A stretch of 64,000 nt of DNA from Aquitalea aquatilis (lineage in GTDB: Bacteria > Pseudomonadota > Gammaproteobacteria > Burkholderiales > Chromobacteriaceae): contig NZ_CP039731.1 in the NCBI RefSeq assembly GCF_005155025.1, positions 4,030,001 through 4,094,000 of the forward strand, read 5' to 3'. Of this stretch, positions 1 through 64,000 are shown one piece after another. The notes under the pieces were generated by a model. That model made no database searches and had not been told where the DNA came from. It saw nothing but the letters and a program-made list of their open reading frames with translations. How positions within the stretch are numbered: the first letter of the stretch is position 1; the number at the start of each line of letters is the position of its first letter. The position numbers and the translations under genes are program-made.

Positions 1-183
1 CAGCGGCGTGGCGTCTTCCAGATCGCCCAGCGTCAGCACCAGATCCTGACCATCGACATGGGCCTCCAGCACGACATCGTCCTCATCGGCGAATTCTTCC
101 GAGGCACCGTGCTGGTCCGGCTTGATAAACTGGTTGTTGACCTGAATGTAATCCGACTCATTCAGCAAGCGCAGGATGTTCAT
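1..183 (-). CDS. Hypothetical protein, partial (N-terminal 61 residues)
   Basis: Only the first 61 codons lie in the window; the gene runs off the left edge. The start is the ATG at 183, six bases behind an AGGAG ribosome site. The visible part begins MNILRLLNESDYIQVNNQF and then becomes strongly acidic, with no signal peptide or membrane segment. It points the same way as radC, which ends toward it, with a gap of about 120 bases. I do not recognise the family and give no function. Confidence 0.6.
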   Translation of the reverse strand, partial: MNILRLLNESDYIQVNNQFIKPDQHGASEEFADEDDVVLEAHVDGQDLVLTLGDLEDATPL

Positions 184-301
184 GGCAAGCTCCTTGTGAT
201 GCAGTTGAGAGACAAGATCACAGCCGACAGTCATCCACCCGATGCGCCCGTCAGTTACCGCAGCACTGTCAGGCCGCCGCAACACCGATCCGCATTCTCC
301 T

Positions 302-976
302 TCACAACCAGCCCAGTTCGGCAAACGATACCGCCTGGCTGCCCGTCACCACAAAATGATCCAGCAGGCGGCAATCCACCAGCGCCAGCGTCGCCCGCAG
401 GCTGTCGGTGAGACTGCGATCCGCCGCCGACGGCTCTGCCACGCCCGAGGGGTGGTTGTGTGCCACGATCACCCCGGCGGCATTGTGCTGCAAACAGCGC
501 CGCGCCACTTCCCGTGGATAGACCCTGGTTTCGGTCAGGGTGCCGCTGAATACCTCTTCCACCGTAATCACCCGGTGCTGTGCGGTCAGGAACAGCACCA
601 CGAACACCTCGACATCGCGCCGCCCAATCACCCAGCGCAGGTAATCCTTTACCGCCGCCGGGTTTTGCAGCGCGTCGCTGAGATTCATCTCCTCGGCCAG
701 AGCGCGCCGCGCCAGCTCCTTGCATGCCATCAGCTGGGCGTATTTCGCCGCACCCAGCCCCGGACAGCGTTCGAAATCATCCAGCCGACACCCCAGCAGC
801 GCCGCCAGCGAACCAAACTGCCCCAGTAACTGCCGCGCCATATCCACCGCCGTCATGCCACGGATGCCAGTACGCAGGAAAATGGCCAGCAACTCGGCAT
901 CTGACAGGGCGGCAGCACCCTGTGCCAACAGTTTTTCGCGTGGCCGCTCGGCCAGCGGCCAATCATTGATGGACAT
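302..976 (-). CDS. radC: RadC family JAB/MPN-domain protein
   Basis: This 224-residue protein has the usual RadC length. A helix-hairpin-helix-like segment lies around residues 55-85. The C-terminal JAB/MPN domain carries the metal motif HNHPSG with His173, His175 and Asp186. RadC proteins were once thought to act in DNA repair; their real role is unsettled, and the motif predicts a zinc metallo-isopeptidase-like fold. I chose the ATG at 976 because the protein then starts MSINDWPLAERPREKLL, the typical RadC beginning; an in-frame extension to 1189 would run into the coaBC promoter area. The gene is divergent from coaBC, as in many proteobacteria. Confidence 0.93.
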   Translation of the reverse strand: MSINDWPLAERPREKLLAQGAAALSDAELLAIFLRTGIRGMTAVDMARQLLGQFGSLAALLGCRLDDFERCPGLGAAKYAQLMACKELARRALAEEMNLSDALQNPAAVKDYLRWVIGRRDVEVFVVLFLTAQHRVITVEEVFSGTLTETRVYPREVARRCLQHNAAGVIVAHNHPSGVAEPSAADRSLTDSLRATLALVDCRLLDHFVVTGSQAVSFAELGWL

Positions 977-1148
977 GAATGTGTCACCCTTACTCTGGCT
1001 ATAGCCTGTTTGCAGGCAGTCGGCAATCATCATATCCACCGCCCTGTGCACCACCCGCCTTGCCAAGGGCCAGTTGCAAGCCGCAGCACGACGCTGGACA
1101 AAATCCGGTACACTTTCGCCTTTACTGCACAGCACGTTGAGAAGCCCC

Positions 1149-2327
1149 ATGACAGCCAGACGCATCCTGCTTGGCGTGAGCGGTGGCATTGCCGCCTACA
1201 AGGCCGCCGAACTGACCCGCCTGCTGGTCAAGGCCGGCCATCAGGTCGAGGTGGTGATGACCGAGGCAGCCACCCGTTTCGTTACCCCGCTTACCTTTCA
1301 GGCCCTGTCCGGCCATGCCGTCTACAGCGATTTGTGGGACCCGCGCCCGGACAACGCCATGGCGCACATCGAACTGTCGCGCCGCGCCGATGTGTTTCTG
1401 ATCGCCCCGGCCAGTACCAATCTGCTCTACAAGCTGGCGCATGGCGTCAGCGACGACCTCATCTCCACCCTGGCTGCCGCCCGTACCTGTCCGCTGATCG
1501 TGGCCCCGGCCATGAACCGCCAGATGTGGCAGAACCCGCCCACCCAGCGCAATGTCGCCCAACTGCGGGCCGACGGGGTGGCAGTTTGGGGGCCGGCCTC
1601 CGGCGAACAGGCCTGTGGTGAAGTGGGTGAAGGCCGCATGCTGGAGCCGGAAGACCTCACCGAAATGCTGGAAGGTTTCTTCGCGGCCAAAAACCTGGCC
1701 GGCAAAAAAGTGGTGCTGACCGCCGGCCCCACTTATGAAGCCATCGATACCGTACGCGGCATCACCAATATCAGCTCCGGCAAGATGGGCTATGCCCTGG
1801 CGCGTGCCTGTCGTGATGCCGGTGCCGAAGTCACGCTGATTTCCGGCCCGACCGGCATGCCAGCCCCCATCGGCATGACGCGCATCAATGTTGACAGCGC
1901 ACGCCAGATGCACGATAGCGTGATGCTGGAAGTGGGCCGGGCCGATATCTTCATCGCGGTGGCCGCCGTGGCGGACTACCGGGTGAAAAACCGCTCCGCG
2001 CACAAGATCAAGAAAGAAGCCGGCCTGCCGGTGATCGAACTGGAAGAAAACCCGGACATCCTGGCCAGCGTCGCCAGCCTGCCGGCAGCGCCCTTCTGTG
2101 TCGGTTTTGCCGCCGAAAGCCAGAATCTGCTGGAGTTTGCCGAGCGCAAACGCAAGAAAAAACGGCTGCCGCTGCTGGTGGCCAATCTGGCGCAACACGC
2201 CATGGGTGCGGATAGCAACCAGGTGGTATTGCTGGACGATGCCGGTGAGCACGCGCTACCGGAAATGCCCAAGCCCGCCGTGGCCAAGGCCATCGTTGAG
2301 CACCTGGCCGCCATGCTCAACCGCTGA
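1149..2327 (+). CDS. coaBC: Bifunctional phosphopantothenoylcysteine decarboxylase / phosphopantothenate-cysteine ligase
   Basis: CoaBC performs two consecutive steps of coenzyme A synthesis: it joins 4'-phosphopantothenate to cysteine and decarboxylates the product with FMN. The 392 residues match the family length. The flavoprotein half shows [10 protein letters not shown] at the start, the active-site His73 in AHIEL, the PAMNRQMW substrate loop and the catalytic Cys156 in ASGEQACGE. The ligase half starts near residue 186 and shows [18 protein letters not shown] and the KIKK motif at 286-289. I chose the ATG at 1149 (MTARRILLG) over an upstream in-frame start at 1074. dut follows 80 bases downstream on the same strand. 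Confidence 0.97.
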
Positions 2328-2407
2328 GTCGCAACCTCCAGACGACATGCCTAGACAAGGCAGGCCAGCGCGCCTGCCTGCCCACTCCTTATTGCAGGAA
2401 AACCATC

Positions 2408-2860
2408 ATGAAACCTGTTGTAGACGTCAAAGTGCTGGACCCGCGCCTGCACGACAACCTTCCCGACTACGCCACGCCCGGCTCTGCCGGCCTGGACCTG
2501 CGCGCCGCCATCGACAAGGACCTGCTGATTGCCCCGGGTGAAACCCAGCTGGTCCCCACCGGCATGGCCATCCACATTGCCGACCCCAAACTGGCCGCCA
2601 TGATCCTGCCGCGCTCCGGCCTGGGTCACAAGCATGGCATCGTGCTGGGCAATCTGGTGGGGCTGATCGATTCCGACTACCAGGGACAGCTGTTCGTTTC
2701 GGTGTGGAACCGTGGCCATACCGCCTTCCGGCTGGCGCCGCTGGAACGCATCGCCCAGATGATCATCGTGCCGGTGGTACAGGTGCAGTTCAATCTGGTC
2801 GATGATTTCAGTCAGTCAGAACGTGGCGAAGGCGGCTTCGGCAGCACCGGCCGCAGTTGA
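2408..2860 (+). CDS. dut: Deoxyuridine 5'-triphosphate nucleotidohydrolase (dUTPase)
   Basis: dUTPase splits dUTP to dUMP and pyrophosphate, keeping uracil out of DNA and feeding thymidylate synthesis. The protein is 150 residues, typical of the homotrimeric family. All five motifs are visible: [38 protein letters not shown] and the C-terminal [11 protein letters not shown] lid. The start at 2408 follows a GGAAAACC ribosome site. It lies downstream of coaBC, a very common pairing, and is probably cotranscribed with it. Confidence 0.97.
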
Positions 2861-2950
2861 AGCAAACCTGGACGGCCAGGCTGAAAGCCTGGTCCGTCCC
2901 GACGTGGAAAAACCCATCCGTGCTGCATATACTGCATTCATCACCTTGTC

Positions 2951-3997
2951 ATGAATTCAGCATTCGCGCTGGACATCACCACCATGGAAATAAGCAGGAC
3001 CACCCCGGATACCATGCCCCCAGACTATCCTCTCCCGGAAATACTGGACAGCCTGGTCGAGCTGACTGCCCAGCGCGAACGCAAGACACTGGAAATCAGT
3101 CTGCTGACCACGCTACGCGAATTGATGCCCAACTGCACCGTGGCGCTATACAACTGCCGCTGGATCGATGGCCATCCCTGGTGGCGCATCCAGCTTGATC
3201 ATCCCGACCAAGAACCACTCCCGAACCAGCCCTGGACATTACCCAACAGCAAAATACTGCGCATTCTGCAGCAGCAGGATGAGCGCCAGCCGGTTTACCA
3301 AACCGAAACCGGCCTGTGCGTACCGCTCTATCAGATCAACCAGGTGGTGGCGGTGCTGATGGTGACGCCGAACCACGATACCGACATCGACCACACCCTG
3401 CTGCTGGCACTGGCACGCATTCACGAAAACTTCCTCAACCTGCTGCACGCCTCGGATAGTGACACCCTCACCGGGCTTAACAACCGCCGCAAGTTCGACT
3501 CCCAGCTCTATACCCTGGTCGCCAGCCAGCATCCTGAATTACCCAGGTTGCCCTTTCTCGCCCTGCTGGATATCGATCATTTCAAACGGGTCAACGATAA
3601 CTACGGCCACATCATCGGCGACGAGGTACTGCTGATGCTGGCTCAGCGCATGCAGCAGTTTTTTGGTGAAGAAGACGGCCTGTACCGCTATGGTGGCGAG
3701 GAGTTCGCCATCCTGTTCCGTGCGGTCAGCGCAGAAAAGGCCCAGGCCATCCTGGAGGGCTTTTGTGAACGCATCTCCAATCAGCCCTTCCCGCAGGTAG
3801 GTCAGGTCACGGTCAGCATAGGCTTTACCCGGCTCGACCAGAGTTTTGTGCCCTCCCAGGTCATCGACCGGGCCGACAAGGCGCTGTACCACTCGAAAAC
3901 CAATGGCCGCAATCAGGTCAACCAGTTTGAAGCCCTGCAACAGCAAGGCTTCGTCAACGAGGTAGCAGTCGCCAGCGGCGATATCGACCTGTTCTAG
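2951..3997 (+). CDS. Diguanylate cyclase with N-terminal GAF-like sensor
   Basis: The C-terminal half (from about residue 170) is a GGDEF domain: DTLTGLNNRRKF, LLDIDHFKRVNDNYGH and the active-site GGEEF at residues 248-252. It should make cyclic-di-GMP from two GTP. No RxxD inhibitory site precedes GGEEF, so product feedback may be absent. Residues 35-165 are soluble, without membrane helices, and look like a GAF-type sensor, but I cannot name the ligand. The start is uncertain: ATGs at 2951, 2984 and 3014 all lack a clear ribosome site. The gene stands alone between dut and the convergent flavohaem reductase. Confidence 0.88.
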   Translation: MNSAFALDITTMEISRTTPDTMPPDYPLPEILDSLVELTAQRERKTLEISLLTTLRELMPNCTVALYNCRWIDGHPWWRIQLDHPDQEPLPNQPWTLPNSKILRILQQQDERQPVYQTETGLCVPLYQINQVVAVLMVTPNHDTDIDHTLLLALARIHENFLNLLHASDSDTLTGLNNRRKFDSQLYTLVASQHPELPRLPFLALLDIDHFKRVNDNYGHIIGDEVLLMLAQRMQQFFGEEDGLYRYGGEEFAILFRAVSAEKAQAILEGFCERISNQPFPQVGQVTVSIGFTRLDQSFVPSQVIDRADKALYHSKTNGRNQVNQFEALQQQGFVNEVAVASGDIDLF

Positions 3998-4012
3998 CCG
4001 CTACCACCACGC

Positions 4013-5317
4013 TTAGCGCAGCGAGAAAGCCTCGTGGTGAAAACGCGGCGGCTGCGAGCGACTGGCCAACTGGCGCTGCAGGCTCTGCCCCAATCCCTCC
4101 GGCCCGCAAAACCACACATCCGCAGCAGTCGACGGCAAGGCCTGTGCAGTCAGCCGCTGGCCATGATCACTCTCCAGCAGATGCAGCCTTACCCCCAGAC
4201 GCTCACACGCATGGCGTAACTCATCCAGCCTGACCGCCTCACCGGCATGGCGCACGCAATAAAAGAAATCCACCGGCGCACGCAGTGGCTGCCACTGCGC
4301 CTGCAGCCAGGCAAGAAAGGGCGTCACGCCCACCCCACCAGCCACCCATACTTGTGAGCCTTGCGGAGCCAGCCCTTCCTGCCCACCGGTAAAACCGCCA
4401 TACGGCCCCTCGACGACCACCTCGCCTCCCGGCTGCAGGCGGCCGGGCAAGCTGCGGGTGTAATCGCCCAGTGCCTTGATGACAAAACGTAACTCACCCT
4501 GCCCCTGCCAGGCTGATGCAATGGTAAAGGGATGTGCGCCTTCCGCTGCATCAAGTCGCAGCAAGGCAAACTGGCCAGCCAGGTGACCGGGCCAGCGCGG
4601 CACGTCACAACGCAACTCCAGCATATTGCCCGGCAAGGCCTCAACGGCAGTAATGGTGCCAACATGCCGCTGCAGGCTGCCCACCTTGCGCCGCAGGGAA
4701 ACCATCGCGGCATAGCTACCCGCCAGCAGCAGCAGCGCCAGCAGCCAGCCCAGTGGCGTCCACCAGAAAGCAGACGGAGTCAGAATGACGCTATGAAAGG
4801 CCCCCATCAGGTAAACCGGGGCAAACAGCTTGTGCAGCTTGCGCCAGAAGCCATATGGCACCATGCGCAGCAAGGCGATGATGACCAGGCCCAGCACAGC
4901 CCAGGCCGCCCACTCGCCCACCTGCTTTGCCAGGCTCGTCCAGGAAAACAGATGCGGGCCGCCATGGCGTACCTTGGGGGCAATCAGCCCCAGCTGGATC
5001 AGCCAGCGCGGCGACAGGTCCAGCAGCCAGTGTGCCGACAGCATCAGCCCGGCGGCAATGCCCAGGCGGCGATGCAATCCGTAGAGCTTGTCCAGCCCGC
5101 CCCACAGTTTTTCCAGCCACAGCGGGCGCATGCCCAGCAGCATGCCCAGCGACATCAGCATGATCAGCTCGACACCACTGAGCAGCATCAGCTCGTGCCG
5201 CCAGGCGAAGTAATTGTCCGGCCAGGCAATATACAAGCCGTGACAAAACAGAAAGGCCAGCGCCATCAGCAGCATGGCAGAGGCAACAGGATGGGTTTTC
5301 CAACTGAATGTTTTCAT
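4013..5317 (-). CDS. Ferric reductase-like transmembrane flavohaem oxidoreductase
   Basis: The 434-residue protein has about six membrane helices (residues 12-205) followed by a ferredoxin-NADP reductase-like module. His82, His96, His162 and His175 in the helices are candidate haem ligands. The FAD site shows HPFTIAS (262-268); the nucleotide site shows GPYGGF (305-310), AGGVGVTP (326-333) and FCGPEG. It should carry electrons from NAD(P)H across the membrane, by family analogy to ferric or other acceptors; the substrate is not shown by sequence. The start at 5317 gives MKTFSWKTHPVASAML, although a GGTATCC-like upstream sequence is a weak ribosome site. A possible Fur site lies about 110 bases upstream. 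Confidence 0.85.
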   Translation of the reverse strand: MKTFSWKTHPVASAMLLMALAFLFCHGLYIAWPDNYFAWRHELMLLSGVELIMLMSLGMLLGMRPLWLEKLWGGLDKLYGLHRRLGIAAGLMLSAHWLLDLSPRWLIQLGLIAPKVRHGGPHLFSWTSLAKQVGEWAAWAVLGLVIIALLRMVPYGFWRKLHKLFAPVYLMGAFHSVILTPSAFWWTPLGWLLALLLLAGSYAAMVSLRRKVGSLQRHVGTITAVEALPGNMLELRCDVPRWPGHLAGQFALLRLDAAEGAHPFTIASAWQGQGELRFVIKALGDYTRSLPGRLQPGGEVVVEGPYGGFTGGQEGLAPQGSQVWVAGGVGVTPFLAWLQAQWQPLRAPVDFFYCVRHAGEAVRLDELRHACERLGVRLHLLESDHGQRLTAQALPSTAADVWFCGPEGLGQSLQRQLASRSQPPRFHHEAFSLR

Positions 5318-5427
5318 GCCCGGTATCCTTCTTTTTATTGATACCCGACATTGAAACGCCCGCAGATGAACCGCTGCTTAAGCCAGCAGGGCTAAATGTG
5401 TTTTTGTAATAAGCCGGCGGCAACATT

Positions 5428-5446
5428 AACAATGATTAGCAATTTG
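5428..5446. promoter_or_regulatory. Possible Fur box upstream of the ferric-reductase-like gene
   Basis: The 19 bases at this position match 12 of 19 positions of the classical Fur consensus, with the central AATGAT and CA parts intact. The site lies about 110 bases upstream of the minus-strand start at 5317, in an AT-rich patch. Iron control would suit a ferric-reductase-like product, but the match is moderate. Confidence 0.3.
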
Positions 5447-5570
5447 CGGTAAACGCAGCCGGAATCACGAGCCACTATTGACATCCGCCCCTGCAGCCCC
5501 ATTTAATGCCCTACTTCACTACGCCGTACATTTTGCAGCGTCTCACTTACCCTCCACACAGGAAAATCAC

Positions 5571-6305
5571 ATGGCCATTATCGTAAACGGCGTCGAAATC
5601 ACCGAAGCCATGGTGCAGGCTGAACAGGAAAACCACGCAGACGCGCCCAATCCGCGCGATGCCACCGTACAAGAACTGATCCTGCGCGAACTGCTGCTGC
5701 AAAAAGCCAAGGCCGAAGGCCTGGATGGTGCCAATCCGAACGCTGCCATCGGTGCGCTGCTGGAAAAAGAAATCCAGGTTGAGCCGGTGGACGAAGCCAC
5801 CTGCCGCGCCTTCTACGACGAGTTCCCGGAACGCTTTGCCAGCGGCGAATCCGCCGTGGCCAGCCACATCCTGTTCCCGCTGGGCGCTGGCGACGAGCTG
5901 GGCAATATGCTGGCCAAATCCAAGGCCGAAGGCGTGCTGGCCGAAGTGCAAGCCAACCCGGCCCGCTTTGCCGACCTGGCCCGCGAGCACTCCACCTGCC
6001 CGTCCGGCCAGCAAGGCGGCAGCCTCGGCCAGTTTGGCCGTGGCCAGATGGTGCCGGAATTCGAACAAGCCGTATTCAGCACCGAAGCCGGCCAGATCAC
6101 CCCCAGCCTGGTGCAAACCCAGTTTGGCTTCCACATCATCCAGGTCAACGAACGGACCCAGGGCGGCCAGATCGGCTTTGACGACATCAAGGAACGCCTG
6201 CAGCAGTACCTGACCCAGATGGCCGGCAACAAGGCCATGCACGAGTATCTGGCCGGGCTGGTACAAGCCGCCAAGATCGAAGGCTATAGCATGCCGGCAC
6301 TGTAA
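5571..6305 (+). CDS. Peptidyl-prolyl cis-trans isomerase, parvulin/PpiC type
   Basis: The 244-residue protein has an N-terminal SurA/NifM-like helical part (1-110) and a parvulin rotamase domain (about 112-225) with ASHILFPLG, FADLAREHSTCPSG, GGSLGQFGRGQMVPEFE and QFGFHIIQV. It should speed proline isomerisation during protein folding. No signal peptide is visible from the chosen ATG at 5571, which follows an AGGAAAA ribosome site; a longer in-frame start at 5478 adds 31 residues that do not look like a clean signal sequence. A strong terminator follows, so it is probably a single-gene transcript. Confidence 0.9.
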   Translation: MAIIVNGVEITEAMVQAEQENHADAPNPRDATVQELILRELLLQKAKAEGLDGANPNAAIGALLEKEIQVEPVDEATCRAFYDEFPERFASGESAVASHILFPLGAGDELGNMLAKSKAEGVLAEVQANPARFADLAREHSTCPSGQQGGSLGQFGRGQMVPEFEQAVFSTEAGQITPSLVQTQFGFHIIQVNERTQGGQIGFDDIKERLQQYLTQMAGNKAMHEYLAGLVQAAKIEGYSMPAL

Positions 6306-6333
6306 GCTGTTAGCGCATAGCTGCGGCCATGAG

Positions 6334-6357
6334 AAACCGGGTTTACCCGGTTTTTTT
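6334..6357 (+). terminator. Intrinsic terminator after the parvulin gene
   Basis: AACCGGG and CCCGGTT pair around a TTTA loop and are followed by seven T. It lies 30 bases after the stop codon. Confidence 0.9.
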
Positions 6358-6473
6358 ACATTCCGACATTAAACAAATAACATTAACTGTTTTCAAACAT
6401 TGCCACTAAACCAGCAGCCTGCTAGGCTGATGCCGTCGGGTCACACTGGCCCAAACACACAGGGAGAACAACA

Positions 6474-6719
6474 ATGCATCTCATCTGGTTTCTACTGGTC
6501 GGCATCGTCGCCGGCTGGCTGGGCAGCTTGCTGGTAAAAGGCGAAGGGCTTGGCCTGCTCGGTGACATGGTGGTCGGCATCATTGGTGCCTATCTGGGAG
6601 GATTTTTGTTCCGCAGCCTGGGGATCGGTGCTGGCGACGGCATGGTAGGCAGCATCATCGTGGCGACTATCGGTGCGGTGGTGCTGCTGCTGATGGTAAG
6701 GCTGGTCAAGCGCAGCTAG
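6474..6719 (+). CDS. GlsB/YeaQ/YmgE family small membrane protein
   Basis: The 81-residue protein is almost entirely membrane helices rich in glycine, with three segments (4-22, 28-48, 56-78) and the family pattern GIVAGWLGSLL and GIIGAYLGGFLF. Members of this transglycosylase-associated family are linked to stress responses, but their biochemical role is unknown. GGGAGAACAACA precedes the ATG as ribosome site. It is flanked by its own terminator and by the terminator of the gene before it, so it is a one-gene unit. Confidence 0.9.
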   Translation: MHLIWFLLVGIVAGWLGSLLVKGEGLGLLGDMVVGIIGAYLGGFLFRSLGIGAGDGMVGSIIVATIGAVVLLLMVRLVKRS

Positions 6720-6740
6720 CTTCCCGCTACGTATCAAATG

Positions 6741-6770
6741 GAAATGGCCCTCTCGGGCCATTTTCGTTTT
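6741..6770 (+). terminator. Intrinsic terminator after the GlsB/YeaQ gene
   Basis: AAATGGCCC and GGGCCATTT pair around TCTC, followed by TCGTTTT. It stands 22 bases after the stop codon. Confidence 0.85.
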
Positions 6771-6824
6771 GTACATGAAGCAAGGCGAGAGCCTGTCCAG
6801 TCGCAATCCGGCAAGCGCCGGGAT

Positions 6825-7505
6825 TCAGCGCGAATACACCAGCCCGCCGTCCTCGCTCTGCAATGTGCCCACCACCGGCAGCAGCGTCATGCGCTGGAAT
6901 GGCTGCGGTGCAATCTGGCTGATGTCATCGATGGCGAATGCCGCCAGCCTGGCCTCGGCCCGGGCGGGCGGAATGACAAACCACTGCCATTCACCGTTAT
7001 CCCCCTGTCGCCGCAAACCCGCACGCGCCCAGGCTTCACTCGCCGGCACCTGGACGATGGCATCGCCATTACGATCGCTCACGGCCTGCCACTGCTTGCC
7101 GCTGGCGCTTTCAAACATCACAGCCATCCCCGCCGCCGGGCCAACCCGTGGCATGCCGACAATCGCCACCCAGCTGCCAGCCTCTGCCGGCTTGCGGATA
7201 TTCAGCTCGTCCTCCTCAAACAGCCGGAAGCGCGGCGAGCCCTGCGGAGACGCCGCCTGCAACAGCACTTTGCCCCCCTCCACCCGCCACTTGCCCTGGG
7301 CAAACTGATCGACCGCGCCATAAGTCAGCGACCATTCAAAGCTGGCATCCGGCCGCAACAGCAACTCGCCGCCCACCTCTCGCATATTTTTCAGCCAGTA
7401 ATGGCCAGCCAGCGTGGCCTCATCCAGCTCTGCCGCCCCCGCAGTGGACAAGCAAGCCCAAGCCAGCACCACGCTGGCCAGCAGGCGGGATAGCAAGTGT
7501 TTCAT
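6825..7505 (-). CDS. Secreted hypothetical protein
   Basis: This 226-residue protein has a clear Sec signal peptide (charged MKHLLSR, hydrophobic core, cleavage likely after AGAA near residue 24-25), so it should be periplasmic or secreted. The mature part holds alternating short hydrophobic stretches typical of a beta-rich fold, with GHYWLKNMREVGGELLLRP near the start. I do not recognise a named family. No enzyme motif, extra membrane helix or lipobox is visible. The gene is separated from the GST gene by about 95 bases and may be transcribed with it. Confidence 0.8.
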   Translation of the reverse strand: MKHLLSRLLASVVLAWACLSTAGAAELDEATLAGHYWLKNMREVGGELLLRPDASFEWSLTYGAVDQFAQGKWRVEGGKVLLQAASPQGSPRFRLFEEDELNIRKPAEAGSWVAIVGMPRVGPAAGMAVMFESASGKQWQAVSDRNGDAIVQVPASEAWARAGLRRQGDNGEWQWFVIPPARAEARLAAFAIDDISQIAPQPFQRMTLLPVVGTLQSEDGGLVYSR

Positions 7506-7600
7506 CGATCACTCCCGGCAAATTGAACAAAAGCAGACAATAAGCTGCCCGACCAGAAATGACAATGCAATAGTGCAAGCAATAAACCCTGAGTCAGAAC

Positions 7601-8305
7601 TCAGCCCCGCTGCGGCACCAGCAGCCCGCGCCCAACTGCCGGACGGGCAACAAAAGCCGCCAGCACACGCTGCACTTCGGCAAAATCGTCATAGCCCACC
7701 AGATCACCCGCGCCATAGAAGCCAACCAGATTACGTACCCAGGGCAGGATGGCGATGTCGGCAATGGTGTAATCATCACCCATCACCCAATTGCGTCCCT
7801 GCAAGCGCGCATCCAGCACGCCCAGCAAGCGGCGCGACTCAGCCACGTAACGGTCGCGCGGACGCTTGTCCTCATAGTCCTTGCCGGCAAATTTGTGGAA
7901 AAAGCCCAGCTGGCCAAACATCGGGCCAATCCCGCCCATCTGGAACATCAGCCACTGGATGGTTTCATAACACCCTGCCGGATCAGCCGGCAGGAACTGC
8001 CCGGTCTTCTCGGCCAGATACAGCAGGATGGCACCGGACTCGAACAAGGCCAGCGGCTGACCACCCGGACCATTCGGGTCAAGGATGGCTGGAATCTTGT
8101 TATTGGGATTGAGTGACAGGAATTCCGGGCTGAACTGGTCCTGACTGTCGAAGCTGACCAGATGCGCCTCGTAAGGCAGGCCGCACTCCTCCAGCATGAT
8201 GGATACTTTCACGCCATTGGGGGTGGGCAGCGAATACAGTTGCAGCCGCTCCGGGTGGCGGGCTGGCCATTTGCGGGTAATCGGATAGGCGGAAAGGTCG
8301 GTCAT
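7601..8305 (-). CDS. YghU/YfcG-like (nu-class) glutathione S-transferase
   Basis: The 234-residue protein has an N-terminal thioredoxin-like domain with SLPTPNGVKVSIMLEE, NPNNKIPAI and the ESGAILLYLAEK glutathione-binding segment, then an all-helical domain with GRNWVMGDDYTIADIAILP. The TPNG motif in place of a catalytic Tyr or Ser is typical of nu-class enzymes that use two glutathiones as a disulfide-bond reductase. The ATG at 8305 (MTDLSAYPITRKWP) fits family starts; a longer in-frame form to 8572 would run through repeat DNA and is rejected. Confidence 0.92.
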   Translation of the reverse strand: MTDLSAYPITRKWPARHPERLQLYSLPTPNGVKVSIMLEECGLPYEAHLVSFDSQDQFSPEFLSLNPNNKIPAILDPNGPGGQPLALFESGAILLYLAEKTGQFLPADPAGCYETIQWLMFQMGGIGPMFGQLGFFHKFAGKDYEDKRPRDRYVAESRRLLGVLDARLQGRNWVMGDDYTIADIAILPWVRNLVGFYGAGDLVGYDDFAEVQRVLAAFVARPAVGRGLLVPQRG

Positions 8306-8468
8306 GGCGAGGCCTTTGCTAATGGGCTGCCGGGCTACTGCGCCGGCAGTGGTCGGGATGTGATCTGGAGAGTGATAGTAGCGGGAATGCTGCCGGCGTG
8401 GGGGGCGGCTTGCTGAACGCTGTGTTCGGGAATGTGTGGGGGGTGGGTCTGTGGTGATTAGTGGGTTG

Positions 8469-8625
8469 GAATCCGCTGCGCGGAAAATGGTTTGCCTGCC
8501 GCTTCCGCGCGGCGGACGGGAAAGGGATCTTTGCTTGACCAACGATTCCCACACTTGAATAGCTGGCCGCATTGAATGGCCTGCGGCGGCCCGCCGGGAC
8601 CCGACCGGGGCGAGACCCGCGAAGT
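8469..8625 (+). repeat. Degenerate copy of the hairpin repeat
   Basis: The first 52 bases (8469-8520) align without gaps to 8665-8716, with 42 identities by eye. Downstream similarity is limited to short blocks such as GGCCTGCGGC, and the large variable hairpin seen in the full copies is not intact. It ends in GGGGCGAGACCCGCGAAGT (8607-8625), the core of the 45-bp repeat found at 9231 and 18061. Confidence 0.6.
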
Positions 8626-8664
8626 AGCTTTTGCTGTTGCTTTAAACTGGTGAACACCAAGTGG

Positions 8665-8875
8665 GAATCCGCTACGCGGATGATGTTTTTCACGCCGCTG
8701 CCGCGCGGCAAACGGGAAGGAGGGATTGTGTGGCCAATCCCTCCTTCACCTCCCAGGCCACCCCGGGCAAGCATGGCCTGCGGCTCCCCTCCGGGTCCCG
8801 TCACTGCTGCGGCACGGCTGGAACTCGCGATTGGCTAACGTCCAATCGCTCAAACAGCCAGCCGCTTAAACCCGC
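8665..8875 (+). repeat. Dispersed 211-bp hairpin repeat, copy A
   Basis: This copy aligns end to end with 34176-34386 on the opposite strand, and both are 211 bases long. Two hairpins stand out: GAAGGAGGGATTG / CAATCCCTCCTTC (8716-8728 with 8735-8747, loop TGTGGC) and GCGATTGG / CCAATCGC (8827-8834 with 8842-8849, loop CTAACGT). Loops and flanks are conserved in copy B while both stems have other sequences that are still self-complementary. No coding frame explains it. Confidence 0.8.
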
Positions 8876-9230
8876 AGCAGCGCCACCCCTCGGCATGCTT
8901 GACGGGGGATGGGGTGGCGTCGGTGCGGTGGGGAGTTTGTGGTGGATAGCTGCAATGACGCCCGACTGTGCTGCACCCAGCCCAGTCCTCTCCCAGCAGA
9001 CGCTATAGAAGCAGCCCCATTTATTCCGTAGGCCAAAACAAAACCAACTAGACCGGGCCCCGTCAGCGCAAGCCGACACGGACGTGCCGCTCAGGATGTT
9101 AAGCGGTCGGCTGTCCGCAGCGACACGGTTAGCGCGCCGCAAGTTCCGGCCGCGCCCTGGGCAGCATGGCAGGGGCGGGAATTCGACGCGCTGCGGGTTG
9201 CCTTTTCTTTGGCTTCTGTCTTTTGGCAAA

Positions 9231-9275
9231 AAAAGAAAGAAGCTCGACGGCGGGGCGAGACCCGCGAAGTTAAAC
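9231..9275 (+). repeat. 45-bp dispersed repeat, copy 1
   Basis: Identical to 18061-18105 at 42 of 45 positions; the three differences are all G to A in the segment after AAGCTC. It ends CGAGACCCGCGAAGTTAAAC. This copy lies just beyond the 3' end of the reverse transcriptase gene, where base composition switches from GC-rich to AT-rich. Confidence 0.75.
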
Positions 9276-9339
9276 CATGTAGCGTGCAAGAGATGTAACA
9301 TTACACTTTGACAATGACATTGGGAAGTTTAGAAACATA

Positions 9340-10842
9340 TTATGATGAATAGTCATAATCCAATGATCTTGGATGCATTACTTTTTCAATGCCAATTTCA
9401 GTCACTCCCCTTTTTATTACTTTATATATTAATGTAAAACTAGGTATCTCCAATAGTGTTAGCCCCATAATTCGTTTTCTTCTCATCCGGATGGCGAAAC
9501 GATTTTTGGGTATGCCGCGCGGGAAACACGAGTACGTTACCAATGTCTTTGATGCTACGAGCTTTGCCCTACACTCAATTACCCTATAAACTGTTGAAAC
9601 AAGCCAGCCATCAAGCTCCTTTAATTGTTTCTCATCATCAATCAGCGGGTAAAAACTCATAATGCCCTTGAAATATATTCTCCCACTTCCTCCATTTAAA
9701 AAATCAATTAAATCTTGAGTACTGAGCCCACCGTACATGTATCGTCTAATTTGCGCCAACGCAATTAGCAATGCCTTATCCCCATGAGGTTTTGGTAATA
9801 ATCTAGCATTTACTGGTGTTTGCTTTAGTGGTTGAATTAAATTCTTGTAAAGAAGGTATGATATCTGTTTTTTAATTTTATTGACCGAGTTGGGTTTTAT
9901 CGACACTTTGTCGACCGCAATTGAATAGCCAAGAAAATTAAATGCGCTTTTTGAGTGAATTTCGGCCGGCATATCTCCCTTAATAAGCAGACTTATGCCA
10001 TCGGACTTCTTAGTATTGACCTTTACTCCGGCCTCATTCGAAAAATCAGAAATTAATTCAAACGATCTGCAAATGCTTGAATAACTATCGCTCCAGACAA
10101 TAGTATCGTCAGCGTATCTGGCAAATTTCAAACCAGCCTTTTCAAAACTTCTATCCAATTTCCAGCAAACCATATTTGCTAAAAATAGCGAGATGGAAGT
10201 GCCTTGCGGTATTCCACGCTCTCGCGTTTCCAAAAATGCATTGATTACATACTTATCCTCTTCACCAATAAGAAATCCATTTTTATCGTACTGATCATGC
10301 AAGTATTGATGAGAAATTGACCCGAAAAAATCAGAAAAATCAAACTCTGAAATAAATGCTCTTGAATTTTCTTTTAGCGATACCGATACGTCTTGAATTG
10401 CAAAATGTACATTTCTATCATTTCTGTAGGCGTATGAGAACGAACTAAATCGATGCTTATTTTTTTGAAGCAATCTATTGTAAAATAATTTCGACACAAC
10501 AGAATCTGGAATGGTGTAAATAGATACTTCTCGGCAACCACCGTCAGATTTTTGAATCTTCCTTACAAAGGGAGGATGGGGCTTGTATATCCTAGTTTCA
10601 ATCGCTTTTGCTATGGATTTTGCTATGCTTTTTGATTTTCTTTTTACATAAAATGGATTAAATTTACTATCAATATTCCAATAATCAGGTTTGTGAATGA
10701 TTTTATCAGAATTTATGATAAGTCGTTCTTCATTCCTTTTGTGCTCAAGATGCAAGTAGTTGTGATATTGATGATAGCGTCTAATTAATTTCTTACATTC
10801 TTCTTGTATTAATAGTTCTAGCCTATACTCCAATTTGAACAT
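9340..10842 (-). CDS. Reverse transcriptase, UG/DRT-like (candidate phage defence)
   Basis: The 500-residue protein is an RNA-directed DNA polymerase. Visible RT motifs: KSDGGCREVSIYTIPDSVV (fingers, about 98-116), motif A EFDFSDFFGSIS (about 166-177), motif B GIPQGTSIS (210-218), catalytic YADD (243-246), motif D GVKVNTKKS and motif E FNFLGYSI (301-308). A further 190 residues after motif E hold a thumb-like part and an unassigned C-terminal domain. There is no retron NAxxH/VTG pair, no maturase endonuclease and no Cas1 fusion. The gene is far more AT-rich than its neighbours, a sign of transfer. The ATG at 10842 follows GGAGAG at a proper distance and lies just past an intrinsic terminator; the longer frame to 10905 would translate that hairpin and is rejected. 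Which UG/DRT class it belongs to cannot be settled by eye. Confidence 0.88.
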   Translation of the reverse strand: MFKLEYRLELLIQEECKKLIRRYHQYHNYLHLEHKRNEERLIINSDKIIHKPDYWNIDSKFNPFYVKRKSKSIAKSIAKAIETRIYKPHPPFVRKIQKSDGGCREVSIYTIPDSVVSKLFYNRLLQKNKHRFSSFSYAYRNDRNVHFAIQDVSVSLKENSRAFISEFDFSDFFGSISHQYLHDQYDKNGFLIGEEDKYVINAFLETRERGIPQGTSISLFLANMVCWKLDRSFEKAGLKFARYADDTIVWSDSYSSICRSFELISDFSNEAGVKVNTKKSDGISLLIKGDMPAEIHSKSAFNFLGYSIAVDKVSIKPNSVNKIKKQISYLLYKNLIQPLKQTPVNARLLPKPHGDKALLIALAQIRRYMYGGLSTQDLIDFLNGGSGRIYFKGIMSFYPLIDDEKQLKELDGWLVSTVYRVIECRAKLVASKTLVTYSCFPRGIPKNRFAIRMRRKRIMGLTLLEIPSFTLIYKVIKRGVTEIGIEKVMHPRSLDYDYSS

Positions 10843-10865
10843 ATTGCTCTCCAGTTTTTTAAACA

Positions 10866-10893
10866 AAAAGCCCAAGCGATTAGCTTGGGCTTT
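10866..10893 (-). terminator. Intrinsic terminator in the leader of the reverse transcriptase
   Basis: AAAGCCCAAGC and GCTTGGGCTTT form an 11-bp perfect stem with a 5-base loop; on the minus strand it is followed by TTGTTT. It stops any transcript coming from valS or from the leader promoter only about 24 bases before the RT start codon, so the RT message must read through it. Confidence 0.88.
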
Positions 10894-11033
10894 CCACGGG
10901 TCCAACCTGTCAAAAATAAGTTACCACTTGGTTAAGTTGGTTTTGATGCCAAAGTCCCATCTGGCACATGACTACACTCAAAAGTGGAGACACATCCCAT
11001 CAAAAAGGGGACCCGTTCTTTCCATAAGAAAGT
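10866..11033 (-). ncRNA. Candidate structured RNA upstream of the reverse transcriptase
   Basis: Between valS and RT lies a roughly 170-base segment that can be a small RNA. On the minus strand ACGGGTCC (11016-11009) is perfectly complementary to GGACCCGT (10903-10896), which would close a domain of about 120 bases. Inside it TGCCA/TGGCA, CACT/AGTG and a CC-ACTT/AAGT-GG stem can form, with single-stranded T5 runs nearby. The RNA would end at the terminator at 10866-10893. The position directly 5' of an RT gene is where known UG/DRT and retron RNAs lie. No family was assigned; the 5' end is inferred from a promoter guess. Confidence 0.55.
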
Positions 11034-11039
11034 TGAGAA

Positions 11040-11068
11040 AATTTAGCAAGTAATTTAATAAAAATCAA
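11040..11068 (-). promoter_or_regulatory. Candidate sigma-70 promoter for the RT leader RNA
   Basis: On the minus strand TTGATT (11068-11063) and TAAATT (11045-11040) are separated by 17 bases; each matches four of six consensus positions. It begins 8 bases after the valS stop codon and would start a transcript near 11033. Confidence 0.35.
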
Positions 11069-11075
11069 CTTCTAA

Positions 11076-13907
11076 TCAAGCCAGCTTCGCCAACTGCCCC
11101 TTCACCTTCTCCATCTTGTCATTCAGCTCCGCCAGTTGCGCCTTGTCGCGCTCCACCAGATGCGCCGGGGCCTTGTCTACATAGCCCGGTTTTTCCAGCT
11201 TGGCGGTCAGCTTGGCCAGCTCGGCTTCCAGCTTGCCCAGCTCCTTGGTCAGGCGAGCGGTTTCGGCGGCCTTGTCCACTTCCACCTTCAACATCAGGCG
11301 GGCGTTGCCGGACATGGCAACCGGGGCGTCGTCTGCCGGCAGGGTGGCAACGATGCTGCCCTCGGTCAGGCGGGCCAGCAGCTTCAGGTAGGGAATGAAG
11401 TCCGCTACCGAGGCATCGCTGGTTTCAATGAACAGCGGGGCCTTGACGGCCGGGCCGATGCCCATTTCGCCACGCAGGTTGCGCACGGCGTTGACCATGT
11501 CCTTGAAGGCATCCATGCGGGCGTTGGCCTCGGCATTGATCTTCTCCGGCACCGCCACCGGCCATTGCGCCAGCATGATGGAGTCGGTGTGCTTGGCGTT
11601 GGCCAGCGGGGCAACGGTTTGCCACAGCTCTTCGGTGATGAAGGGCATCAGCGGGTGGGTCAGGCGCAGGGCCACTTCCAGCACGCGCACGATGGTGCGA
11701 CGGGTGGCGCGTTGCTGGGCTTCGTTGCCGTTTTGCAGCTGTACCTTGGCCAGTTCCACATACCAGTCGCAGTACTCGTTCCAGATGAATTCGTAAATGA
11801 TCTGGGCGGCCAGGTCGAAGCGGTAGGTTTCCAGCGCATTGGTGACGTCGGCTTCGGCCTGCTGCAGACGGCCGATGATCCACTGGTCGACAAAGCTGAA
11901 TTCCAGCGGCAGGCTTTCGTCCTGGCCGCAGTCCTTGCCTTCCACGTTCATCATCACGAAGCGGGTGGCGTTCCACAGTTTGTTGCAGAAGTTGCGGTAG
12001 CCTTCGGCGCGCTTGAAGTCGAAGTTGACGCTGCGGCCCAGGGTGGCGTAGCTGGCCATGGTGAAACGCAGGGCGTCGGTGCCGTAGGCCGGGATGCCTT
12101 CCGGGAACAGCTTTTCGGTAGCCTTGGCAATCTGCGGGGCTTTTTCCGGGCGGCGCAGGCCGGTGGTGCGTTTTTCTACCAGCGGTTCCAGCGCGATGCC
12201 GTCGATCAGGTCCACCGGGTCAATCACATTGCCCTCGGACTTGGACATCTTCTTGCCTTCGTGGTCGCGCACCATGCCGTGGATGTAGACGTCACGGAAC
12301 GGTACCTTGCCGGTGAAGTGCTTGGTCATCATGATCATCCGGGCAACCCAGAAGAAGATGATTTCGTAACCGGTCACCAGCACATTGGAGGTGACAAAGG
12401 CGTTCAGTTCCGGGGTTTCTTCCGGCCAGCCCAGGGTGGAGAACGGCACCAGGGCGGAGGAGAACCAGGTGTCCAGCACGTCCTGTTCGCGGCGCAGGGT
12501 CTTGCCCGGGGCTTGTGCCTGGGCTTCGGCTTCGCTGCGGGCGACGATGATGTTGCCGTCTTCGTCGTACCAGGCCGGGATCTGGTGGCCCCACCACAGC
12601 TGGCGGCTGATGCACCAGTCCTGGATGTTGTTCATCCACTGGTTGTAGGTGTTGACCCAGTTTTCCGGGATGAAGCGTACTTCGCCGGACTGTACCGCGT
12701 CGATGGCCTTGGCGGCGATGGACTGGCCGGTGGGGTCGGGCTGGCCGTCTTTATCTACGGCGACCTTGTCCATGGCGACAAACCACTGGTCGGTCAGCAA
12801 GGGTTCGATGACGGAGCCGGTACGGTCGCCACGCGGCACCATCAGCTTGTGCGGCTTGGTTTCCAGCAGCAGGCCCTGCGCTTCCAGATCGGCCAGCATG
12901 GCTTTACGGGCGGCGCTGGTGCTGAGGCCGGCATAGGCGGCCGGCAGGTCGATGGTGCCTTGTACCGAGCCGTCAAAGCCGAACACCTGGGCGCGCGCCA
13001 GCATGGTGGCTTCCAGGCTCATCACGTTGATCAGCTGGGTGCTGTGACGCTTGCCCACCTGATAGTCGTTGAAGTCGTGCGCCGGGGTGATCTTGACGAA
13101 GCCGGTGCCAAAGGCGGCATCCACGTAGTCGTCGGCAATCACCGGGATGGTGCGGCCGGTCAGCGGCAGTTGCAGCTGTTGGCCCAGCAGGTGCTGGTAG
13201 CGTTCGTCAGTGGGGTTGATGGCCACGGCCACGTCGCCCAGCAGGGTTTCCGGGCGGGTGGTGGCAACGGTGACAAACTCGTTACTCCCAACTACCGGGT
13301 ATTTGATGTGCCACATGTGGCCGTCTTCTTCCTCGGAAACCACTTCGAGGTCAGAGATGGCGGTGCCCAGTTTCGGGTCCCAGTTGGACAGGCGCTTGCC
13401 ACGGTAGATCAGGCCTTGCTCAAACAGTCGGACGAACACTTCGGTCACCACTTCGGCGCGGGTGTCGTCCATGGTGAAGTATTCACGGCTCCAGTCCACC
13501 GAACAGCCGACGCGGCGCATCTGGCTGGTGATGGTGCCACCGGATTTTTCCTTCCACTCCCACACCTTGGCGGTGAAGGCTTCGCGGCCCATGTCATGGC
13601 GGTTGATGCCCTGCTCGGCCAGCTGGCGCTCCACCACGATCTGGGTGGCGATGCCGGCGTGGTCCGTGCCGGGAATCCACACCGTGTTGTCGCCCTTCAT
13701 GCGGTAGTAGCGGGTCAGGCCATCCATGATGGTCTGGTTGAAGGCGTGGCCCATGTGCAGGGTGCCGGTGACATTGGGCGGCGGCAGCTGAATGGCGAAG
13801 GACGGCTTGGTGGTGTCCATGCTCGGCTTGAAGTAGCCGGCCTGTTCCCATTGTTGGTACCAGCGACGTTCGATATCGCCCGGTTCAAAGCTCTTGGCAA
13901 GTTCCAT
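11076..13907 (-). CDS. valS: Valyl-tRNA synthetase
   Basis: ValS charges tRNA-Val with valine and edits misactivated threonine. The 943 residues match the usual bacterial length. The class I HIGH signature is HMGH at 51-54 and the KMSKS loop appears as [17 protein letters not shown] large CP1 editing insert lies between them, then an anticodon-binding helical domain, and the last 60 residues ([20 protein letters not shown]) are the typical ValS C-terminal coiled coil. The ATG at 13907 gives the expected [13 protein letters not shown]. No terminator lies directly behind the stop; the first is the one in the RT leader. Confidence 0.98.
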
Positions 13908-14082
13908 GGTGGTGAATGGTGTGTCTTATGCTGAAAAAATGGGTCGATTATACCCTTTTTTACGGTGTTCTCCGAGCCGGCAGCCCGTCGTCGCAGTGGC
14001 ATTTGTCATACAAGGTTTACTGACAGATAGGCCGGTTTCGACAATAATGGGCACACTTCTCTTGACCGACAGCAAAATATCC

Positions 14083-15354
14083 ATGAGCACGGCCGCCCCG
14101 CGCATTCTCGTGATCGAAGACAGCCTGATGCTGATCCGCCCGCTCTGCCGGATGGTCAACAAGCAAAGCTTTGTCGCGGTTCCCGTCACCAGCATGGCCG
14201 AAGTACAGCAGGCGCTGGCCGACGACCCACGCTTCATGGCTGCCGTGGCTGATTACTGCCTGCCGGACGCCCCCAGTGGCGAGGTACTGCCGCTTTTGCT
14301 GGAAAACCGCATTCCCACCGTGGTGCTGACCGCACATAACGATATGCAGACGCGCGAACGCGTGCTGTCCATGCCGGTGGTGGACTACATCCCCAAGGAA
14401 AGCCCGTCCGCCTTTGAGTACGTAATGAAGATGCTGCGCCGCATCCGCATCAATCCCGGCATCAAGGTGCTGGTGGTGGACGACTCCCAGGCGGTGCGCC
14501 AGTTCTTGCGCATGCAGCTGGAACGCCATCTGTATCAGGTACTGGAAGCTGCCGACGCCGAAGAGGCGCTGGGCATCCTGCGGCGCGAAACCGGCATCAA
14601 GCTGGTGCTGACCGATCACGACATGCCGGGCATGGACGGGGTACGCATGACCAGCACCGTGCGCCGCTTCCTCGACCACACCCGCCTGGCCATCATCGGC
14701 ATTTCCGGCAGCCAGGACCCCACCATGACCGCGCGCTTCATCAAGGCCGGGGCGGATGACTATCTGCAAAAGCCCTTCAATTACGAAGAATTTTTCTGCC
14801 GCGTCACCCGCAACGTGGAATTTGTGGAAAACCTGCAGGCACTGCAGGAGTCCGCCAACAAGGACCCGCTATCCGGCCTGTCCAACCGCCGCCACTTCTT
14901 TGCGCAGGTTGCCGGCTTGCGCCACAACTACAGCGTGGCCGTACTGGACATCGACCTGTTCAAGCGCATCAACGACGGCTATGGCCACGACATCGGCGAC
15001 CAGGTGATCTGCCAGACCGCGCGCCTGCTGGAGTCATTTTTCCCGGACGACATCATCGCCCGCTTTGGCGGCGAGGAGTTTGTCATCCTGGCGCAGCCGA
15101 TGGACGCTCCCGGCATGCTGCGTCAGCTGGACAAACTGCGCCGGGCGCTGGCGAACCTCATCATCAGCACACCGCTGGGCGACTTGCGCTTTACCGTGAG
15201 CATCGGCATGGCCGCTGCGGTAGAAGCCGACATCAGCCCCCTGCTGAAACAGGCCGACAACTATCTGTATCAAGCCAAGCACAACGGCCGCAATCAGGTA
15301 TGCGGCGGCATGACCGACCAGCCCAGCGACGAAGCGTCTGTCGCATCGGCATGA
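14083..15354 (+). CDS. PleD-like response regulator diguanylate cyclase (REC-REC-GGDEF)
   Basis: The 423-residue protein has two receiver domains and one GGDEF domain. REC1 (7-120) shows VIEDS and the likely phosphate acceptor Asp57; REC2 (127-245) shows VVDDS, Asp178 in LTDHDMPGMDG and the conserved Lys in LQKPF. The GGDEF domain (from about 260) has DPLSGLSNRRHFF, LDIDLFKRINDGYGHDIG and GGEEF at 329-333, so phosphorylation should switch cyclic-di-GMP synthesis. No RxxD inhibitory site is visible. No histidine kinase gene is nearby. The start at 14083 is chosen by domain fit; an ATG at 14047 is possible and neither has a clear ribosome site. Confidence 0.92.
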   Translation: MSTAAPRILVIEDSLMLIRPLCRMVNKQSFVAVPVTSMAEVQQALADDPRFMAAVADYCLPDAPSGEVLPLLLENRIPTVVLTAHNDMQTRERVLSMPVVDYIPKESPSAFEYVMKMLRRIRINPGIKVLVVDDSQAVRQFLRMQLERHLYQVLEAADAEEALGILRRETGIKLVLTDHDMPGMDGVRMTSTVRRFLDHTRLAIIGISGSQDPTMTARFIKAGADDYLQKPFNYEEFFCRVTRNVEFVENLQALQESANKDPLSGLSNRRHFFAQVAGLRHNYSVAVLDIDLFKRINDGYGHDIGDQVICQTARLLESFFPDDIIARFGGEEFVILAQPMDAPGMLRQLDKLRRALANLIISTPLGDLRFTVSIGMAAAVEADISPLLKQADNYLYQAKHNGRNQVCGGMTDQPSDEASVASA

Positions 15355-15380
15355 AAAAAGGGGGAAGCCCCCCTTTTTTT
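15354..15380. terminator. Bidirectional intrinsic terminator between converging genes
   Basis: An A-run and GGGGG pair with CCCCC and a seven-T run around AAG. It serves the response regulator from the left and the SMR transporter from the right. Confidence 0.88.
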
Positions 15381-15424
15381 GTAAGTATCAGCATGGCGGA
15401 CTCACCCGCCACGCCGCACATCGT

Positions 15425-15760
15425 TCAATGACTGGCCGATTTGGAAAACAGGTTCAACACCAGCACGCCGGACATGATCATGCCAATGCCTATCATGGCT
15501 GGCACATCCAGCTTTTGCCCGTAGAGCTGCCAGGCCACCAGCGACACCAGCACGATGCCCACGCCAGACCAAATGGCATACACCACCCCCACCGGCACAT
15601 GGCGCAAAGTCAGCGACAGCATGTAAAAGGAAATCATGTAGCCGATGGCCGTCACCAGCGACGGCCCCAGCCGGGTAAAGCCCTCGGTCAGCTTCATCGA
15701 CGAGGTGGCCACCACCTCGGACAGAATGGCTACCGACAGGAAAATCCAGGCATTATTCAT
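15425..15760 (-). CDS. Small multidrug resistance (SMR/EmrE-type) efflux protein
   Basis: The 111-residue protein has four membrane helices and the SMR signature: the essential glutamate in AILSEVVATSSMK near residue 13, GFTRLGPSL, and YAIWSGVGIVLVSL in helix 3. Such proteins export lipophilic cations or guanidinium-type compounds in exchange for protons, as antiparallel dimers. The ATG at 15760 follows CAGGAGAGTGAAT as ribosome site; a longer frame to 15934 overlaps the preceding gene and is rejected. It starts two bases after the PACE gene stops, so the two are an operon. Confidence 0.94.
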   Translation of the reverse strand: MNNAWIFLSVAILSEVVATSSMKLTEGFTRLGPSLVTAIGYMISFYMLSLTLRHVPVGVVYAIWSGVGIVLVSLVAWQLYGQKLDVPAMIGIGMIMSGVLVLNLFSKSASH

Positions 15761-15762
15761 AT

Positions 15763-16233
15763 TCACTCTCCTGCAGCGCCCTCGGCGCGAAGCCGGGCAG
15801 TATGCCTGCGCTGTATGACACGCAGGCGAATCCGGTCGTAAGCCAGATTGAACACATAGGTATAAGGCAGGAAGAAGGCAAAAAAGCCCAGATCGAGCAA
15901 AAATGCCTGCCAAAACGATACCGCCAGCCACCACGCCGCCAACGGCACCAGCATCACCACCAGCCCTCCTTCAAACAGCAAGGCATGCGCGCTGCGGACC
16001 CACACCGTGCGTGTCAGCCCCCAGCGCCTTTCCGCTCGCTCGAACAGCGCGTTGAACAGCATGTTCCACAACATGGCCACACTGGACATCATCAGCGCCA
16101 GCAAGCCCATATGCCCCAGCCCGGTGTCCATCACCAGCGAAGCCAGCGGCACCAGCAGGATCATGGCGCACAGCTCGTACAGCACGGCATGAAAAATCCG
16201 TTCGCTGATAGGCTTGTCGTGTTGCGTCTGCAT
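15763..16233 (-). CDS. PACE family efflux transporter (AceI-like)
   Basis: The 156-residue protein is a bacterial transmembrane pair protein with four helices. Repeated family features are RIFHAVLYELCAMI (first half) and RSAHALLFEGGLV (second half), together with SVAMLWNMLFNALFERAERR at the end of helix 2. PACE members such as AceI export chlorhexidine or short diamines by proton exchange; the substrate here is not predictable. The ATG at 16233 is preceded by GGAGGAAACACC. It heads a two-gene efflux operon with the SMR gene, and a LysR gene is divergent from it. Confidence 0.92.
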   Translation of the reverse strand: MQTQHDKPISERIFHAVLYELCAMILLVPLASLVMDTGLGHMGLLALMMSSVAMLWNMLFNALFERAERRWGLTRTVWVRSAHALLFEGGLVVMLVPLAAWWLAVSFWQAFLLDLGFFAFFLPYTYVFNLAYDRIRLRVIQRRHTARLRAEGAAGE

Positions 16234-16318
16234 GGTGTTTCCTCCGGCTAATGCTGCTGACTGGTTCTGATCGGGTGACATTGTGATTGGTTTGACGGAT
16301 AGTTAAAAAATAAAACCC

Positions 16319-16333
16319 ATCGGAAAGTCCGAT
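16319..16333. promoter_or_regulatory. Inverted repeat overlapping the ribosome site of the LysR gene
   Basis: ATCGGA and TCCGAT form a perfect 6-bp inverted repeat around AAG, ending exactly at the base before the start codon. The GGAAAG ribosome site lies inside it, so it could be an autoregulatory site or an RNA hairpin that hides the ribosome site. Confidence 0.35.
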
Positions 16334-17200
16334 ATGTCACTGTCGCTAGACGCCATCGCCGCCTTCAGCACCGCCGCCGAGCTGGGCTCCTTTTCCGCTG
16401 CCGCCCGTCGGCTGGGCAAGAGCCAGTCCACCATCAGCGAAGCCATTGCCAATCTGGAAATCGACCTGGGCGTCAGCCTGTTCGAGCGCAGCGGCCGCCA
16501 GCCCGTGCTCACCCCTGCCGGCCAGCAATTGCTCAGCCATGCCCGCCAACTGCTGGATGCCAGCGACACGCTGGGCCGGGTGGCCGGCCTGTTGGGTGGC
16601 GGGCTGGAGCCACGGCTGACCATCGTGCTATCCGACACCTTCCAGTCGCAGGCGCTGGAACAGATGCTGCGCCGTTTCGAGCAGCAGTTTCCCGCGCTGG
16701 AACTGGAAACGCTGGTGGCAGAAAAAGAAGACGTGATCGATCTGGTGGAAAGCGGCCGTGCCCAGCTGGGTTTTGTCTCGGGCCTGGCGCGCTATCCGGC
16801 CGACATCGGCCATTACCCCATGGCGGATGCCAGCCAGAGCAATCTGTATGTCGCCAGTGGCCACCCGCTGGCGACACTGCCGGAAGTCAGCCGCGAACAG
16901 CTGGCCGCCGAGCGCGAGTTGCGGCTGAACACCTATTACGGCCCGCCCAGTGCCACCCTGAGCGCACGCTGCTGGTCCGCCCCCAGCTATCTGCTGCTAC
17001 TGGAAATGACACGGCTGGGTTTTGGCTGGGCCGAACTGCCCTGCTGGCTGGCGGTCAACTTTGGCGGCGATGAACTGCAGGCACTGAATGTGGCCGGCTG
17101 GCCCAAGTCAGTCAGGGTGGATCTGGTGTGGTCGCAAGCCCGCCAGCCCGGGCGGGCAGCGGCATGGGTGCTGGCGCAGCTGATGGGGACGGGGGGATAG
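16334..17200 (+). CDS. LysR family transcriptional regulator
   Basis: The 288-residue protein starts with the LysR winged helix-turn-helix (AAFSTAAELGSFSAAARRLG, then SQSTISEAIANLEIDLGVSLFER) and continues with a periplasmic-binding-like effector domain from about residue 90. LysR genes commonly control the divergent neighbour, here the PACE/SMR efflux pair about 100 bases away, and often themselves. The ligand is unknown. Composition and codon use match the neighbourhood. Confidence 0.93.
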   Translation: MSLSLDAIAAFSTAAELGSFSAAARRLGKSQSTISEAIANLEIDLGVSLFERSGRQPVLTPAGQQLLSHARQLLDASDTLGRVAGLLGGGLEPRLTIVLSDTFQSQALEQMLRRFEQQFPALELETLVAEKEDVIDLVESGRAQLGFVSGLARYPADIGHYPMADASQSNLYVASGHPLATLPEVSREQLAAERELRLNTYYGPPSATLSARCWSAPSYLLLLEMTRLGFGWAELPCWLAVNFGGDELQALNVAGWPKSVRVDLVWSQARQPGRAAAWVLAQLMGTGG

Positions 17201-17365
17201 CAGGCCGGCTTCATCCCAGCCGGAATCAACTAACAAGTCGCCAAGGCGTATGCAATCAGCTTTGCGTTGCCAGCGCCCAGCCTACTTCCCAGTAGGACGC
17301 CTCGCCACGTGACAACAACGGCCCGCCCCACACCATCCCCCACAACCACAAATGAATATCCAATA

Positions 17366-17830
17366 TTATTTGGACGAACTGCAATTTCCTGGTGTAGCCA
17401 TATCCAGATCCGCAATATCAGCTTTTCCCTTTTCTTCAGAAACTTGCTCCAAGCCAGCACCACCCACAAACATACCTAGCTTGATATATTGACGAATAAA
17501 ATAATTCTTACCTGCATCAAACATTACATCAATTGAATTTGCCGAAAACTCTGATTCGGTATCAATTTTATGAACCTTACCGCCAGAAACTTCAGTATGA
17601 AAAAAAACGTCCGGGGCGCTCTCACCCACACACTTGCCGTCAATAAACAAGTCTTTCCTAAGTGCCTTACCGACAAAGCTATTACGATAGATATAAACAC
17701 CAGCATTACCAGCACTGGGGGGATTGAACTCCTTGGCTTTGGCTGAAGCTTCCTTAGGTGCCATGTTTACTGATGCACAGCCGGTAAACAGTAGGGATAT
17801 AGTCATAGCAATAGCAAGCGAGGCTTTCAT
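17366..17830 (-). CDS. DUF2846-like lipoprotein
   Basis: The 154-residue protein has a lipoprotein signal peptide: MKASLAIAMTISLLFTGC, with the lipobox LFTGC and Cys18 as lipid site. The mature part includes GNAGVYIYRNSFVGKALRKD and VFFHTEVSGGKVHKI, the pattern of DUF2846 proteins, whose role is unknown. The gene is clearly more AT-rich than its neighbours, suggesting transfer. The start at 17830 gives a proper signal peptide. Confidence 0.82.
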   Translation of the reverse strand: MKASLAIAMTISLLFTGCASVNMAPKEASAKAKEFNPPSAGNAGVYIYRNSFVGKALRKDLFIDGKCVGESAPDVFFHTEVSGGKVHKIDTESEFSANSIDVMFDAGKNYFIRQYIKLGMFVGGAGLEQVSEEKGKADIADLDMATPGNCSSSK

Positions 17831-18182
17831 CGATCAGTCCATATTTTTAATCATAGAGCTCGACACTCTACAGTAAAAAAACAATGGCATAAAGCATAAT
17901 TCACCTAGGAAAATACACATAAATCACAACAAATTCTTACAACTATTTTTTTGAAAAGTTACTTAAATGCAATGAAAAACCCATGCAGTGCATAACCAAT
18001 CAGAACAAAAATAATTAAGAACAGTAGGCACCGACCCATTTAGTGCAATACGGGCGAAGCAAAAGAAAGAAGCTCAACAGCAGGGCGAGACCCGCGAAGT
18101 TAAACGCAGCGATGCACCATCGTTTGTCGCACAGCAAGGATCAAACCGTTTAAACATCGGGTATCCGCTATGCCGACACCTA
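17831..18182. other. AT-rich intergenic stretch ending in a 45-bp repeat
   Basis: The first 230 bases are AT-rich like the lipoprotein gene and hold no open frame of note. From 18061 the 45-bp dispersed repeat starts and GC content rises to the genome norm. I see no gene here. Confidence 0.7.
18061..18105 (+). repeat. 45-bp dispersed repeat, copy 2
   Basis: Matches 9231-9275 at 42 of 45 positions. As with copy 1, it lies at a junction between AT-rich and GC-rich DNA. Confidence 0.75.
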
Positions 18183-19016
18183 CTACACCGCCTTGCGTAG
18201 CGCCCAGTCAAAAGCCCGCGTCGACAACACCCGGCGCAAAAACCAGAACACCTTGGTCGGCGTGGTCACGCGGTAACGCGCGGCAGGGCGCGGCACGGTA
18301 ATGGCACGCCACACCTCTTCGGCTACCGCCGTGGCCGGCAGAGTGAACGGCGCGGCGTGGCCTTCTTTTTTCAGCCGCACCAGCTGGCCTTCGTACTCCT
18401 CGCGGTGCACGCTGCCCGCCACATCGACATTTTTCAGGAAACGTTGCAGGGCATTGGGGCGGAAGCGGCTTTCAATCGGCCCCGGCTCCACCAGTGACAC
18501 AAAGATGCCGCTGCCGTGCAGCTCCTGGCGCAGGGTGTCGCACAGGCCTTCCATGGCGAACTTGCTGGCGTTGTAAGCACCGCGCCAGCGCATGGCGGCA
18601 AAGCCCAGAATGGAGCTGTTATAGATGATGCGGCCATGACCCTGGGCACGCATGACCGGCAGCACGGCATTGGTCAGCTCCCACGGCCCGAACAGATTGG
18701 TCTCGAACTGTTCGCGCATGGCCTGGCGGCTGATGTCTTCCACCGCACCCGGCTGGCCAAAGCCGGCATTGTTGAACAGGGCATCCAGCCGGCCACCGGT
18801 CTGGCCCAGCAGCTGCTGCAACGCGGCATGAATGGAGGCGCTGTCGGTCACATCCAGTTGCAGGCTTTCCAGCCCTTCCGCCTGTAGCCGGGCCACATCG
18901 TCGGCACTGCGGCAGCTGGCAAACACGCGCCAGCCACGCTGCTGCAACAGCTTTGCCGTGTGGTAACCAATACCGCTGGAGCAGCCGGTAATCAGAATGC
19001 AGGGGGAGTGGGACAC
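18183..19016 (-). CDS. Short-chain dehydrogenase/reductase
   Basis: The 277-residue protein is a classical SDR: nucleotide site TGCSSGIG at 10-17, NNAG at 82-85, catalytic Ser around 134-135, Tyr148 and Lys152 in YNASK. TGCSSGIG and the CRS sequence after beta-strand 2 suggest NADP(H) use, a weak inference. Length and the C-terminal segment resemble YbbO-type or retinol-dehydrogenase-like SDRs, so the substrate may be an aldehyde or a lipid-like alcohol, but this cannot be fixed. It is divergent from xseB. Confidence 0.9.
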   Translation of the reverse strand: MSHSPCILITGCSSGIGYHTAKLLQQRGWRVFASCRSADDVARLQAEGLESLQLDVTDSASIHAALQQLLGQTGGRLDALFNNAGFGQPGAVEDISRQAMREQFETNLFGPWELTNAVLPVMRAQGHGRIIYNSSILGFAAMRWRGAYNASKFAMEGLCDTLRQELHGSGIFVSLVEPGPIESRFRPNALQRFLKNVDVAGSVHREEYEGQLVRLKKEGHAAPFTLPATAVAEEVWRAITVPRPAARYRVTTPTKVFWFLRRVLSTRAFDWALRKAV

Positions 19017-19179
19017 GGGACAACCTCGTCGAAATCACGGAAACAGGCGGAACCCTACACCATCCACCCGGCATTGCTAAAGCGCTTTCACCGCCGCGCC
19101 CGTTGCCGACAAAGTTATCGTATCGCCGGAGAAATGGAATAAAATGGCCGACTACCGATTTTGCAACAAGGAAAACGCC

Positions 19180-19413
19180 ATGGCGAAATCCGCCAAAGCC
19201 CCGGCCAGCTTTGAAACCGCGCTGGCCCAGCTGGAGGACATCATCCAGGCGATGGAAGGCGGCGACCTGCCGCTGGAGTCTGCGCTCACCTCGTACAAGC
19301 AAGGCATCGAGCTGATCAAGTTCTGCCAGGGCAAATTGTCCGACGCCGAGCAGCAACTGAAAATTCTGGAAAACGACGAACTCAAACCGCTGGACCTCAG
19401 CAATGGCCAATGA
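19180..19413 (+). CDS. xseB: Exodeoxyribonuclease VII small subunit
   Basis: XseB partners XseA in exonuclease VII, which degrades single-stranded DNA from both ends. The 77-residue protein shows the family pattern SFETALAQLEDIIQAMEGGDLPLE and GIELIKFCQGKLSDAEQQL, a helical hairpin. AAGGAAAACGCC before the ATG at 19180 is the ribosome site; an in-frame ATG at 19144 is less likely. Its end overlaps the ispA start by 11 bases, so translation is probably coupled. The order xseB-ispA-dxs is widely conserved in proteobacteria. Confidence 0.95.
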   Translation: MAKSAKAPASFETALAQLEDIIQAMEGGDLPLESALTSYKQGIELIKFCQGKLSDAEQQLKILENDELKPLDLSNGQ

Positions 19414-20299
19414 ATCCTTCATCGGCTGGATGACGCAGATCCAGCAAACCATGGAAACCGCGCTGGAGCGTTTTCTGCCCTCCGCCGACAGCCTGCCGCA
19501 ACGCCTGCATGAAGCCATGCGCTATGTCACGCTGCAGGGCGGCAAGCGGGTGCGCCCGCTGCTGGTATTTGCCGCTGGCGAACTGAGTGGTGCCAGTACC
19601 GAGAACCTGGCCCGCGCCGCTGCGGCGGTAGAAATGATCCACGCCTATTCGCTGGTGCACGACGACCTGCCCTGCATGGACGACGATGTGCTGCGCCGTG
19701 GCAAGCCCACCTGTCATGTGGCATTTGACGAAGCCACCGCCCTGCTGGTGGGTGATGCGCTGCAGACGCTGGCTTTCGAACTGATCGCCACCCCGATGGA
19801 AGGTGTTCGCCCGGCGACCCAGCTCAGCCTGTGCCAGACGCTGGCACGTGCGTCCGGTCATGCCGGCATGGCTGGTGGCCAGGCCATCGATCTGGCCAGC
19901 GTTGGCCATAGCCTGAACCTGCCAGAGCTGGAGTTCATGCACATGCTGAAAACCGGCGCGCTGATCCGCGCGGCGGTGATGCTGGGTGCGCAAGCCGGCC
20001 AGCCGCTGTCTGCAGTCCAGATCGAACAGCTGGACATCTTCGCCAAACGCATTGGCCTGGCTTTTCAGGTGGTGGACGACGTGCTGGATTGCGAAGCCGA
20101 TACCGCCACGCTGGGCAAGACCGCTGGCAAGGATGCCGCCAATGACAAGCCGACCTATGTCAGCCTGATGGGACTGGCCGAAGCCAAGCAGTTCGCCCAG
20201 GAACTGTGTGCCGAAGCTTTTGCCGCACTGGAAGGCTTTGGCCCGGATGCCGACCGACTGAAACAACTGGCCGACTATATCGTAGCCCGCTCGTTTTAA
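19403..20299 (+). CDS. ispA: Farnesyl diphosphate synthase (polyprenyl synthetase)
   Basis: The 298-residue enzyme condenses isopentenyl diphosphate with dimethylallyl and geranyl diphosphate to farnesyl diphosphate, the precursor of quinone side chains and undecaprenyl carrier. It has the first aspartate-rich motif DDLPCMDDD (87-95), GGKRVRPLL before it, and the second motif DDVLDCEAD with the [11 protein letters not shown] segment after it. The ATG lies inside the 3' end of xseB. dxs follows 16 bases downstream. Confidence 0.95.
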
Positions 20300-20315
20300 C
20301 CGCAGAAGAACAACA

Positions 20316-22166
20316 ATGACCCCGCTGCTCGACACCATCCACCTGCCCTCCGACTTGCGCGCCCTCAGCCGCCAGCAATTGCCGCAACTGGCCACGGAGC
20401 TGCGCGAATTCCTGGTCGACACGGTCAGCAAGACCGGTGGCCACTTTGCCTCCAACCTGGGCAGCATCGAGCTGACCATCGCCCTGCACTATGTGTTCAA
20501 CACCCCGGACGACCGGCTGGTGTGGGACGTGGGCCACCAGACCTATCCGCACAAGATCCTCACCGGCCGCCGCGAACGCATGGGCAGCATGCGTCAGCAA
20601 GGCGGACTGGCCGGTTTCCCCAAGCGCGAGGAATCGCCCTACGACACCTTTGGCGTCGGCCATTCCTCCACCTCCATCGGTGCGGCACTCGGCATGGCGG
20701 TGGCCTCCAAGCTGCAGGGGCTGGAACGCAAGTGCGTGGCCATCATCGGCGACGGGGCCATGACTGCCGGTCAGGCTTTCGAGGCGCTCAACAACGCCGG
20801 CGCAATGGATACCGACCTGCTGGTGGTGCTGAACGACAACGATATGTCGATCTCGCCCAATGTCGGCGCACTGAACAATTATCTGGCCAAGCTGATGTCC
20901 GGCCGCTTTTATGCGGCCATGCGCGAAGGCTCCAGCAAGGTGCTGGGCATTGCCCCGCCGCTGAAGGAAATTGCCAGCAAGGTGGAAGAGCACGTCAAGG
21001 GCTTCTTCACCCCCGGCACGTTGTTCGAGGAATTCGGCTTCAACTATATCGGCCCCATCGACGGCCACGATATCGATGTACTGGTGGACACCCTCAAGAA
21101 CATCCGCAGCCTGAAAGGGCCGCAGTTCCTGCACATCGTCACCAAGAAGGGCCACGGCTACAAGCTGGCCGAGAACGACCCGGTAAAATACCACGGTGTC
21201 ACCAAGTTCGACCCGGCCAACGGCCTGGCCGGCAGCAAGAGTGGCGGCAAGCCGCAATACACCCAGGTGTTTGGCGACTGGATTTGCGACATGGCCAAGC
21301 TGGACCAGCGTCTGGTAGGCATCACCCCGGCCATGCGCGAGGGTTCCGGCCTGGTGCGTTTCGAGAAGGAACACCCGGACCGCTACTTCGACGTGGCCAT
21401 TGCCGAGCAGCATGCCGTGACATTTGCCGCCGGCCTTGCCTGTGACGGTGCCAAGCCGGTGGTGGCGATCTACTCCACCTTCCTGCAACGCGGCTACGAT
21501 CAGCTGATTCACGATGTGGCACTGCAAAACCTGCCGGTGCTGTTTGCCATCGACCGTGCCGGCCTGGTGGGGGCGGATGGCCCCACCCACGCCGGGGCCT
21601 TCGACATTTCCTTCCTGCGCTGCATTCCCAATATGACGGTGATCACCCCGTCCGACGAAAACGAATGCCGCCAGTTGCTGTATACCGCCTTCCAACTGGA
21701 CAGCCCCAGCGCCGTGCGCTACCCGCGCGGCGTTGGTCCCGGCGTGGAAATCCAGGCCGACATGGCCGCCCTGCCGCTGGGCAAGGGCGTGCTGCGCCGC
21801 AACGGCCAGGGCAAGGTGGCGATACTGGCCTTCGGCAGCATGGTGGCCCCGGCACTGGCTGCCGCCGAAGCACTGGATGCCTCGGTGGCCGACATGCGCT
21901 TCGTCAAGCCGCTGGATAGCGCGCTGATCCGCCAACTGGCCGAGCTGCACGACTATCTGGTCACCGTGGAAGAAAACGTCATCATGGGCGGTGCCGGTTC
22001 AGCCTGTGGCGAAGCGCTGCACGCCATGGGCCTGCAGCGACCTATACTGCACCTGGGCCTGCCGGACGACTACGTCGAACATGGCGACCCGGCCGTGCTG
22101 CTGGCTGACTGCGGCCTGAACGCTGCCGGCATCGAGGCCAGCATCCGCAACTGGTTGCCTCAATAG
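20316..22166 (+). CDS. dxs: 1-deoxy-D-xylulose-5-phosphate synthase
   Basis: Dxs joins pyruvate and glyceraldehyde 3-phosphate, with thiamine diphosphate, in the first step of the MEP isoprenoid pathway. The 616 residues match the family. Visible are the TPP motif [18 protein letters not shown] with ND downstream, [17 protein letters not shown], the central [14 protein letters not shown] and [15 protein letters not shown]. It closes the xseB-ispA-dxs operon; the first sequence behind it is a palindromic repeat that may also stop transcription. Confidence 0.97.
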
Positions 22167-22175
22167 TAGCCAGAG

Positions 22176-22282
22176 CGGCTAAGAAAAATAGCGTAGCGCC
22201 CCTGGGGCAAGGCGCGCCGACGCAGACAGTACAAGCTGTACGGCAAGGAGGCGCAACGCTGCAACAGGGTTTTTCTTAGCCG
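22176..22282. repeat. Long palindromic repeat, copy 1
   Basis: CGGCTAAGAAAAA (22176-22188) pairs perfectly with TTTTTCTTAGCCG (22270-22282). The 80 bases between hold the core CAAGGCGCGCCG, CGCAGACAGTAC, GTACGGCAAGG and GGCGCAACGCTG, shared with 34076-34177. The outer arms differ between copies but are complementary in each. It stands between dxs and the MgtC/DUF4010 gene. Confidence 0.8.
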
Positions 22283-22306
22283 CGCCAAACAGAACAAGGG
22301 GAAGTC

Positions 22307-23599
22307 ATGGGTGGTTTTGATCTAGCAACATGGCTGAACCTGAAAGGCAGCCCGTTCGAGGCGCTGCCGCTGTTTGTCACCAGCCTGGCCATCGGCCTGC
22401 TGATGGGAGTGGAGCGCGAACGCAAGCACCGCACCCTGGCCGGCATCCGCACCTTTCCGCTGACTTCCATCCTCGGCACCTTGACCGCCATGCTGGATGC
22501 ACCCAGCCACGGTGTGCTGCTGCAAACCGTAGGCCTGCTGGCGGTGGCGTCCTTCGGCTTCCTGCCCGAACGCAGCAGCGACCCCGACAAAACCGAGCCG
22601 CGCACCACCACGGTGGCCTCGCTGCTGGTGATGTATTGTCTGGGTGCACTGGTGTGGCATGGCTTTGGCGGCGTGGCCGTGGCGGTCGGCATCGTCACCA
22701 CCAGCCTACTCTATCTGAAACCCGAACTGTCCGGCATCACCCACAAGCTGGAACGGCGCGACCTGCTGTCGCTGCTGCAGTTTGCCGCCCTGTCCTTCAT
22801 CGTGCTGCCGCTGCTGCCCAACCGGACCTTCGGCCCCTATCAGGCAGTGAACCCCCATCAGGTATGGCTGATGGTGACGCTGATCGTCGGCATCAGCCTG
22901 TCCGGCTATCTGGCGGTAAAGCTACTGGGACAAAAAGTGGGCGGCCCACTGCTGGGCATTCTGGGCGGCCTGGTGTCTTCTACTGCCACCAGCCTGATCT
23001 ACGCCCGCGAGGCGCGTGCCAATCCGCAATCCATCCAGTTGGCCACTGCCGTCATCCTGCTGGCCAATCTGGTACTGTTCGTGCGGCTGATGGTGCTGGC
23101 GGCCGTGGTGCAAACCAGCGTGTTGCCAGCGGTGGCCTGGGTGCTGCTGCCCGGCTTGCTGTGCGGGCTGGCCTGCGCCCTGCTGCAATTGAAGCGTGGC
23201 CAGAGCGAGCAGCAACAGCCCGACCTCAAGCTGAGCAATCCGTCCGAAATGAAGCTGGCGCTGGGCTTTGGTGCCATGTTTGCACTGGTGATGTTCTGCG
23301 CCGCCTGGCTGAATGCCGAATTTGGCAGCAAGGGCGTGTATGTGGTGGCACTGATTTCCGGCCTGAATGACGTCGATGCCATCACGCTAACCGCCTTCAA
23401 CCTGTTCGGTGAAAACCGCCTGGATGGCCAGCAGGTGGCCACCACGCTGGTGCTGGCCATTACCGCCAACAACACCTTCAAGTTCGGCCTGATCGCCAGC
23501 CTGGGCGGTGCCACACTGGCCCGGCGCTGCCTGCCCACCCTGCTGGCCGCCAGCGCCGGCATGCTGACCGGGCTGCTGGCACTGGGTTGGGGCAGCTAG
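22307..23599 (+). CDS. MgtC/SapB and DUF4010 family membrane protein
   Basis: The 430-residue protein has an N-terminal MgtC/SapB-like part (about 12-150) with AIGLLMGVERERKHR and GIRTFPLTSILGTL, followed by a DUF4010 part (about 180-420) with many membrane helices and ALISGLNDVDAITLTAF. Related proteins are widespread; a role in magnesium or other ion homeostasis is suggested only by the MgtC part. It reads GGGGAAGTC before the ATG at 22307. The last four bases overlap the end of the convergent methyltransferase gene. Confidence 0.88.
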   Translation: MGGFDLATWLNLKGSPFEALPLFVTSLAIGLLMGVERERKHRTLAGIRTFPLTSILGTLTAMLDAPSHGVLLQTVGLLAVASFGFLPERSSDPDKTEPRTTTVASLLVMYCLGALVWHGFGGVAVAVGIVTTSLLYLKPELSGITHKLERRDLLSLLQFAALSFIVLPLLPNRTFGPYQAVNPHQVWLMVTLIVGISLSGYLAVKLLGQKVGGPLLGILGGLVSSTATSLIYAREARANPQSIQLATAVILLANLVLFVRLMVLAAVVQTSVLPAVAWVLLPGLLCGLACALLQLKRGQSEQQQPDLKLSNPSEMKLALGFGAMFALVMFCAAWLNAEFGSKGVYVVALISGLNDVDAITLTAFNLFGENRLDGQQVATTLVLAITANNTFKFGLIASLGGATLARRCLPTLLAASAGMLTGLLALGWGS

Positions 23600-24261
23600 G
23601 CCGCCCTGCGCTGGCGCGACAGGCGCACGATGCACCCCTTGTAAACCTCTCCACTTTCCATCCTGCCCGGAGCCCGCTGACTGTCAAAGCCATAACCCAG
23701 CGTGGCCATTTCACGGCAGAAGCCGGCACGGTTGCCACGGTCGGGGTCAACGATGATCACCTCGGCCGCGCTGCTGGCGTGGCTGTCGATGAAGTGTGCC
23801 AGCTGGCCCGGCTGCTGGCGTTCGTACAGCACATCGCTGCCAATGATCAGGTCAAAACGCCCCAGCTCCGGATTGCTGCCACTCCAGTCGCCCGCCTGGT
23901 ATTCCAGCGGTGACAAATGGTTGAGCAACAGGTTTTCCCGCAGGAAGTCCGGGCTCCGCGGATGCCAGTCGGTAACGGTGACATCGCCGTCGCGGCGGTG
24001 TACCACCATGCTGGCCAGCGCCAGCCCGGCACCGATTTCCAGCACGCGCAAGCCGGCCAGCGGCTCGCTGCTCATCAGCAGGGCCAGTACGCGGGCCGAC
24101 GGCCACAACAGGCCGAACAAGGACCAGCTGGCCGGCGAAATGCCGCGTTGTTCGGCCTCGCCCAGCGGGTCGGCATATTGCTGGGAGTCCAGCAGGGAAC
24201 GAATGTGATAATCGGTGCCGCCAACGGACACCGTTTGCTGCTTGGTCTGATAGCCGGGCAT
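23596..24261 (-). CDS. Class I SAM-dependent methyltransferase
   Basis: The 221-residue protein has the SAM-binding motif LRVLEIGAGLALASM, the acidic residue after beta-2 (VTVTDWHP), motif with NPELGRFDLIIGSDVLYER and the following IVDPDRGNR. The DVLYE motif is shared with METTL21-like and ETFB-type protein lysine methyltransferases, so a protein substrate is possible but not shown. The start at 24261 gives MPGYQTKQQTVSVGG. Gene ends overlap those of the convergent MgtC-like gene by four bases. Confidence 0.87.
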   Translation of the reverse strand: MPGYQTKQQTVSVGGTDYHIRSLLDSQQYADPLGEAEQRGISPASWSLFGLLWPSARVLALLMSSEPLAGLRVLEIGAGLALASMVVHRRDGDVTVTDWHPRSPDFLRENLLLNHLSPLEYQAGDWSGSNPELGRFDLIIGSDVLYERQQPGQLAHFIDSHASSAAEVIIVDPDRGNRAGFCREMATLGYGFDSQRAPGRMESGEVYKGCIVRLSRQRRAA

Positions 24262-24485
24262 GCCGGGTAGCCTTTACAGGAAGGAAACTGGATTGCACTG
24301 CAGGAAACGTTCTGATCGAACGGGCAGTCGCTTCCAGAATCACTCAGGCAAGGGGCATGCGGGGACGAAAAGGCAGTCGGACACCGCGAACCCGTCGTGG
24401 CTGCGCGGCTGAAACCGTGTTCAGGGTAACATCTGCCCTGCCCGCCTGCTCATTTTTGTGTGCTGCAACAATGCGGCAGCCAGGC

Positions 24486-25283
24486 TTAGCCCGCCGGCAA
24501 CAGCTGCATCAGTGCGCGGCGGATGGTGGCGGCGGTTTGCAGTGGGTATTCCAGCGGAAACAGGTGGCTGCCTTGCTGCTGGTGCATCTGCATGGCGAAA
24601 TGCTGCTGCATGAAGCGGATGTCCGCCGCCCGCACCACATCGGACTGTGTGCCGGCGATAAAGGCCGTCGGCACGGTGAGCTGACCACGATGGCGCGGAA
24701 AATCATGCGGCAGGCCGCAGTAGATCTGATGCTCGATCTGTGGGCGAAACTTCAGCTGGCGGCCACCCTGGCCATTGTCCACCGTGCCATGCCGGGCATA
24801 ATCGGCCAGGCAGTCCGGGTCGAAACGGGCAAAAGCCGGCTTGCGGGCAAAGTAGTCCTGCACCATCTCCACGCTGGCCCAGTTATCGCGCCGGCGCAGG
24901 GTATTGCCACCTGGCGTGACGCGGTCGATGAAGCCCAGCTTCTTGGCCAGCCAGATACCCAGCGAACGGCGCGGCCCCATCAGCGGCGAATCCAGAATCA
25001 CGATGGCCTTGAACAGTTCCGGCCGTCTGAGCGCCGCGTAAAACAGCAAAAAGCCGCCCAGCGAATGGCCGACACCGAGAATCGGCGTGGCATAATGCTG
25101 CCCGACATACTGGATGAGTTCCTCCACCAGCTGCGGCCAGCAGTCGCTTACCGGAAAGCGCGGATCATGGCCGATGGTATCCTGCCAGCCCAGTTCGTAG
25201 TCGGTGGCCAGCGCGCCCAGCAGCTTGCCGTATACCGTGGCCGGAAAACTGTTGGCATGTGCAAAATGAATGATGTCCCGCAT
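24486..25283 (-). CDS. Alpha/beta hydrolase
   Basis: The 265-residue protein is an alpha/beta hydrolase with the nucleophile elbow GHSLGG (Ser74), HANSFPATVY as oxyanion-side loop and a late catalytic His probably in GSHLFPLEYP. The acid may be Asp in AGTQSDVV. Substrate unknown; esterase or lipid-type activity is a family guess. The ATG at 25283 (MRDIIHFAHANSF) suits the fold, though the ribosome site is weak; the long upstream frame to 25421 overlaps the dsbD promoter region and is rejected. It is divergent from dsbD. Confidence 0.85.
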   Translation of the reverse strand: MRDIIHFAHANSFPATVYGKLLGALATDYELGWQDTIGHDPRFPVSDCWPQLVEELIQYVGQHYATPILGVGHSLGGFLLFYAALRRPELFKAIVILDSPLMGPRRSLGIWLAKKLGFIDRVTPGGNTLRRRDNWASVEMVQDYFARKPAFARFDPDCLADYARHGTVDNGQGGRQLKFRPQIEHQIYCGLPHDFPRHRGQLTVPTAFIAGTQSDVVRAADIRFMQQHFAMQMHQQQGSHLFPLEYPLQTAATIRRALMQLLPAG

Positions 25284-25434
25284 GATGTGATGTTTCGCCC
25301 ATATTGTGTTGTTGTGGGTCGATACTACCGTAAAATGGCGGCTGTCCCGCCCGCGTGCGCATCTTGCCGCAGGGCGGCAGGAACCCGGCAGCTGCCTGCT
25401 GGTCAACCCTTGCTCTACCAAACTGAACTACGCC

Positions 25435-27210
25435 ATGCCCCAGCCTCTGCTCCGCCTGTTTTCTCCCCTGTTGCGCCTGCTGGCCCTGCTAAGCCTGCTT
25501 GGCACCAGCCTCCCGGCGCTGGCAGTCAACCAGGAAGACCTGCTGCCACCGGAAAAGGCCTTCGCCGTCAGTGTGGAGCGCCAGGCCGACCACTTGCTGC
25601 TGCAACTGACCGTGGCCGACAACTATTATGTCTACCGTGACCGGCTCTCCTTCAGCACGGAGCCCGCCGGCCTTACCGGCCAGCCGCAACTGCCGGCCGG
25701 CAAGGAAAAGCACGATCCCTTTTTTGGCAAGCAGGTGATCTACCTGGGCAAGCAGTTGATCAAGCTGCCGCTGACTGCCGGCGCCCCGGCGCGCTTTCAG
25801 CTGAATGTCAAACTGCAAGGCTGCTCCACCGCCGGCGTGTGCTACCCGCCCTATACCCATCACCTGAATATCGACAGCTATGGCAGCGCCCAGAACGGTG
25901 GCAACTGGCTGACGGATGCCACGCCGGGAAAGCCGGCGGGTAGTAGCGGCAATCTGGCAGCCAAAGGTTGGCTGGCCACGCTGGGCAGTTTTCTGCTGGC
26001 CGGGCTGGGCATGGCTTTCACCGCCTGCATGTATCCGCTGCTACCCATTGTGTCCTCGCTGATTGCCGGCGAAGGCCAGCACATCACCCGCCGGCGCGGC
26101 TTCTGGCTATCGCTGACCTATGTGCAGGGCCTGGCGCTCAGCTATACCGTCATCGGCGTGATTGCCGGGCTCACCGGCTCGCTGCTCACCGTCTGGCTGC
26201 AACAGCCGGCGGTCATCCTGTCGGCCAGCGTGCTGATGGTGGTGTTTGCGCTATCGATGTTTGATCTCTACACCATCCAGTTGCCGTCGGCACTGCAGTC
26301 GCGGCTGGCGGATGCCTCCAACCGTCTGTCCGGTGGCAAGCTGGCCACGGTCTTCGGCATGGGTGTGCTGTCCGCGCTGATCATCGGCCCCTGTGTCGCC
26401 CCGCCGCTGGCGCTGGCGCTGGGCTATATCGGCAGCACCGGCGACGCCGTGCTGGGCGGCGCGGCGCTGTACGCCATGGCACTGGGGCTGGGCCTGCCCT
26501 TGCTGCTGATCGGCACCTTCGGCGGCCATGTGCTGCCGCGCGCCGGCGGCTGGATGAAGGCGGTCAAGGCCAGTTTCGGCGTGCTGATGCTGGGCCTCGC
26601 CATCTGGATGGCCACCCCCTTCCTGCCGGCCAGCCTGGCACTGCTGCTGTGGGCCGCGCTGTGCGTGGGCTGCGCGGTATTTCTCAAGGCCTTCGAAACC
26701 CTGCCCGGCAATGCCCATATCAGCCACAAGCTGGGCAAGGGGCTGGGGCTGCTGCTGTTTCTGGTGGGAGCCGCCCAGCTGGCCGGTGCGCTGGCAGGTG
26801 AATCCGACCCGCGCTATCCGCTGAAATGGCTGGCCGGCAACAAGGCCCAGGCCGGCGTCAGCCAGTCCATGCATTTTGGCCCGGTCAACGACAACGCCGG
26901 GCTGGATGCCGCCCTGGCCGAGGCCCGCGCCCAGGGCAAGCCGCTCTTGCTGGACTTCTACGCCGACTGGTGTGTGTCGTGCAAGGAAATGGAAAGCGAC
27001 ACCTTCCCGGCCCCTGCCGTGGTAGCCAAACTGCAAGGCTATGTGCTGTTGCGCGCCGACGTCACCGCCAACCTGCCGGCGCATCAGGCCCTGCTCAAAC
27101 GCTTTGGCCTGTATGGCCCGCCCGGCATCATCCTGTTTGACAGCAAGGGCCAGGAGCGCAGCCGGGTAATCGGCTTTACCCCGGCCGCGGACTTCGCCGC
27201 CCGCCTGTAA
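25435..27210 (+). CDS. dsbD: Thiol:disulfide interchange protein DsbD
   Basis: DsbD carries electrons from cytoplasmic thioredoxin to the periplasm, keeping DsbC and cytochrome c maturation proteins reduced. The 591 residues fall into a signal peptide (1-30, ending SLPALA), the periplasmic alpha domain with Cys130 and Cys136, eight membrane helices with Cys198 (TACMYPLLP) and Cys320 (IGPCVAPPL), and the gamma domain with the thioredoxin motif WCVSC (Cys513, Cys516). All six redox cysteines are present. I chose the ATG at 25435, which gives the signal peptide; an earlier in-frame start at 25306 does not. Confidence 0.96.
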   Translation: MPQPLLRLFSPLLRLLALLSLLGTSLPALAVNQEDLLPPEKAFAVSVERQADHLLLQLTVADNYYVYRDRLSFSTEPAGLTGQPQLPAGKEKHDPFFGKQVIYLGKQLIKLPLTAGAPARFQLNVKLQGCSTAGVCYPPYTHHLNIDSYGSAQNGGNWLTDATPGKPAGSSGNLAAKGWLATLGSFLLAGLGMAFTACMYPLLPIVSSLIAGEGQHITRRRGFWLSLTYVQGLALSYTVIGVIAGLTGSLLTVWLQQPAVILSASVLMVVFALSMFDLYTIQLPSALQSRLADASNRLSGGKLATVFGMGVLSALIIGPCVAPPLALALGYIGSTGDAVLGGAALYAMALGLGLPLLLIGTFGGHVLPRAGGWMKAVKASFGVLMLGLAIWMATPFLPASLALLLWAALCVGCAVFLKAFETLPGNAHISHKLGKGLGLLLFLVGAAQLAGALAGESDPRYPLKWLAGNKAQAGVSQSMHFGPVNDNAGLDAALAEARAQGKPLLLDFYADWCVSCKEMESDTFPAPAVVAKLQGYVLLRADVTANLPAHQALLKRFGLYGPPGIILFDSKGQERSRVIGFTPAADFAARL

Positions 27211-27336
27211 TCCCTGTCACCGCGGCTGCCTGCTGACTGACAGCGGGCGGCCTGTCATACCGGCTGCATGATTTTCCCGCTACAATCTGGCTCGCGCAGC
27301 CAAAGACGCTGCACTCATTGTCAAACGGACACTTCC

Positions 27337-28449
27337 ATGACCCAAAAGCCCTTCCCCAGCATCAGTGTGATGGCAGTATTGCGCATCGCCGTGATGGGCC
27401 TGCTCATCCTGTCCTGCATCAAGGTGATCCAGCCTTTTCTGGGTGCGCTGACCTGGGCCGCCATCATCGCCATCTCGGCCTGGCCGCTGTTTACCCGCCT
27501 GCGTCTGCGCCTGAATGGTCGTGCCAAACTGGCCGCCATGTTGATTGTCGGCGGACTGTCACTGACCCTGGCCATTCCCATCGGGCTGATGGCACTGACG
27601 CTGGCCGATACCATACCGCAGCTCACCAATATGTCGCGCGACCTCACCAGCTTTCATCTGCCGGATGCACCGAACTGGGTAAGCACCCTGCCGCTGGCCG
27701 GGGATTCACTGCACAAGTTCTGGGTAAGTGTGCAGCTTGACCTGCCCGGTTTCATCGAAAAAATCCGCCCGGCCATCAACAAGGCTGCATTATGGGCGCT
27801 GGAAAGTGGAGCTTCGGCCAGCCTCAGCATGCTGGAAATCGTGCTGGCCATCGTCATCGCCGGCCTGCTGCTGATCAATGGCGACAAGCTGTGGGACGGG
27901 GCCGAGCTGGCTATCAGCAAACTGGGAGGAGCCACCGCCGACGAACTGCCGGAAGTCATCGCCCGCACCATCCGCAGCGTCACCACCGGCGTGGTGGGCA
28001 CGGCCCTGGCGCAGACCGTGCTGTGTGTGATCGGCCTGTTGATTGCCGGGGTGCCCGGCGCGCTGGTACTGGGCTTTCTCTGCTTCATCGTGGCCGTGGC
28101 CCAGCTGCCCACGCTGCTGATCTGGCTGCCGGCGGCGCTGTGGGTGTTCTACACCGGCCAGACCGGGCTGGGTATTTTCCTGCTGGTATGGGGCTTTTTG
28201 CTGGTCAACACCATCGACAACGTGCTCAAGCCGTTGCTGATCAGCCAGGGTGCGCAAATGCCGCTGTCCATCATTTTCATGGGGGTGATCGGCGGTTTGC
28301 TGGCCTGGGGTTTGCTGGGCTTGTTCATCGGCCCCACCCTGCTGGCGGTGGGCTTTACCCTGTTCCAGCACTGGCTGAAGCCGGAAAACTATCCGGTGGA
28401 CGATGAAACCGATAGCCAGCCTTGCGTTGAGCCAGAACGGCAGGCCTGA
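27337..28449 (+). CDS. AI-2E family transporter (PerM/YhhT-like)
   Basis: The 370-residue membrane protein has about eight helices and the family features IRPAINKAALWALESG, VVGTALAQTVLCVIGLLIAG and NTIDNVLKPLLIS. Members range from the TqsA autoinducer-2 exporter to sodium-proton antiporters and PerM, so the cargo is uncertain. Start: the ATG at 27337 (MTQKPFPSISVMAVLR); the earlier frame to 27268 is not supported. It is followed by a terminator shared with the convergent thiolase gene. Confidence 0.9.
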   Translation: MTQKPFPSISVMAVLRIAVMGLLILSCIKVIQPFLGALTWAAIIAISAWPLFTRLRLRLNGRAKLAAMLIVGGLSLTLAIPIGLMALTLADTIPQLTNMSRDLTSFHLPDAPNWVSTLPLAGDSLHKFWVSVQLDLPGFIEKIRPAINKAALWALESGASASLSMLEIVLAIVIAGLLLINGDKLWDGAELAISKLGGATADELPEVIARTIRSVTTGVVGTALAQTVLCVIGLLIAGVPGALVLGFLCFIVAVAQLPTLLIWLPAALWVFYTGQTGLGIFLLVWGFLLVNTIDNVLKPLLISQGAQMPLSIIFMGVIGGLLAWGLLGLFIGPTLLAVGFTLFQHWLKPENYPVDDETDSQPCVEPERQA

Positions 28450-28474
28450 TCTACCCGGCCCACTCTGCCTGCAA

Positions 28475-28503
28475 TGAAAAAGCGCCTTGACGGCGCTTTT
28501 TCA
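28475..28503. terminator. Bidirectional intrinsic terminator
   Basis: TGAAAAAGCGCC and GGCGCTTTTTCA pair around TTGAC. With A-runs and T-runs on both sides it can end both the AI-2E family gene and the convergent thiolase gene. Confidence 0.9.
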
Positions 28504-28523
28504 TTTTCTCCAGCACCGATGGT

Positions 28524-29711
28524 TTACAGCAACTCCAGCGCCACCGCCGTGGCCTCGCCACCACCTATGCACAGACTGGCCACACCGCGCTTGCCACCAT
28601 GCTGGCGCAGGGCCGATAGCAGCGTCACCATCACCCGTGCGCCGGAAGCGCCGATGGGGTGACCCAGCGCACAGGCACCACCATGCACATTCACCTTGTC
28701 GTGCGGCAAGGCCAGATCATGCATGGCCGCCATGGTGACCACGGCAAAGGCTTCGTTGATTTCGAACAGGTCGACATCACCCACCGTCCAGCCGGTCTTG
28801 GCCAGCAGTTTGCGAATGGCCCCCACCGGCGCGGTAGTAAACAGCCCCGGCTCCTGCGCATGGGTGGCGTGGGCCAGCAGCCGTGCCAGCGGTTTGAGCC
28901 CACGGCGCGCCGCTTCGCTGGCCGTCATCAACACCAGCGCGGCTGCACCATCGGAAATGGAGCTGGAATTGGCAGCGGTCACCGTGCCATCCTCGCGAAA
29001 CGCCGGCTTGAGGCTGGCAATCTTGTCCAGCCTGGCCTTGAGCGGCTGCTCGTCGATATCCAGTGCCTGTTCGCCATTCTTGCCCGCTACCAGCACCGGG
29101 GTGATTTCCTCGCGGAAGCGCCCGGCGGCAATGGCCTCCTGTGCGCGGGTGAGCGAGGCGATGGCAAACGCATCCTGCGCCTCGCGGCTGAAACCGTACT
29201 CACCGGCACAGTTTTCGGCGAAGACCCCCATCAGCTTGCCCTTGTCGTAGGCATCTTCCAGCCCGTCCAGAAACATGTGGTCCTTGATCTCGCCATGCCC
29301 CAGCCGCAGGCCGCCACGCGCCTTGGGAATCAGATAGGGCGAATTGCTCATGCTTTCCATGCCACCGGCCACCATCACGCTGGCCGAACCCGCCAGCAGC
29401 AGGTCGTGTGCCAGCATGGCTGCCTTCATGCCGGAGCCGCACATCTTGTTGATGGTGGTGCAGCCAGCCGCCAGCGGCAGCCCGGCGCCCAGCGCTGCCT
29501 GGCGGGCCGGAGCCTGCCCCTGGCCAGCGGGCAGCACGCAGCCCATGATCACCTCATCGACCTCGGTGGCAGGAACGCCTGAGCGCTCCACTGCCGCGCG
29601 GATGGCAGCAGCGCCCAACTGGCTGGCGCTCTGACCGGCAAACATGCCCTGAAAGCCGCCCATGGCGGTACGGGCCATGCCCACGATGACAATCGATTCT
29701 TGCTGTTGCAT
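28524..29711 (-). CDS. Acetyl-CoA C-acetyltransferase (thiolase)
   Basis: The 395-residue enzyme splits acetoacetyl-CoA or another 3-ketoacyl-CoA, or runs the reverse condensation. Active-site residues are visible: Cys91 in NKMCGSGMKA, His351 in GHPIG and Cys381 in SLCIGGG; NEAFAVV is also present. Start ATG 29711 with AGGAAGGAAC upstream; the longer frame through the MerR gene is an artefact. It lies directly behind the MerR-type regulator gene on the same strand and opposite the valine catabolic genes, so it probably belongs to the same regulon. Confidence 0.94.
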   Translation of the reverse strand: MQQQESIVIVGMARTAMGGFQGMFAGQSASQLGAAAIRAAVERSGVPATEVDEVIMGCVLPAGQGQAPARQAALGAGLPLAAGCTTINKMCGSGMKAAMLAHDLLLAGSASVMVAGGMESMSNSPYLIPKARGGLRLGHGEIKDHMFLDGLEDAYDKGKLMGVFAENCAGEYGFSREAQDAFAIASLTRAQEAIAAGRFREEITPVLVAGKNGEQALDIDEQPLKARLDKIASLKPAFREDGTVTAANSSSISDGAAALVLMTASEAARRGLKPLARLLAHATHAQEPGLFTTAPVGAIRKLLAKTGWTVGDVDLFEINEAFAVVTMAAMHDLALPHDKVNVHGGACALGHPIGASGARVMVTLLSALRQHGGKRGVASLCIGGGEATAVALELL

Positions 29712-29746
29712 CTGTCTGTTCCTTCCTGAATGGCTTGCTTGCCCTG

Positions 29747-30139
29747 CTATGGTGTTGATGTTGTCTGTTTGCCCAGTGCCTTCTCGCACTGGCTGCGGAT
29801 CTGGCTGATCTCGCCCATCACCACGCGGATATCGTCCATTTGCTCCTGCAATTGCTGTTCCTTGCGGCTGAGAATGCGGATGAACTCGCGCAATTGCGGT
29901 TCGTCGTTGCTGGCGGCGTCGTACAGCTCGAACAGTTCGCGGATCTCCAGCAGGGACAAGCCGATGCGCTTGCCTCGCAGGATCAGCATCAGCCTTACCC
30001 GGTCGCGCCGGCTGTAGATGCGGCGCTGCCCCGCCCGCTGCGGCTCCAGCAAACCCTGGTCTTCGTAAAAGCGGATGGTGCGCGTGGTGACATCGAATTC
30101 GCGCGCCAGCTCGCTGATGGTAAAAGTCTGTTCGGCCAT
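29747..30139 (-). CDS. MerR family regulator, LiuR-like
   Basis: The 130-residue protein has an N-terminal MerR winged helix (TFTISELAREFDVTTRTIRF, then YEDQGLL and RRIYSRRDRVRLMLI) and a C-terminal coiled coil (about 90-125). The sequence start is the one typical of LiuR, the regulator of branched-chain amino acid and acyl-CoA catabolism in proteobacteria; this is recognition, not a tested assignment. ATG 30139 is preceded by GGGAG. It is divergent from hbd across a region that holds a strong palindromic site, and is followed 35 bases later by the thiolase gene. Confidence 0.87.
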   Translation of the reverse strand: MAEQTFTISELAREFDVTTRTIRFYEDQGLLEPQRAGQRRIYSRRDRVRLMLILRGKRIGLSLLEIRELFELYDAASNDEPQLREFIRILSRKEQQLQEQMDDIRVVMGEISQIRSQCEKALGKQTTSTP

Positions 30140-30239
30140 CGGCCGGCTCCCTGTTGTTGTTTTGGCCCTGCATAAAGCCGCTGGCAAGGGCGGATTGCAC
30201 CCCTGCCCTGCTTTCTCTTCCCTGATGACTGATTGTTGA

Positions 30240-30261
30240 TTGACGTTGACGTAAACGTCAA
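30240..30261. promoter_or_regulatory. Palindromic operator, probable LiuR-type site
   Basis: The sequence is an imperfect 22-bp palindrome made of TTGACGTTGACG and TAAACGTCAA, with ACGT steps at regular spacing. It lies between the MerR gene and hbd. A TTGACG box (30246-30251) and GATAAA (30270-30275), 18 bases apart, could be the promoter of the plus-strand genes; a site overlapping the spacer is typical for MerR regulators. Confidence 0.6.
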
Positions 30262-30296
30262 GTTATTGTGATAAAAACAACGCAGGAGAACAGCAG

Positions 30297-31148
30297 ATGA
30301 GCCTTCGCAACATCGCAGTCGTCGGCGCCGGCACCATGGGCAACGGCATTGCCCAGGTTTTCGCCATGCACGGCTTTGACGTGAAACTGGCGGATGTCAG
30401 TGAACCTGCCCTGCACAAGGGGCTGGCCGCCATTCGCAACAGCCTGGCGCGCATGGCGAAGAAAGGCAGCATTGCCGAAGCCGACATCGCCACGGTGCTG
30501 TCACACATTCACCCCACTACCCTGCTTGCCGATCTGGCCGACCGCGACCTGGTGGTAGAAGCCGCGACGGAAAATCCGGCCATCAAGGAATCCATCTTCC
30601 GCGAGCTGGGCAATATCGTGCGCGCGGATGCCATCCTGGCCTCCAACACCTCCTCCATCTCGCTGACCCGCATTGCCGCCTGGGTGCCACAACCGGAGCG
30701 AGTGGTGGGCATGCATTTCATGAACCCGGTGCCGCTGATGCAGCTGGTGGAGATCATCCGCGCCATCCAGACAAGCGACCACACCTACCAGAAGGTATTC
30801 GAACTGGCGGTAGACCTGGGCAAGACGCCGGTCACGGTCAAGGATGGCCCGGGCTTTGTCTCCAACCGCATCCTGATGCCGATGATCAACGAAGCCGCCT
30901 TTGCCCTGTTCGAAAACCTGGCCACGGCGGAAGACATCGACACCGTGATGAAGCTGGGCATGAACCACCCCATCGGCCCCTTGGCGCTGGCCGACCTCAT
31001 CGGCCTGGATACCTGCCTGTCCATCATGGACATCCTCCACAGCGAATTCCGTGACAGCAAATACCGCGCCTGCCCGCTGCTGGTACAGCTGGTCGCCGCC
31101 GGCCAGCTGGGCCGCAAGAGCGGCAAGGGCTTTTATCACTACGACTGA
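30297..31148 (+). CDS. 3-hydroxybutyryl-CoA dehydrogenase
   Basis: The 283-residue NAD(P)-dependent enzyme interconverts 3-hydroxyacyl-CoA and acetoacetyl-CoA. It has the nucleotide motif GAGTMGNGIA (10-19), the HFMNPVPLMQLVE segment with the catalytic His, and VKDGPGFVSNRILMPMINEA. The length fits the stand-alone, short-chain (PaaH/Hbd) class, not the fused FadB class. AGGAG lies before the ATG. It is the first plus-strand gene behind the palindromic operator and precedes mmsA by 45 bases. Confidence 0.93.
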   Translation: MSLRNIAVVGAGTMGNGIAQVFAMHGFDVKLADVSEPALHKGLAAIRNSLARMAKKGSIAEADIATVLSHIHPTTLLADLADRDLVVEAATENPAIKESIFRELGNIVRADAILASNTSSISLTRIAAWVPQPERVVGMHFMNPVPLMQLVEIIRAIQTSDHTYQKVFELAVDLGKTPVTVKDGPGFVSNRILMPMINEAAFALFENLATAEDIDTVMKLGMNHPIGPLALADLIGLDTCLSIMDILHSEFRDSKYRACPLLVQLVAAGQLGRKSGKGFYHYD

Positions 31149-31193
31149 CATACCAAGACGGCAAGCACGCCGCCAAGCACAGGAGACTTGCAG

Positions 31194-32696
31194 ATGAACC
31201 AGGCTGTCCCCACCGTCAAGCTGTTGATCAACGGTGAATTTGTCGAATCGCACAGCCAGCAATGGCGCGACATCATCAACCCGGCCACCCAGCAAGTGCT
31301 GGCGCGGGTACCCATGGCCACGCCAGACGAGGTGAATGCCGCCGTTGCCAGCGCCAAAGCAGCCTTCAAGAGCTGGAGAAAAACCCCGATTGGTGCGCGA
31401 GCCCGGATTTTCCTCAAGTATCAGCAGCTGATCCGCGAACACATGCAAGAGCTGGCCGCCCTGCTCACCGCCGAACAGGGCAAGACCCTGGCCGATGCCG
31501 AGGGCGACATCTTCCGTGGTCTGGAAGTAGTGGAACACGCCGCCAGCATCGGCAATCTGCAATTGGGCGAATACGCCGAAAACGTGGCCGGTGGCGTGGA
31601 TACCTACACTGTGCAGCAGGCACTGGGCGTGTGTGCTGGCATCACGCCTTTCAATTTCCCGGCGATGATTCCGCTGTGGATGTTTCCCATGGCGATTGCC
31701 ACCGGTAATACCTTTGTGCTGAAGCCGTCCGAGCAAGACCCGCTGGTGACCATGCGGCTGGTGGAGCTGGCGCTGGCAGCCGGCATCCCGGCTGGCGTGC
31801 TGAACGTGGTACATGGCGGCGAAGAGGTGGTCAACGCCATCTGCGACCACCCGGACATCAAGGCCATTTCCTTTGTCGGCTCCAGCCGCGTCGGCACCCA
31901 TGTTTACAACCGTGCCAGCCTGGCTGGCAAACGGGTGCAATGCATGATGGGGGCGAAGAACCACGCCATCGTGCTGCCGGATGCCAACAAGGAACAGGCG
32001 CTGAACCAGCTGACCGGCGCGGCGTTTGGCGCAGCCGGCCAGCGCTGCATGGCGCTGAGTGTGGCAGTGCTGGTGGGTGAAGCGCGCAACTGGATTCCCG
32101 ATCTGGTGGCCAAGGCCAAGTCCCTGCGTGTGGGCGCAGGCAAGGACAACCCCGACCTGGGTCCGCTGATTTCCTGCGCCGCCCGCGAACGGGTGACTAG
32201 CCTGATCAATCAAGGCGTGGCCGAAGGTGCGGTGCTGGAGCTGGATGGCCGGGCAGTACAAGTGGATGGCTACCCGGATGGCAACTTTGTCGGCCCCACC
32301 ATTTTCTCCGGCGTCACCAGCGACATGGCCATCTACCAGCAGGAAATCTTCGGCCCGGTACTGTGCCTGCAGGCGGTGGACACGTTGGACGAGGCCATTG
32401 CCATCATCAATGCCAACCCCAATGGCAACGGCACCGCCATTTTCACTCAGAGTGGCGCGGCCGCACGACGCTTCCAGGAAGACATCGACGTCGGCCAGGT
32501 AGGCATCAATGTGCCGATTCCGGTGCCGGTGCCGCTGTTCAGCTTTACCGGCTCGCGCGGCTCCAAGCTGGGTGATCTGGGGCCTTACGGCAAGCAGGTC
32601 ATCCTGTTTTATACCCAGACCAAGACCGTCACCAGCCGCTGGTTCGACGACGAGGCCAGCAGTGGCAAGGTGCAGACCACCATTACGCTACGTTGA
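31194..32696 (+). CDS. mmsA: CoA-acylating methylmalonate-semialdehyde dehydrogenase
   Basis: MmsA oxidises methylmalonate semialdehyde to propionyl-CoA, the last step of valine breakdown. The 500 residues match the family; the active-site Cys285 sits in GQRCMALSV, and [15 protein letters not shown] and SFVGSSRVG are typical of CoA-acylating family members. The ATG at 31194 is preceded by AGGAG; a TTG six bases upstream is not preferred. The C-terminal [19 protein letters not shown] fits MmsA. An acyl-CoA dehydrogenase gene follows after 101 bases. Confidence 0.95.
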
Positions 32697-32797
32697 GCAG
32701 CTCTCAGCTGAGGCGGTAAGCAAGACAAAAAAGATAAAACACCAGCAGCAGACCGCCATCCCCCACCGGCCCGGCTGCTGCAAGAGGAGAAACCGAC

Positions 32798-33958
32798 ATG
32801 GACTTTGCACTCAACGAACAGCAACTGGCGTTTCAGGACAGCGCGCGTGACTTTGCCAGCAGCCGCCTGGCCCCGTTTGCTGCCGAATGGGATCTGGAAG
32901 AAACCTTTCCGCTCACCACCATCCGCGAAGCCGGCGACATGGGTTTTCTCGGCCTGTACACGCCGGAAAGCTACGGCGGGCTGGGGCTGTCGCGGCTGGA
33001 TGCCGCCATCGTGTTTGAAGAACTGGCTGCCGGCTGCACCTCTACCGCCGCCTATCTCACCATCCACAATATGGTGAGCTGGATGATTGCCAGCTTCGGC
33101 AGCCCCGCACTGGCCGGGGAATGGGTGCCGCGCATGGTCAGCGGCGAATTGCTGGGCAGTTACTGTCTGACCGAGCCGGGTGCCGGCTCCGATGCCGCCT
33201 CGCTCAAGACCCGTGCCGACAAACAGGGTGATGGCTATGTGCTGAACGGCAGCAAGATGTTCATCTCCGGCGCAGGCAGCACCGATGTGCTGGTGGTGAT
33301 GGCCCGTACCGGCGGCCCCGGCCCCAAAGGCGTGTCGGCCTTTGTGGTGCCGGCCAATGCGCCCGGTGTGCAATATGGCAAGAAAGAAAAAAAGATGGGC
33401 TGGAACAGCCAGCCCACCCGCGCCATCACTTTCGACAATGTGCACATCCCGGCCGGCAACCTGCTGGGCGAGGAAGGCATGGGCTTTGCCTATGCCATGA
33501 AGGGGCTGGATGGCGGGCGCATCAATATTGCCACTTGTGCCGTTGGCACCGCCCAGGCCGCACTGAATGCGGCCCAATGCTATGTGCAGGAACGGCAGCA
33601 GTTTGGCCAGCCGCTGGCCGAATTCCAGACCGTGCAGTTTCGCCTGGCCGACATGCTGACCGAGCTGGTGGCCGCCCGGCAGATGGTGCGTCTGGCCGCC
33701 TTCAAGCTGGATAGCGGCAGCCCGGATGCCAGCACCTATTGCGCCATGGCCAAACGCTTTGCCACCGATCTGTCCTTCAATGTCGCCAATAATGCCTTGC
33801 AGCTGTTTGGCGGCTATGGCTATCTGAAGGACTTCCCGCTGGAGCGCCATGTCCGCGATGCCCGCGTGCACCAGATTCTGGAAGGCACCAACGAGGTGAT
33901 GCGCATGATCGTCGCCCGGCAGTTGCTGAAAGACGGCGCACTGGAAAACCTCCGTTGA
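32798..33958 (+). CDS. Acyl-CoA dehydrogenase, probably isobutyryl-CoA dehydrogenase
   Basis: The 386-residue FAD enzyme introduces a trans double bond at C2-C3 of an acyl-CoA. It has the CLTEPGAGSDAAS flavin segment, the FQTVQFRLADM helix and the C-terminal FGGYGYLKDFPLERHVRDA with the catalytic glutamate probably in ILEGTNEV. Placed between mmsA and an HIBYL-CoA hydrolase gene, isobutyryl-CoA is the most likely substrate (inference). GAGGAGAAACC precedes the ATG. Confidence 0.93.
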   Translation: MDFALNEQQLAFQDSARDFASSRLAPFAAEWDLEETFPLTTIREAGDMGFLGLYTPESYGGLGLSRLDAAIVFEELAAGCTSTAAYLTIHNMVSWMIASFGSPALAGEWVPRMVSGELLGSYCLTEPGAGSDAASLKTRADKQGDGYVLNGSKMFISGAGSTDVLVVMARTGGPGPKGVSAFVVPANAPGVQYGKKEKKMGWNSQPTRAITFDNVHIPAGNLLGEEGMGFAYAMKGLDGGRINIATCAVGTAQAALNAAQCYVQERQQFGQPLAEFQTVQFRLADMLTELVAARQMVRLAAFKLDSGSPDASTYCAMAKRFATDLSFNVANNALQLFGGYGYLKDFPLERHVRDARVHQILEGTNEVMRMIVARQLLKDGALENLR

Positions 33959-34075
33959 GAACCCCTATGCACCCTGTTTGTGTGGTGCATGTTGAAATAC
34001 AGGGTTGATGTTGTCGACGCAGCCACGACCCCATCAAGCCTGCCGCCGGATGGCAGACCCGAGGTATTAAGAGCT

Positions 34076-34177
34076 GCTAACAAAACCTCGTAGAGAACCC
34101 GGGCCAAGGCGCGCCGCCGCAGACAGTACATGGCGTACGGCAAGGCGGCGCAACGCTGGAGCGGGGGTTTTGTTAGC
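34076..34177. repeat. Long palindromic repeat, copy 2
   Basis: GCTAACAAAACC (34076-34087) pairs with GGTTTTGTTAGC (34166-34177). The core between shares CCAAGGCGCGCCG, CGCAGACAGTAC, GTACGGCAAGGCGGCG and CAACGCTG with copy 1 at 22176-22282. Outer arm sequences differ from copy 1 at paired positions. Confidence 0.8.
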
Positions 34178-34386
34178 GGGTCTAAGCGGCTGCATGTTTG
34201 AGCCCTGCGACGCTAGCGCAGGGCGAGTTCAGCCGTGCCTCGGGACTGACAGGCCCTGGCAGGCAGCCGCAGGCCAGGCTTACCGGGGTGGCCTTTAGGG
34301 GTGGAGGGGATATTTGGCCACGCAAATATCCCCTCCCTGCCGCCGGGCAGCCCCGGCAATCAAAACCGCACCCGCGCAGCGGATTC
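34176..34386 (-). repeat. Dispersed 211-bp hairpin repeat, copy B
   Basis: Reverse-strand homologue of 8665-8875. Its hairpins are GGAGGGGATATTTG / CAAATATCCCCTCC (34303-34316 with 34323-34336; minus-strand loop CGTGGC) and GCCCTGCG / CGCAGGGC (34202-34209 with 34217-34224; minus-strand loop CTAGCGT). The loops match copy A, the stems do not. Confidence 0.8.
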
Positions 34387-34444
34387 AAGACAACAAAGAT
34401 CGTATACAGACTGTAGGCTCTACTTACCAAGTATCGGGAACGCC

Positions 34445-35227
34445 ATGACACATTACGCTCATCTGCAAGTGGAAATACGCAGCCACACCGCCCAGGTCAC
34501 CATCGACAACCCGCCAGCCAATACCTGGAACCGCGCCAGCCTGAACGCGCTCAAGCAGCTGGTGGCAGACCTGAACGCGGACGACAACATCTACGCGCTG
34601 GTGATCACCGGCAGTGGCAGCAAGTTCTTTTCCGCCGGGGCCGACCTCAACCTGTTTGCCGACGGCAACAAGCTGGTGGCCACCGAAATGACCATGCTGT
34701 TTGGCGAGGCTTTCGAGGCGCTGGCGGCTTTCCGTGGCGTCAGCATTGCCGCCATCAATGGCTACGCCATGGGCGGCGGACTGGAATGCGCATTGGCCTG
34801 CGATATCCGCATTGCCGAGGTACAGGCACAAATGGCGCTGCCGGAAGCCGCTGTCGGCCTGTTGCCCTGCGCCGGGGGCACCCAGCAACTGCCATGGCTG
34901 GTGGGCGAAGGCTGGGCCAAACGCATGATTCTGTGTGGCGAGCGGGTGGACGCCGATACCGCCGAGCGCATCGGCCTGGTTGAAGAGGTGGTTGGCCAGG
35001 GCCAGGCGCTGGAAGCCGCGCTCAAGCTGGCGGAAAAAGTGGCCCGGCAGTCGCCCTCCTCGGTCAAGGTGTGCAAGCAGCTGGTACAGCGCGCGCGCAT
35101 CGAGCCGCCCGGCTATAACCTGATTCACGAACGCGAGCAGTTCATAAAGCTGTTCGACACTGCCGACCAGCAGGAAGGCGTGCAGGCCTTCCTCGCCAAA
35201 CGTACGCCACAATGGCACAACCGCTGA
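34445..35227 (+). CDS. Enoyl-CoA hydratase
   Basis: The 260-residue crotonase-fold enzyme hydrates enoyl-CoA to 3-hydroxyacyl-CoA. It shows ITGSGSKFFSAGADLNLF (oxyanion hole part), INGYAMGGGLECALACDIRIA and EAAVGLLPCAGGTQQLP, with Glu residues in the expected catalytic positions. In this setting methacrylyl-CoA is a likely substrate (inference). The ATG at 34445 gives MTHYAHLQVEIR; a longer frame from 34301 runs through the hairpin repeat and is rejected. The HIBYL-CoA hydrolase gene starts 11 bases after the stop. Confidence 0.92.
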   Translation: MTHYAHLQVEIRSHTAQVTIDNPPANTWNRASLNALKQLVADLNADDNIYALVITGSGSKFFSAGADLNLFADGNKLVATEMTMLFGEAFEALAAFRGVSIAAINGYAMGGGLECALACDIRIAEVQAQMALPEAAVGLLPCAGGTQQLPWLVGEGWAKRMILCGERVDADTAERIGLVEEVVGQGQALEAALKLAEKVARQSPSSVKVCKQLVQRARIEPPGYNLIHEREQFIKLFDTADQQEGVQAFLAKRTPQWHNR

Positions 35228-35238
35228 CAGGAGCCGCC

Positions 35239-36357
35239 ATGGACACCGTACTGTTTGAACAACTGCCTTGTGCCGACGGCAAGCGCCTGGGCATTGCCAC
35301 CCTCAACAGCGAAAAATCGCTGAACGCGCTGACGCTGGAAATGATTCGTCTGCTGCAGCCACAGTTGGCCGCCTGGGAGGCCGACCCAAACATCGCCGCC
35401 GTGCTGCTGCGCGGTGCCGGCGAAAAAGCCTTCTGTGCCGGTGGCGATGTGCGCGCCTTGCGCGAGGCCTTGCTGGCCGACGACAGCCACCCACAGCCGC
35501 AGGTGCTGGCCTTCTTCCACGAAGAATACATGCTGGACTACCACATCCACTGCTATGCCAAGCCGCTCATCGTCTGGGGCCACGGCATCGTGATGGGTGG
35601 CGGGCTGGGACTGATGGCCGGGGCCAGCCACCGCGTGGCCACCAGCGCCACCCGCATTGCCATGCCGGAAATCACCATCGGCCTGTATCCGGACGTGGCC
35701 GGCAGCTGGTTTCTGCAACGCATGCCGGCCCGCGTAGGGCTGTTCCTCGGCCTGACTGGCGCACCGCTGAATGCGCACGACGCGCTGATCTGCAATCTGG
35801 CCGACCACGTACTGGACACTGACGCCTGGCCGCTGCTGCTGGAGCAGCTGCAGCAGCAATACTGGGATGCCGACACCGCCACCCGCAGCGCCCAGGTTTC
35901 CGCCCTGCTCAGCCAGCTGGAACAGGCCGCACGCAGCAGCCTGCCGGCGTCCAATGTCGCCCCCAACCTATTGGCCATCCATCAGCTGATGACCCAGGGC
36001 GATCTGGCCACAGTGGCCGATGCCCTCGGCAATCAGGACTTCGACAACGACTGGCTGGCGAGCGCAGCCAAAAACTTCCGCCACGGCTGCCCGGTGTCGG
36101 CTGCCGTCACCTGGGAAATCTTCCAACGTGCACGACACCTGTCGCTGGCCGAAGCACTGCGCATGGAGCTGATCCTGTCGCTCAATTTCTGCCACAAGCC
36201 GGACTTCCGCGAGGGTGTGCGCGCCCTGCTGGTAGACAAGGACAGACAGCCGCAATGGCATTACCGCCAGCTAGCCGACATCCCGCAGGACTGGGTGGAC
36301 AGCCACTTTGTGGCACCGTGGCCGGCAGCGGAACATCCGCTGGCCAGCTTGCAGTAA
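35239..36357 (+). CDS. 3-hydroxyisobutyryl-CoA hydrolase family protein
   Basis: The 372-residue crotonase-fold protein has the length and sequence of HIBYL-CoA hydrolases: GEKAFCAGGDVRALRE, the YHIHCYAKPLIVWGHGIVMG helix, PEITIGLYPDVAGSWFLQR and a C-terminal extension that true hydratases lack. It should release free 3-hydroxyisobutyrate from its CoA ester in valine catabolism. ACAGGAGCCGCC precedes the ATG at 35239. mmsB follows 31 bases downstream. Confidence 0.92.
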   Translation: MDTVLFEQLPCADGKRLGIATLNSEKSLNALTLEMIRLLQPQLAAWEADPNIAAVLLRGAGEKAFCAGGDVRALREALLADDSHPQPQVLAFFHEEYMLDYHIHCYAKPLIVWGHGIVMGGGLGLMAGASHRVATSATRIAMPEITIGLYPDVAGSWFLQRMPARVGLFLGLTGAPLNAHDALICNLADHVLDTDAWPLLLEQLQQQYWDADTATRSAQVSALLSQLEQAARSSLPASNVAPNLLAIHQLMTQGDLATVADALGNQDFDNDWLASAAKNFRHGCPVSAAVTWEIFQRARHLSLAEALRMELILSLNFCHKPDFREGVRALLVDKDRQPQWHYRQLADIPQDWVDSHFVAPWPAAEHPLASLQ

Positions 36358-36388
36358 GCAGGGATTGCACAACTAGAGGAGAGACCGC

Positions 36389-37279
36389 ATGTCACACATC
36401 GCCTTCATCGGCCTGGGCAATATGGGTGGGCCGATGGCGCTCAATCTGGTGGCCAAGGGTTTTAGCGTCGCCGCTTTTGATTTGTCCGCCGACGCGCTGG
36501 CCAGGCTGCAAGCAGCCGGTGCCCGTGCCGCCAGCAGCGCCCTGGACGCAGTGCAAGGGGCCAGCGTGGTGATTTCCATGCTGCCGGCCGGCAAGCATGT
36601 GCAGGCGCTGTATCTGGGCGAGCAAGGACTGTTTGCCAAGCTGCCCGCCGCTACGCTGGTGATCGACTGCAGCACCATTTCCGCCAGCGATGCGCGCAAA
36701 GTAGCCGATGCTGCCAGCGCGGCCGGCCTGCGCATGCTGGATGCGCCGGTATCCGGCGGCACGGCAGGTGCTGCGGCCGGCACCCTTACCTTCATCGTCG
36801 GTGGTGCCGAGGCCGATCTGACAGAAGCCCGACCACTGCTGGAGGCCATGGGCAAGAACATCTTCCACGCCGGTGGCAACGGTGCCGGCCAAACCGCCAA
36901 GATCTGCAACAACATGCTGCTGGGCATCCTGATGGCGGGCACCGCCGAAGCGCTGGCGCTGGGGGTGAAAAACGGGCTGGACCCGGCCGTGCTGTCCGAC
37001 ATCATGCGCAACAGCTCTGGCCGCAACTGGGCGCTGGAACTGTACAACCCCTGGCCGGGGGTGATGGAAAGCGCACCGGCCAGCCGTGGCTATAGCGGCG
37101 GCTTCATGACCGCGCTGATGCTCAAGGACCTGGGCCTAGCCGAAGCGACCGCGCTGGACAGCCACGCCGCCACGCCCATGGGCGCTCTGGCGCGCAATCT
37201 GTATGAAAGCCATGCGGCTGAGGGCAAGGGTCAGCTGGATTTTTCCAGCATCCTGCAGCACTTCTACCATCAGGATTGA
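36389..37279 (+). CDS. mmsB: 3-hydroxyisobutyrate dehydrogenase
   Basis: MmsB oxidises 3-hydroxyisobutyrate to methylmalonate semialdehyde, the substrate of MmsA. The 296-residue protein has the NAD site FIGLGNMGGPMA, the substrate motif DAPVSGGTAGA, and the catalytic lysine segment GNGAGQTAKICNNM. GAGGAGAGACC precedes the ATG. It is the last gene of the valine cluster and is followed by a terminator. Confidence 0.96.
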   Translation: MSHIAFIGLGNMGGPMALNLVAKGFSVAAFDLSADALARLQAAGARAASSALDAVQGASVVISMLPAGKHVQALYLGEQGLFAKLPAATLVIDCSTISASDARKVADAASAAGLRMLDAPVSGGTAGAAAGTLTFIVGGAEADLTEARPLLEAMGKNIFHAGGNGAGQTAKICNNMLLGILMAGTAEALALGVKNGLDPAVLSDIMRNSSGRNWALELYNPWPGVMESAPASRGYSGGFMTALMLKDLGLAEATALDSHAATPMGALARNLYESHAAEGKGQLDFSSILQHFYHQD

Positions 37280-37298
37280 AACACCCCACGCTGACATC

Positions 37299-37324
37299 AG
37301 CCCGGCCCATGCGCCGGGCTTTTT
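37299..37324 (+). terminator. Intrinsic terminator after mmsB
   Basis: AGCCCGGC and GCCGGGCT pair around CCATGC, followed by TTTT, 19 bases after the stop. Confidence 0.88.
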
Positions 37325-37447
37325 CATGCCTGCGCTACACGCATCAGGGCCATTCGGCCTGTTGCAGCAAAATGGTGGAAACCTCGCAAACGGCAGGCAG
37401 TCCAACGGCCTTCATGACGACGTATTCAACCGCTCAGGAAACCAGCC

Positions 37448-38539
37448 ATGAACACCAGAAAACTACTTACCACCGCCCTGCTGCTGGCCGCTGCCAGCCA
37501 GGCATCCAGCGCCGCCGGCGTGCTGAATGTCTACAACTGGTCCGACTACATTGCCAAGGACACCATTCCCGGTTTTGAAAAGCAGACCGGCATCAAGGTG
37601 CGCTACGACAACTACGACAGCAACGAAACCCTGCAATCCAAGCTGCTGACCGGCAGCTCGGGCTACGACATCGTCACCCCCACTTCGGACTTCATGGCCA
37701 AGCAGATTCAGGCTGGTGCCTTCCAGAAACTGGACAAGAGCAAGCTGCCCAATCTGCGCAATCTGGACCCGGCGCTGATGGCCAAGATAGCCGGGGCCGA
37801 CCCCGGCAACCTGTACGGCATCCCCTGGGCCTATGGCACCGATGGCCTGGGTTACAACCTGACCAAGGTGCAGCCGCTACTGGGCAAGGACACCCCGCTG
37901 GACGAGTGGGATGTGCTGTTCAACCCGCAAAAAGCCGCCAAACTGAAAGGCTGCGGCATCTCGGTGCTGGACGATGCCAAGGCAGTATTCGCCACCACCC
38001 TGCACTACCTGGGCAAGGCCCCCAACAGCCGCAACCCGGCCGACTATCAGGCCGCCTTCCAGACCCTGCAAAAAATACGCCCCTATATCAAGCGCTTCAG
38101 CTCGTCCGGCTATATCAACGAACTGGCCAATGGCGACATCTGCATGGTGCTGGGCTATTCCGGTGACGTGGTGATTGCCAAGGCGCGGGCGGCGGAAGCC
38201 AAACGCCCTTATCAACTGGCCTACACCATTCCCAAAACCGGTGCACCGCTGTGGTTTGACGTAATGGTGATTCCCAAGGGCGCAAAGAATGTGGACTCGG
38301 CACTGCAGTGGATCAACTACATGCAAACCCCACAAGTGAATGCCGGCATCACCAACACCGTGTTCTACCCCACCGCCAATGCGGCAGCGCGCAAGTTCGT
38401 AAAACCGGAGATTGCCAACGACCCGGCCATCTACCCGCCGCCAGCCATGATCAACAAACTATTCCTGCTGGAACCGCTGCCGGCTGACATCATGCGCCTG
38501 CAAAACCGCTTGTGGACACAGCTGAAGACCGGACGCTGA
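37448..38539 (+). CDS. Polyamine (putrescine/spermidine) ABC transporter binding protein
   Basis: The 363-residue protein has a Sec signal peptide (1-22, MNTRKLLTTALLLAAASQASS) and a PotD/PotF-type fold with VLNVYNWSDYIAKDTIPGFE, GYDIVTPTSDFMAKQI and IPWAYGTDGLGYN. It captures a polyamine in the periplasm. The sequence is closest in style to PotF/SpuD (putrescine) proteins, but ligand choice needs the binding residues compared. The ABC ATPase and permease genes are not in this window, so it is an orphan here. It is flanked by terminators on both sides. Confidence 0.9.
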   Translation: MNTRKLLTTALLLAAASQASSAAGVLNVYNWSDYIAKDTIPGFEKQTGIKVRYDNYDSNETLQSKLLTGSSGYDIVTPTSDFMAKQIQAGAFQKLDKSKLPNLRNLDPALMAKIAGADPGNLYGIPWAYGTDGLGYNLTKVQPLLGKDTPLDEWDVLFNPQKAAKLKGCGISVLDDAKAVFATTLHYLGKAPNSRNPADYQAAFQTLQKIRPYIKRFSSSGYINELANGDICMVLGYSGDVVIAKARAAEAKRPYQLAYTIPKTGAPLWFDVMVIPKGAKNVDSALQWINYMQTPQVNAGITNTVFYPTANAAARKFVKPEIANDPAIYPPPAMINKLFLLEPLPADIMRLQNRLWTQLKTGR

Positions 38540-38557
38540 TCACCTCGGTCTAGTCAA

Positions 38558-38586
38558 GAAAAAAGGGGCCCAAAGCCCCTTTTTCT
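38558..38586. terminator. Bidirectional intrinsic terminator
   Basis: AAAAAGGGGC and GCCCCTTTTT pair around CCAAA. It separates the binding protein gene from the convergent CinA-like gene. Confidence 0.9.
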
Positions 38587-38604
38587 GTTGTGCCAGACAC
38601 CGGA

Positions 38605-39357
38605 TCAAACGCGTTCGCGCAACTCATACCCTGCCGCCGTCAGTGCCTTGCGCCATTCCGTGACGGCAATGTCCACCAGCTGGCGCTGGCCGGTAAAGCC
38701 GAAGTCGATATGCATCTGCGGGATGGTGTCGTTGCCAAAGCTGGGCAGGCTGGACAGTTTGAGCGCCGGATAGCGCTGGCTGAAGTCCTGCATCAGGGTA
38801 ATCAGGTCACCCTCGCGCGCGTTGAGCGCGATCACCCCGGCCTCGACATCCGGGCTATCATTGAACAGCTCGCGGTACTGGCTATCCAGCACCCATTCGA
38901 TCATCGGCCAGGCCATGGCCGGGAAGCCCGGCACGAAATGCACATGGCCGTGCGAGAAACCGGCAATCTGGTTGACCGGATTAGGGATGATGCGGCTGCC
39001 TTGCGGGAACTTCGCCATATTGATGCGGTGCGGATAGGCATCCGCGCCAAATCTCGCCTCGATCAGCGCACCGGCTACCGGATGGACTTCCAGCGCCAGG
39101 CCCAAGGCCTGGGCTGCGCAGGCGCGCGTGTGGTCGTCCGGCGTCGCGCCGATGCCACCAAAGCTGAACACCAGTTCACCGCTGGTAAAAGCGCGTTGCA
39201 GCGTGGCGGTGATGCGGGCTGGATCATCGCCCACATAGTCAGCCCACGCCAGGCTCAGGCCGCGTGCAGCCAACATGTGGATCAAGGCCTGCAGATGCTT
39301 GTCCTGACGCTTGCCGGACAGCAGTTCGTCACCAATGATGATGGCACCGATTTTCAC
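38605..39357 (-). CDS. CinA-like molybdopterin-binding domain protein
   Basis: The 250-residue protein has the MoaB/Mog-type fold: IGAIIIGDELLSGKRQDKH at the start, FSFGGIGATPDDHTRACAAQA and FVPGFPAMAWPM. It corresponds to the N-terminal half of CinA only; the C-terminal nicotinamide-nucleotide amidase domain is missing. Members are annotated as competence/damage-inducible protein A or molybdopterin-binding; the true activity is uncertain and may be ADP-ribose pyrophosphatase-like. Its stop lies 30 bases from a shared terminator. The YdcF gene lies just upstream on the same strand. Confidence 0.88.
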   Translation of the reverse strand: MKIGAIIIGDELLSGKRQDKHLQALIHMLAARGLSLAWADYVGDDPARITATLQRAFTSGELVFSFGGIGATPDDHTRACAAQALGLALEVHPVAGALIEARFGADAYPHRINMAKFPQGSRIIPNPVNQIAGFSHGHVHFVPGFPAMAWPMIEWVLDSQYRELFNDSPDVEAGVIALNAREGDLITLMQDFSQRYPALKLSSLPSFGNDTIPQMHIDFGFTGQRQLVDIAVTEWRKALTAAGYELRERV

Positions 39358-39374
39358 GCACTCACCTCGTCAAA

Positions 39375-40175
39375 TCAGGGCTGCGCAGTAGGCTGAGCCG
39401 GTTTGTCATGCAGCCAGCCGCGCGCCGTATAGAAAAGAATCCCCAGCCACTCGCGCAAGGCGGAGTGGCACTCCTGCATGGCCCGGCCAGTAGGCAGATA
39501 CCAGGCCAGCCCCCCGCCATCATAGCGGACAAAACCGGTAGGTGCGGGCTGCACTTGCAAGCCTTCTGCCGTAAAAAACGGCAAGGCCCGGCGCAGATGC
39601 CAGCCCTGGCTGACCAGTGCAATACGTGTGACTCCGGCCTTTTTCAGCAGGCCGGCACTATAGCGTGCATTCTCGAGTGTGGTATTGGACTGTATTTCCA
39701 CCCAGCGTACCGGCAGGCCGTAGTCCTGCTGCAAGGTGCGCGCCATGACTTCGCCCTCCGCCTCGCCCCCCAGCGGTGAGCCGCCGGTGACCAGCAGCGG
39801 CAGCTGACTGCGCCGGGCCAGCCAGGCGGCATAGCGCAGGCGGCTGAGGGTATCCGCGGCGGGTTCGTTACGGCCGTACTCCGGGGCCGGCTTCTTGCCG
39901 CCACCCAGTACCACGATGGCCTGGGCCTGCTGCAATTGGCTCGCAGTGATGGGTGGATATTGTTCCAGCCCGGCACTCAGCCACATGGCGGTACGGGGAA
40001 TGGACAGGCCATAGGCCAGAAACAGGCCGCCCAGCAGCAGCACCCAGCCAGCAAGCGGGCGCGAACGCAATAACAGCGTGCCAGCCAGTATCGGCAGGAT
40101 GAATAGTAGCGGGGGTAATAAAAAGGCCCCGAAGAGCTGGTGAACCAGTACTTCGGGGCTAATCGTTGCTGTCAT
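39375..40175 (-). CDS. YdcF/DUF218 family membrane-anchored protein
   Basis: The 266-residue protein has two N-terminal membrane helices (about 12-34 and 39-57) and a C-terminal DUF218 domain starting QAIVVLGGGKK, with LLVTGGSPLGGEAEG and SNTTLENARYS. Related proteins (ElyC, SanA) act in envelope integrity, perhaps on lipid-linked precursors. The domain is probably periplasmic. It lies 17 bases before the CinA-like gene on the same strand, and downstream of livF by 15 bases. Confidence 0.87.
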   Translation of the reverse strand: MTATISPEVLVHQLFGAFLLPPLLFILPILAGTLLLRSRPLAGWVLLLGGLFLAYGLSIPRTAMWLSAGLEQYPPITASQLQQAQAIVVLGGGKKPAPEYGRNEPAADTLSRLRYAAWLARRSQLPLLVTGGSPLGGEAEGEVMARTLQQDYGLPVRWVEIQSNTTLENARYSAGLLKKAGVTRIALVSQGWHLRRALPFFTAEGLQVQPAPTGFVRYDGGGLAWYLPTGRAMQECHSALREWLGILFYTARGWLHDKPAQPTAQP

Positions 40176-40190
40176 TGAAGACTCGTTTGC

Positions 40191-40901
40191 TTACTCGCCG
40201 AGGTAGGCGTTACGTACGCGTTCGTCGTCGAGCAATTCGCGCGCCGGGCCACCCATGGTGATACGGCCGCTTTCCATCACATAGCCACGCTGCGACACTT
40301 CCAGCGCCAGCTTGGCGTTCTGCTCTACCAGCAGCATGGTCACGCCTTCCTTGGCAATCATCTGGATGATTTCGAAAATCTTTTCCACGATGATCGGCGC
40401 CAGGCCCATGGACGGCTCGTCCAGCAGCAAGAGCTTGGGCTTGGACAGCATGGCACGGCCCATGGCCACCATTTGCTGTTCGCCGCCGGACAAGGTGCCG
40501 GCCAGCTGCTTGAAACGCTCTTTCAGCCGCGGGAACAGCTCGTATACGCGCTCGATTTCGCCCTGGATGGCAGCGGTATCATTGCGGTAGTAGGCACCCA
40601 TTTGCAGGTTCTCTTCCACCGTCAGCTTGCTGAAGATGCCGCGACCTTCCGGCACCATCACCAGGCCATGACGCACATAGTCATAGGACGGAATGGTTCC
40701 GTTCAGCTTGCCATCGTAGCTGATGCTGCCACCGGACGGCTTGACCATGCCGATCAGGGTTTTCAGGGTGGTGGTCTTGCCGGCGCCGTTGGCACCGATC
40801 AGCGTCACCAGTTCGCCCTGGTCAATATGGAAATCGATCCCTTTGACAGCCTGAATGCCGCCGTAGGCCACTTGCAGGTTTTTAACTTCTAAGAGACTCA
40901 T
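40191..40901 (-). CDS. livF: Branched-chain amino acid ABC transporter ATPase LivF
   Basis: The 236-residue ATPase has Walker A GANGAGKTT, the ABC signature LSGGEQQM, Walker B LLLLDEPS and the LivF-typical MGLAPIIVEKIFEII and ESGRITMGGPA. It works with LivG on the LivH/LivM permease pair. Its start codon overlaps the livG stop (ATGA), indicating coupled translation. It is the last gene of livHMGF. Confidence 0.97.
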   Translation of the reverse strand: MSLLEVKNLQVAYGGIQAVKGIDFHIDQGELVTLIGANGAGKTTTLKTLIGMVKPSGGSISYDGKLNGTIPSYDYVRHGLVMVPEGRGIFSKLTVEENLQMGAYYRNDTAAIQGEIERVYELFPRLKERFKQLAGTLSGGEQQMVAMGRAMLSKPKLLLLDEPSMGLAPIIVEKIFEIIQMIAKEGVTMLLVEQNAKLALEVSQRGYVMESGRITMGGPARELLDDERVRNAYLGE

Positions 40902-41668
40902 GCGTGTGCCGCTCCCAAATAAGCCTCAATCACTTTCGGGTTTCTGCGTACTTCTTCCGGGATGCCTTCGGCAATTTTCTTGCCGTAGTCCAGCACCGCG
41001 ATACGGTCACACAGGCCCATCATGAGCTTGACGTCGTGTTCAATCAGCAAAACCGTGGTGCCGCTCTTGGCAATCTTGCTCATCAGATCCTTGAGCGACT
41101 CGGTTTCACGCGGGTTCATACCGGCAGCCGGTTCGTCCAGTGCCAGCAGCTTGGGCTCGGTAGCCAGCGCACGGGCAATTTCCAGACGGCGCTGGTGGCC
41201 GTAGGACAGGTTGCGGGCACGCTCGTTGGCCACATCGGCAATGCCGACGTATTCCAGCAGTTCCCAGGCCTTGTCGGTAATCGACTGTTCTTCGGCACGG
41301 GTACGGCGGTCACGCAATACCGCACCCAGCGCACCGGCCTTGGAACGGATGTGGCGACCCACCATCACGTTTTCCAGCGCGGTCATTTCGGCAAACAGGC
41401 GAATGTTCTGGAAGGTACGGGCAATCCCGGCTTCCACCACGATGTGCGGCTTGGCCTGGAACAGGTTCTTGCCGTCGAAGGTGAAGGAGCCTTCGTCAGG
41501 CACGTACAGCCCGGTCAGCACGTTGAACAGCGTAGTCTTGCCGGCGCCGTTAGGACCGATCAGACCGTAGATCTCACCCTTGTTGATGGTGAGGCCGACG
41601 CCGCTCAGCGCGTGCAAGCCACCAAAACGCTTGTTGATGCCTTCGATTTTCAGCAGTACTTCAGCCAT
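40898..41668 (-). CDS. livG: Branched-chain amino acid ABC transporter ATPase LivG
   Basis: The 256-residue ATPase has Walker A GPNGAGKTT, LSYGHQRRLEIARAL as ABC signature region, Walker B LLALDEPAAGMN and the LivG-typical ARTFQNIRLF. It pairs with LivF in the cytoplasm to drive import of leucine, isoleucine and valine, and often other amino acids. It lies 3 bases behind livM. Confidence 0.97.
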   Translation of the reverse strand: MAEVLLKIEGINKRFGGLHALSGVGLTINKGEIYGLIGPNGAGKTTLFNVLTGLYVPDEGSFTFDGKNLFQAKPHIVVEAGIARTFQNIRLFAEMTALENVMVGRHIRSKAGALGAVLRDRRTRAEEQSITDKAWELLEYVGIADVANERARNLSYGHQRRLEIARALATEPKLLALDEPAAGMNPRETESLKDLMSKIAKSGTTVLLIEHDVKLMMGLCDRIAVLDYGKKIAEGIPEEVRRNPKVIEAYLGAAHA

Positions 41669-41671
41669 GAC

Positions 41672-42754
41672 TTAACCTTTCTGCGCCGCCGCGTCTTTGG
41701 CGTCCTTGAACTCAGCCTTGCGGCGTTTGGACGGCAGCATGCCTTCCGGACGAACCAGCATCATCACTACCATGGCAATGCCGAACAGCAGCATGCGGGC
41801 ATTTTCCGGGTCGATCAGCATGCGACCCATGGTCTTCATCTGCAGCGGGCCAATCACGTCACGCAGGATTTCCGGCGCAATGGTCAGCACCACGGCACCC
41901 AGGATCACACCGGCGATATTGCCCATGCCGCCCAGTACGATCATGGCCAGGATCATGATGGACTCCAGCAAGCTGAAGGATTCCGGCGAGACAAAGCCCT
42001 GGAAGGCAGAGAACAGGCCACCAGCCACACCACCGGACAGCGCGCCCAGTGCAAAAGCCAGCAGCTTGATGTTGCGGATGTTGATACCCATGGCGGAAGC
42101 CGCCACCTGGTCTTCACGCAGTGCCACCCAGGCACGACCGATACGGGAGTGCTGCAGGCGGGAAGCCATGATCACCACCAGCACAGTCAGCGCCAGGAAC
42201 AGATAGTAGTACAGATAAACCGGCGGCAGGTTCAGGCCGAACAGGCTGATCGGGGTACCCAGATCTACACCCGCCACGTGGATGGGATCGATCAGGTTGA
42301 TACCTTGCGGGCCGTTGGTGATATTGATCGGCGCATTCAGGTTGTTCATGAAAATACGCACGATTTCACCAAAACCCAGCGTCACGATGGCCAGATAGTC
42401 ACCCTTCAGGCGCAATACCGGCGTACCGAGCAGAACACCGAAGAAGGCGGCAAACAGCGCCCCCAGCGGGATGGTGACATAGAAGGGCCAGTGAATGCCG
42501 AAGTGCGGCGAACTCAGCAGGGCATACGTGTAAGCACCCACTGCGTAGAAGGCGATGAAGCCCAGGTCGAGCAGGCCGGCAAAGCCCACCACGATGTTCA
42601 GGCCCAGCGCCAGCATCACGTACAGCAGCGCAAAGTCGACGATACGTACCCAGGAATTACCCAGCGCACCACCCACCACAAACGGCAGGACACACAGAGC
42701 AATACCGCAGGCAATAAACAGCCCGAGTTTTTTGGAATCGAGTGCCTTGGTCAT
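41672..42754 (-). CDS. livM: Branched-chain amino acid ABC transporter permease LivM
   Basis: The 360-residue inner-membrane protein has about ten helices and the LivM features ALGLNIVVGFAGLLDLG, VTLGFGEIVRIFMNNL and AMGINIRNIKLLAFALGALS, the coupling loop (GRAWVALREDQVAA) that touches the ATPases. It forms the translocation path with LivH and sits 17 bases behind livH. Confidence 0.96.
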   Translation of the reverse strand: MTKALDSKKLGLFIACGIALCVLPFVVGGALGNSWVRIVDFALLYVMLALGLNIVVGFAGLLDLGFIAFYAVGAYTYALLSSPHFGIHWPFYVTIPLGALFAAFFGVLLGTPVLRLKGDYLAIVTLGFGEIVRIFMNNLNAPINITNGPQGINLIDPIHVAGVDLGTPISLFGLNLPPVYLYYYLFLALTVLVVIMASRLQHSRIGRAWVALREDQVAASAMGINIRNIKLLAFALGALSGGVAGGLFSAFQGFVSPESFSLLESIMILAMIVLGGMGNIAGVILGAVVLTIAPEILRDVIGPLQMKTMGRMLIDPENARMLLFGIAMVVMMLVRPEGMLPSKRRKAEFKDAKDAAAQKG

Positions 42755-42771
42755 ATTATTTCTCCCCCAGA

Positions 42772-43701
42772 TCAGGCACGGTCAGCCATCTTTTCGCCCA
42801 GCAGGCCGGACGGACGGAAAATCAGCACCAGGATCAGCACCATGAAGGCAAAGATGTCCTGGTAGTTGGAACCCAGGAAACCACCGGTCAGCTGGCCGAT
42901 ATAGCCGGCACCCAGGCTTTCGATGATGCCCAGTAGAATGCCACCCGCTACCGCACCACCCAGGTTGCCGATACCACCCAGCACTGCAGCGGTAAACGCC
43001 TTCAGGCCGATCATGAAGCCCATATAGTAGTGAGCTTGCGAGTAGTTGGTCGCGACCATCACACCGGCAATCGCACCCAGGCCGGAACCCAGCATGAACG
43101 TGGCGGAGATGATGGTGTTGACATTGACACCCATCAGGCCGGCCACAGTCGGGTTCTGGCTGGTTGCACGCATGGCACGGCCCAGCTTGGTTTTTTCAAC
43201 CATCACCAGCAAGCCAGTCATCAGCACCACGCACAGCACCACGATCATGACCTGCAGCTTGGTAATGCTGGCACCCATGATGCTGACAGTATCGGAGTTG
43301 AGCAGGTCAGGGAAAGGAATGTAGTTGCGGCCCCAGATCAGGATAGCCACCTGCTGCAGCGTGATGGACAGGCCGATCGCGGTAATCAGCGGGGCCAGTC
43401 GTTGTGCGCCACGCAGCGGACGGTAGGCCACCCGCTCAATGACGAAGCCCAGCAGGGCACATGCCGGAATGGCCACCAGCGTACCGATCAGTACGATGGC
43501 CCAGCCCGGCAGGTCTACACCGGAATGCGTCAGCGTAGAGACAACGGTAATACATACCATGGCACCGAACATCACGACTTCGCCATGGGCGAAGTTGATG
43601 AGCCCCATGATCCCGTACACCATGGTGTAACCCAGCGCGATCAGCGCATAGATACTACCAAGTACCAGACCATTGAGGATCTGTTGGATAAAAATGTCCA
43701 C
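42772..43701 (-). CDS. livH: Branched-chain amino acid ABC transporter permease LivH
   Basis: The 309-residue inner-membrane protein shows the LivH pattern LVLGSIYALIALGYTMVYGI, INFAHGEVVM and RAMRATSQNPTVAGLMG as coupling loop. AAGGAGATCTCC before the ATG is a strong ribosome site. It heads the operon livHMGF. A LivJ/LivK binding-protein gene is not in the window, so substrate capture depends on a gene elsewhere. Located near the valine breakdown cluster, it may supply that pathway. Confidence 0.97.
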   Translation of the reverse strand: MDIFIQQILNGLVLGSIYALIALGYTMVYGIMGLINFAHGEVVMFGAMVCITVVSTLTHSGVDLPGWAIVLIGTLVAIPACALLGFVIERVAYRPLRGAQRLAPLITAIGLSITLQQVAILIWGRNYIPFPDLLNSDTVSIMGASITKLQVMIVVLCVVLMTGLLVMVEKTKLGRAMRATSQNPTVAGLMGVNVNTIISATFMLGSGLGAIAGVMVATNYSQAHYYMGFMIGLKAFTAAVLGGIGNLGGAVAGGILLGIIESLGAGYIGQLTGGFLGSNYQDIFAFMVLILVLIFRPSGLLGEKMADRA

Positions 43702-44384
43702 GTGGGAGATCTCCTTTGATTAAACGACCCAGCAGCTTGTAGGGCTTACCCTCTTCTTATGCCACCTGTAGTTGTATAGCCTGTCGTATTGAACCATTTT
43801 TCTGGTTTCTGTCTGACAGCCGCACGGATTATGCGTGTGGATTCAATCGACTGTCAATCTTAAAAACCGGCAAAAAACGGCTAAAAAGCAAATCATTTAA
43901 AAACTTTGCATGTTATTGATTTTATTTAGTTTTTTCAGGCAATAACGCTGCGCCGCAACAAGATAAAATTGGATATCTTCGCTACGCCGTGCCACACCTG
44001 CCCAAGCATGCATTTTCACATTTTTGACATGTTTCCCCTTGATATTCTTCGTTTTCGAAAAGATATGTTCATTCACATTCCAAAGTGAACATAGAATTTT
44101 CGCAGTCATTCGAATGTATACAATCTTCGGGATACAATCCAAAGCATTACACTAAGGCATAGCTGGCGAGAAAATTCTCATGGCTGCGCACGTATCCTGA
44201 TGAATCAAACCCGATAAAACTCACTCTACGTCCCCCTAGAGCAAAAGTCGGGCCAGATTTTTACGCTGAAAAAGCCCCGCCCTGCCCCATAATGCGGCAG
44301 AAATCTCCCAAACGCCCCAAAAAGAATCCTGCTGGCACCGCCACTGCCAGCTGGCCGCTACCCAGCACAGCTGCCTCTGCCACC
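43702..44384. other. Intergenic region between the liv and aru operons
   Basis: The first 100 bases should hold the livH promoter. From about 43850 to 44150 the DNA turns AT-rich; the only open frame (minus strand, 43897-44142, 81 codons) has no ribosome site and no recognised family. The part from 44150 on is GC-rich again and without a convincing gene. I see no mobile element ends. Confidence 0.65.
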
Positions 44385-44418
44385 ATGAATAAAACCACCC
44401 GCAGGTGGCTTTATTCAT
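44385..44418 (-). terminator. Intrinsic terminator after the aru operon
   Basis: Two 15-base arms (44385-44399 and 44404-44418) pair with one mismatch around CGCA; read on the minus strand the GC stem is followed by TTTTATT. It lies 34 bases after the astB stop. Confidence 0.85.
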
Positions 44419-44452
44419 CAATCAGCTGGCGACAAGTCGGCCACCCTGCCTG

Positions 44453-48287
<3,835 letters not shown>

Positions 48288-48298
48288 GCTGCTTCTCC

Positions 48299-49318
48299 TC
48301 AGCCTTGCTGCAAACCGACGACGCGCACAGTGTCACCACTGCCCACACCCAGGGCCTGGGCCGCGTCGGGGTTGATGAAGGCCACGCCATCGACCACCGC
48401 CACCCGTATGGCTGCGGCGGCAAAGTCGCCTACCTGTTGATTGCATACCAGATGCACGCTGGCCTGGGCCGGCAGGCTGGCCGCCACCTCGACCGGATAG
48501 CAGCGATTGCGCTCCAGTGTCTGCAGGCGATCCAGCTCGGCAGTCAGCACGGCACCCCCATCGAAGATGTCGATGTAGTTGTCGGCCTCGAAACCCTCCG
48601 TGGTCAGCAACTGACAGGGCCGCTCGAAATTGGCATGAATCTGGCCGATGGCGTTTTGCGCATCATCCGGCAACAAGGGTACATAGATGGGGTAGCTGGG
48701 CATCAGCTCGGCAATGAAGGTCTTGCTGTGGCCGACAAAAGCCTGCTCCACCTGCAGGAAATCCATATTGAAGAAGCGACGGCCAATGGCGTTCCAGAAT
48801 GGCGACTGACCGGCATCGTCGTGAATGCCCTGCATCTCGGCAATGATGCGCCGGCCAAAGCGCGCCCGTGCCGTGGCAACAAACAGCAGGCGGGCCCGCG
48901 ACAGCAATTCGGCCGCAATGGGCTCCAGTGCAGCATCGGCATAAAAGCCACATAGCTGCACCATGCCGGTGAGGTCGTGGCAGATGTTCAGCACATGCAC
49001 GCGGTTGTTCACCTTCAAGGTGCGCGAGGCATGGACGAAGGTTTCGCTGCGGTAGCTGTAAAAGGGCTCGTCAAAGCCGGCACAGGCGCTGATGGAGGCG
49101 GTGCCGACCACTTCGCCGGCCGACTCCAGCACGAACATATAATATTCGCTGCCGGTTTCGGCGGTGGCTTCAAACTCGAAGGACGACGCAGACTTCTGGA
49201 TGCGTTCGAACAGCTTGTCGCGGTTATTGGGCAAGCTGGTCACACCGATACCACTGGCAACGGCCAGGCGTTCGATGGCCGGCAGATCGGCAGTGCGGAC
49301 GGGGCGCACGATAAACAT
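48299..49318 (-). CDS. aruF: Arginine/ornithine N-succinyltransferase, alpha-type subunit (AruF-like)
   Basis: The 339-residue AstA-family protein is paralogous to the following gene: FIVRPVRTADLPAIERLAV, VTSLP, YSYRSETFVHASRTL, and SPFWNAIGRRFFNMDF. Together with AruG it should catalyse the first AST step. The alpha/beta naming is by operon position and resemblance to Pseudomonas aruF and is less certain than the family. GGGAGG precedes the ATG. It stands 11 bases before aruG. Confidence 0.9.
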   Translation of the reverse strand: MFIVRPVRTADLPAIERLAVASGIGVTSLPNNRDKLFERIQKSASSFEFEATAETGSEYYMFVLESAGEVVGTASISACAGFDEPFYSYRSETFVHASRTLKVNNRVHVLNICHDLTGMVQLCGFYADAALEPIAAELLSRARLLFVATARARFGRRIIAEMQGIHDDAGQSPFWNAIGRRFFNMDFLQVEQAFVGHSKTFIAELMPSYPIYVPLLPDDAQNAIGQIHANFERPCQLLTTEGFEADNYIDIFDGGAVLTAELDRLQTLERNRCYPVEVAASLPAQASVHLVCNQQVGDFAAAAIRVAVVDGVAFINPDAAQALGVGSGDTVRVVGLQQG

Positions 49319-49425
49319 GGGAACCTCCCTCTGGGGGAAAGCCGCTACGCCGTAGCACAGGCGCAGCCGTACCCGCAGCCCCGGAAAAACCCGGGCTGCG
49401 GTATCTCTTGCTGGGGAAAACGGGC

Positions 49426-50640
49426 TTACTTGGCGGCGACGAGTTCAGCCACAGCAGCATCAAAGCGCTGCAGGGCTTCATCGATATCGCGCTCTTCCAC
49501 CACCAACGACGGTGCCAGACGCACAACATTCAAACCAGCAACCAGCAGCAGCAGTTGATGCTTGCTGGCGGCGTTGACAAAGTCCTTGGCGCGGCCAGCA
49601 TATTCATCAGTCAGCACGCAGCCAAGCAGCAGGCCCATGCCACGTACTTCCTTGAACACCTGATACTTGGCATTGATGGCATTCAGGCCATCACGCAGAC
49701 GCTGGCTCTTGGCGCGTACGCCGTCCAGCACTTGCGGGGTGTTGACGATTTCGATGACCTTGAGCGCAACGGCAGCGGCCAGCGGGTTGCCGCCATAAGT
49801 CGTACCGTGGGTGCCCACGGAGAAGCTCTTGGCAATTTTATCGGTAGTCAGCATCGCACCCACCGGGAAACCGCCGCCTAGCGACTTGGCGCTGGACAGG
49901 ATGTCCGGGGTCACACCGTATTCCTGATAGGCATACAGCGAGCCACTGCGGCCGACGCCGGTTTGCACTTCATCAAAAATCAGCAGGGCATTGTGCTGGT
50001 CGCACAGTTCGCGCGCAGCTTGCAGGAAAGCCTTGTCGGCCGGCAATACACCGCCCTCGCCCTGCACCGGTTCAATGACCACGGCGCAGGTCTTGTCGTT
50101 GATGGCTGCCTTGAGCGAATCGATATTATTGAATTCGAAGTGGCTGATGCCGGCCGGCACCGGGGCAAAGCCCTCGGTGTACTTGGGCTGGCCACCCACG
50201 CTTACCGTGAACAGGGTACGGCCGTGGAAGGAGTTCTTGCAGGAAATGATTTCATTCTTTTCCGGGCCGAAATGGTCGGCGGCGTACTTGCGCGCCAGCT
50301 TGAAGCAGGCTTCGTTGGCTTCGGCACCAGAGTTACAGAAGAAGGCACGGTCGGCAAAGGTGGCGGCAGTCAGTGCCTGTGCCAGTTTCAGCACCGGCTC
50401 GTTGGTGAACACATTGGACACATGCCACAGCTTGCCGGCCTGTTCGGTCAGCGCAGCCACCAACTCAGGGTGGCAATGGCCCAGCGAATTCACGGCGATA
50501 CCACCGGCCAGATCAATGAATTCGCGACCATCCTGATCCCAGACGCGGGAGCCCAGGCCCTTGACCGGAATAAAAGCCGCCGGGCCGTAGTTGGGTACCA
50601 TGACCTGGTCGAAATCAGCGCGGGTGATCGAATTGCTCAT
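49426..50640 (-). CDS. astC: Succinylornithine / acetylornithine aminotransferase
   Basis: The 404-residue PLP enzyme moves the delta-amino group of N-succinylornithine to 2-oxoglutarate. It shows YLDLAGG-like [52 protein letters not shown] and the PLP lysine in [15 protein letters not shown]. AstC (AruC) and ArgD are close relatives, and one enzyme can serve both degradation and synthesis; the position at the head of the AST genes favours catabolism. GGAAGGGAAC lies upstream. Confidence 0.94.
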
Positions 50641-51016
50641 CTTTATAGTTCCCTTCCTGCAGAGTCCTCCGCTCCTGCCTGTGGTCCTGGGCAGAAAACG
50701 GCATTGTTATGATTTAATACGCTTGAAATGATTCTAATCGAATCACCAAGCCAACCCATATCCGGTTTGCGACATCAGCTTATAAAATTACTTGACCTAT
50801 CTCAAAGCAGCCAAATCAGCACAATCCACATTTTTTTCAATCACTTGCAGCACATTCCACCGCTAGCGACCCGGCATTCCGGTCCGATAAGTCAATTTAT
50901 CTGACCAACACTGCCGCAATGGCGACATGCAACAACAGCTTGCCGGCCAGCACTCCCCCGCCATGACCACCGCTACACAAGCAGCAAAAACCATCATGCC
51001 GGTACGCTACAGGCGT
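50641..51016. other. Intergenic region with the aru operon promoter
   Basis: About 375 bases between astC and the pnp terminator. The first 200 bases are AT-rich and should hold the promoter and control sites of the aru operon; I do not see an ArgR box clear enough to report. No gene is supported. Confidence 0.6.
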
Positions 51017-51046
51017 AAGAAAGCCCGCATTGCTGCGGGCTTTCTT
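51017..51046. terminator. Intrinsic terminator after pnp
   Basis: AAGAAAGCCCGCA and TGCGGGCTTTCTT form a 13-bp perfect stem around TTGC. It lies 19 bases after the pnp stop. Confidence 0.85.
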
Positions 51047-51064
51047 GTTTCCGGCAAAGCGGAA

Positions 51065-53212
51065 TTACTGCTGGGTTTTCAGACCAAAGGAGTCGGCGGT
51101 TTCGCGCGCTACCTTGGATTCATCTTCCAGCAGGGCCTTGATGGACAGGCGGATACGGCCACGATCATCCATTTCGATGGCCTTGACCTTAACGATCTGA
51201 CCTTCCTTCAGATAGTCGGACACATTCTTGATGCGCTCGTTGGCGATCTGCGAAATGTGAACCAGACCATCTTTGCCCGGCAGGATGGAAACGATGGCGC
51301 CAACGTTGTTGTCGAGAATCTTCACCACGGTGCCTTCGTAGATCTTGCCTACTTCGACTTCAACGGTGATTTCCTCGATGCGCTTCTTGGCAGCTTCGGC
51401 ACCTTCGCCGGAGATGGAAGCGATGGTGATGGTGCCATCTTCATCGATGTTGATCTCGGTACCGGTGTCCTTGGTGATGGAGCGGATGGTTTCACCACCC
51501 TTGCCGATCACTTCACGGATTTTCTCCGGGTTGATCTTCATCACGTACAGACGCGGAGCGTGGGCGGACAGCTCTTGCGGGCCATCCACGGCTTCCTTCA
51601 TCAGACCCAGGATATGCTCACGGCCTTCCTTGGCCTGAGCCAGGGCAACCTGCATGATTTCCTTGGTGATGCCCTGGATCTTGATGTCCATCTGCAGCGC
51701 GGTGATGCCTTCGGCAGTACCGGCCACCTTGAAGTCCATGTCGCCCAGGTGATCTTCATCACCCAGGATATCGGTCAGCACGGCAAAGCGGTTGCCTTCC
51801 AGGATCAGACCCATGGCGATACCAGCCACATGCGCCTTCAGCGGCACACCGGCGGACAGCAGCGACAGGCAGCCACCGCAAACCGAAGCCATGGAGGACG
51901 AACCGTTGGACTCGGTGATTTCCGATACCACGCGCATGGAGTAACCGAATTCGGTTTCCGGCGGCAGTACGGCGATCAGCGCGCGCTTGGCCAGACGACC
52001 GTGGCCGATTTCACGACGCTTCGGCGGGCCCATGCGGCCGGCTTCACCGGTGGAGTACGGCGGGAAGTTGTAATGCAGCATGAAGCGTTCGGTATACTCA
52101 CCGGCCAGCGCGTCGATGATTTGCTCATCTTGCTTGGTGCCCAGCGTGGTCACCACCAGACCCTGGGTTTCGCCACGGGTAAACAGGGCGGAACCATGGG
52201 TACGCGGCAGGACATTGCTGCGAATGCTGATCGGACGCACGGTGCGGGTGTCGCGACCGTCGATGCGCGGTTCGCCGGCCAGAATCTGGCCACGCACGAT
52301 TTCCGCTTCCAGACCCTTGAAGATACCCTTGATCTCGTTAGCCTTCAGGGTGTCGGTTTCTTCATTGATCAGCGCAGCCTTGACGTCGCCCCAGGCTTCG
52401 TTGATGGCCACGGTACGGGCTTGCTTCTGACGCAGGCGGAAGGCTTCGGCCAGTTTGGCACCGGCAATGCCGCGCACCTGGGCGATCAGCTCTTCGTTCT
52501 GTACCGGAGCGGCCCAGTCAAACATCACCGGGTTCACTTCGTCAGCCAGTTCGTTGATGGCCTTGATGGCGGACTGCATTTGTTCGTGACCGAACACTAC
52601 AGCACCCAGCATCACGGCTTCGGACAGTTCCTTGGCTTCGGATTCCACCATCAGCACGGCACGTTCGGTACCGGCAACCACCAGATCCATGGCGGAAGTC
52701 GCCAGTTCGGTCTTGGTCGGGTTGAGGATGTACTCACCGTTGGCGTAACCCACGCGGGCGGCACCGATCGGGCCAGCAAACGGCAGGCCGGAGATGGCCA
52801 GCGCGGCGGAAGCACCAATCATGGCCGGGATGTCGGAATCCACTTCCGGGTTCAGCGACAGCACGGTGGCCACGATCTGCACGTCGTGATAGAAGCCTTC
52901 CGGGAACAGCGGGCGGATCGGACGGTCGATCAGGCGGCTGGTCAGCACTTCCTTCTCGGACTGCTTGCCTTCGCGCTTGAAGAAGCCACCCGGGATCTTG
53001 CCGGCAGCGTAGGTACGCTCCAGGTAGTCAACGGTCAGCGGGAAGAAGTCCTGGCCCGGCTTGATATTTTTGCCGCCAACAACGGCTACCAGCACCACGG
53101 TTTCATCAACGGATACAATAACGGAGCCGGAAGCCTGACGCGCTACTTCGCCGGTTTCCAGGGTAACGGTCTGGTTACCATACTGAAACGATTTGGTAAT
53201 TTTATTGAACAC
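51065..53212 (-). CDS. pnp: Polyribonucleotide nucleotidyltransferase (PNPase)
   Basis: PNPase degrades RNA from the 3' end by phosphorolysis and is a part of the RNA degradosome. From a GTG start at 53212 the protein is 715 residues, the usual size, with two RNase PH domains ([13 protein letters not shown] and [14 protein letters not shown]), a helical linker, then KH ([14 protein letters not shown]) and S1 ([20 protein letters not shown]) domains. AGGGA lies eight bases upstream of the GTG; the longer ATG frame to 53245 is less likely. rpsO lies upstream behind a terminator hairpin, as in E. coli. Confidence 0.95.
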
Positions 53213-53350
53213 AGGGCATCCCTTAGTCAAAATATGTTTTTTCAAGCTGAAAACACAACGGGAACCCCTAAAAATTCAGACCGACCGCGATCAAAATTTC
53301 TAGAGGCTCCCCCCGTTGTCACAGTAATACAGCGTGCTTGAAGGCCAGCG

Positions 53351-53383
53351 TGAAAAAGTCGCAGACTTGCTGCGACTTTTTCA
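53351..53383 (-). terminator. Terminator hairpin between rpsO and pnp
   Basis: TGAAAAAGTCGCAG and CTGCGACTTTTTCA form a 14-bp perfect stem around ACTTG; the T-run is part of the 3' arm. It can end the rpsO transcript, with read-through or an own promoter for pnp. Confidence 0.85.
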
Positions 53384-53395
53384 AACCTGAACCAA

Positions 53396-53665
53396 TTACT
53401 TGCGCAGACCCAGACGGGCAATCACGGCGCGGTAGCTGTCAGCATCGGTGCGCTTGAGGTAGTCAAGCAGACGACGACGACGGCTAACCATTTTCAACAG
53501 ACCACGACGGCTGTGGTGATCCTTGGTGTTGGCCTTGAAGTGCGGGGTCAGATCGTTGATACGAGCGGTCAGCAGTGCGATTTGCACTTCGGACGAACCG
53601 GTATCGCCTTCCTTGTGTTGGAAGTTTTTAACGATTTCTGCTTTTTGGGTGGCGGTCATTGCCAT
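53396..53665 (-). CDS. rpsO: 30S ribosomal protein S15
   Basis: S15 binds the central domain of 16S rRNA early in 30S assembly. The 89-residue length equals that of most S15 proteins, with [35 protein letters not shown] and [14 protein letters not shown]. The ATG at 53665 ([15 protein letters not shown]) follows GGAGTTACCCAAA; an ATG at 53680 would place the ribosome site inside the gene. Downstream is a terminator, then pnp. Confidence 0.97.
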
Positions 53666-53745
53666 TTTGGGTAACTCCAAATCAGGTAAGGATCTTGCGA
53701 TCCGACAAGTGCAGCGAGCCGGTTGCCCAACCCATCCGCACTTCG

Positions 53746-54669
53746 CTAGCAGGCTGCCTGTTTGACAGCCAGCAGTCTGATCGGGTGCAGCATGTCATCA
53801 TCACGCACCTCGGCCAGACCAAGAAATTCCGCATTTACATCGCTGTAAACCCGGAAGCGCGTCATTTTCTCACAGTTGCTGGCAAAACGCACGGCCTGTC
53901 CATGAATAAAACGCCCGACCATGGCTTCATCCAGCGTGGTGGCAGGAAAATGTTGCACCAACACATCGGCAGGCAGCAGCAAAGCCTCGCGCCCGGCCAT
54001 GTCCAGCGCTTCGACTGCCACCAGGGTGTGCGCCTCGGACAGCTGAAAGCCACCGGTGGTGGTGCGGCGCAAACCGGTCAGGTGGGCAGCACAACCCAGT
54101 GCCAGCGCAATGTCTTCTGCCAGGGTACGTATATAAGTGCCCTTGCTGCACAAAACATCGATCACCGCCTCGACACCGTCAAAGCTGATCAGCTTGAGCG
54201 AGTGGATGGTGATGCGGCGCGGCTCGCGATGGATTTCAATGCCTTCGCGGGCATATTCATACAGCGGTTTGCCCTGGTGCTTGAGCGCCGAATACATCGG
54301 CGGCACCTGGCTGATCTCGCCGACAAACTGCTGCATCACCTGCAGCAGGCCTGCCTCATCAAAGGCAATCGGACATTCACGAATGACATCGCCTTCGATG
54401 TCACCGGTCGTGGTGGCCGCACCAAAGCGCACCGTGGCGCGGTAACCCTTGTCCGCATCCAGCAGATAGGAGGAAAACTTGGTCGCCTCCCCCAGGCACA
54501 TCGGCAACAGGCCAGTGGCCAGCGGGTCCAGCACGCCGGTATGACCGGCCTTGGCCGCATTGAGCAACCAGCGCGCCTTTTGCAGCGCATTATTGCTGGA
54601 GATATCGTAAGGCTTGTCGATCAGCAGCACGCCATCAATCTGGCGGCGGTTGCTGCGCGGCTTGCTCAT
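53746..54669 (-). CDS. truB: tRNA pseudouridine(55) synthase
   Basis: TruB makes pseudouridine at position 55 of the T loop of tRNAs. The 307-residue protein has [14 protein letters not shown], the catalytic Asp in [16 protein letters not shown], and [15 protein letters not shown]. Its ATG overlaps the rbfA stop (ATGA), so the two are translationally coupled. rpsO follows after about 80 bases. Confidence 0.97.
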
Positions 54670-55094
54670 TCCTCGCTACCTTCCTGCTCTTGTGTAGCCG
54701 TTGCGCTCTCGCCTTCACCTGCACTAAATTTCTCGGCATCTTCACGCGCCACCTGATTGATCAGGCTGGTCATGTGCATGCCGCGCGATACCGACTCGTC
54801 GTAGACAAAGTGCAGTTGCGGCGTGGTGAACATCTTGATGCTGCGACCCAGCTCGGAGCGCAGGAAACCGGCGGAGTGATCCAGCGCTTCCTGGCTGACT
54901 TCGCGGGTTTTTTCATCCATCACGGTGTAGAACACCTTGGCGTGCGAGTAGTCACGCGTCACCTGCACGGCGGTAATGGTGATCCAGCCCACGCGCGGGT
55001 CTTTCAGACCGGTGCGGACCAGTTCGGCCAACTCGCGCTGAATCTGCTCAGCAATACGGTCGGAGCGGGAGAAACCTTTTCTGGCTTTGGCCAT
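54666..55094 (-). CDS. rbfA: Ribosome-binding factor A
   Basis: RbfA is a KH-fold protein needed for late 30S maturation and cold adaptation. The 142-residue protein starts MAKARKGFSRSDRIAEQIQR and shows DPRVGWITITAVQVTRDYSHAKVF and SELGRSIKMFTTPQLHF. The tail is acidic and low in complexity. The ATG at 55094 follows GGAAATC; the frame to 55175 is an extension. It lies between infB and truB, the conserved order. Confidence 0.95.
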   Translation of the reverse strand: MAKARKGFSRSDRIAEQIQRELAELVRTGLKDPRVGWITITAVQVTRDYSHAKVFYTVMDEKTREVSQEALDHSAGFLRSELGRSIKMFTTPQLHFVYDESVSRGMHMTSLINQVAREDAEKFSAGEGESATATQEQEGSEE

Positions 55095-55229
55095 GATTTC
55101 CATCCTGTCGGTATAAAAGCGGCCAACAGCCAGCCGGGCAGATACCCGGCCTTGTGTCAGCCGCCTTGAATGCAAAAGGCGAGCGCCTTCGAGCCTGAGC
55201 CCGAAGCGCGCCCGCCGGGGAGCTGCCGC

Positions 55230-58172
55230 TTACAGCGAGCGAGCCACTTCCACGATTTCGAAAGCTTCCAGTTGGTCGCCTTCCTGGATGTCGTTGAAGT
55301 TCTTCAGCATCAGGCCACATTCGTAACCCTGCTTCACTTCCTTCACGTCGTCCTTGAAGCGCTTCAGCGAGTCCAGTTCGCCGGTATGCACCACCACGTG
55401 GTTGCGGATCAGACGGATCGAAGCGCTGCGCTTGATCAGGCCGTCGGTCACCATACAACCCGCGATATTGCCTACCTTCGACACCGGGATCACCTGACGG
55501 ATCTCGACGGTACCCAGGATTTGTTCCTTCTTCTCCGGAGCCAGCATGCCGGACAGGGCTGCTTTCACCTCGTCTACTGCATCGTAGATGATGCTGTAGT
55601 AACGGATGTCCACGCCTTCGTTTTCGGCCAGCTTGCGCGCAGCGGCGTCAGAGCGGGTGTTGAAGCCGATCACGATGGCCTTGGAGGCAATCGCCAGGTT
55701 GATGTCCGATTCCGAGATACCACCCACGCCGGAGTGCAGGATGCTGACACGCACTTCGTCGGTGGACAGTTTCTGCAGGCTGCCGGCCAGGGCTTCGTAG
55801 GAACCCTGCACATCGGCCTTGATGATGATGGACAAGGTTTGCACCTCGCCACCGCCATCGGCCATCTGGGCAAACATGTTTTCCAGCTTGGCGGCCTGCT
55901 GCTTGGCCAGACGTACGTCACGGAACTTGCCCGCACGGAACAGGGCGATTTCACGCGCCTTGCGTTCGTCGGTCAGCACCATGGCATCTTCACCGGCTTG
56001 CGGCACGTCGGACAGACCCAGAATTTCTACCGGGATGGCCGGGCCAGCGGTGTCGATGGCCTTGCCGTTTTCGTCCATCATGGCGCGAACGCGACCAAAT
56101 GCCGTACCAGCCAGGACCACATCGCCCTTCTTCAGGGTGCCGGACTGAACCAGCAGCGTGGCAACCGGGCCACGACCCTTGTCCAGACGGGCTTCCACGA
56201 TGATGCCCTTGGCCGGGGCTTCGATCGGTGCATTCAGCTCCAGCACTTCAGCCTGCAGCAGGATGGCTTCCAGCAGCGCATCGATGTTGGTGCCCTGCTT
56301 GGCAGAGACTTCGATGAACTGGGTATCGCCACCCCAGTCTTCCGGCACCACTTCGTGCGAAACCAGTTCCTGACGGATGCGTTCTACATTGGCACCCATC
56401 TTGTCGATCTTGTTGACCGCCACCACCATCGGCACCTTGGCAGCCTTGGCATGGTGAATGGCTTCAATGGTCTGCGGCATCACGCCGTCGTCGGCAGCCA
56501 CGACCAGCACCACGATGTCAGTCGCCTTGGCACCACGGGCACGCATGGCGGTAAACGCTTCGTGACCCGGGGTATCCAGGAAGGTGATCATGCCGCGCGG
56601 GGTTTCCACGTGGTAAGCACCGATGTGCTGGGTAATGCCACCGGCTTCGCCCGCAGCCACTTTGGCGCGACGAATGTAGTCCAGCAGCGAGGTTTTGCCG
56701 TGGTCGACGTGACCCATGACGGTTACTACCGGCGGACGCGGCAATACAGCCACTTCCACTTCTTCGCCTTCCGGCTTTTCCAGGTAGGCTTCCGGATCAT
56801 CCGCCTGTGCCGCACGCGGCTTGTGGCCCATTTCCTCCACCACGATCATGGCGGTTTCCTGGTCCAGCACTTGGTTGATGGTCACCATCATGCCCATCTT
56901 CATCAGGACCTTGATCACCTCGACGGCCTTGACGGCCATGCGGTGAGCCAGATCGGCGACGGAGATGGTTTCCGGCACCAGCACTTCATGAATGATGGGT
57001 TCAGTCGGGGCCTGGAAAGCATGCTGATTGTTCTGCTTGTGCTTGCCCTTGCCACCGCGGGATTTCCAGTCGCTGCCGGCATCGCCGCCCTTGGTCTTCA
57101 GACCACGGCCCTTCTTGCCTTCTTCCCAGCGCTCGTTACCCTTCTTGGCGCCGCCCTTCTTGGCATCCGGACGACCGGCTACCGTAGCAGGAACGACCGG
57201 AGCTCCCGGCGCTGCAGCCGGACGCGGGCCACGGTTGTCAGCACCAGCCGGACGCGGACCACGATTGTCGGCACCAGCCGGGCGCGGGCCACGGTTGTCA
57301 CCAGCCGGACGCGGACCACGGTTGTCGCCAGCCGGGCGCGGGCCACGGTTGTCGCCAGCCGGACGCGGACCACGGTTGTCGGCACCAGCCGGACGCGGGC
57401 CACGCTCATCACGGCGCTCGTCGCTGCGCGCTTCAACCGGCTTCGGTGCTTCAACCGGCTTGGGAGCCGGTGCCGGTGCCGGTTGCTGGGCAGCCAGACG
57501 AGCAGCCTGACGGCGCTCTTCACGTTCGATCTTTTCGCGCATCAGCTCTTGCTGACGGGCACGGAAAGCAGCCTGACGCTTTTCTTCCGCTTCACGGGAG
57601 GCTACTTCTTCCGGCGACAGAATGGAGGCCACGGTGCGTACCGGAGCCGGAGCCGGCTTGGCAGCAGGTGCAGCTTCCTTGGCCGGGGCTTCCGCAACCG
57701 GAGCTACCGGTGCGGCGGGCTTGGATTCCACCTTGGGTTCAACCTTTACTTGCGGTTCCGGCTTTGCTTCCGGCTTGACTTCAGCCGGCTTGGTCTCTGC
57801 CGCCGGAGCGGGGGCAGAAACAGGTTCGGCGGCCTTGGCTACCGCAGCGGCAACCGGCGCAACTTCCGCCGGAGCAACTGCCGGACCATCTTCCGGGCGA
57901 ACCACGACACGCTTCTTGCGCGTCTCCACTTTTACCGTACTACCGTCTGCGGTCTTGATTTCACTGGTGGACTTGCGGGTCAGCGTAATACGCGACTCAT
58001 CACGGGCGCCATGCGAACGCTTCAGGTAGTCAAGAAGCTGGGATTTATCCTGCTCAGAGAGCGTATCATCCGGCGCGCGCTTGGCCACACCCGCTGCACG
58101 AAGCTGTTCCAGCAATCGTTCAGGCGTGAGGTTCAGCTCACCGGCAAACTGTTTTACATTCGTCAATACCAT
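55230..58172 (-). CDS. infB: Translation initiation factor IF-2
   Basis: IF-2 is the GTPase that brings initiator tRNA to the 30S subunit and promotes subunit joining. The 980-residue protein has the N-terminal IF2-N fold ([20 protein letters not shown]), a long Pro/Ala/Lys-rich linker, seven RGPRPA repeats (257-319), a second IF2-N-like part (about 395-450), G1 GHVDHGKT (487-494), DTPGHEAF and NKIDKMGAN, then domains II to IV. The ATG at 58172 follows GGAAGACGC. The gene lies between nusA and rbfA. Confidence 0.97.
57213..57404 (-). repeat. In-frame tandem repeat in the IF-2 linker
   Basis: Seven copies of a 27- or 30-bp unit code for RGPRPAG(A)DN, units of 9 or 10 residues. The unit length is always a multiple of three, so changes in copy number keep the reading frame. 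Units differ mainly at synonymous positions (for example ACGCGGGCC versus ACGCGGACC). Confidence 0.9.
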
Positions 58173-58211
58173 GCGTCTTCCCAAATTCCGTAAATACTTC
58201 CCGAAGAAGCC

Positions 58212-59690
58212 TTACTGGTTGAACCAGTGTTCGCGCGCTTTCATGATGATTGCACGTGCAGCTTCAGCTTCAATGCCGGTCATGTCCACCAGATCGTCGA
58301 CGGCCAGATCGGCCAGATCATCTCGCGTGGACACGCCGTTTTCGGCCAACTTGCGAACCAGTTCGGCATCCAGACCCTCGATATCCTTCAGGTCTTCGGA
58401 CACACCTTCGACTTTCTCTTCGGACGCAATGGCCTGGGTGAGGATGGCGTCACGTGCACGGCTACGCAGCTCATTCACCAACTCCTCGTCAAAACCGTCG
58501 ATCTCCAGCATCTCGGCGATCGGCACATATGCCACCTCTTCCAGGGTGGCGAAACCCTCTTGCACCAGAACAGTGGCAGTTGCTTCATCCACGCTCAGGC
58601 ACTTGACGAACAGATCACGCAATTGCGCGTCTTCCGCCTGGTGTTTCTCTTCCGCTTCGGTAACCGTCATGATGTTCAGGTACCAGCCGGTCAGCTCGGC
58701 AGCGAGCTTCACGTTCTGGCCACTGCGACCGATGGCCAGCGCCAGTTGGTCTTCCTCGACCACCACATCCATGCTGTGGTTGTCTTCGTCGATCATGATG
58801 CGGTTGACTTCGGCCGGGGACAGCGCGTTGATCACGAACTGTGCCGGCTCCGGTGCCCACAACACGATATCGATACGCTCGCCAGCCAGTTCCTGGGTCA
58901 CGGCCTGAACGCGGGAGCCGCGCATGCCGATGCAGGTACCTTGCGGATCGATGCGGGCATCGTTGGCCTTGACGGCGATCTTGGCACGCAAACCGGCATC
59001 GCGGACGGCTTCCTTGATCTCCAGCAGGCCTTCTTCGATTTCCGGCACTTCCAGTTCGAACAGCTTGATGATGAACTGGCTGGAAGTACGCGACAACACC
59101 AGCTGCGGACCACGACCCATGCGGTCGATGCGCAGCAGGAAGGCCTTGACGCGGTCACCCACGCGCAGGTTTTCCTTCGGAATCATCTGATCGCGAGGCA
59201 GTACGGCTTCCAGCTTGCCGCATTCGATGATGGCATTGCCACGTTCGATACGCTTGATGGTGCCACTGACCAGATGTTCGCGACGCTGCAGGAACTCATT
59301 CAGCAGCTGTTCGCGCTCGGCATCGCGGATGCGTTGCAGGATGACCTGCTTGGCAGTCTGCGCACCGATGCGGCCGAATTCGACCGCTTCCATCGGCTGT
59401 TCGATCACGGCACCCACTTCGATGCGCGGATCATCATCACGCGCGTCGGTGATGGTGAGTTCACGGCTTTCGTTTTCGATCAGCTCGTTCTGCACCACCG
59501 TCCAGCGGCGGAAAGTCTGGTACTGCCCGGTATGGCGGTCGATTTCGACACGCACATCCATTTCGTCATCGGTAAACTTCTTTTTGGTTGCCGAAGCAAG
59601 CGCCATTTCAAGGGCGGAAAAGACCACGTCCTTGCTGACGTTCTTCTCGCTTGCCAGGGCATCAACCAGCAACAAAATCTCGCGACTCAT
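58212..59690 (-). CDS. nusA: Transcription termination/antitermination factor NusA
   Basis: NusA binds RNA polymerase and controls pausing, termination and antitermination. The 492-residue protein has the N-terminal polymerase-binding domain ([20 protein letters not shown]), S1 ([20 protein letters not shown]), two KH domains ([37 protein letters not shown]) and two C-terminal acidic repeats with helix-hairpin-helix patterns (about 360-490), as in E. coli. It sits between rimP and infB. A terminator in the operon leader suggests that NusA may control its own operon. Confidence 0.97.
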
Positions 59691-59741
59691 GCATTCCTCC
59701 GAATTTTTGTCCTTATGCGTGGCGTCAGAGCCCGCCTCCGC

Positions 59742-60170
59742 TCAAAACTCAGGCTCTAGCCTGGCTTTGTCGATATTGGTCAGGGCAATTGCCACGATGC
59801 GGCCGCCGTCCACTTCCAGTTTGACGGCGCCATCTTCAACCCCAGCAAGACGACCGGCAAACTTCTTTTGCTGCTCGACCGGCATGCGCGTCTTGATCTT
59901 GGCAAGCTGTCCGGCAAAGCGCACGAAGTCGGCCTCTTTCTTGAGAGGACGATCCAGCCCCGGGGAGGAAACCTCGAGCCGTTCGTAATTAACGTTTTCA
60001 ACCGTAAACAGACGGGTAAGGTGGTTGCTTACCAGCACACAGTCTTCCACCGTGATACCACCGGGCTTGTCCATAAACACGCGATAACCGCCACCCTGGG
60101 TCATTTCGAAATCGACCAGCTCATAGCCTAGACCTGGCAGGGTGTTTTCCAGCAGCAAACGAACATCCAT
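59742..60170 (-). CDS. rimP: Ribosome maturation factor RimP
   Basis: RimP helps in 30S subunit maturation. The 142-residue protein shows [38 protein letters not shown], and [18 protein letters not shown], all family marks. The ATG at 60170 follows GGAAAGAAGCA; the longer frame to 60425 would translate a terminator hairpin and is rejected. It heads rimP-nusA-infB-rbfA-truB-rpsO-pnp. Confidence 0.95.
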
Positions 60171-60181
60171 TGCTTCTTTCC

Positions 60182-60210
60182 ACAAATAAAAAATGGGCGA
60201 AACGCCCATC
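60182..60210 (-). terminator. Intrinsic terminator in the rimP-nusA leader (candidate attenuator)
   Basis: ATGGGCG (60193-60199) and CGCCCAT (60203-60209) pair around AAA; on the minus strand the stem is followed by TTTTTATTTG. It ends only 12 bases before the rimP start codon, so transcription of the whole operon must read through it. Confidence 0.82.
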
Positions 60211-60478
60211 CCTAAACATCGCGATTGTAACCCATTCCCGCGAAAAAGAAAACCGAAGCCTGTCAAGCCCCTACCCGCCGCCACAGCGCGCAGGTCCTGC
60301 GCTTTGCGCGAGTTTTTTACATACTGTAAATTAGCCGCAACCCGACGAAGTGCGGGTATATAAGAACGGGCGCAATGCCCGGTCGAAAATTCAGAAACAA
60401 ATATATAGAAGACGCTCGCCTGCACGACAACTGCCGGCGCGGCACTCTCGAATCAGCACGATGGAGAAACCCTAAGAT
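60211..60478. other. Divergent control region between rimP and fadD
   Basis: The region holds the promoters of the rimP operon and of fadD. TTTACA/TGTAAA (60316-60330) is a short palindrome around TAC, and a TATATA element lies near 60356-60361. No tRNA gene (E. coli has metY here) and no open frame are supported. Confidence 0.5.
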
Positions 60479-62158
60479 ATGGAAAAGGTTTGGCTAAAGA
60501 ATTACCAGCCGGGGGTACCACACGAGATCGACATCAACCAGTTCCAGTCGATTGTTGAGGTGTTTGATCGCAGCGTAACGAAGTTCCGCGACCGGCCAGC
60601 CATGGCCAATATGGACAAGGTGCTGAGCTATGGCGAGCTGCAAACGCTGACCGTGCAGTTTGCGTCCTTCCTGCAAAACACGCTGAAGCTGCAAAAAGGC
60701 GACCGCGTGGCCGTGATGATGCCCAATCTGCTGCAGTATCCGGTGGCCGTGTTCGGCACGCTGCGTGCCGGCGGCACCGTGGTCAACGTCAATCCGCTGT
60801 ACACCCCGCGCGAACTGGAACACCAGCTCAACGACTCCGGTGCCGAAACCATCGTCATCCTGGAGAACTTCGCCAATGTGCTGCAAGACGTGATCGGCCG
60901 CACCAAGGTCAAGAACGTCATCATTGCGTCGATTGGCGACATGCTGGGCTTCCCCAAGCGGCTGCTGGTGAACTTCGTGGTGCGCAAGATCAAGAAGATG
61001 GTGCCGGCATGGCAACTGCCCGGCCACATCGGCTTCAACGACGCCCTGGCAGCGGGTGCATCGCATAGCTTCAAGCCGGTACAGATCGGCCATGAAGACA
61101 TCGCCTTCCTGCAATACACCGGAGGCACCACCGGCATCTCCAAGGGTGCCATGCTGGTCCACCGCAACATCATTGCCAATATGCTGCAGGCCGGCAGCTG
61201 GGTGAAGCCGGCGGCGCGCGAGGGGCAGGAAGTCATCATCACCGCCCTGCCGCTGTACCATATCTTTTCGCTGACGGCCAACCTGATGGTGTTCACCGAA
61301 TTGGGCGCGCTGAATATCCTGATCACCAATCCGCGCGACATCCCCGGCTTTATCAAGGAGATCAAGAAATACCGCGTCACCGCCATGACCGGGGTGAATA
61401 CCCTGTTCAACGCGCTGCTGAATAATCCGGATTTCCTGACTGTCGATTTCTCCAGCTGGCGCTTGGCACTGGGTGGGGGCATGGCGGTGCAAAAGGCCGT
61501 GGCCGACAAATGGAAACAGGTCACCGGCGTCACTCTGGCCGAAGCCTATGGCCTGACCGAAACCAGCCCCGCTGCCTGCATCAACCCGCTGGACATCAAG
61601 GCCTACAACGGCACCATCGGCCTGCCCGTTCCCTCCACCGATATTGAAATCCGTGGTGCGGATGGCCAGGCGCTGCCGCAAGGTGAGCAGGGTGAGCTGT
61701 GCATCCATGGCCCGCAAGTGATGAAGGGCTACTGGAACCGACCGGACGAAACGGCCAAGATCATCGACGAGCGCGGCTTCCTGGCCACCGGCGACATGGC
61801 CATGGTGACACCGGAAGGCTTCGTCAAGCTGGTGGACCGCAAGAAGGACATGATTCTGGTATCCGGCTTCAATGTTTACCCCAATGAAGTGGAAGACATC
61901 ATCGCCAGCCACCCCGGCGTGCTGGAAGTGGCCTGCATTGGCATACCGGACGACAAGTCCGGCGAGGTGGTCAAGGTATTCGTGGTGAAAAAAGACCCGA
62001 CCCTGACGGAAAAAGATGTCATCCACCATTGCCGGGAAAACCTGACCGGCTACAAGGTACCCAAGATGGTGGAGTTCCGCAGCGAACTACCCAAGACCAA
62101 TGTCGGCAAGATCCTGCGCCGCGCACTGCGCGACCAGGAGGTCGGCAAACAGGCCTGA
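60479..62158 (+). CDS. fadD: Long-chain acyl-CoA synthetase
   Basis: FadD activates fatty acids to acyl-CoA through an acyl-adenylate. The 559-residue protein matches the FadD length and has the AMP motif YTGGTTGISKGAML (213-226), EAYGLTETSPA and the FadD signature around GWLATGDMA-like GFLATGDMAMVTPEGF with DRKKDMILVSGFNVYP. The start at 60479 gives MEKVWLKNYQPGVPHEID, the usual beginning; GGAGAAACC lies upstream. A terminator follows. Confidence 0.95.
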   Translation: MEKVWLKNYQPGVPHEIDINQFQSIVEVFDRSVTKFRDRPAMANMDKVLSYGELQTLTVQFASFLQNTLKLQKGDRVAVMMPNLLQYPVAVFGTLRAGGTVVNVNPLYTPRELEHQLNDSGAETIVILENFANVLQDVIGRTKVKNVIIASIGDMLGFPKRLLVNFVVRKIKKMVPAWQLPGHIGFNDALAAGASHSFKPVQIGHEDIAFLQYTGGTTGISKGAMLVHRNIIANMLQAGSWVKPAAREGQEVIITALPLYHIFSLTANLMVFTELGALNILITNPRDIPGFIKEIKKYRVTAMTGVNTLFNALLNNPDFLTVDFSSWRLALGGGMAVQKAVADKWKQVTGVTLAEAYGLTETSPAACINPLDIKAYNGTIGLPVPSTDIEIRGADGQALPQGEQGELCIHGPQVMKGYWNRPDETAKIIDERGFLATGDMAMVTPEGFVKLVDRKKDMILVSGFNVYPNEVEDIIASHPGVLEVACIGIPDDKSGEVVKVFVVKKDPTLTEKDVIHHCRENLTGYKVPKMVEFRSELPKTNVGKILRRALRDQEVGKQA

Positions 62159-62165
62159 GCCAGCC

Positions 62166-62189
62166 AAGCCCGCCCCGGCGGGCTTTTTT
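62166..62189 (+). terminator. Intrinsic terminator after fadD
   Basis: AGCCCGC and GCGGGCT pair around CCCCG and are followed by TTTTTC, 8 bases after the stop. Confidence 0.9.
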
Positions 62190-62289
62190 CTTGCTGTCGC
62201 TCGTCGCCGACTGCAGGCACAATACGGCTATAACAAGGACAGTGTGCCGTCCGCCACAACACATCTCTTGTCTATCGGGAATACCAACC

Positions 62290-63447
62290 ATGCTGATGCT
62301 GCCGTTCTTCAAGCTGATGGCCGACAAACAGGCCAGCGACATCTTTTTCACCGCTGATGCACCGCCACAGATCAAGATCGACGGCGTGACCCTGCCCATC
62401 AACGACAAGCCGCTGTCCGCCGACATCGTGCGCCAGCTGGCCTACAGCCTGATGAACGAGGTGGAAATCGCCACCTTCGAGCGCGAACTGGAAATGAACT
62501 TCGGCCGTCTGGTCGACACCCTGGGCAACTATCGCGTCAACATCTTCAAGCAACGCGGCACGGTGGCCATGGTGGTGCGCTTCATCCGCCCCAGGATTCC
62601 GTCGCTGGCCGAGCTGAACCTGCCAGACAAGCTGCAGGAACTGGTCCTGCAAAAGCGTGGCCTGATCATCGTGGTGGGTGCCACCGGCAGCGGTAAAAGC
62701 TCGACCGTGGCCTCCTTGCTGGAGCATCGCAACCAGACGCAGTCCGGCCACATCCTGACCGTGGAAGACCCGATCGAATTCGTTTACCGCCATCAAAAAT
62801 CCATCGTCAACCAGCGTGAAATTGGCGTGGACACCTTCTCCTATCAGAACGCCCTGAAGAACGCCATGCGCGAAGCGCCGGACGTACTGATGATCGGCGA
62901 GGTCCGCGATGCGGAAACCATGACCCACGCCATCAATTACGCGCAGTCCGGTCACCTGTGCCTGAGCACCCTGCACGCCAACAACAGCTATCACATGCTG
63001 AACCGTGTCATCAGCATGTTCCCGACGGAAAGTCGCAATGCCTTGCTGATGGACCTGTCGGTCTCCTTGCGCGCGGTGATTTCGCAGCGCTTGATTCCCA
63101 CCAAGGACGGCAAGCAGATCCCGGCGCTGGAAATCCTGATCAATACCCCGCACATCGCCGAGCTGATCCGCAACGGCGACGTGGACCAGATCAAGGAAGC
63201 CATCGAAAACAGCATGAGCGAAGGCGCGCAGACTTTCGAGCAGTCCTTGTTCCGGCTTTATCAGCAAGACCGCATCCTGCTGGACGACGCCTTGAAAAAT
63301 GCCGACTCGCCCACCAATCTGTACTGGCTGATCAACCATGCGCAGAACAAGCAGACCGAAGCGCAAACCGCCAGCAAGCAACAGCAGGAGCGGCAGGACA
63401 GCGACAACACGGCCACCAGCTTTGACGGATTCACCCTGGATTTATAA
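62290..63447 (+). CDS. pilU: Type IV pilus retraction ATPase PilU
   Basis: The 385-residue hexameric ATPase has Walker A GATGSGKSS (130-138), TVEDPIEFVYRHQKS, the His-box region and LIGEVRDAETM. The N-terminal part SDIFFTADAPPQIKIDG and the length fit PilU better than PilT, which usually shows SDLHISAG. PilU aids PilT in pilus retraction and twitching. No pilT gene is in the window; in most genomes pilT and pilU are neighbours, so its partner is elsewhere. Start at 62290 (MLMLPFFKLMADKQASD); the frame to 62029 overlaps fadD and is rejected. Confidence 0.92.
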   Translation: MLMLPFFKLMADKQASDIFFTADAPPQIKIDGVTLPINDKPLSADIVRQLAYSLMNEVEIATFERELEMNFGRLVDTLGNYRVNIFKQRGTVAMVVRFIRPRIPSLAELNLPDKLQELVLQKRGLIIVVGATGSGKSSTVASLLEHRNQTQSGHILTVEDPIEFVYRHQKSIVNQREIGVDTFSYQNALKNAMREAPDVLMIGEVRDAETMTHAINYAQSGHLCLSTLHANNSYHMLNRVISMFPTESRNALLMDLSVSLRAVISQRLIPTKDGKQIPALEILINTPHIAELIRNGDVDQIKEAIENSMSEGAQTFEQSLFRLYQQDRILLDDALKNADSPTNLYWLINHAQNKQTEAQTASKQQQERQDSDNTATSFDGFTLDL

Positions 63448-63462
63448 AACAAGCACACACAC

Positions 63463-63813
63463 ATGATCACCCTCTACGGCATCCCCAATTGCAATACGGT
63501 CAAGAAAGCCCGCCAGTGGCTGACCGAACACCAGATCGACTACGTGTTTCACGACTTCAAGAAACAGGGCGTCAGCGCCGCGCAGCTGCAAGGCTGGATA
63601 GACGCCATCGGCCTGGACAAGCTGATCAACCGCCAGGGCACTACCTGGCGCGGCCTGAGCGAAGAACTGAAAGCACAGGCGGCCAGCGCAGCCGGTGCCA
63701 TCGCCATCCTGCAAGCACAGCCCTCCATCATCAAGCGTCCGGTACTGGAGCGCGCCGGCACCGTCAGCGTGGGCTTTAACGAAGCGCAATGGGCCGCGGA
63801 GTTCGGCGCATGA
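63463..63813 (+). CDS. ArsC/Spx-family reductase (YffB-like)
   Basis: The 116-residue thioredoxin-fold protein shows [15 protein letters not shown] with a single active-site Cys10, [10 protein letters not shown] and [10 protein letters not shown], the pattern of YffB. Structure studies of such proteins suggest glutathione-dependent thiol reduction; arsenate is not the likely substrate. It ends ATGA, overlapping the dapE start, so it is cotranslated with dapE, a pairing found in many proteobacteria. Confidence 0.93.
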
Positions 63814-64000
63814 GCAAAACACTAGACCTCACCTGCGAACTGATCCGCCGCGACTCGGTGACCCCGCGTGATGCCGGCTGCCAGCCGCTGCTGGCCGAGC
63901 GTCTGCAGGCGCTGGGTTTTGTCATTGAAAACATGCGCTTTGGCGATGTGGACAATCTGTGGGCGCGCCGTGGCAATAGCGGCCCGCTGCTGTGCTTTGC
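63810..64000 (+). CDS. dapE: Succinyl-diaminopimelate desuccinylase, partial
   Basis: Only the first 63 codons are inside the window. The start [21 protein letters not shown], then [14 protein letters not shown] and NLWARRG, is the typical N-terminus of DapE, a zinc enzyme of lysine and diaminopimelate synthesis. The metal ligands lie beyond the right edge. The ATG overlaps the stop of the ArsC-like gene. Confidence 0.92.

Follow-up and report, generated by a model that had tools for sequence, protein, structure and literature searches.

MITE-like elements of Aquitalea whose ends keep a folded shape while their stem sequences change

MITEs and mobile insertion cassettes are short, non-autonomous elements with inverted ends, which lie in intergenic DNA and sometimes hold passenger genes. 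The dRS3/NIME arrays of Neisseria are intergenic mosaics with short hairpins at their junctions, and we know of no three-tier end in them of the kind described below. Bacterial MITEs are reviewed in PMC10969869. The dRS3 of Neisseria is also named in PMC3733652, as are REP families, which have alternative complementary stem residues, and RAYT genes, some of which lie between long TIRs as TIRtrons.

The window analysed here, a stretch of 64,000 nucleotides, is part of the 4.36-Mb chromosome of Aquitalea aquatilis. A preliminary description had reported two copies, A and B, of a 211-bp repeat with hairpin stems exchanged in both arms between loops and flanks that are kept, and had contrasted it with REPs, taken to have conserved stems and variable loops. 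The contrast fails in view of the alternative stems of REP families, and A and B prove not to be complete repeats, each being a single end of a MITE-like element. As in MITEs, there are two inverted ends and a transposase is absent inside (none was seen in cargo with Pfam and PADLOC). However, the ends of a normal MITE keep their sequence for the transposase, whereas here only the pairing and the unpaired letters stay. The elements come nearest to a MITE-like cassette, unusual in that shape is kept instead of stem sequence. By description they can also be likened to the dRS3/NIME arrays, sharing with them an occurrence in Neisseriales, intergenic mosaic arrays and short junction hairpins. A literature search, with subscription papers outside its scope, returned no earlier description of this element family, which is not proof of absence.

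Anatomy and distribution of the elements

Copies A and B are 73% identical across 211 nt (E = 3.8e-25), and their hairpins 1 and 2 lie and pair as first described (Table 1). The 211-nt match stands, but the equal length of the copies is partly fortuitous, as about 34176-34186, at the end of B, is part of an inserted palindromic repeat of ~96 bp. Nor is 211 bp the unit: helix a of hairpin 2 in A reaches 8880, and 9047-9278 holds a second end, which faces inward. Profile searches recovered M ends, which are like copies A and B, and facing P ends, the diverged inverted relatives of M. An element consists of two such inward-facing ends, which are ~240 bp each and enclose a spacer or cargo; element A runs from its M end at 8661 to its P end at 9278. 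Among the collected loci 83 elements have inward-facing end pairs, the total length being mostly ~450-650 bp, with some holding 0.6-5.5 kb of cargo.

Hairpin 2 is built in the order helix a, AGGCGC, helix b, AACTCGC, helix c and loop CTANCGT, followed by the partner arms, which are separated by GCTCAAACA and TTAAAACC. The outermost 20 bp of the elements are kept in Chromobacterium, where both termini are GAATCCGCTGCGCGGATGATG or near it; in Aquitalea the M termini differ from the P termini, and the inner helices vary. The terminal CATC-ATCCGC..GCGGAT hairpin, which is not the element core, is similar to the tags of CGTC-tagged REPs.

Table 1. Features of element A, copy B and related sequences in the window
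Feature	Position	Strand	Evidence or context
M-type end of element A (copy A plus inner edge), outer terminus GGAATCCGCTACGCGGATGATG	8661..8905	+	profile search; similarity to G000 copy
Terminal short hairpin ATCCGC-TAC-GCGGAT	8667..8681	+	kept in copies of both Aquitalea and Chromobacterium
Hairpin 1, stem GAAGGAGGGATTG, loop TGTGGC	8716..8747 (arms 8716-8728/8735-8747, loop 8729-8734)	+	sequence; stem variants in other copies
Three-tier hairpin 2, loop CTAACGT	8804..8880 (loop 8835-8841)	+	alignment, covariation, anchored test
Helix a of hairpin 2	8804-8812/8872-8880	+	
Helix b of hairpin 2	8815-8821/8858-8864	+	
Helix c of hairpin 2 (innermost)	8827-8834/8842-8849	+	
Spacer of element A, without a clear ORF	8906..9046	.	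fully diverged from the other copies
P-type end of element A, facing the M end	9047..9278	-	profile search, end pairing
Internally deleted element, M positions 1-164 joined to P outer end (GGCGAGACCCGCGAAGT)	8465..8641	+	
DRT9 defence reverse transcriptase	9340..10905	-	PADLOC E = 1e-207; AT-rich; beside valS
P outer-end remnant (AAAAGAAAGAAGCTC..GGGCGAGACCCGCGAAGTTAAAC)	18061..18105	+	beside AT-rich DUF2846 gene
Copy B, solo M-type end	34176..34386	-	profile search, similarity to A, ortholog comparison
Hairpin 1 of copy B, loop CGTGGC	arms 34336-34323/34316-34303	-	sequence
Hairpin 2 of copy B (innermost helix), loop CTAGCGT	arms 34224-34217/34209-34202	-	sequence
Remaining inner part of copy B (inner edge and 3' arm of helix a)	34010..34081	-	severed by nested insertion
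Palindromic repeat of ~96 bp, unrelated, nested in copy B	34082..34177	.	second copy 22185-22280

Copy B is flanked by two convergent genes whose 3' ends face it, one for an acyl-CoA dehydrogenase (32798-33958, plus strand) and the other an ORF at 34424-35218 (minus strand), and no P end partner was found for it. The orthologous site in genome G004 (L227) is uninterrupted by the nested ~96-bp repeat (GCTAACAAAACC..GGTTTTGTTAGC), whose copy within B shows a possible 3-bp (AAG) duplication. Elsewhere in the window, the AT-rich DUF2846 gene and adjoining P outer-end remnant (17366-18105) may be a decayed cassette, and a 27/30-nt tandem repeat occupies 57214-57412 in a long ORF (55170-58193, plus strand) or its antisense.

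The copies are dispersed and also clustered in arrays, with the same orientation within clusters, and the set differs from one Aquitalea genome to the next, amounting to as many as 39 model matches. The covariance model finds matches in 47 of 61 Chromobacteriaceae genomes and in 35 of 300 Burkholderiales genomes. The distant matches in Burkholderiales score 30-47 bits and have AACTCGC/GCTCARACA in common; neither the helices nor the apical loop is shared. Several of these matches form inward-facing pairs, also outside Chromobacteriaceae. Some of them may be chance matches, whereas the multi-copy paired ones are convincing. With a second model, matches were obtained in 24 of 369 members of the class (Gammaproteobacteria), including one from outside the order (G503) in which paired ends with hairpin cores about 150 bp apart follow the same layout and the outer hairpin resembles the Aquitalea P end.

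Orthologous sites differ in the presence of the element. Across congeners the B locus has M ends in some, a deleted remnant in one and no element in at least two, and at an intergenic site by a cobJ-like gene both element number and spacers differ. Copy A is similar to the G000 copy near 748 kb from the preceding P end up to CATGCTTGACGGGG, where the similarity ceases. No target-site duplication, clean excision or exact empty site was established in these empty-site comparisons, which are imprecise. A plasmid or phage origin of element A was rejected, as blastn gave no plasmid or phage match to it. As to the spacers, those at the cobJ locus (L236, L237) have a tRNA 3'-half-like stretch (GTGGGTTCAAATCCCAC..GTTT), and six from Chromobacterium (L129, L149, L167, L138, L211, L104) have two DnaA-box-like 9-mers (TTATCCACA/TTACCCACA) about 30 bp apart.

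Paired stem replacement and strand-biased mismatches

At the ends of these elements the folded shape and the unpaired letters are constant and the paired letters are free to change. In an anchored test of hairpin 2, for which 235 distinct windows were picked by their unpaired letters only, stem identity was 0.58 and loop identity 0.92, bearing out the exchange of stems in both arms between kept loops and flanks that had been proposed from copies A and B. The arms are complementary beyond chance: in helix c, 1843 of 1880 stem cells (98%) are Watson-Crick, with 20 distinct perfect stems. A fold alignment of 42 sequences over the 95-nt end fold has two-sided changes in 29 of its 33 pairs and a covariation score of 0.560, compared with 0.148 +/- 0.010 for shuffled and at most 0.142 for slid controls. 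Paired cells make up 84.5% (shuffled, 59.3%; slid, at most 43%), and helices a, b and c all vary. This structure was derived from the same sequences, which gives it an advantage over its slid versions; the anchored test is free of that bias. The stem of hairpin 1 is also variable, with pairing retained.

Stem blocks swapped in both arms and stem cells that are nearly all Watson-Crick could arise by copying, in which the arms stay complementary through hairpin-templated repair or template switching and folding is not itself selected. Copying does not, however, predict the constancy of the unpaired letters, and neither a copying mechanism nor a double-stranded cruciform is expected to produce a strand bias.

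Each A·C mismatch corresponds to a G·T mismatch on the opposite strand. Read inward and counted in distinct +/-3 contexts, A·C mismatches number 89 and G·T mismatches 17 (P = 3e-13, a nominal value because the contexts share ancestry and are not phylogenetically independent). Among variable-pair cells of the element, again read inward, G·T accounts for 1.0% and A·C for 6.0%, whereas in RNase P RNA of the same family, chosen as the wobble control because tRNA was absent from the collected loci and the window, wobble accounts for 13.7% and A·C for 0.6%. Of 225 windows, 219 have the more stable fold on the outward strand; with the conserved loops masked, this strand is favoured in 196 of 219. A separate Burkholderiales set gave 21 A·C and 5 G·T mismatches, with the outward strand better in 26 of 32, and the sign of the mismatch bias is repeated across families.

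The strand-biased mismatches are a new result: given the inward excess of A·C over G·T, wobble is tolerated only in the outward-running strand. A DNA cruciform, initially preferred on the rarity of top-strand G·T, was dropped on the A·C excess. Copying likewise offers no reason for inward A·C to be five times as frequent as G·T, and we consider it improbable. It had been suggested that selection or copying keeps the pairing; selection is needed, and copying by itself is not enough. What is selected at each end is therefore one strand in its folded form, the outward one, as either RNA or ssDNA, and not a symmetry of copying. RNA is the more likely of the two, as it best fits the wobble tolerance.

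An RNA-like wobble bias would also be seen if the ends were structured RNAs useful to the host, such as bidirectional 3' ends, mRNA stabilisers or terminators, which had spread by recombination or gene conversion with mobility incidental. In keeping with this, elements are often found after intrinsic terminators or between convergent genes, and the M end is downstream of most cargo genes in the sense orientation. Against it, the number of copies in related genomes runs from 0 to 39, and a search of the ends in Rfam matched no family, on which ground a known structured RNA was rejected. Moreover, solo B-locus orthologs have single-sided pair-breaking changes (CCTGTG/CGCAGG, CCTGCG/CGTAGG), as is expected if a fixed site has no need of pairing. 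Taken together, a host function of this sort seems rather unlikely to account for the repeats.

Recognition of the ends, cargo and candidate mobilisers

The repeat is probably one end of a non-autonomous mobile element, the folded outward strand of which is recognised in trans and needed for spread. Two inward-facing structured ends flank a spacer that optionally holds cargo genes. The strand that would fold as a single strand is, at either end, the one leading out of the element in its 5'-to-3' direction. A trans-acting factor would read letters that are constant and unpaired, namely loop CTANCGT, internal loop AACTCGC/GCTCARACA and TTAAAA, and that helices of any sequence could hold in place. 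Were this recognition required for the element to spread, the helices would be able to drift by compensated changes while pairing persists. None of the elements examined carries such a factor.

Where an M end is paired with a single P end, the ORFs mostly point away from P and towards M (L063, L065, L067, L069, L072, L075, L098), and in one element (L074) the directions are mixed. Cargo families recognised with Pfam and PADLOC are barstar, DUF2971 (the PDC-S31 candidate defence family), WYL and MauJ-like, most cargo being without a family. The DRT9 gene directly adjoins element A but lies outside the M-P interval, and this flank is missing from 9 of 9 congeners. DRT9 is described in PMC12489045 and PMC12483538.

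The search for mobiliser genes covered the Y1, IntI and RT families and yielded no parent transposase. Movement by a resident RT was rejected: RVT_1 occurs in only 3 of 10 Aquitalea genomes, with an RT absent from the other 7, and the one beside A is the DRT9 defence RT. The elements resemble REPs and BIMEs in being palindromic, intergenic and clustered with alternative complementary stems, and the long TIRs of TIRtrons offer a further parallel, so that movement by a RAYT, an IS200-like Y1 transposase, could be envisaged. The RAYT-like transposase whose presence had been suggested was looked for, but PF01797 is missing from all 8 Aquitalea genomes tested, which carry 1-39 model matches. REPs, moreover, are 20-40 bp, whereas here the ends are ~240 bp, with several hairpins including the three-tier one, in elements of 450-650 bp or more, and wobble is strand-specific. 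A RAYT/REP origin was rejected on the lack of a Y1 transposase in the tested genomes, and we regard it as very improbable. REP-like sequences do occur in some elements: head-to-head CGTC-REP-like dimers are central in paired-end elements of genome G648 (L379-L386), and a ~32-bp GTAG-tagged REP-like palindrome (CTACGTGCGAATCTTTGATTCGCTCAGTGAT) is inserted within element hairpins at L149, L104 and L175 (twice, inverted).

Integron gene cassettes with attC sites are alike in a different way. There, too, a gene is followed by a folded site that favours one strand and puts structure over sequence, with variable stems, and the cassettes form arrays with orphan cargo. However, the present elements have two inward-facing ends in inverted orientation per cassette instead of a single attC, and intact IntI was found in none of 10 Aquitalea genomes (one fragment, in G009) and in few of the family. 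The elements were rejected as integron cassettes, an identity we hold to be extremely doubtful.

A broader and more tentative suggestion, which we put forward only as a possibility, is that these elements represent a proteobacterial class of mobile cassettes without a recombinase of their own, the ends of which a factor recognises as a folded outward strand. Such cassettes would combine an integron-like logic with a MITE-like layout and be free of any fixed stem sequence. The element ends are widespread and escape ordinary sequence searches because the helices change and only the shape and a few unpaired letters stay. The elements bring variable genes, candidate defence genes included, to fixed chromosomal sites, and the wobble test provides a simple means to tell which strand of such repeats is selected. 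If it is true that a mobiliser reads the folded strand, they would constitute a second cassette system alongside integrons.

What the first reader, a model, noticed from the sequence alone, without database searches (positions are those of the whole stretch)
9340..11075. AT-rich reverse transcriptase island behind valS: candidate UG/DRT-type phage defence system
Seen: a 500-residue protein with complete RT motifs (EFDFSDFFGSIS, GIPQGTSIS, YADD, FNFLGYSI), a long unassigned C-terminal region, strongly AT-rich DNA in a GC-rich chromosome, and a structured leader RNA candidate just 5' of it. Known: UG/Abi-group RTs (DRT1 to DRT9) are stand-alone RTs in defence islands, several of them with an upstream non-coding RNA used as template. 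Not seen: retron NAxxH/VTG motifs, a maturase endonuclease domain, DGR repeats or Cas genes. Inference: a small mobile defence unit placed after valS. Its exact class is open, so it could be a known DRT type or a new one.
Basis: partly seen in the sequence, partly recalled or inferred. Interest (0 to 1): 0.86.

Follow-up and report, generated by a model that had tools for sequence, protein, structure and literature searches.

The report
DRT9 phage-defence reverse transcriptase with ncRNA
Behind the valS gene sits a horizontally acquired copy of DRT9, a known bacterial phage-defence system in which a reverse transcriptase uses a run of U in its own small RNA to spin out long poly-A DNA when phage attacks; it is a good, complete new member, but the kind of system is already published.

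Summary
The gene (10842..9340, minus strand, 500 aa) is a UG28/DRT9 reverse transcriptase: PADLOC Drt9 688.6 bits over the whole protein, next model 112 bits; 57% identical end to end to the DRT9 RT of solved structures. It keeps all 125 nearly invariant columns of 32 DRT9 proteins, including YADD, lock residues K98/R104/R140 and priming tyrosine Y496; the second, Y498, is also present. The leader is the DRT9 ncRNA: a covariance model built from 32 relatives without this window finds exactly one match in 64 kb, 11038..10854 (E 7e-26). The template loop is kept, with five U where most relatives have four. The unit is 35% GC in 60% GC DNA and absent from all nine same-genus genomes held; eight show other sequence after valS. 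Best explanation: an acquired DRT9 that makes protein-primed poly-dA after phage infection and sacrifices the infected cell. Membership is shown by sequence; activity in this host is inferred from published work. New member of a known kind; low interest. By-products: U5 and U3 template variants, and 15 of 34 other DRT9 carriers without a detectable ExoI, the published silencer.

The parts
9340..10842 (-). DRT9 (UG28) reverse transcriptase, 500 aa; YADD at residues 243-246, priming tyrosines Y496 and Y498 near the C-terminus
10854..11038 (-). DRT9 ncRNA (covariance-model match; likely transcript about 11033..10862)
   Evidence: 111.6 bits, E 7.1e-26, model built without the window; fold z -4.5
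11018..11032 (-). ncRNA 5' stem-loop (CUUUCUUAUGGAAAG)
   Evidence: covarying helix 1
11009..11016 (-). 5' strand of the long-range helix (ACGGGUCC) that closes the ncRNA core
   Evidence: covarying helix 2
10896..10903 (-). 3' strand of the long-range helix (GGACCCGU)
   Evidence: covarying helix 2
10912..10916 (-). U5 stretch (CUUAUUUUUGAC) at the place of the U4 poly-dA template of characterised DRT9
   Evidence: template role from PMC12483538 and PMC12489045
10867..10893 (-). [quoted passage not shown]
   Evidence: sequence and fold; the consensus scan did not list it
11040..11068 (-). weak promoter-like pair TTGATT-17 nt-TAAATT ahead of the ncRNA
   Evidence: read from the sequence; 8 of 12 consensus bases, below the threshold; inference only

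Best explanation
A complete DRT9 (UG28) anti-phage system acquired horizontally just downstream of valS. The ncRNA is transcribed ahead of the RT gene, folds around the RT and presents a U-run (here U5) at the active site. The RT uses its own C-terminal tyrosines (Y496/Y498) as primer and reads the U-run again and again, making long poly-dA covalently bound to itself. In uninfected cells the product is probably degraded by host exonuclease I, which this genome encodes; phage infection raises dATP and protects 3' ends, poly-dA accumulates and the infected cell is lost together with the phage. Shown here: membership of RT and ncRNA, intact key residues, intact template loop, acquisition, ExoI in the host. 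Inferred from published DRT9 work: poly-dA synthesis, hexamer assembly, triggering, abortive infection.
For: PADLOC Drt9 E 1.2e-207, 688.6 bits over residues 28-517 of the 521-codon frame, next model 112 bits. DRT9 RT of PDB 9ioa/9iob/9nlv/9nlx matched at 653 bits over its full length. The window departs from none of 125 columns conserved in at least 95% of 32 DRT9 proteins; Y26 (=Y25), K98, R104, R140, D245, D246 and Y496 are among them, and Y498 is also present (functions from PMC12489045). DRT9 RTs including the window form one clade, SH-aLRT 98, apart from UG17, DRT2 and other RTs. Held-out ncRNA model hit E 7e-26, unique in 64 kb; the held-out E. coli DRT9 ncRNA is found by the same model. 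91% of helix cells paired against 42-49% for slid controls. U-run of at least 4 at the template position. No DRT9 in nine same-genus genomes, one of them only 61% complete, and other sequence after valS in the eight with a readable site. ExoI in the host.
Against: No expression, phage or biochemical data for this copy. The template loop differs from the tested systems (U5 then GACA instead of C, U4 then ACUU), and most single changes in that loop damaged SenDRT9 defence (PMC12483538). The window RT is only 57-60% identical to the DRT9s tested in the laboratory.
Confidence: 0.92

Rival explanations
1. A DRT9 system that is intact in sequence but inactive or drifting in this host, for example because the changed template loop (U5G) no longer supports iterative poly-dA synthesis.
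For: C122U and A127G in SenDRT9 numbering lie in a loop where most substitutions hurt SenDRT9; the window combines both changes; longish end branch 0.63.
Against: RT is fully open with no loss at any nearly invariant column; U5 also occurs in five other loci (about three other lineages) and U-then-G in two others; the RNA helices are intact.
Confidence: 0.06
2. A related UG RT (DRT2, UG17/DRT10-like, DRT3a) that uses another template and makes another product.
For: Those families are among the next best profiles, and DRT2 and DRT10 also use an ncRNA (PMC12489045, PMC12632851).
Against: A gap of more than 570 bits to the next profile, a DRT9-only clade, and a DRT9 ncRNA with the U-run template.
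Confidence: 0.01
3. A group II intron maturase, retron or DGR remnant.
For: Generic RT similarity (group_II_RT_mat 138 bits, cut-off 300; retron_St85 62.7 bits, cut-off 235).
Against: Curated cut-offs not reached; no Rfam intron or retron RNA; no second RT in the genome; full-length DRT9 match.
Confidence: 0.01

Closest known systems
SenDRT9 / E. coli DRT9 (PDB 9ioa, 9nlv; PMC12483538, PMC12489045)
   Same: RT 57% identical end to end with nearly identical numbering; same ncRNA-then-RT layout, 5' stem-loop, long-range helix, template loop, two C-terminal tyrosines
   Different: U5 followed by GACA instead of U4 flanked by C and ACUU; middle part of the ncRNA differs; two residues instead of one after Y498; other genomic site
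PsaDRT9, Photobacterium sanctipauli (species of locus L014; tested in PMC12483538)
   Same: 59% identical RT, same ncRNA model match (137 bits in L014); PsaDRT9 defends against phages in E. coli
   Different: U4 template; ncRNA loops differ
DRT2 and DRT10 (ncRNA-using DRTs)
   Same: lone RT with an ncRNA that it reverse transcribes
   Different: DRT2 makes concatemeric gene-like cDNA (PMC12483538) and DRT10 tandem-repeat DNA (PMC12632851); DRT2 and UG17 RTs fall outside the DRT9 clade

Membership tests
DRT9 (UG28) | RT of the UG28 clade over its full length | tested here: met
   PADLOC Drt9 688.6 bits; one clade with 32 other DRT9, SH-aLRT 98
DRT9 (UG28) | YADD catalytic motif and lock residues K98, R104, R140 | tested here: met
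   all among the conserved columns kept by the window (roles)
DRT9 (UG28) | N-terminal helical extension with the tyrosine that stacks on the ncRNA (Y25) | tested here: met
   Y26 in the window aligns with E. coli Y25 and is conserved
DRT9 (UG28) | two C-terminal priming tyrosines (Y496, Y498) | tested here: met
   window ends ...SLDYDYSS, Y496 and Y498 (roles)
DRT9 (UG28) | ncRNA immediately upstream with conserved stem-loops | tested here: met
   held-out covariance model, 111.6 bits, E 7.1e-26, 11038..10854
DRT9 (UG28) | U-rich template loop | tested here: met
   U5 at the U4 position
DRT9 (UG28) | poly-dA product, hexamer, phage-triggered abortive infection | not testable with these tools
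   needs experiment
Retron | retron RT family and msr-msd RNA | tested here: not met
   retron models far under their cut-offs; no Rfam hit
Group II intron | maturase RT over cut-off and intron RNA | tested here: not met
   138.5 of 300 bits; no intron RNA

The most novel reading that the evidence does not exclude
The U5G template loop (C122U plus A127G, a combination not seen in the other 37 loci) makes this DRT9 work with an altered priming register or processivity, so that it is a natural template variant that tells which loop positions set homopolymer synthesis.
Probability: 0.12. Interest if true: 0.35.

Novelty: new member of a known kind. Interest (0 to 1): 0.17.

Why it matters
It adds an apparently intact DRT9 in an order where only 4 of 399 genomes searched carry one. 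It also gives natural variants of the template U-run (U5 here, U3 in a Luteimonas locus) that bear on how homopolymer synthesis is templated. The finding that 15 of 34 other DRT9-carrying genomes show no ExoI gene makes it testable whether other nucleases silence DRT9 there. None of this changes the picture of the system.

Tried and rejected
Rfam search of the locus: only two chance-level matches. Consensus promoter and terminator scan: none listed; the visible terminator hairpin is extended by wobble pairs into its own U-run, and the promoter-like pair has 8 of 12 bases. Plasmid tblastn: one other clear DRT9 (Hymenobacter, 45%) and one weaker partial match (Thioclava, 33% over 73%), the rest mostly group II introns. 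IMG/VR: one DRT9 contig (L088), so no sign of regular phage carriage. A retron, a group II intron or a new UG class was considered and dropped. No structure prediction was run because solved structures of a 57% identical DRT9 exist.

Full report
Observation. The minus strand of 9340-10842 encodes an intact 500-residue RT (ATG at 10842, TAA ending at 9340). The gene has 35.5% GC and GC3 32.5%, while the window has 59.9% GC and the neighbouring valS GC3 84% (profile). It is the only RVT_1 gene found in the 4.36 Mb genome. The leader between the valS stop and the RT start folds 4.5 standard deviations better than shuffles.

Identity of the protein. PADLOC's Drt9 model matches the whole protein at 688.6 bits; the next model scores 112 bits. 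NCBIfam has no DRT9 model among its hits; group II maturase, Drt3a, Drt2 and retron models are all far below their cut-offs. The DRT9 RT of entries 9ioa, 9iob, 9nlv and 9nlx aligns end to end at 653 bits. On an alignment of 32 DRT9 proteins the window departs from none of 125 columns that are at least 95% conserved. These include the residues that PMC12489045 found to matter: Y25 (window Y26), K98, R104, R140, D245, D246 and Y496; the second priming tyrosine, Y498, is present too. A tree with UG17, DRT2 and other RTs as outgroups has all 33 DRT9, the window among them, on one side of a branch with SH-aLRT 98 (the outgroup branches are long, so the profile result is the stronger one).

Identity of the RNA. 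Upstream regions of 32 related loci were aligned without the window. RNAalifold finds a 5' stem-loop and a long-range helix; 9 of 14 pairs show changes on both sides that keep the pair. A covariance model from these finds one site in the 64 kb window, 11038..10854 minus, 111.6 bits, E 7.1e-26, and also the held-out E. coli DRT9 ncRNA (130.9 bits). On 38 sequences 91.2% of helix cells are paired, against 42-49% when the partner is slid by 1-3 columns (the alignment was fitted to the structure, so this leans towards it). The template loop reads AACUUAUUUUUGACAGG in the window. Of 38 loci, 31 have U4, 6 have U5 (this window, a Neisseriales group L031/L086/L087, Bacillota L030, Bacteroidota L038) and one (Luteimonas L034) has U3. 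The RNA ends in a GC-rich hairpin with a U-run just before the RT start region.

Acquisition. None of nine same-genus genomes has a DRT9 (one of them is only 61% complete); of 399 genomes of the order four do, and one more same-family genome (G034, Crenobacter, 55%) was found. At the valS 3' end, eight relatives diverge from the window within a few bases of the stop codon. By eye all eight have a terminator hairpin there (for example AAAGCCCACCGTTTGGTGGGCTTTTTT), which the window lacks at that place. What follows differs between species: one (G002) carries an AT-rich gene pair including an FRG-domain protein, another (G004) has a TIR-domain gene about 3.8 kb further on. So the spot behind valS is variable and takes AT-rich cargo, some of it of kinds common in defence islands. 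On the far side the DRT9 unit ends near a dispersed genus-wide repeat, which also follows valS in G006 and G009; it may have supplied homology for the exchange (inference).

Mechanism. From PMC12483538 and PMC12489045: the DRT9 ncRNA is scaffold and template, a U4 loop templates poly-dA, C-terminal tyrosines prime it, the complex is a hexamer, phage infection triggers accumulation, ExoI degrades the product in uninfected cells, and activation leads to abortive infection. All sequence features that these steps need are present here, including an ExoI gene in the host. The product, assembly, trigger and protection are not shown for this copy. The U5G loop is the one visible departure; each half of it has precedents in other loci, which argues against simple decay.

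Novelty. The system is published, with structures. This is a new member. The side results (template variants; carriers without detectable ExoI) are small but testable; that count rests partly on draft and metagenome-derived genomes, though several isolates of more than 4 Mb are among those without it.

Noticed in passing
window 8606-9275: Genus-wide dispersed intergenic repeat: units of roughly 230-330 bp with 23 matches in the own genome and up to 44 in a relative. It lies next to the DRT9 unit. Identity and origin of the repeat not worked out.
   Followed up: partly
L034:4816-4965: DRT9 ncRNA of Luteimonas sp. 8-5 has only three U at the template position (ACUUUAAC) although its RT is intact; loss of one U abolished SenDRT9 defence in PMC12483538.
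   Followed up: no
genomes of L015, L016, L017, L018, L020, L023, L027, L030, L031, L035, L036, L037, L038, L041, L042: No ExoI (PF08411) match in 15 of 34 genomes that carry DRT9, although ExoI is the published silencer of DRT9; some of these are drafts or MAGs.
   Followed up: partly
L080:76-1732 and L076:3845-4904: In same-genus relatives, an AT-rich gene pair with an FRG domain sits directly behind valS (G002), and a TIR-domain gene lies about 3.8 kb behind it (G004): a variable, possibly defence-rich spot.
   Followed up: partly
window 17366-17830: Second AT-rich dip (GC about 48%) with a lipoprotein-like 154-aa ORF on the minus strand.
   Followed up: no

Follow-up and report, generated by a model that had tools for sequence, protein, structure and literature searches.

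The minus-strand locus behind valS in the window, i.e. the whole 64,000-nucleotide stretch of Aquitalea aquatilis DNA analyzed here, almost certainly represents a complete two-part DRT9 (UG28) antiphage system, formed by a reverse transcriptase (RT) and a structured noncoding RNA (ncRNA) directly upstream of it. At the sequence level, the assignment is supported by the gene family, the RNA family, a covarying stem, a conserved template, the catalytic and priming residues, and the kissing-loop bases. The features of the locus are as follows.

11076, minus strand: 3' end of valS, the upstream neighbor of the RNA
11068–11040, minus strand: probable ncRNA promoter TTGATT-17-TAAATT (sequence; position in homologues)
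11033–10866, minus strand: DRT9 ncRNA of about 168 nt including the terminator (covariance model; alignment to the E. coli and Photobacterium DRT9 ncRNAs)
11032–11018, minus strand: 5' hairpin (SL1-like) CUUUC-UUAU-GGAAAG, 15 nt (covarying in homologues)
11016–11009, minus strand: 5' arm of the basal 8-bp stem, ACGGGTCC (RNA: ACGGGUCC) (covariation)
10958–10930, minus strand: SL5-like hairpin around a conserved AUCAAAA loop (covariation, column comparison)
10916–10912, minus strand: U5 tract in the loop before the 3' arm, predicted poly-dA template, equivalent to U124–127 in E. coli DRT9 with one further U through a C>U change (alignment; template role: PMC12483538, PMC12489045)
10903–10896, minus strand: 3' arm of the basal 8-bp stem, GGACCCGT (RNA: GGACCCGU) (covariation)
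10893–10867, minus strand: SL6/intrinsic terminator AAAGCCCAAGC-UAAUC-GCUUGGGCUUU (folding; same place in nearly all homologues)
10852–10847, minus strand: likely ribosome site GGAGAG
10842–9340, minus strand: DRT9 reverse transcriptase, 500 aa, ATG at 10842 (profile and homology)

Judged by its sequence, the RT belongs to the DRT9 (UG28) clade. It matches the PADLOC Drt9 model with E=1e-207 (next-best model, 6e-33) and the PDB DRT9 chain with 2e-195, and shares 58% identity over 497 aa with an E. coli protein which itself aligns end to end (499 residues) with PDB chain 9ioa_A, the DRT9 RT whose cryo-EM structures have been published (PMC12483538, PMC12489045). Identity to the RT of Photobacterium sanctipauli, the source species of the tested PsaDRT9 (PMC12483538), is 59%. 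The catalytic YADD motif occupies residues 243–246, and the C-terminal YDY residues 496–498, where SLDYDYSS aligns to SLNYDYE such that both priming tyrosines (Y496, Y498) are kept; both tyrosines of the C-terminal tail prime DNA synthesis in DRT9 (PMC12483538, PMC12489045). The N-terminal helix with Y25, which stacks on the ncRNA in DRT9, is likewise preserved (YHQYHN aligned to YHEYHN).

Homologous RT loci were compiled from 34 genome contigs and one viral contig, plus relatives. Directly 5' of the RT, nearly all homologues share one RNA architecture, comprising a 5' hairpin, A(A/G)CGG, a variable middle, AACUUACUUUUACU, an arm ending in CCGUG, and a terminator, and this RNA is kept upstream of DRT9 RTs across many phyla. 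A covariance model built from 17 homologues, with the window left out, matches positions 10895–11036 at 77.9 bits (E=3e-14) as the sole hit in the window and, at E=2e-12, as the sole hit in the whole 4.36-Mb genome; the same model recovers the E. coli DRT9 ncRNA, which was absent from the training set, at 96.7 bits. An Rfam search of the RNA found no family. By these sequence comparisons, the structured RNA upstream of the RT is a DRT9 ncRNA. Known DRT9 ncRNAs are encoded immediately 5' of the RT that binds them; they have the terminator-like SL6 at their 3' end and a U4 tract templating poly-dA (PMC12483538, PMC12489045). By homology to these RNAs, the original prediction was probably right in proposing the RNA as template or cofactor of the RT, and, as it had suggested, an abundant small RNA (about 170 nt) that stops at the terminator, with limited read-through into the RT, would likewise be expected. 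The 5' end of the ncRNA was placed by promoter spacing and by alignment to the 188-nt E. coli ncRNA. With the first U of the E. coli tract set to 124 as in PMC12489045, C and G fall at positions 94 and 114, the published kissing pair (PMC12489045); in the window, the bases at both aligned positions are the same, and the AACCAAGUGGUAACUUA block preceding the template is identical to that of E. coli DRT9. Among the other loci, the ncRNA of Luteimonas (L026, 2818–2927) has the template ACUUUAA with three U only, next to an open RT frame with YADD; the RT frame of a Bacillota MAG (L022, 3001–4479) is interrupted after residue 170 by an in-frame stop, with the ncRNA still present; and in a Deferribacterales MAG (L015, 2658–2782) the model match stops about 220 nt short of the RT instead of directly preceding it.

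The arms ACGGGTCC and GGACCCGT are exact complements of 8 bp with 105 nt between them, located, like the RT start codon at 10842, where the original prediction had put them. Taken alone, such a repeat is within chance, since 178 of 2000 (9%) dinucleotide shuffles of the 168 nt hold an equal pair when a gap of 60–150 nt is required. The 181-nt region folds far better than its shuffles (z = -4.67, 0/200). Across 35 sequences, 91% of the cells of the basal stem are paired; its first four pairs hardly vary, and the three that follow show 16, 13, and 17 double-sided changes. For the two main stems together, 88% of cells are paired, with 80 double-sided changes versus 28 expected from shuffles, and the covariation score of 0.521 compares with 0.228 for shuffled alignments and at most 0.200 when the partner is slid by 1–3 bases. 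In a subset of 19 sequences, covariation supports four helices. The covariance comparison with the leaders of RT homologues, which the original prediction had put forward as a check, therefore identifies the basal 8-bp stem, on alignment evidence, as a real RNA helix, even though the repeat alone is weak evidence. The conserved 5' hairpin at 11032–11018 had escaped the earlier description of the leader, and two of the local hairpins proposed within it do not hold up: in the homologue alignment, TGCCA/TGGCA is paired in 39% and CCACTT/AAGTGG in 53% of cells, neither with any covariation. The position of CACT/AGTG coincides with a hairpin of the homologues' own. Folding of the single sequence prefers a different interior (-45.7 versus -31.7 kcal/mol for the homologue-derived fold); as this minimum-energy fold disagrees with the conserved interior, it was not taken as evidence for the latter.

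The predicted promoter TTGATT-17-TAAATT is present at 11068–11040, albeit as a weak match to the consensus (8/12 by direct comparison); in many homologues, a -10-like box precedes the same 5' hairpin by 6–10 nt. The terminator stem AAAGCCCAAGC/GCTTGGGCTTT comprises the 11 bp initially described, and folding extends it to up to 13 bp. A simple promoter/terminator scan lists neither element, so that both rest on position and homology; their positions match those in the homologues. Purified ncRNA lacks the terminator-like SL6, whose role may be in termination (PMC12483538).

In the other 18 close sequences, 39 columns reach a constancy of 90% or more, and at five of them the window has a different base. 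Two of these form a single SL5 pair (10955/10934), changed from G-C to A-U and hence compensated; the SL5-like hairpin of the window has an internal loop. The other three flank the template: 10916 C>U, which creates the U5 tract, 10911 A>G, and 10910 C>A. Among the 35 loci, the template reads ACUUUUA in 25, AUUUUUA in three, and AUUUUUG in the window only; U5 occurs in 4/35 loci and CUUUUG in two. Sequences with U5 sit apart on the RT tree, whose support is weak around the window, and do not indicate a U5 clade. The T5 runs had been proposed, speculatively, as templating sites. By analogy to the characterized systems, only the 3' run (10916–10912) is the poly-dA template; the 5' run is not kept in homologues and was rejected. 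Replacement of U4 by A4 switches the DRT9 product to mainly poly-dT (PMC12483538), which indicates that the U tract templates. It is conceivable, though rather doubtful, that the AUUUUUG template alters the product or its start, by a changed slip on the repeat, another first nucleotide, or an occasional C within the poly-dA; if so, the locus would be a natural DRT9 template variant.

Since single base changes in the template loop mostly impair SenDRT9 defence (PMC12483538), and three near-invariant flanking bases have changed here, this copy is not certain to be active. The same observations would also fit a DRT9 locus that has lost its function through drift of the RNA or the template. We consider such a loss unlikely, because the RT retains its full length of 500 aa, YADD, and both priming tyrosines, no pair of the basal stem is broken, the change in one SL5 pair is compensated, and AUUUUUA recurs in three other loci and CUUUUG in two, so that each template change alone is found elsewhere.

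GC content is 32–43% over about 9300–11075, within surroundings of 55–67%, delimiting a low-GC island after valS; as no DRT9 RT was found in nine other genomes of the genus (one incomplete), this clear DRT9 system stands in a genus whose other nine genomes show none. A reading of the structure as terminator or 3' UTR of valS only, unrelated to the RT, which the original prediction had named as its refutation, draws on the position of the terminator downstream of valS on the same strand, with no other valS terminator present. For these reasons the DRT9 terminator probably also ends valS transcripts. As a full explanation, this reading is exceedingly improbable and is refuted by the conservation of the RNA with DRT9 RTs in many phyla; moreover, most congeners have their own terminator-like hairpin close behind valS, followed by unrelated sequence and without an RT. 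In congener G002 (L053, 3–1422), AT-rich genes follow valS in the place of DRT9, one of which codes for an FRG domain and matches the candidate defence family PDC-S15. Given the FRG-domain gene there and DRT9 here, the valS 3' flank looks like a site of defence-gene turnover, where, judging from few genomes, such genes may come and go. A GC-rich repeat adjoining the island (window 9160–9275) is matched nine times in the genome, five times over nearly its whole length, and similar sequence lies beside valS in two congeners. At the limit used, no RT homologue was found in phage records, and plasmid records held one, in Hymenobacter. The SLATT partner of DRT9 is optional and only occasional. Its profile, PF18160, found nothing in the genome and was equally silent in the control genomes.

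A retron-like or DRT2-like leader RNA (msr/msd, or a rolling-circle template for a hidden gene) would share the layout of a structured RNA directly before an RT, and DRT2 and DRT9 RNAs are loosely alike (PMC12483538), but this reading has hardly any probability left, as the Drt2 and retron models reach 6.9e-19 or worse versus 1e-207 for Drt9, the RT stays below the cut-offs for Drt2 (66.5 bits versus 390, profile E ~1e-18) and retron RTs (best model 62.5 bits versus 235), and the RNA matches the DRT9 covariance model and no Rfam family.

For the DRT9 system, transcription, RT binding, poly-dA synthesis, hexamer formation, and defence are expected by analogy to characterized relatives. In DRT9, the ncRNA is both scaffold and template, with the U tract near the active site, and the RT primes on its own C-terminal tyrosine, producing poly-dA of hundreds to thousands of bases after infection and causing abortive infection (PMC12483538). 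Here, the promoter just after valS would give rise to the ncRNA of about 168 nt; the terminator would stop most transcripts, and limited read-through would supply the RT. The RNA would wrap the RT, with the 5' hairpin and the 8-bp basal stem as scaffold, and place the loop holding AACUUAUUUUUG at the YADD site. Upon phage infection, either Y496 or Y498 in the C-terminal tail of the RT would serve as primer, and the enzyme would copy the U tract repeatedly into long poly-dA joined to the protein, and poly-dA synthesis would lead to abortive infection.

Novelty of the locus is small: DRT9 was already described in 2025, AUUUUUG stands where most homologues have ACUUUUA, and no new mechanism is opened. 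Its value is that of a natural variant for testing the limits of the DRT9 template, U5 being found in 4/35 loci and both flanks having changed at once here. Compared to SenDRT9 and E. coli DRT9 (UG28; PDB 9nlv, 9nlx, 9ioa, 9iob; PMC12483538, PMC12489045), the RT is 58% identical with YADD and Y496/Y498 in common, and the ncRNA is alike in its upstream position, 5' hairpin, basal stem, SL5, U-rich template, terminator, and the retained C94 and G114, whereas the template is AUUUUUG instead of ACUUUUA, the middle region has diverged, and the host belongs to the bacterial family of Crenobacter rather than to the enterobacteria. PsaDRT9 (P. sanctipauli, L006; RT 59% identical) shares the RNA architecture, but its template is U4 flanked by C and A. 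DRT2 (UG2) likewise pairs its RT with an upstream ncRNA that is essential and is copied by reverse transcription, but makes a concatemeric neo gene by rolling-circle copying. AbiK and Abi-P2, like DRT9, are protein-primed, oligomeric antiphage RTs, but work without an RNA template.
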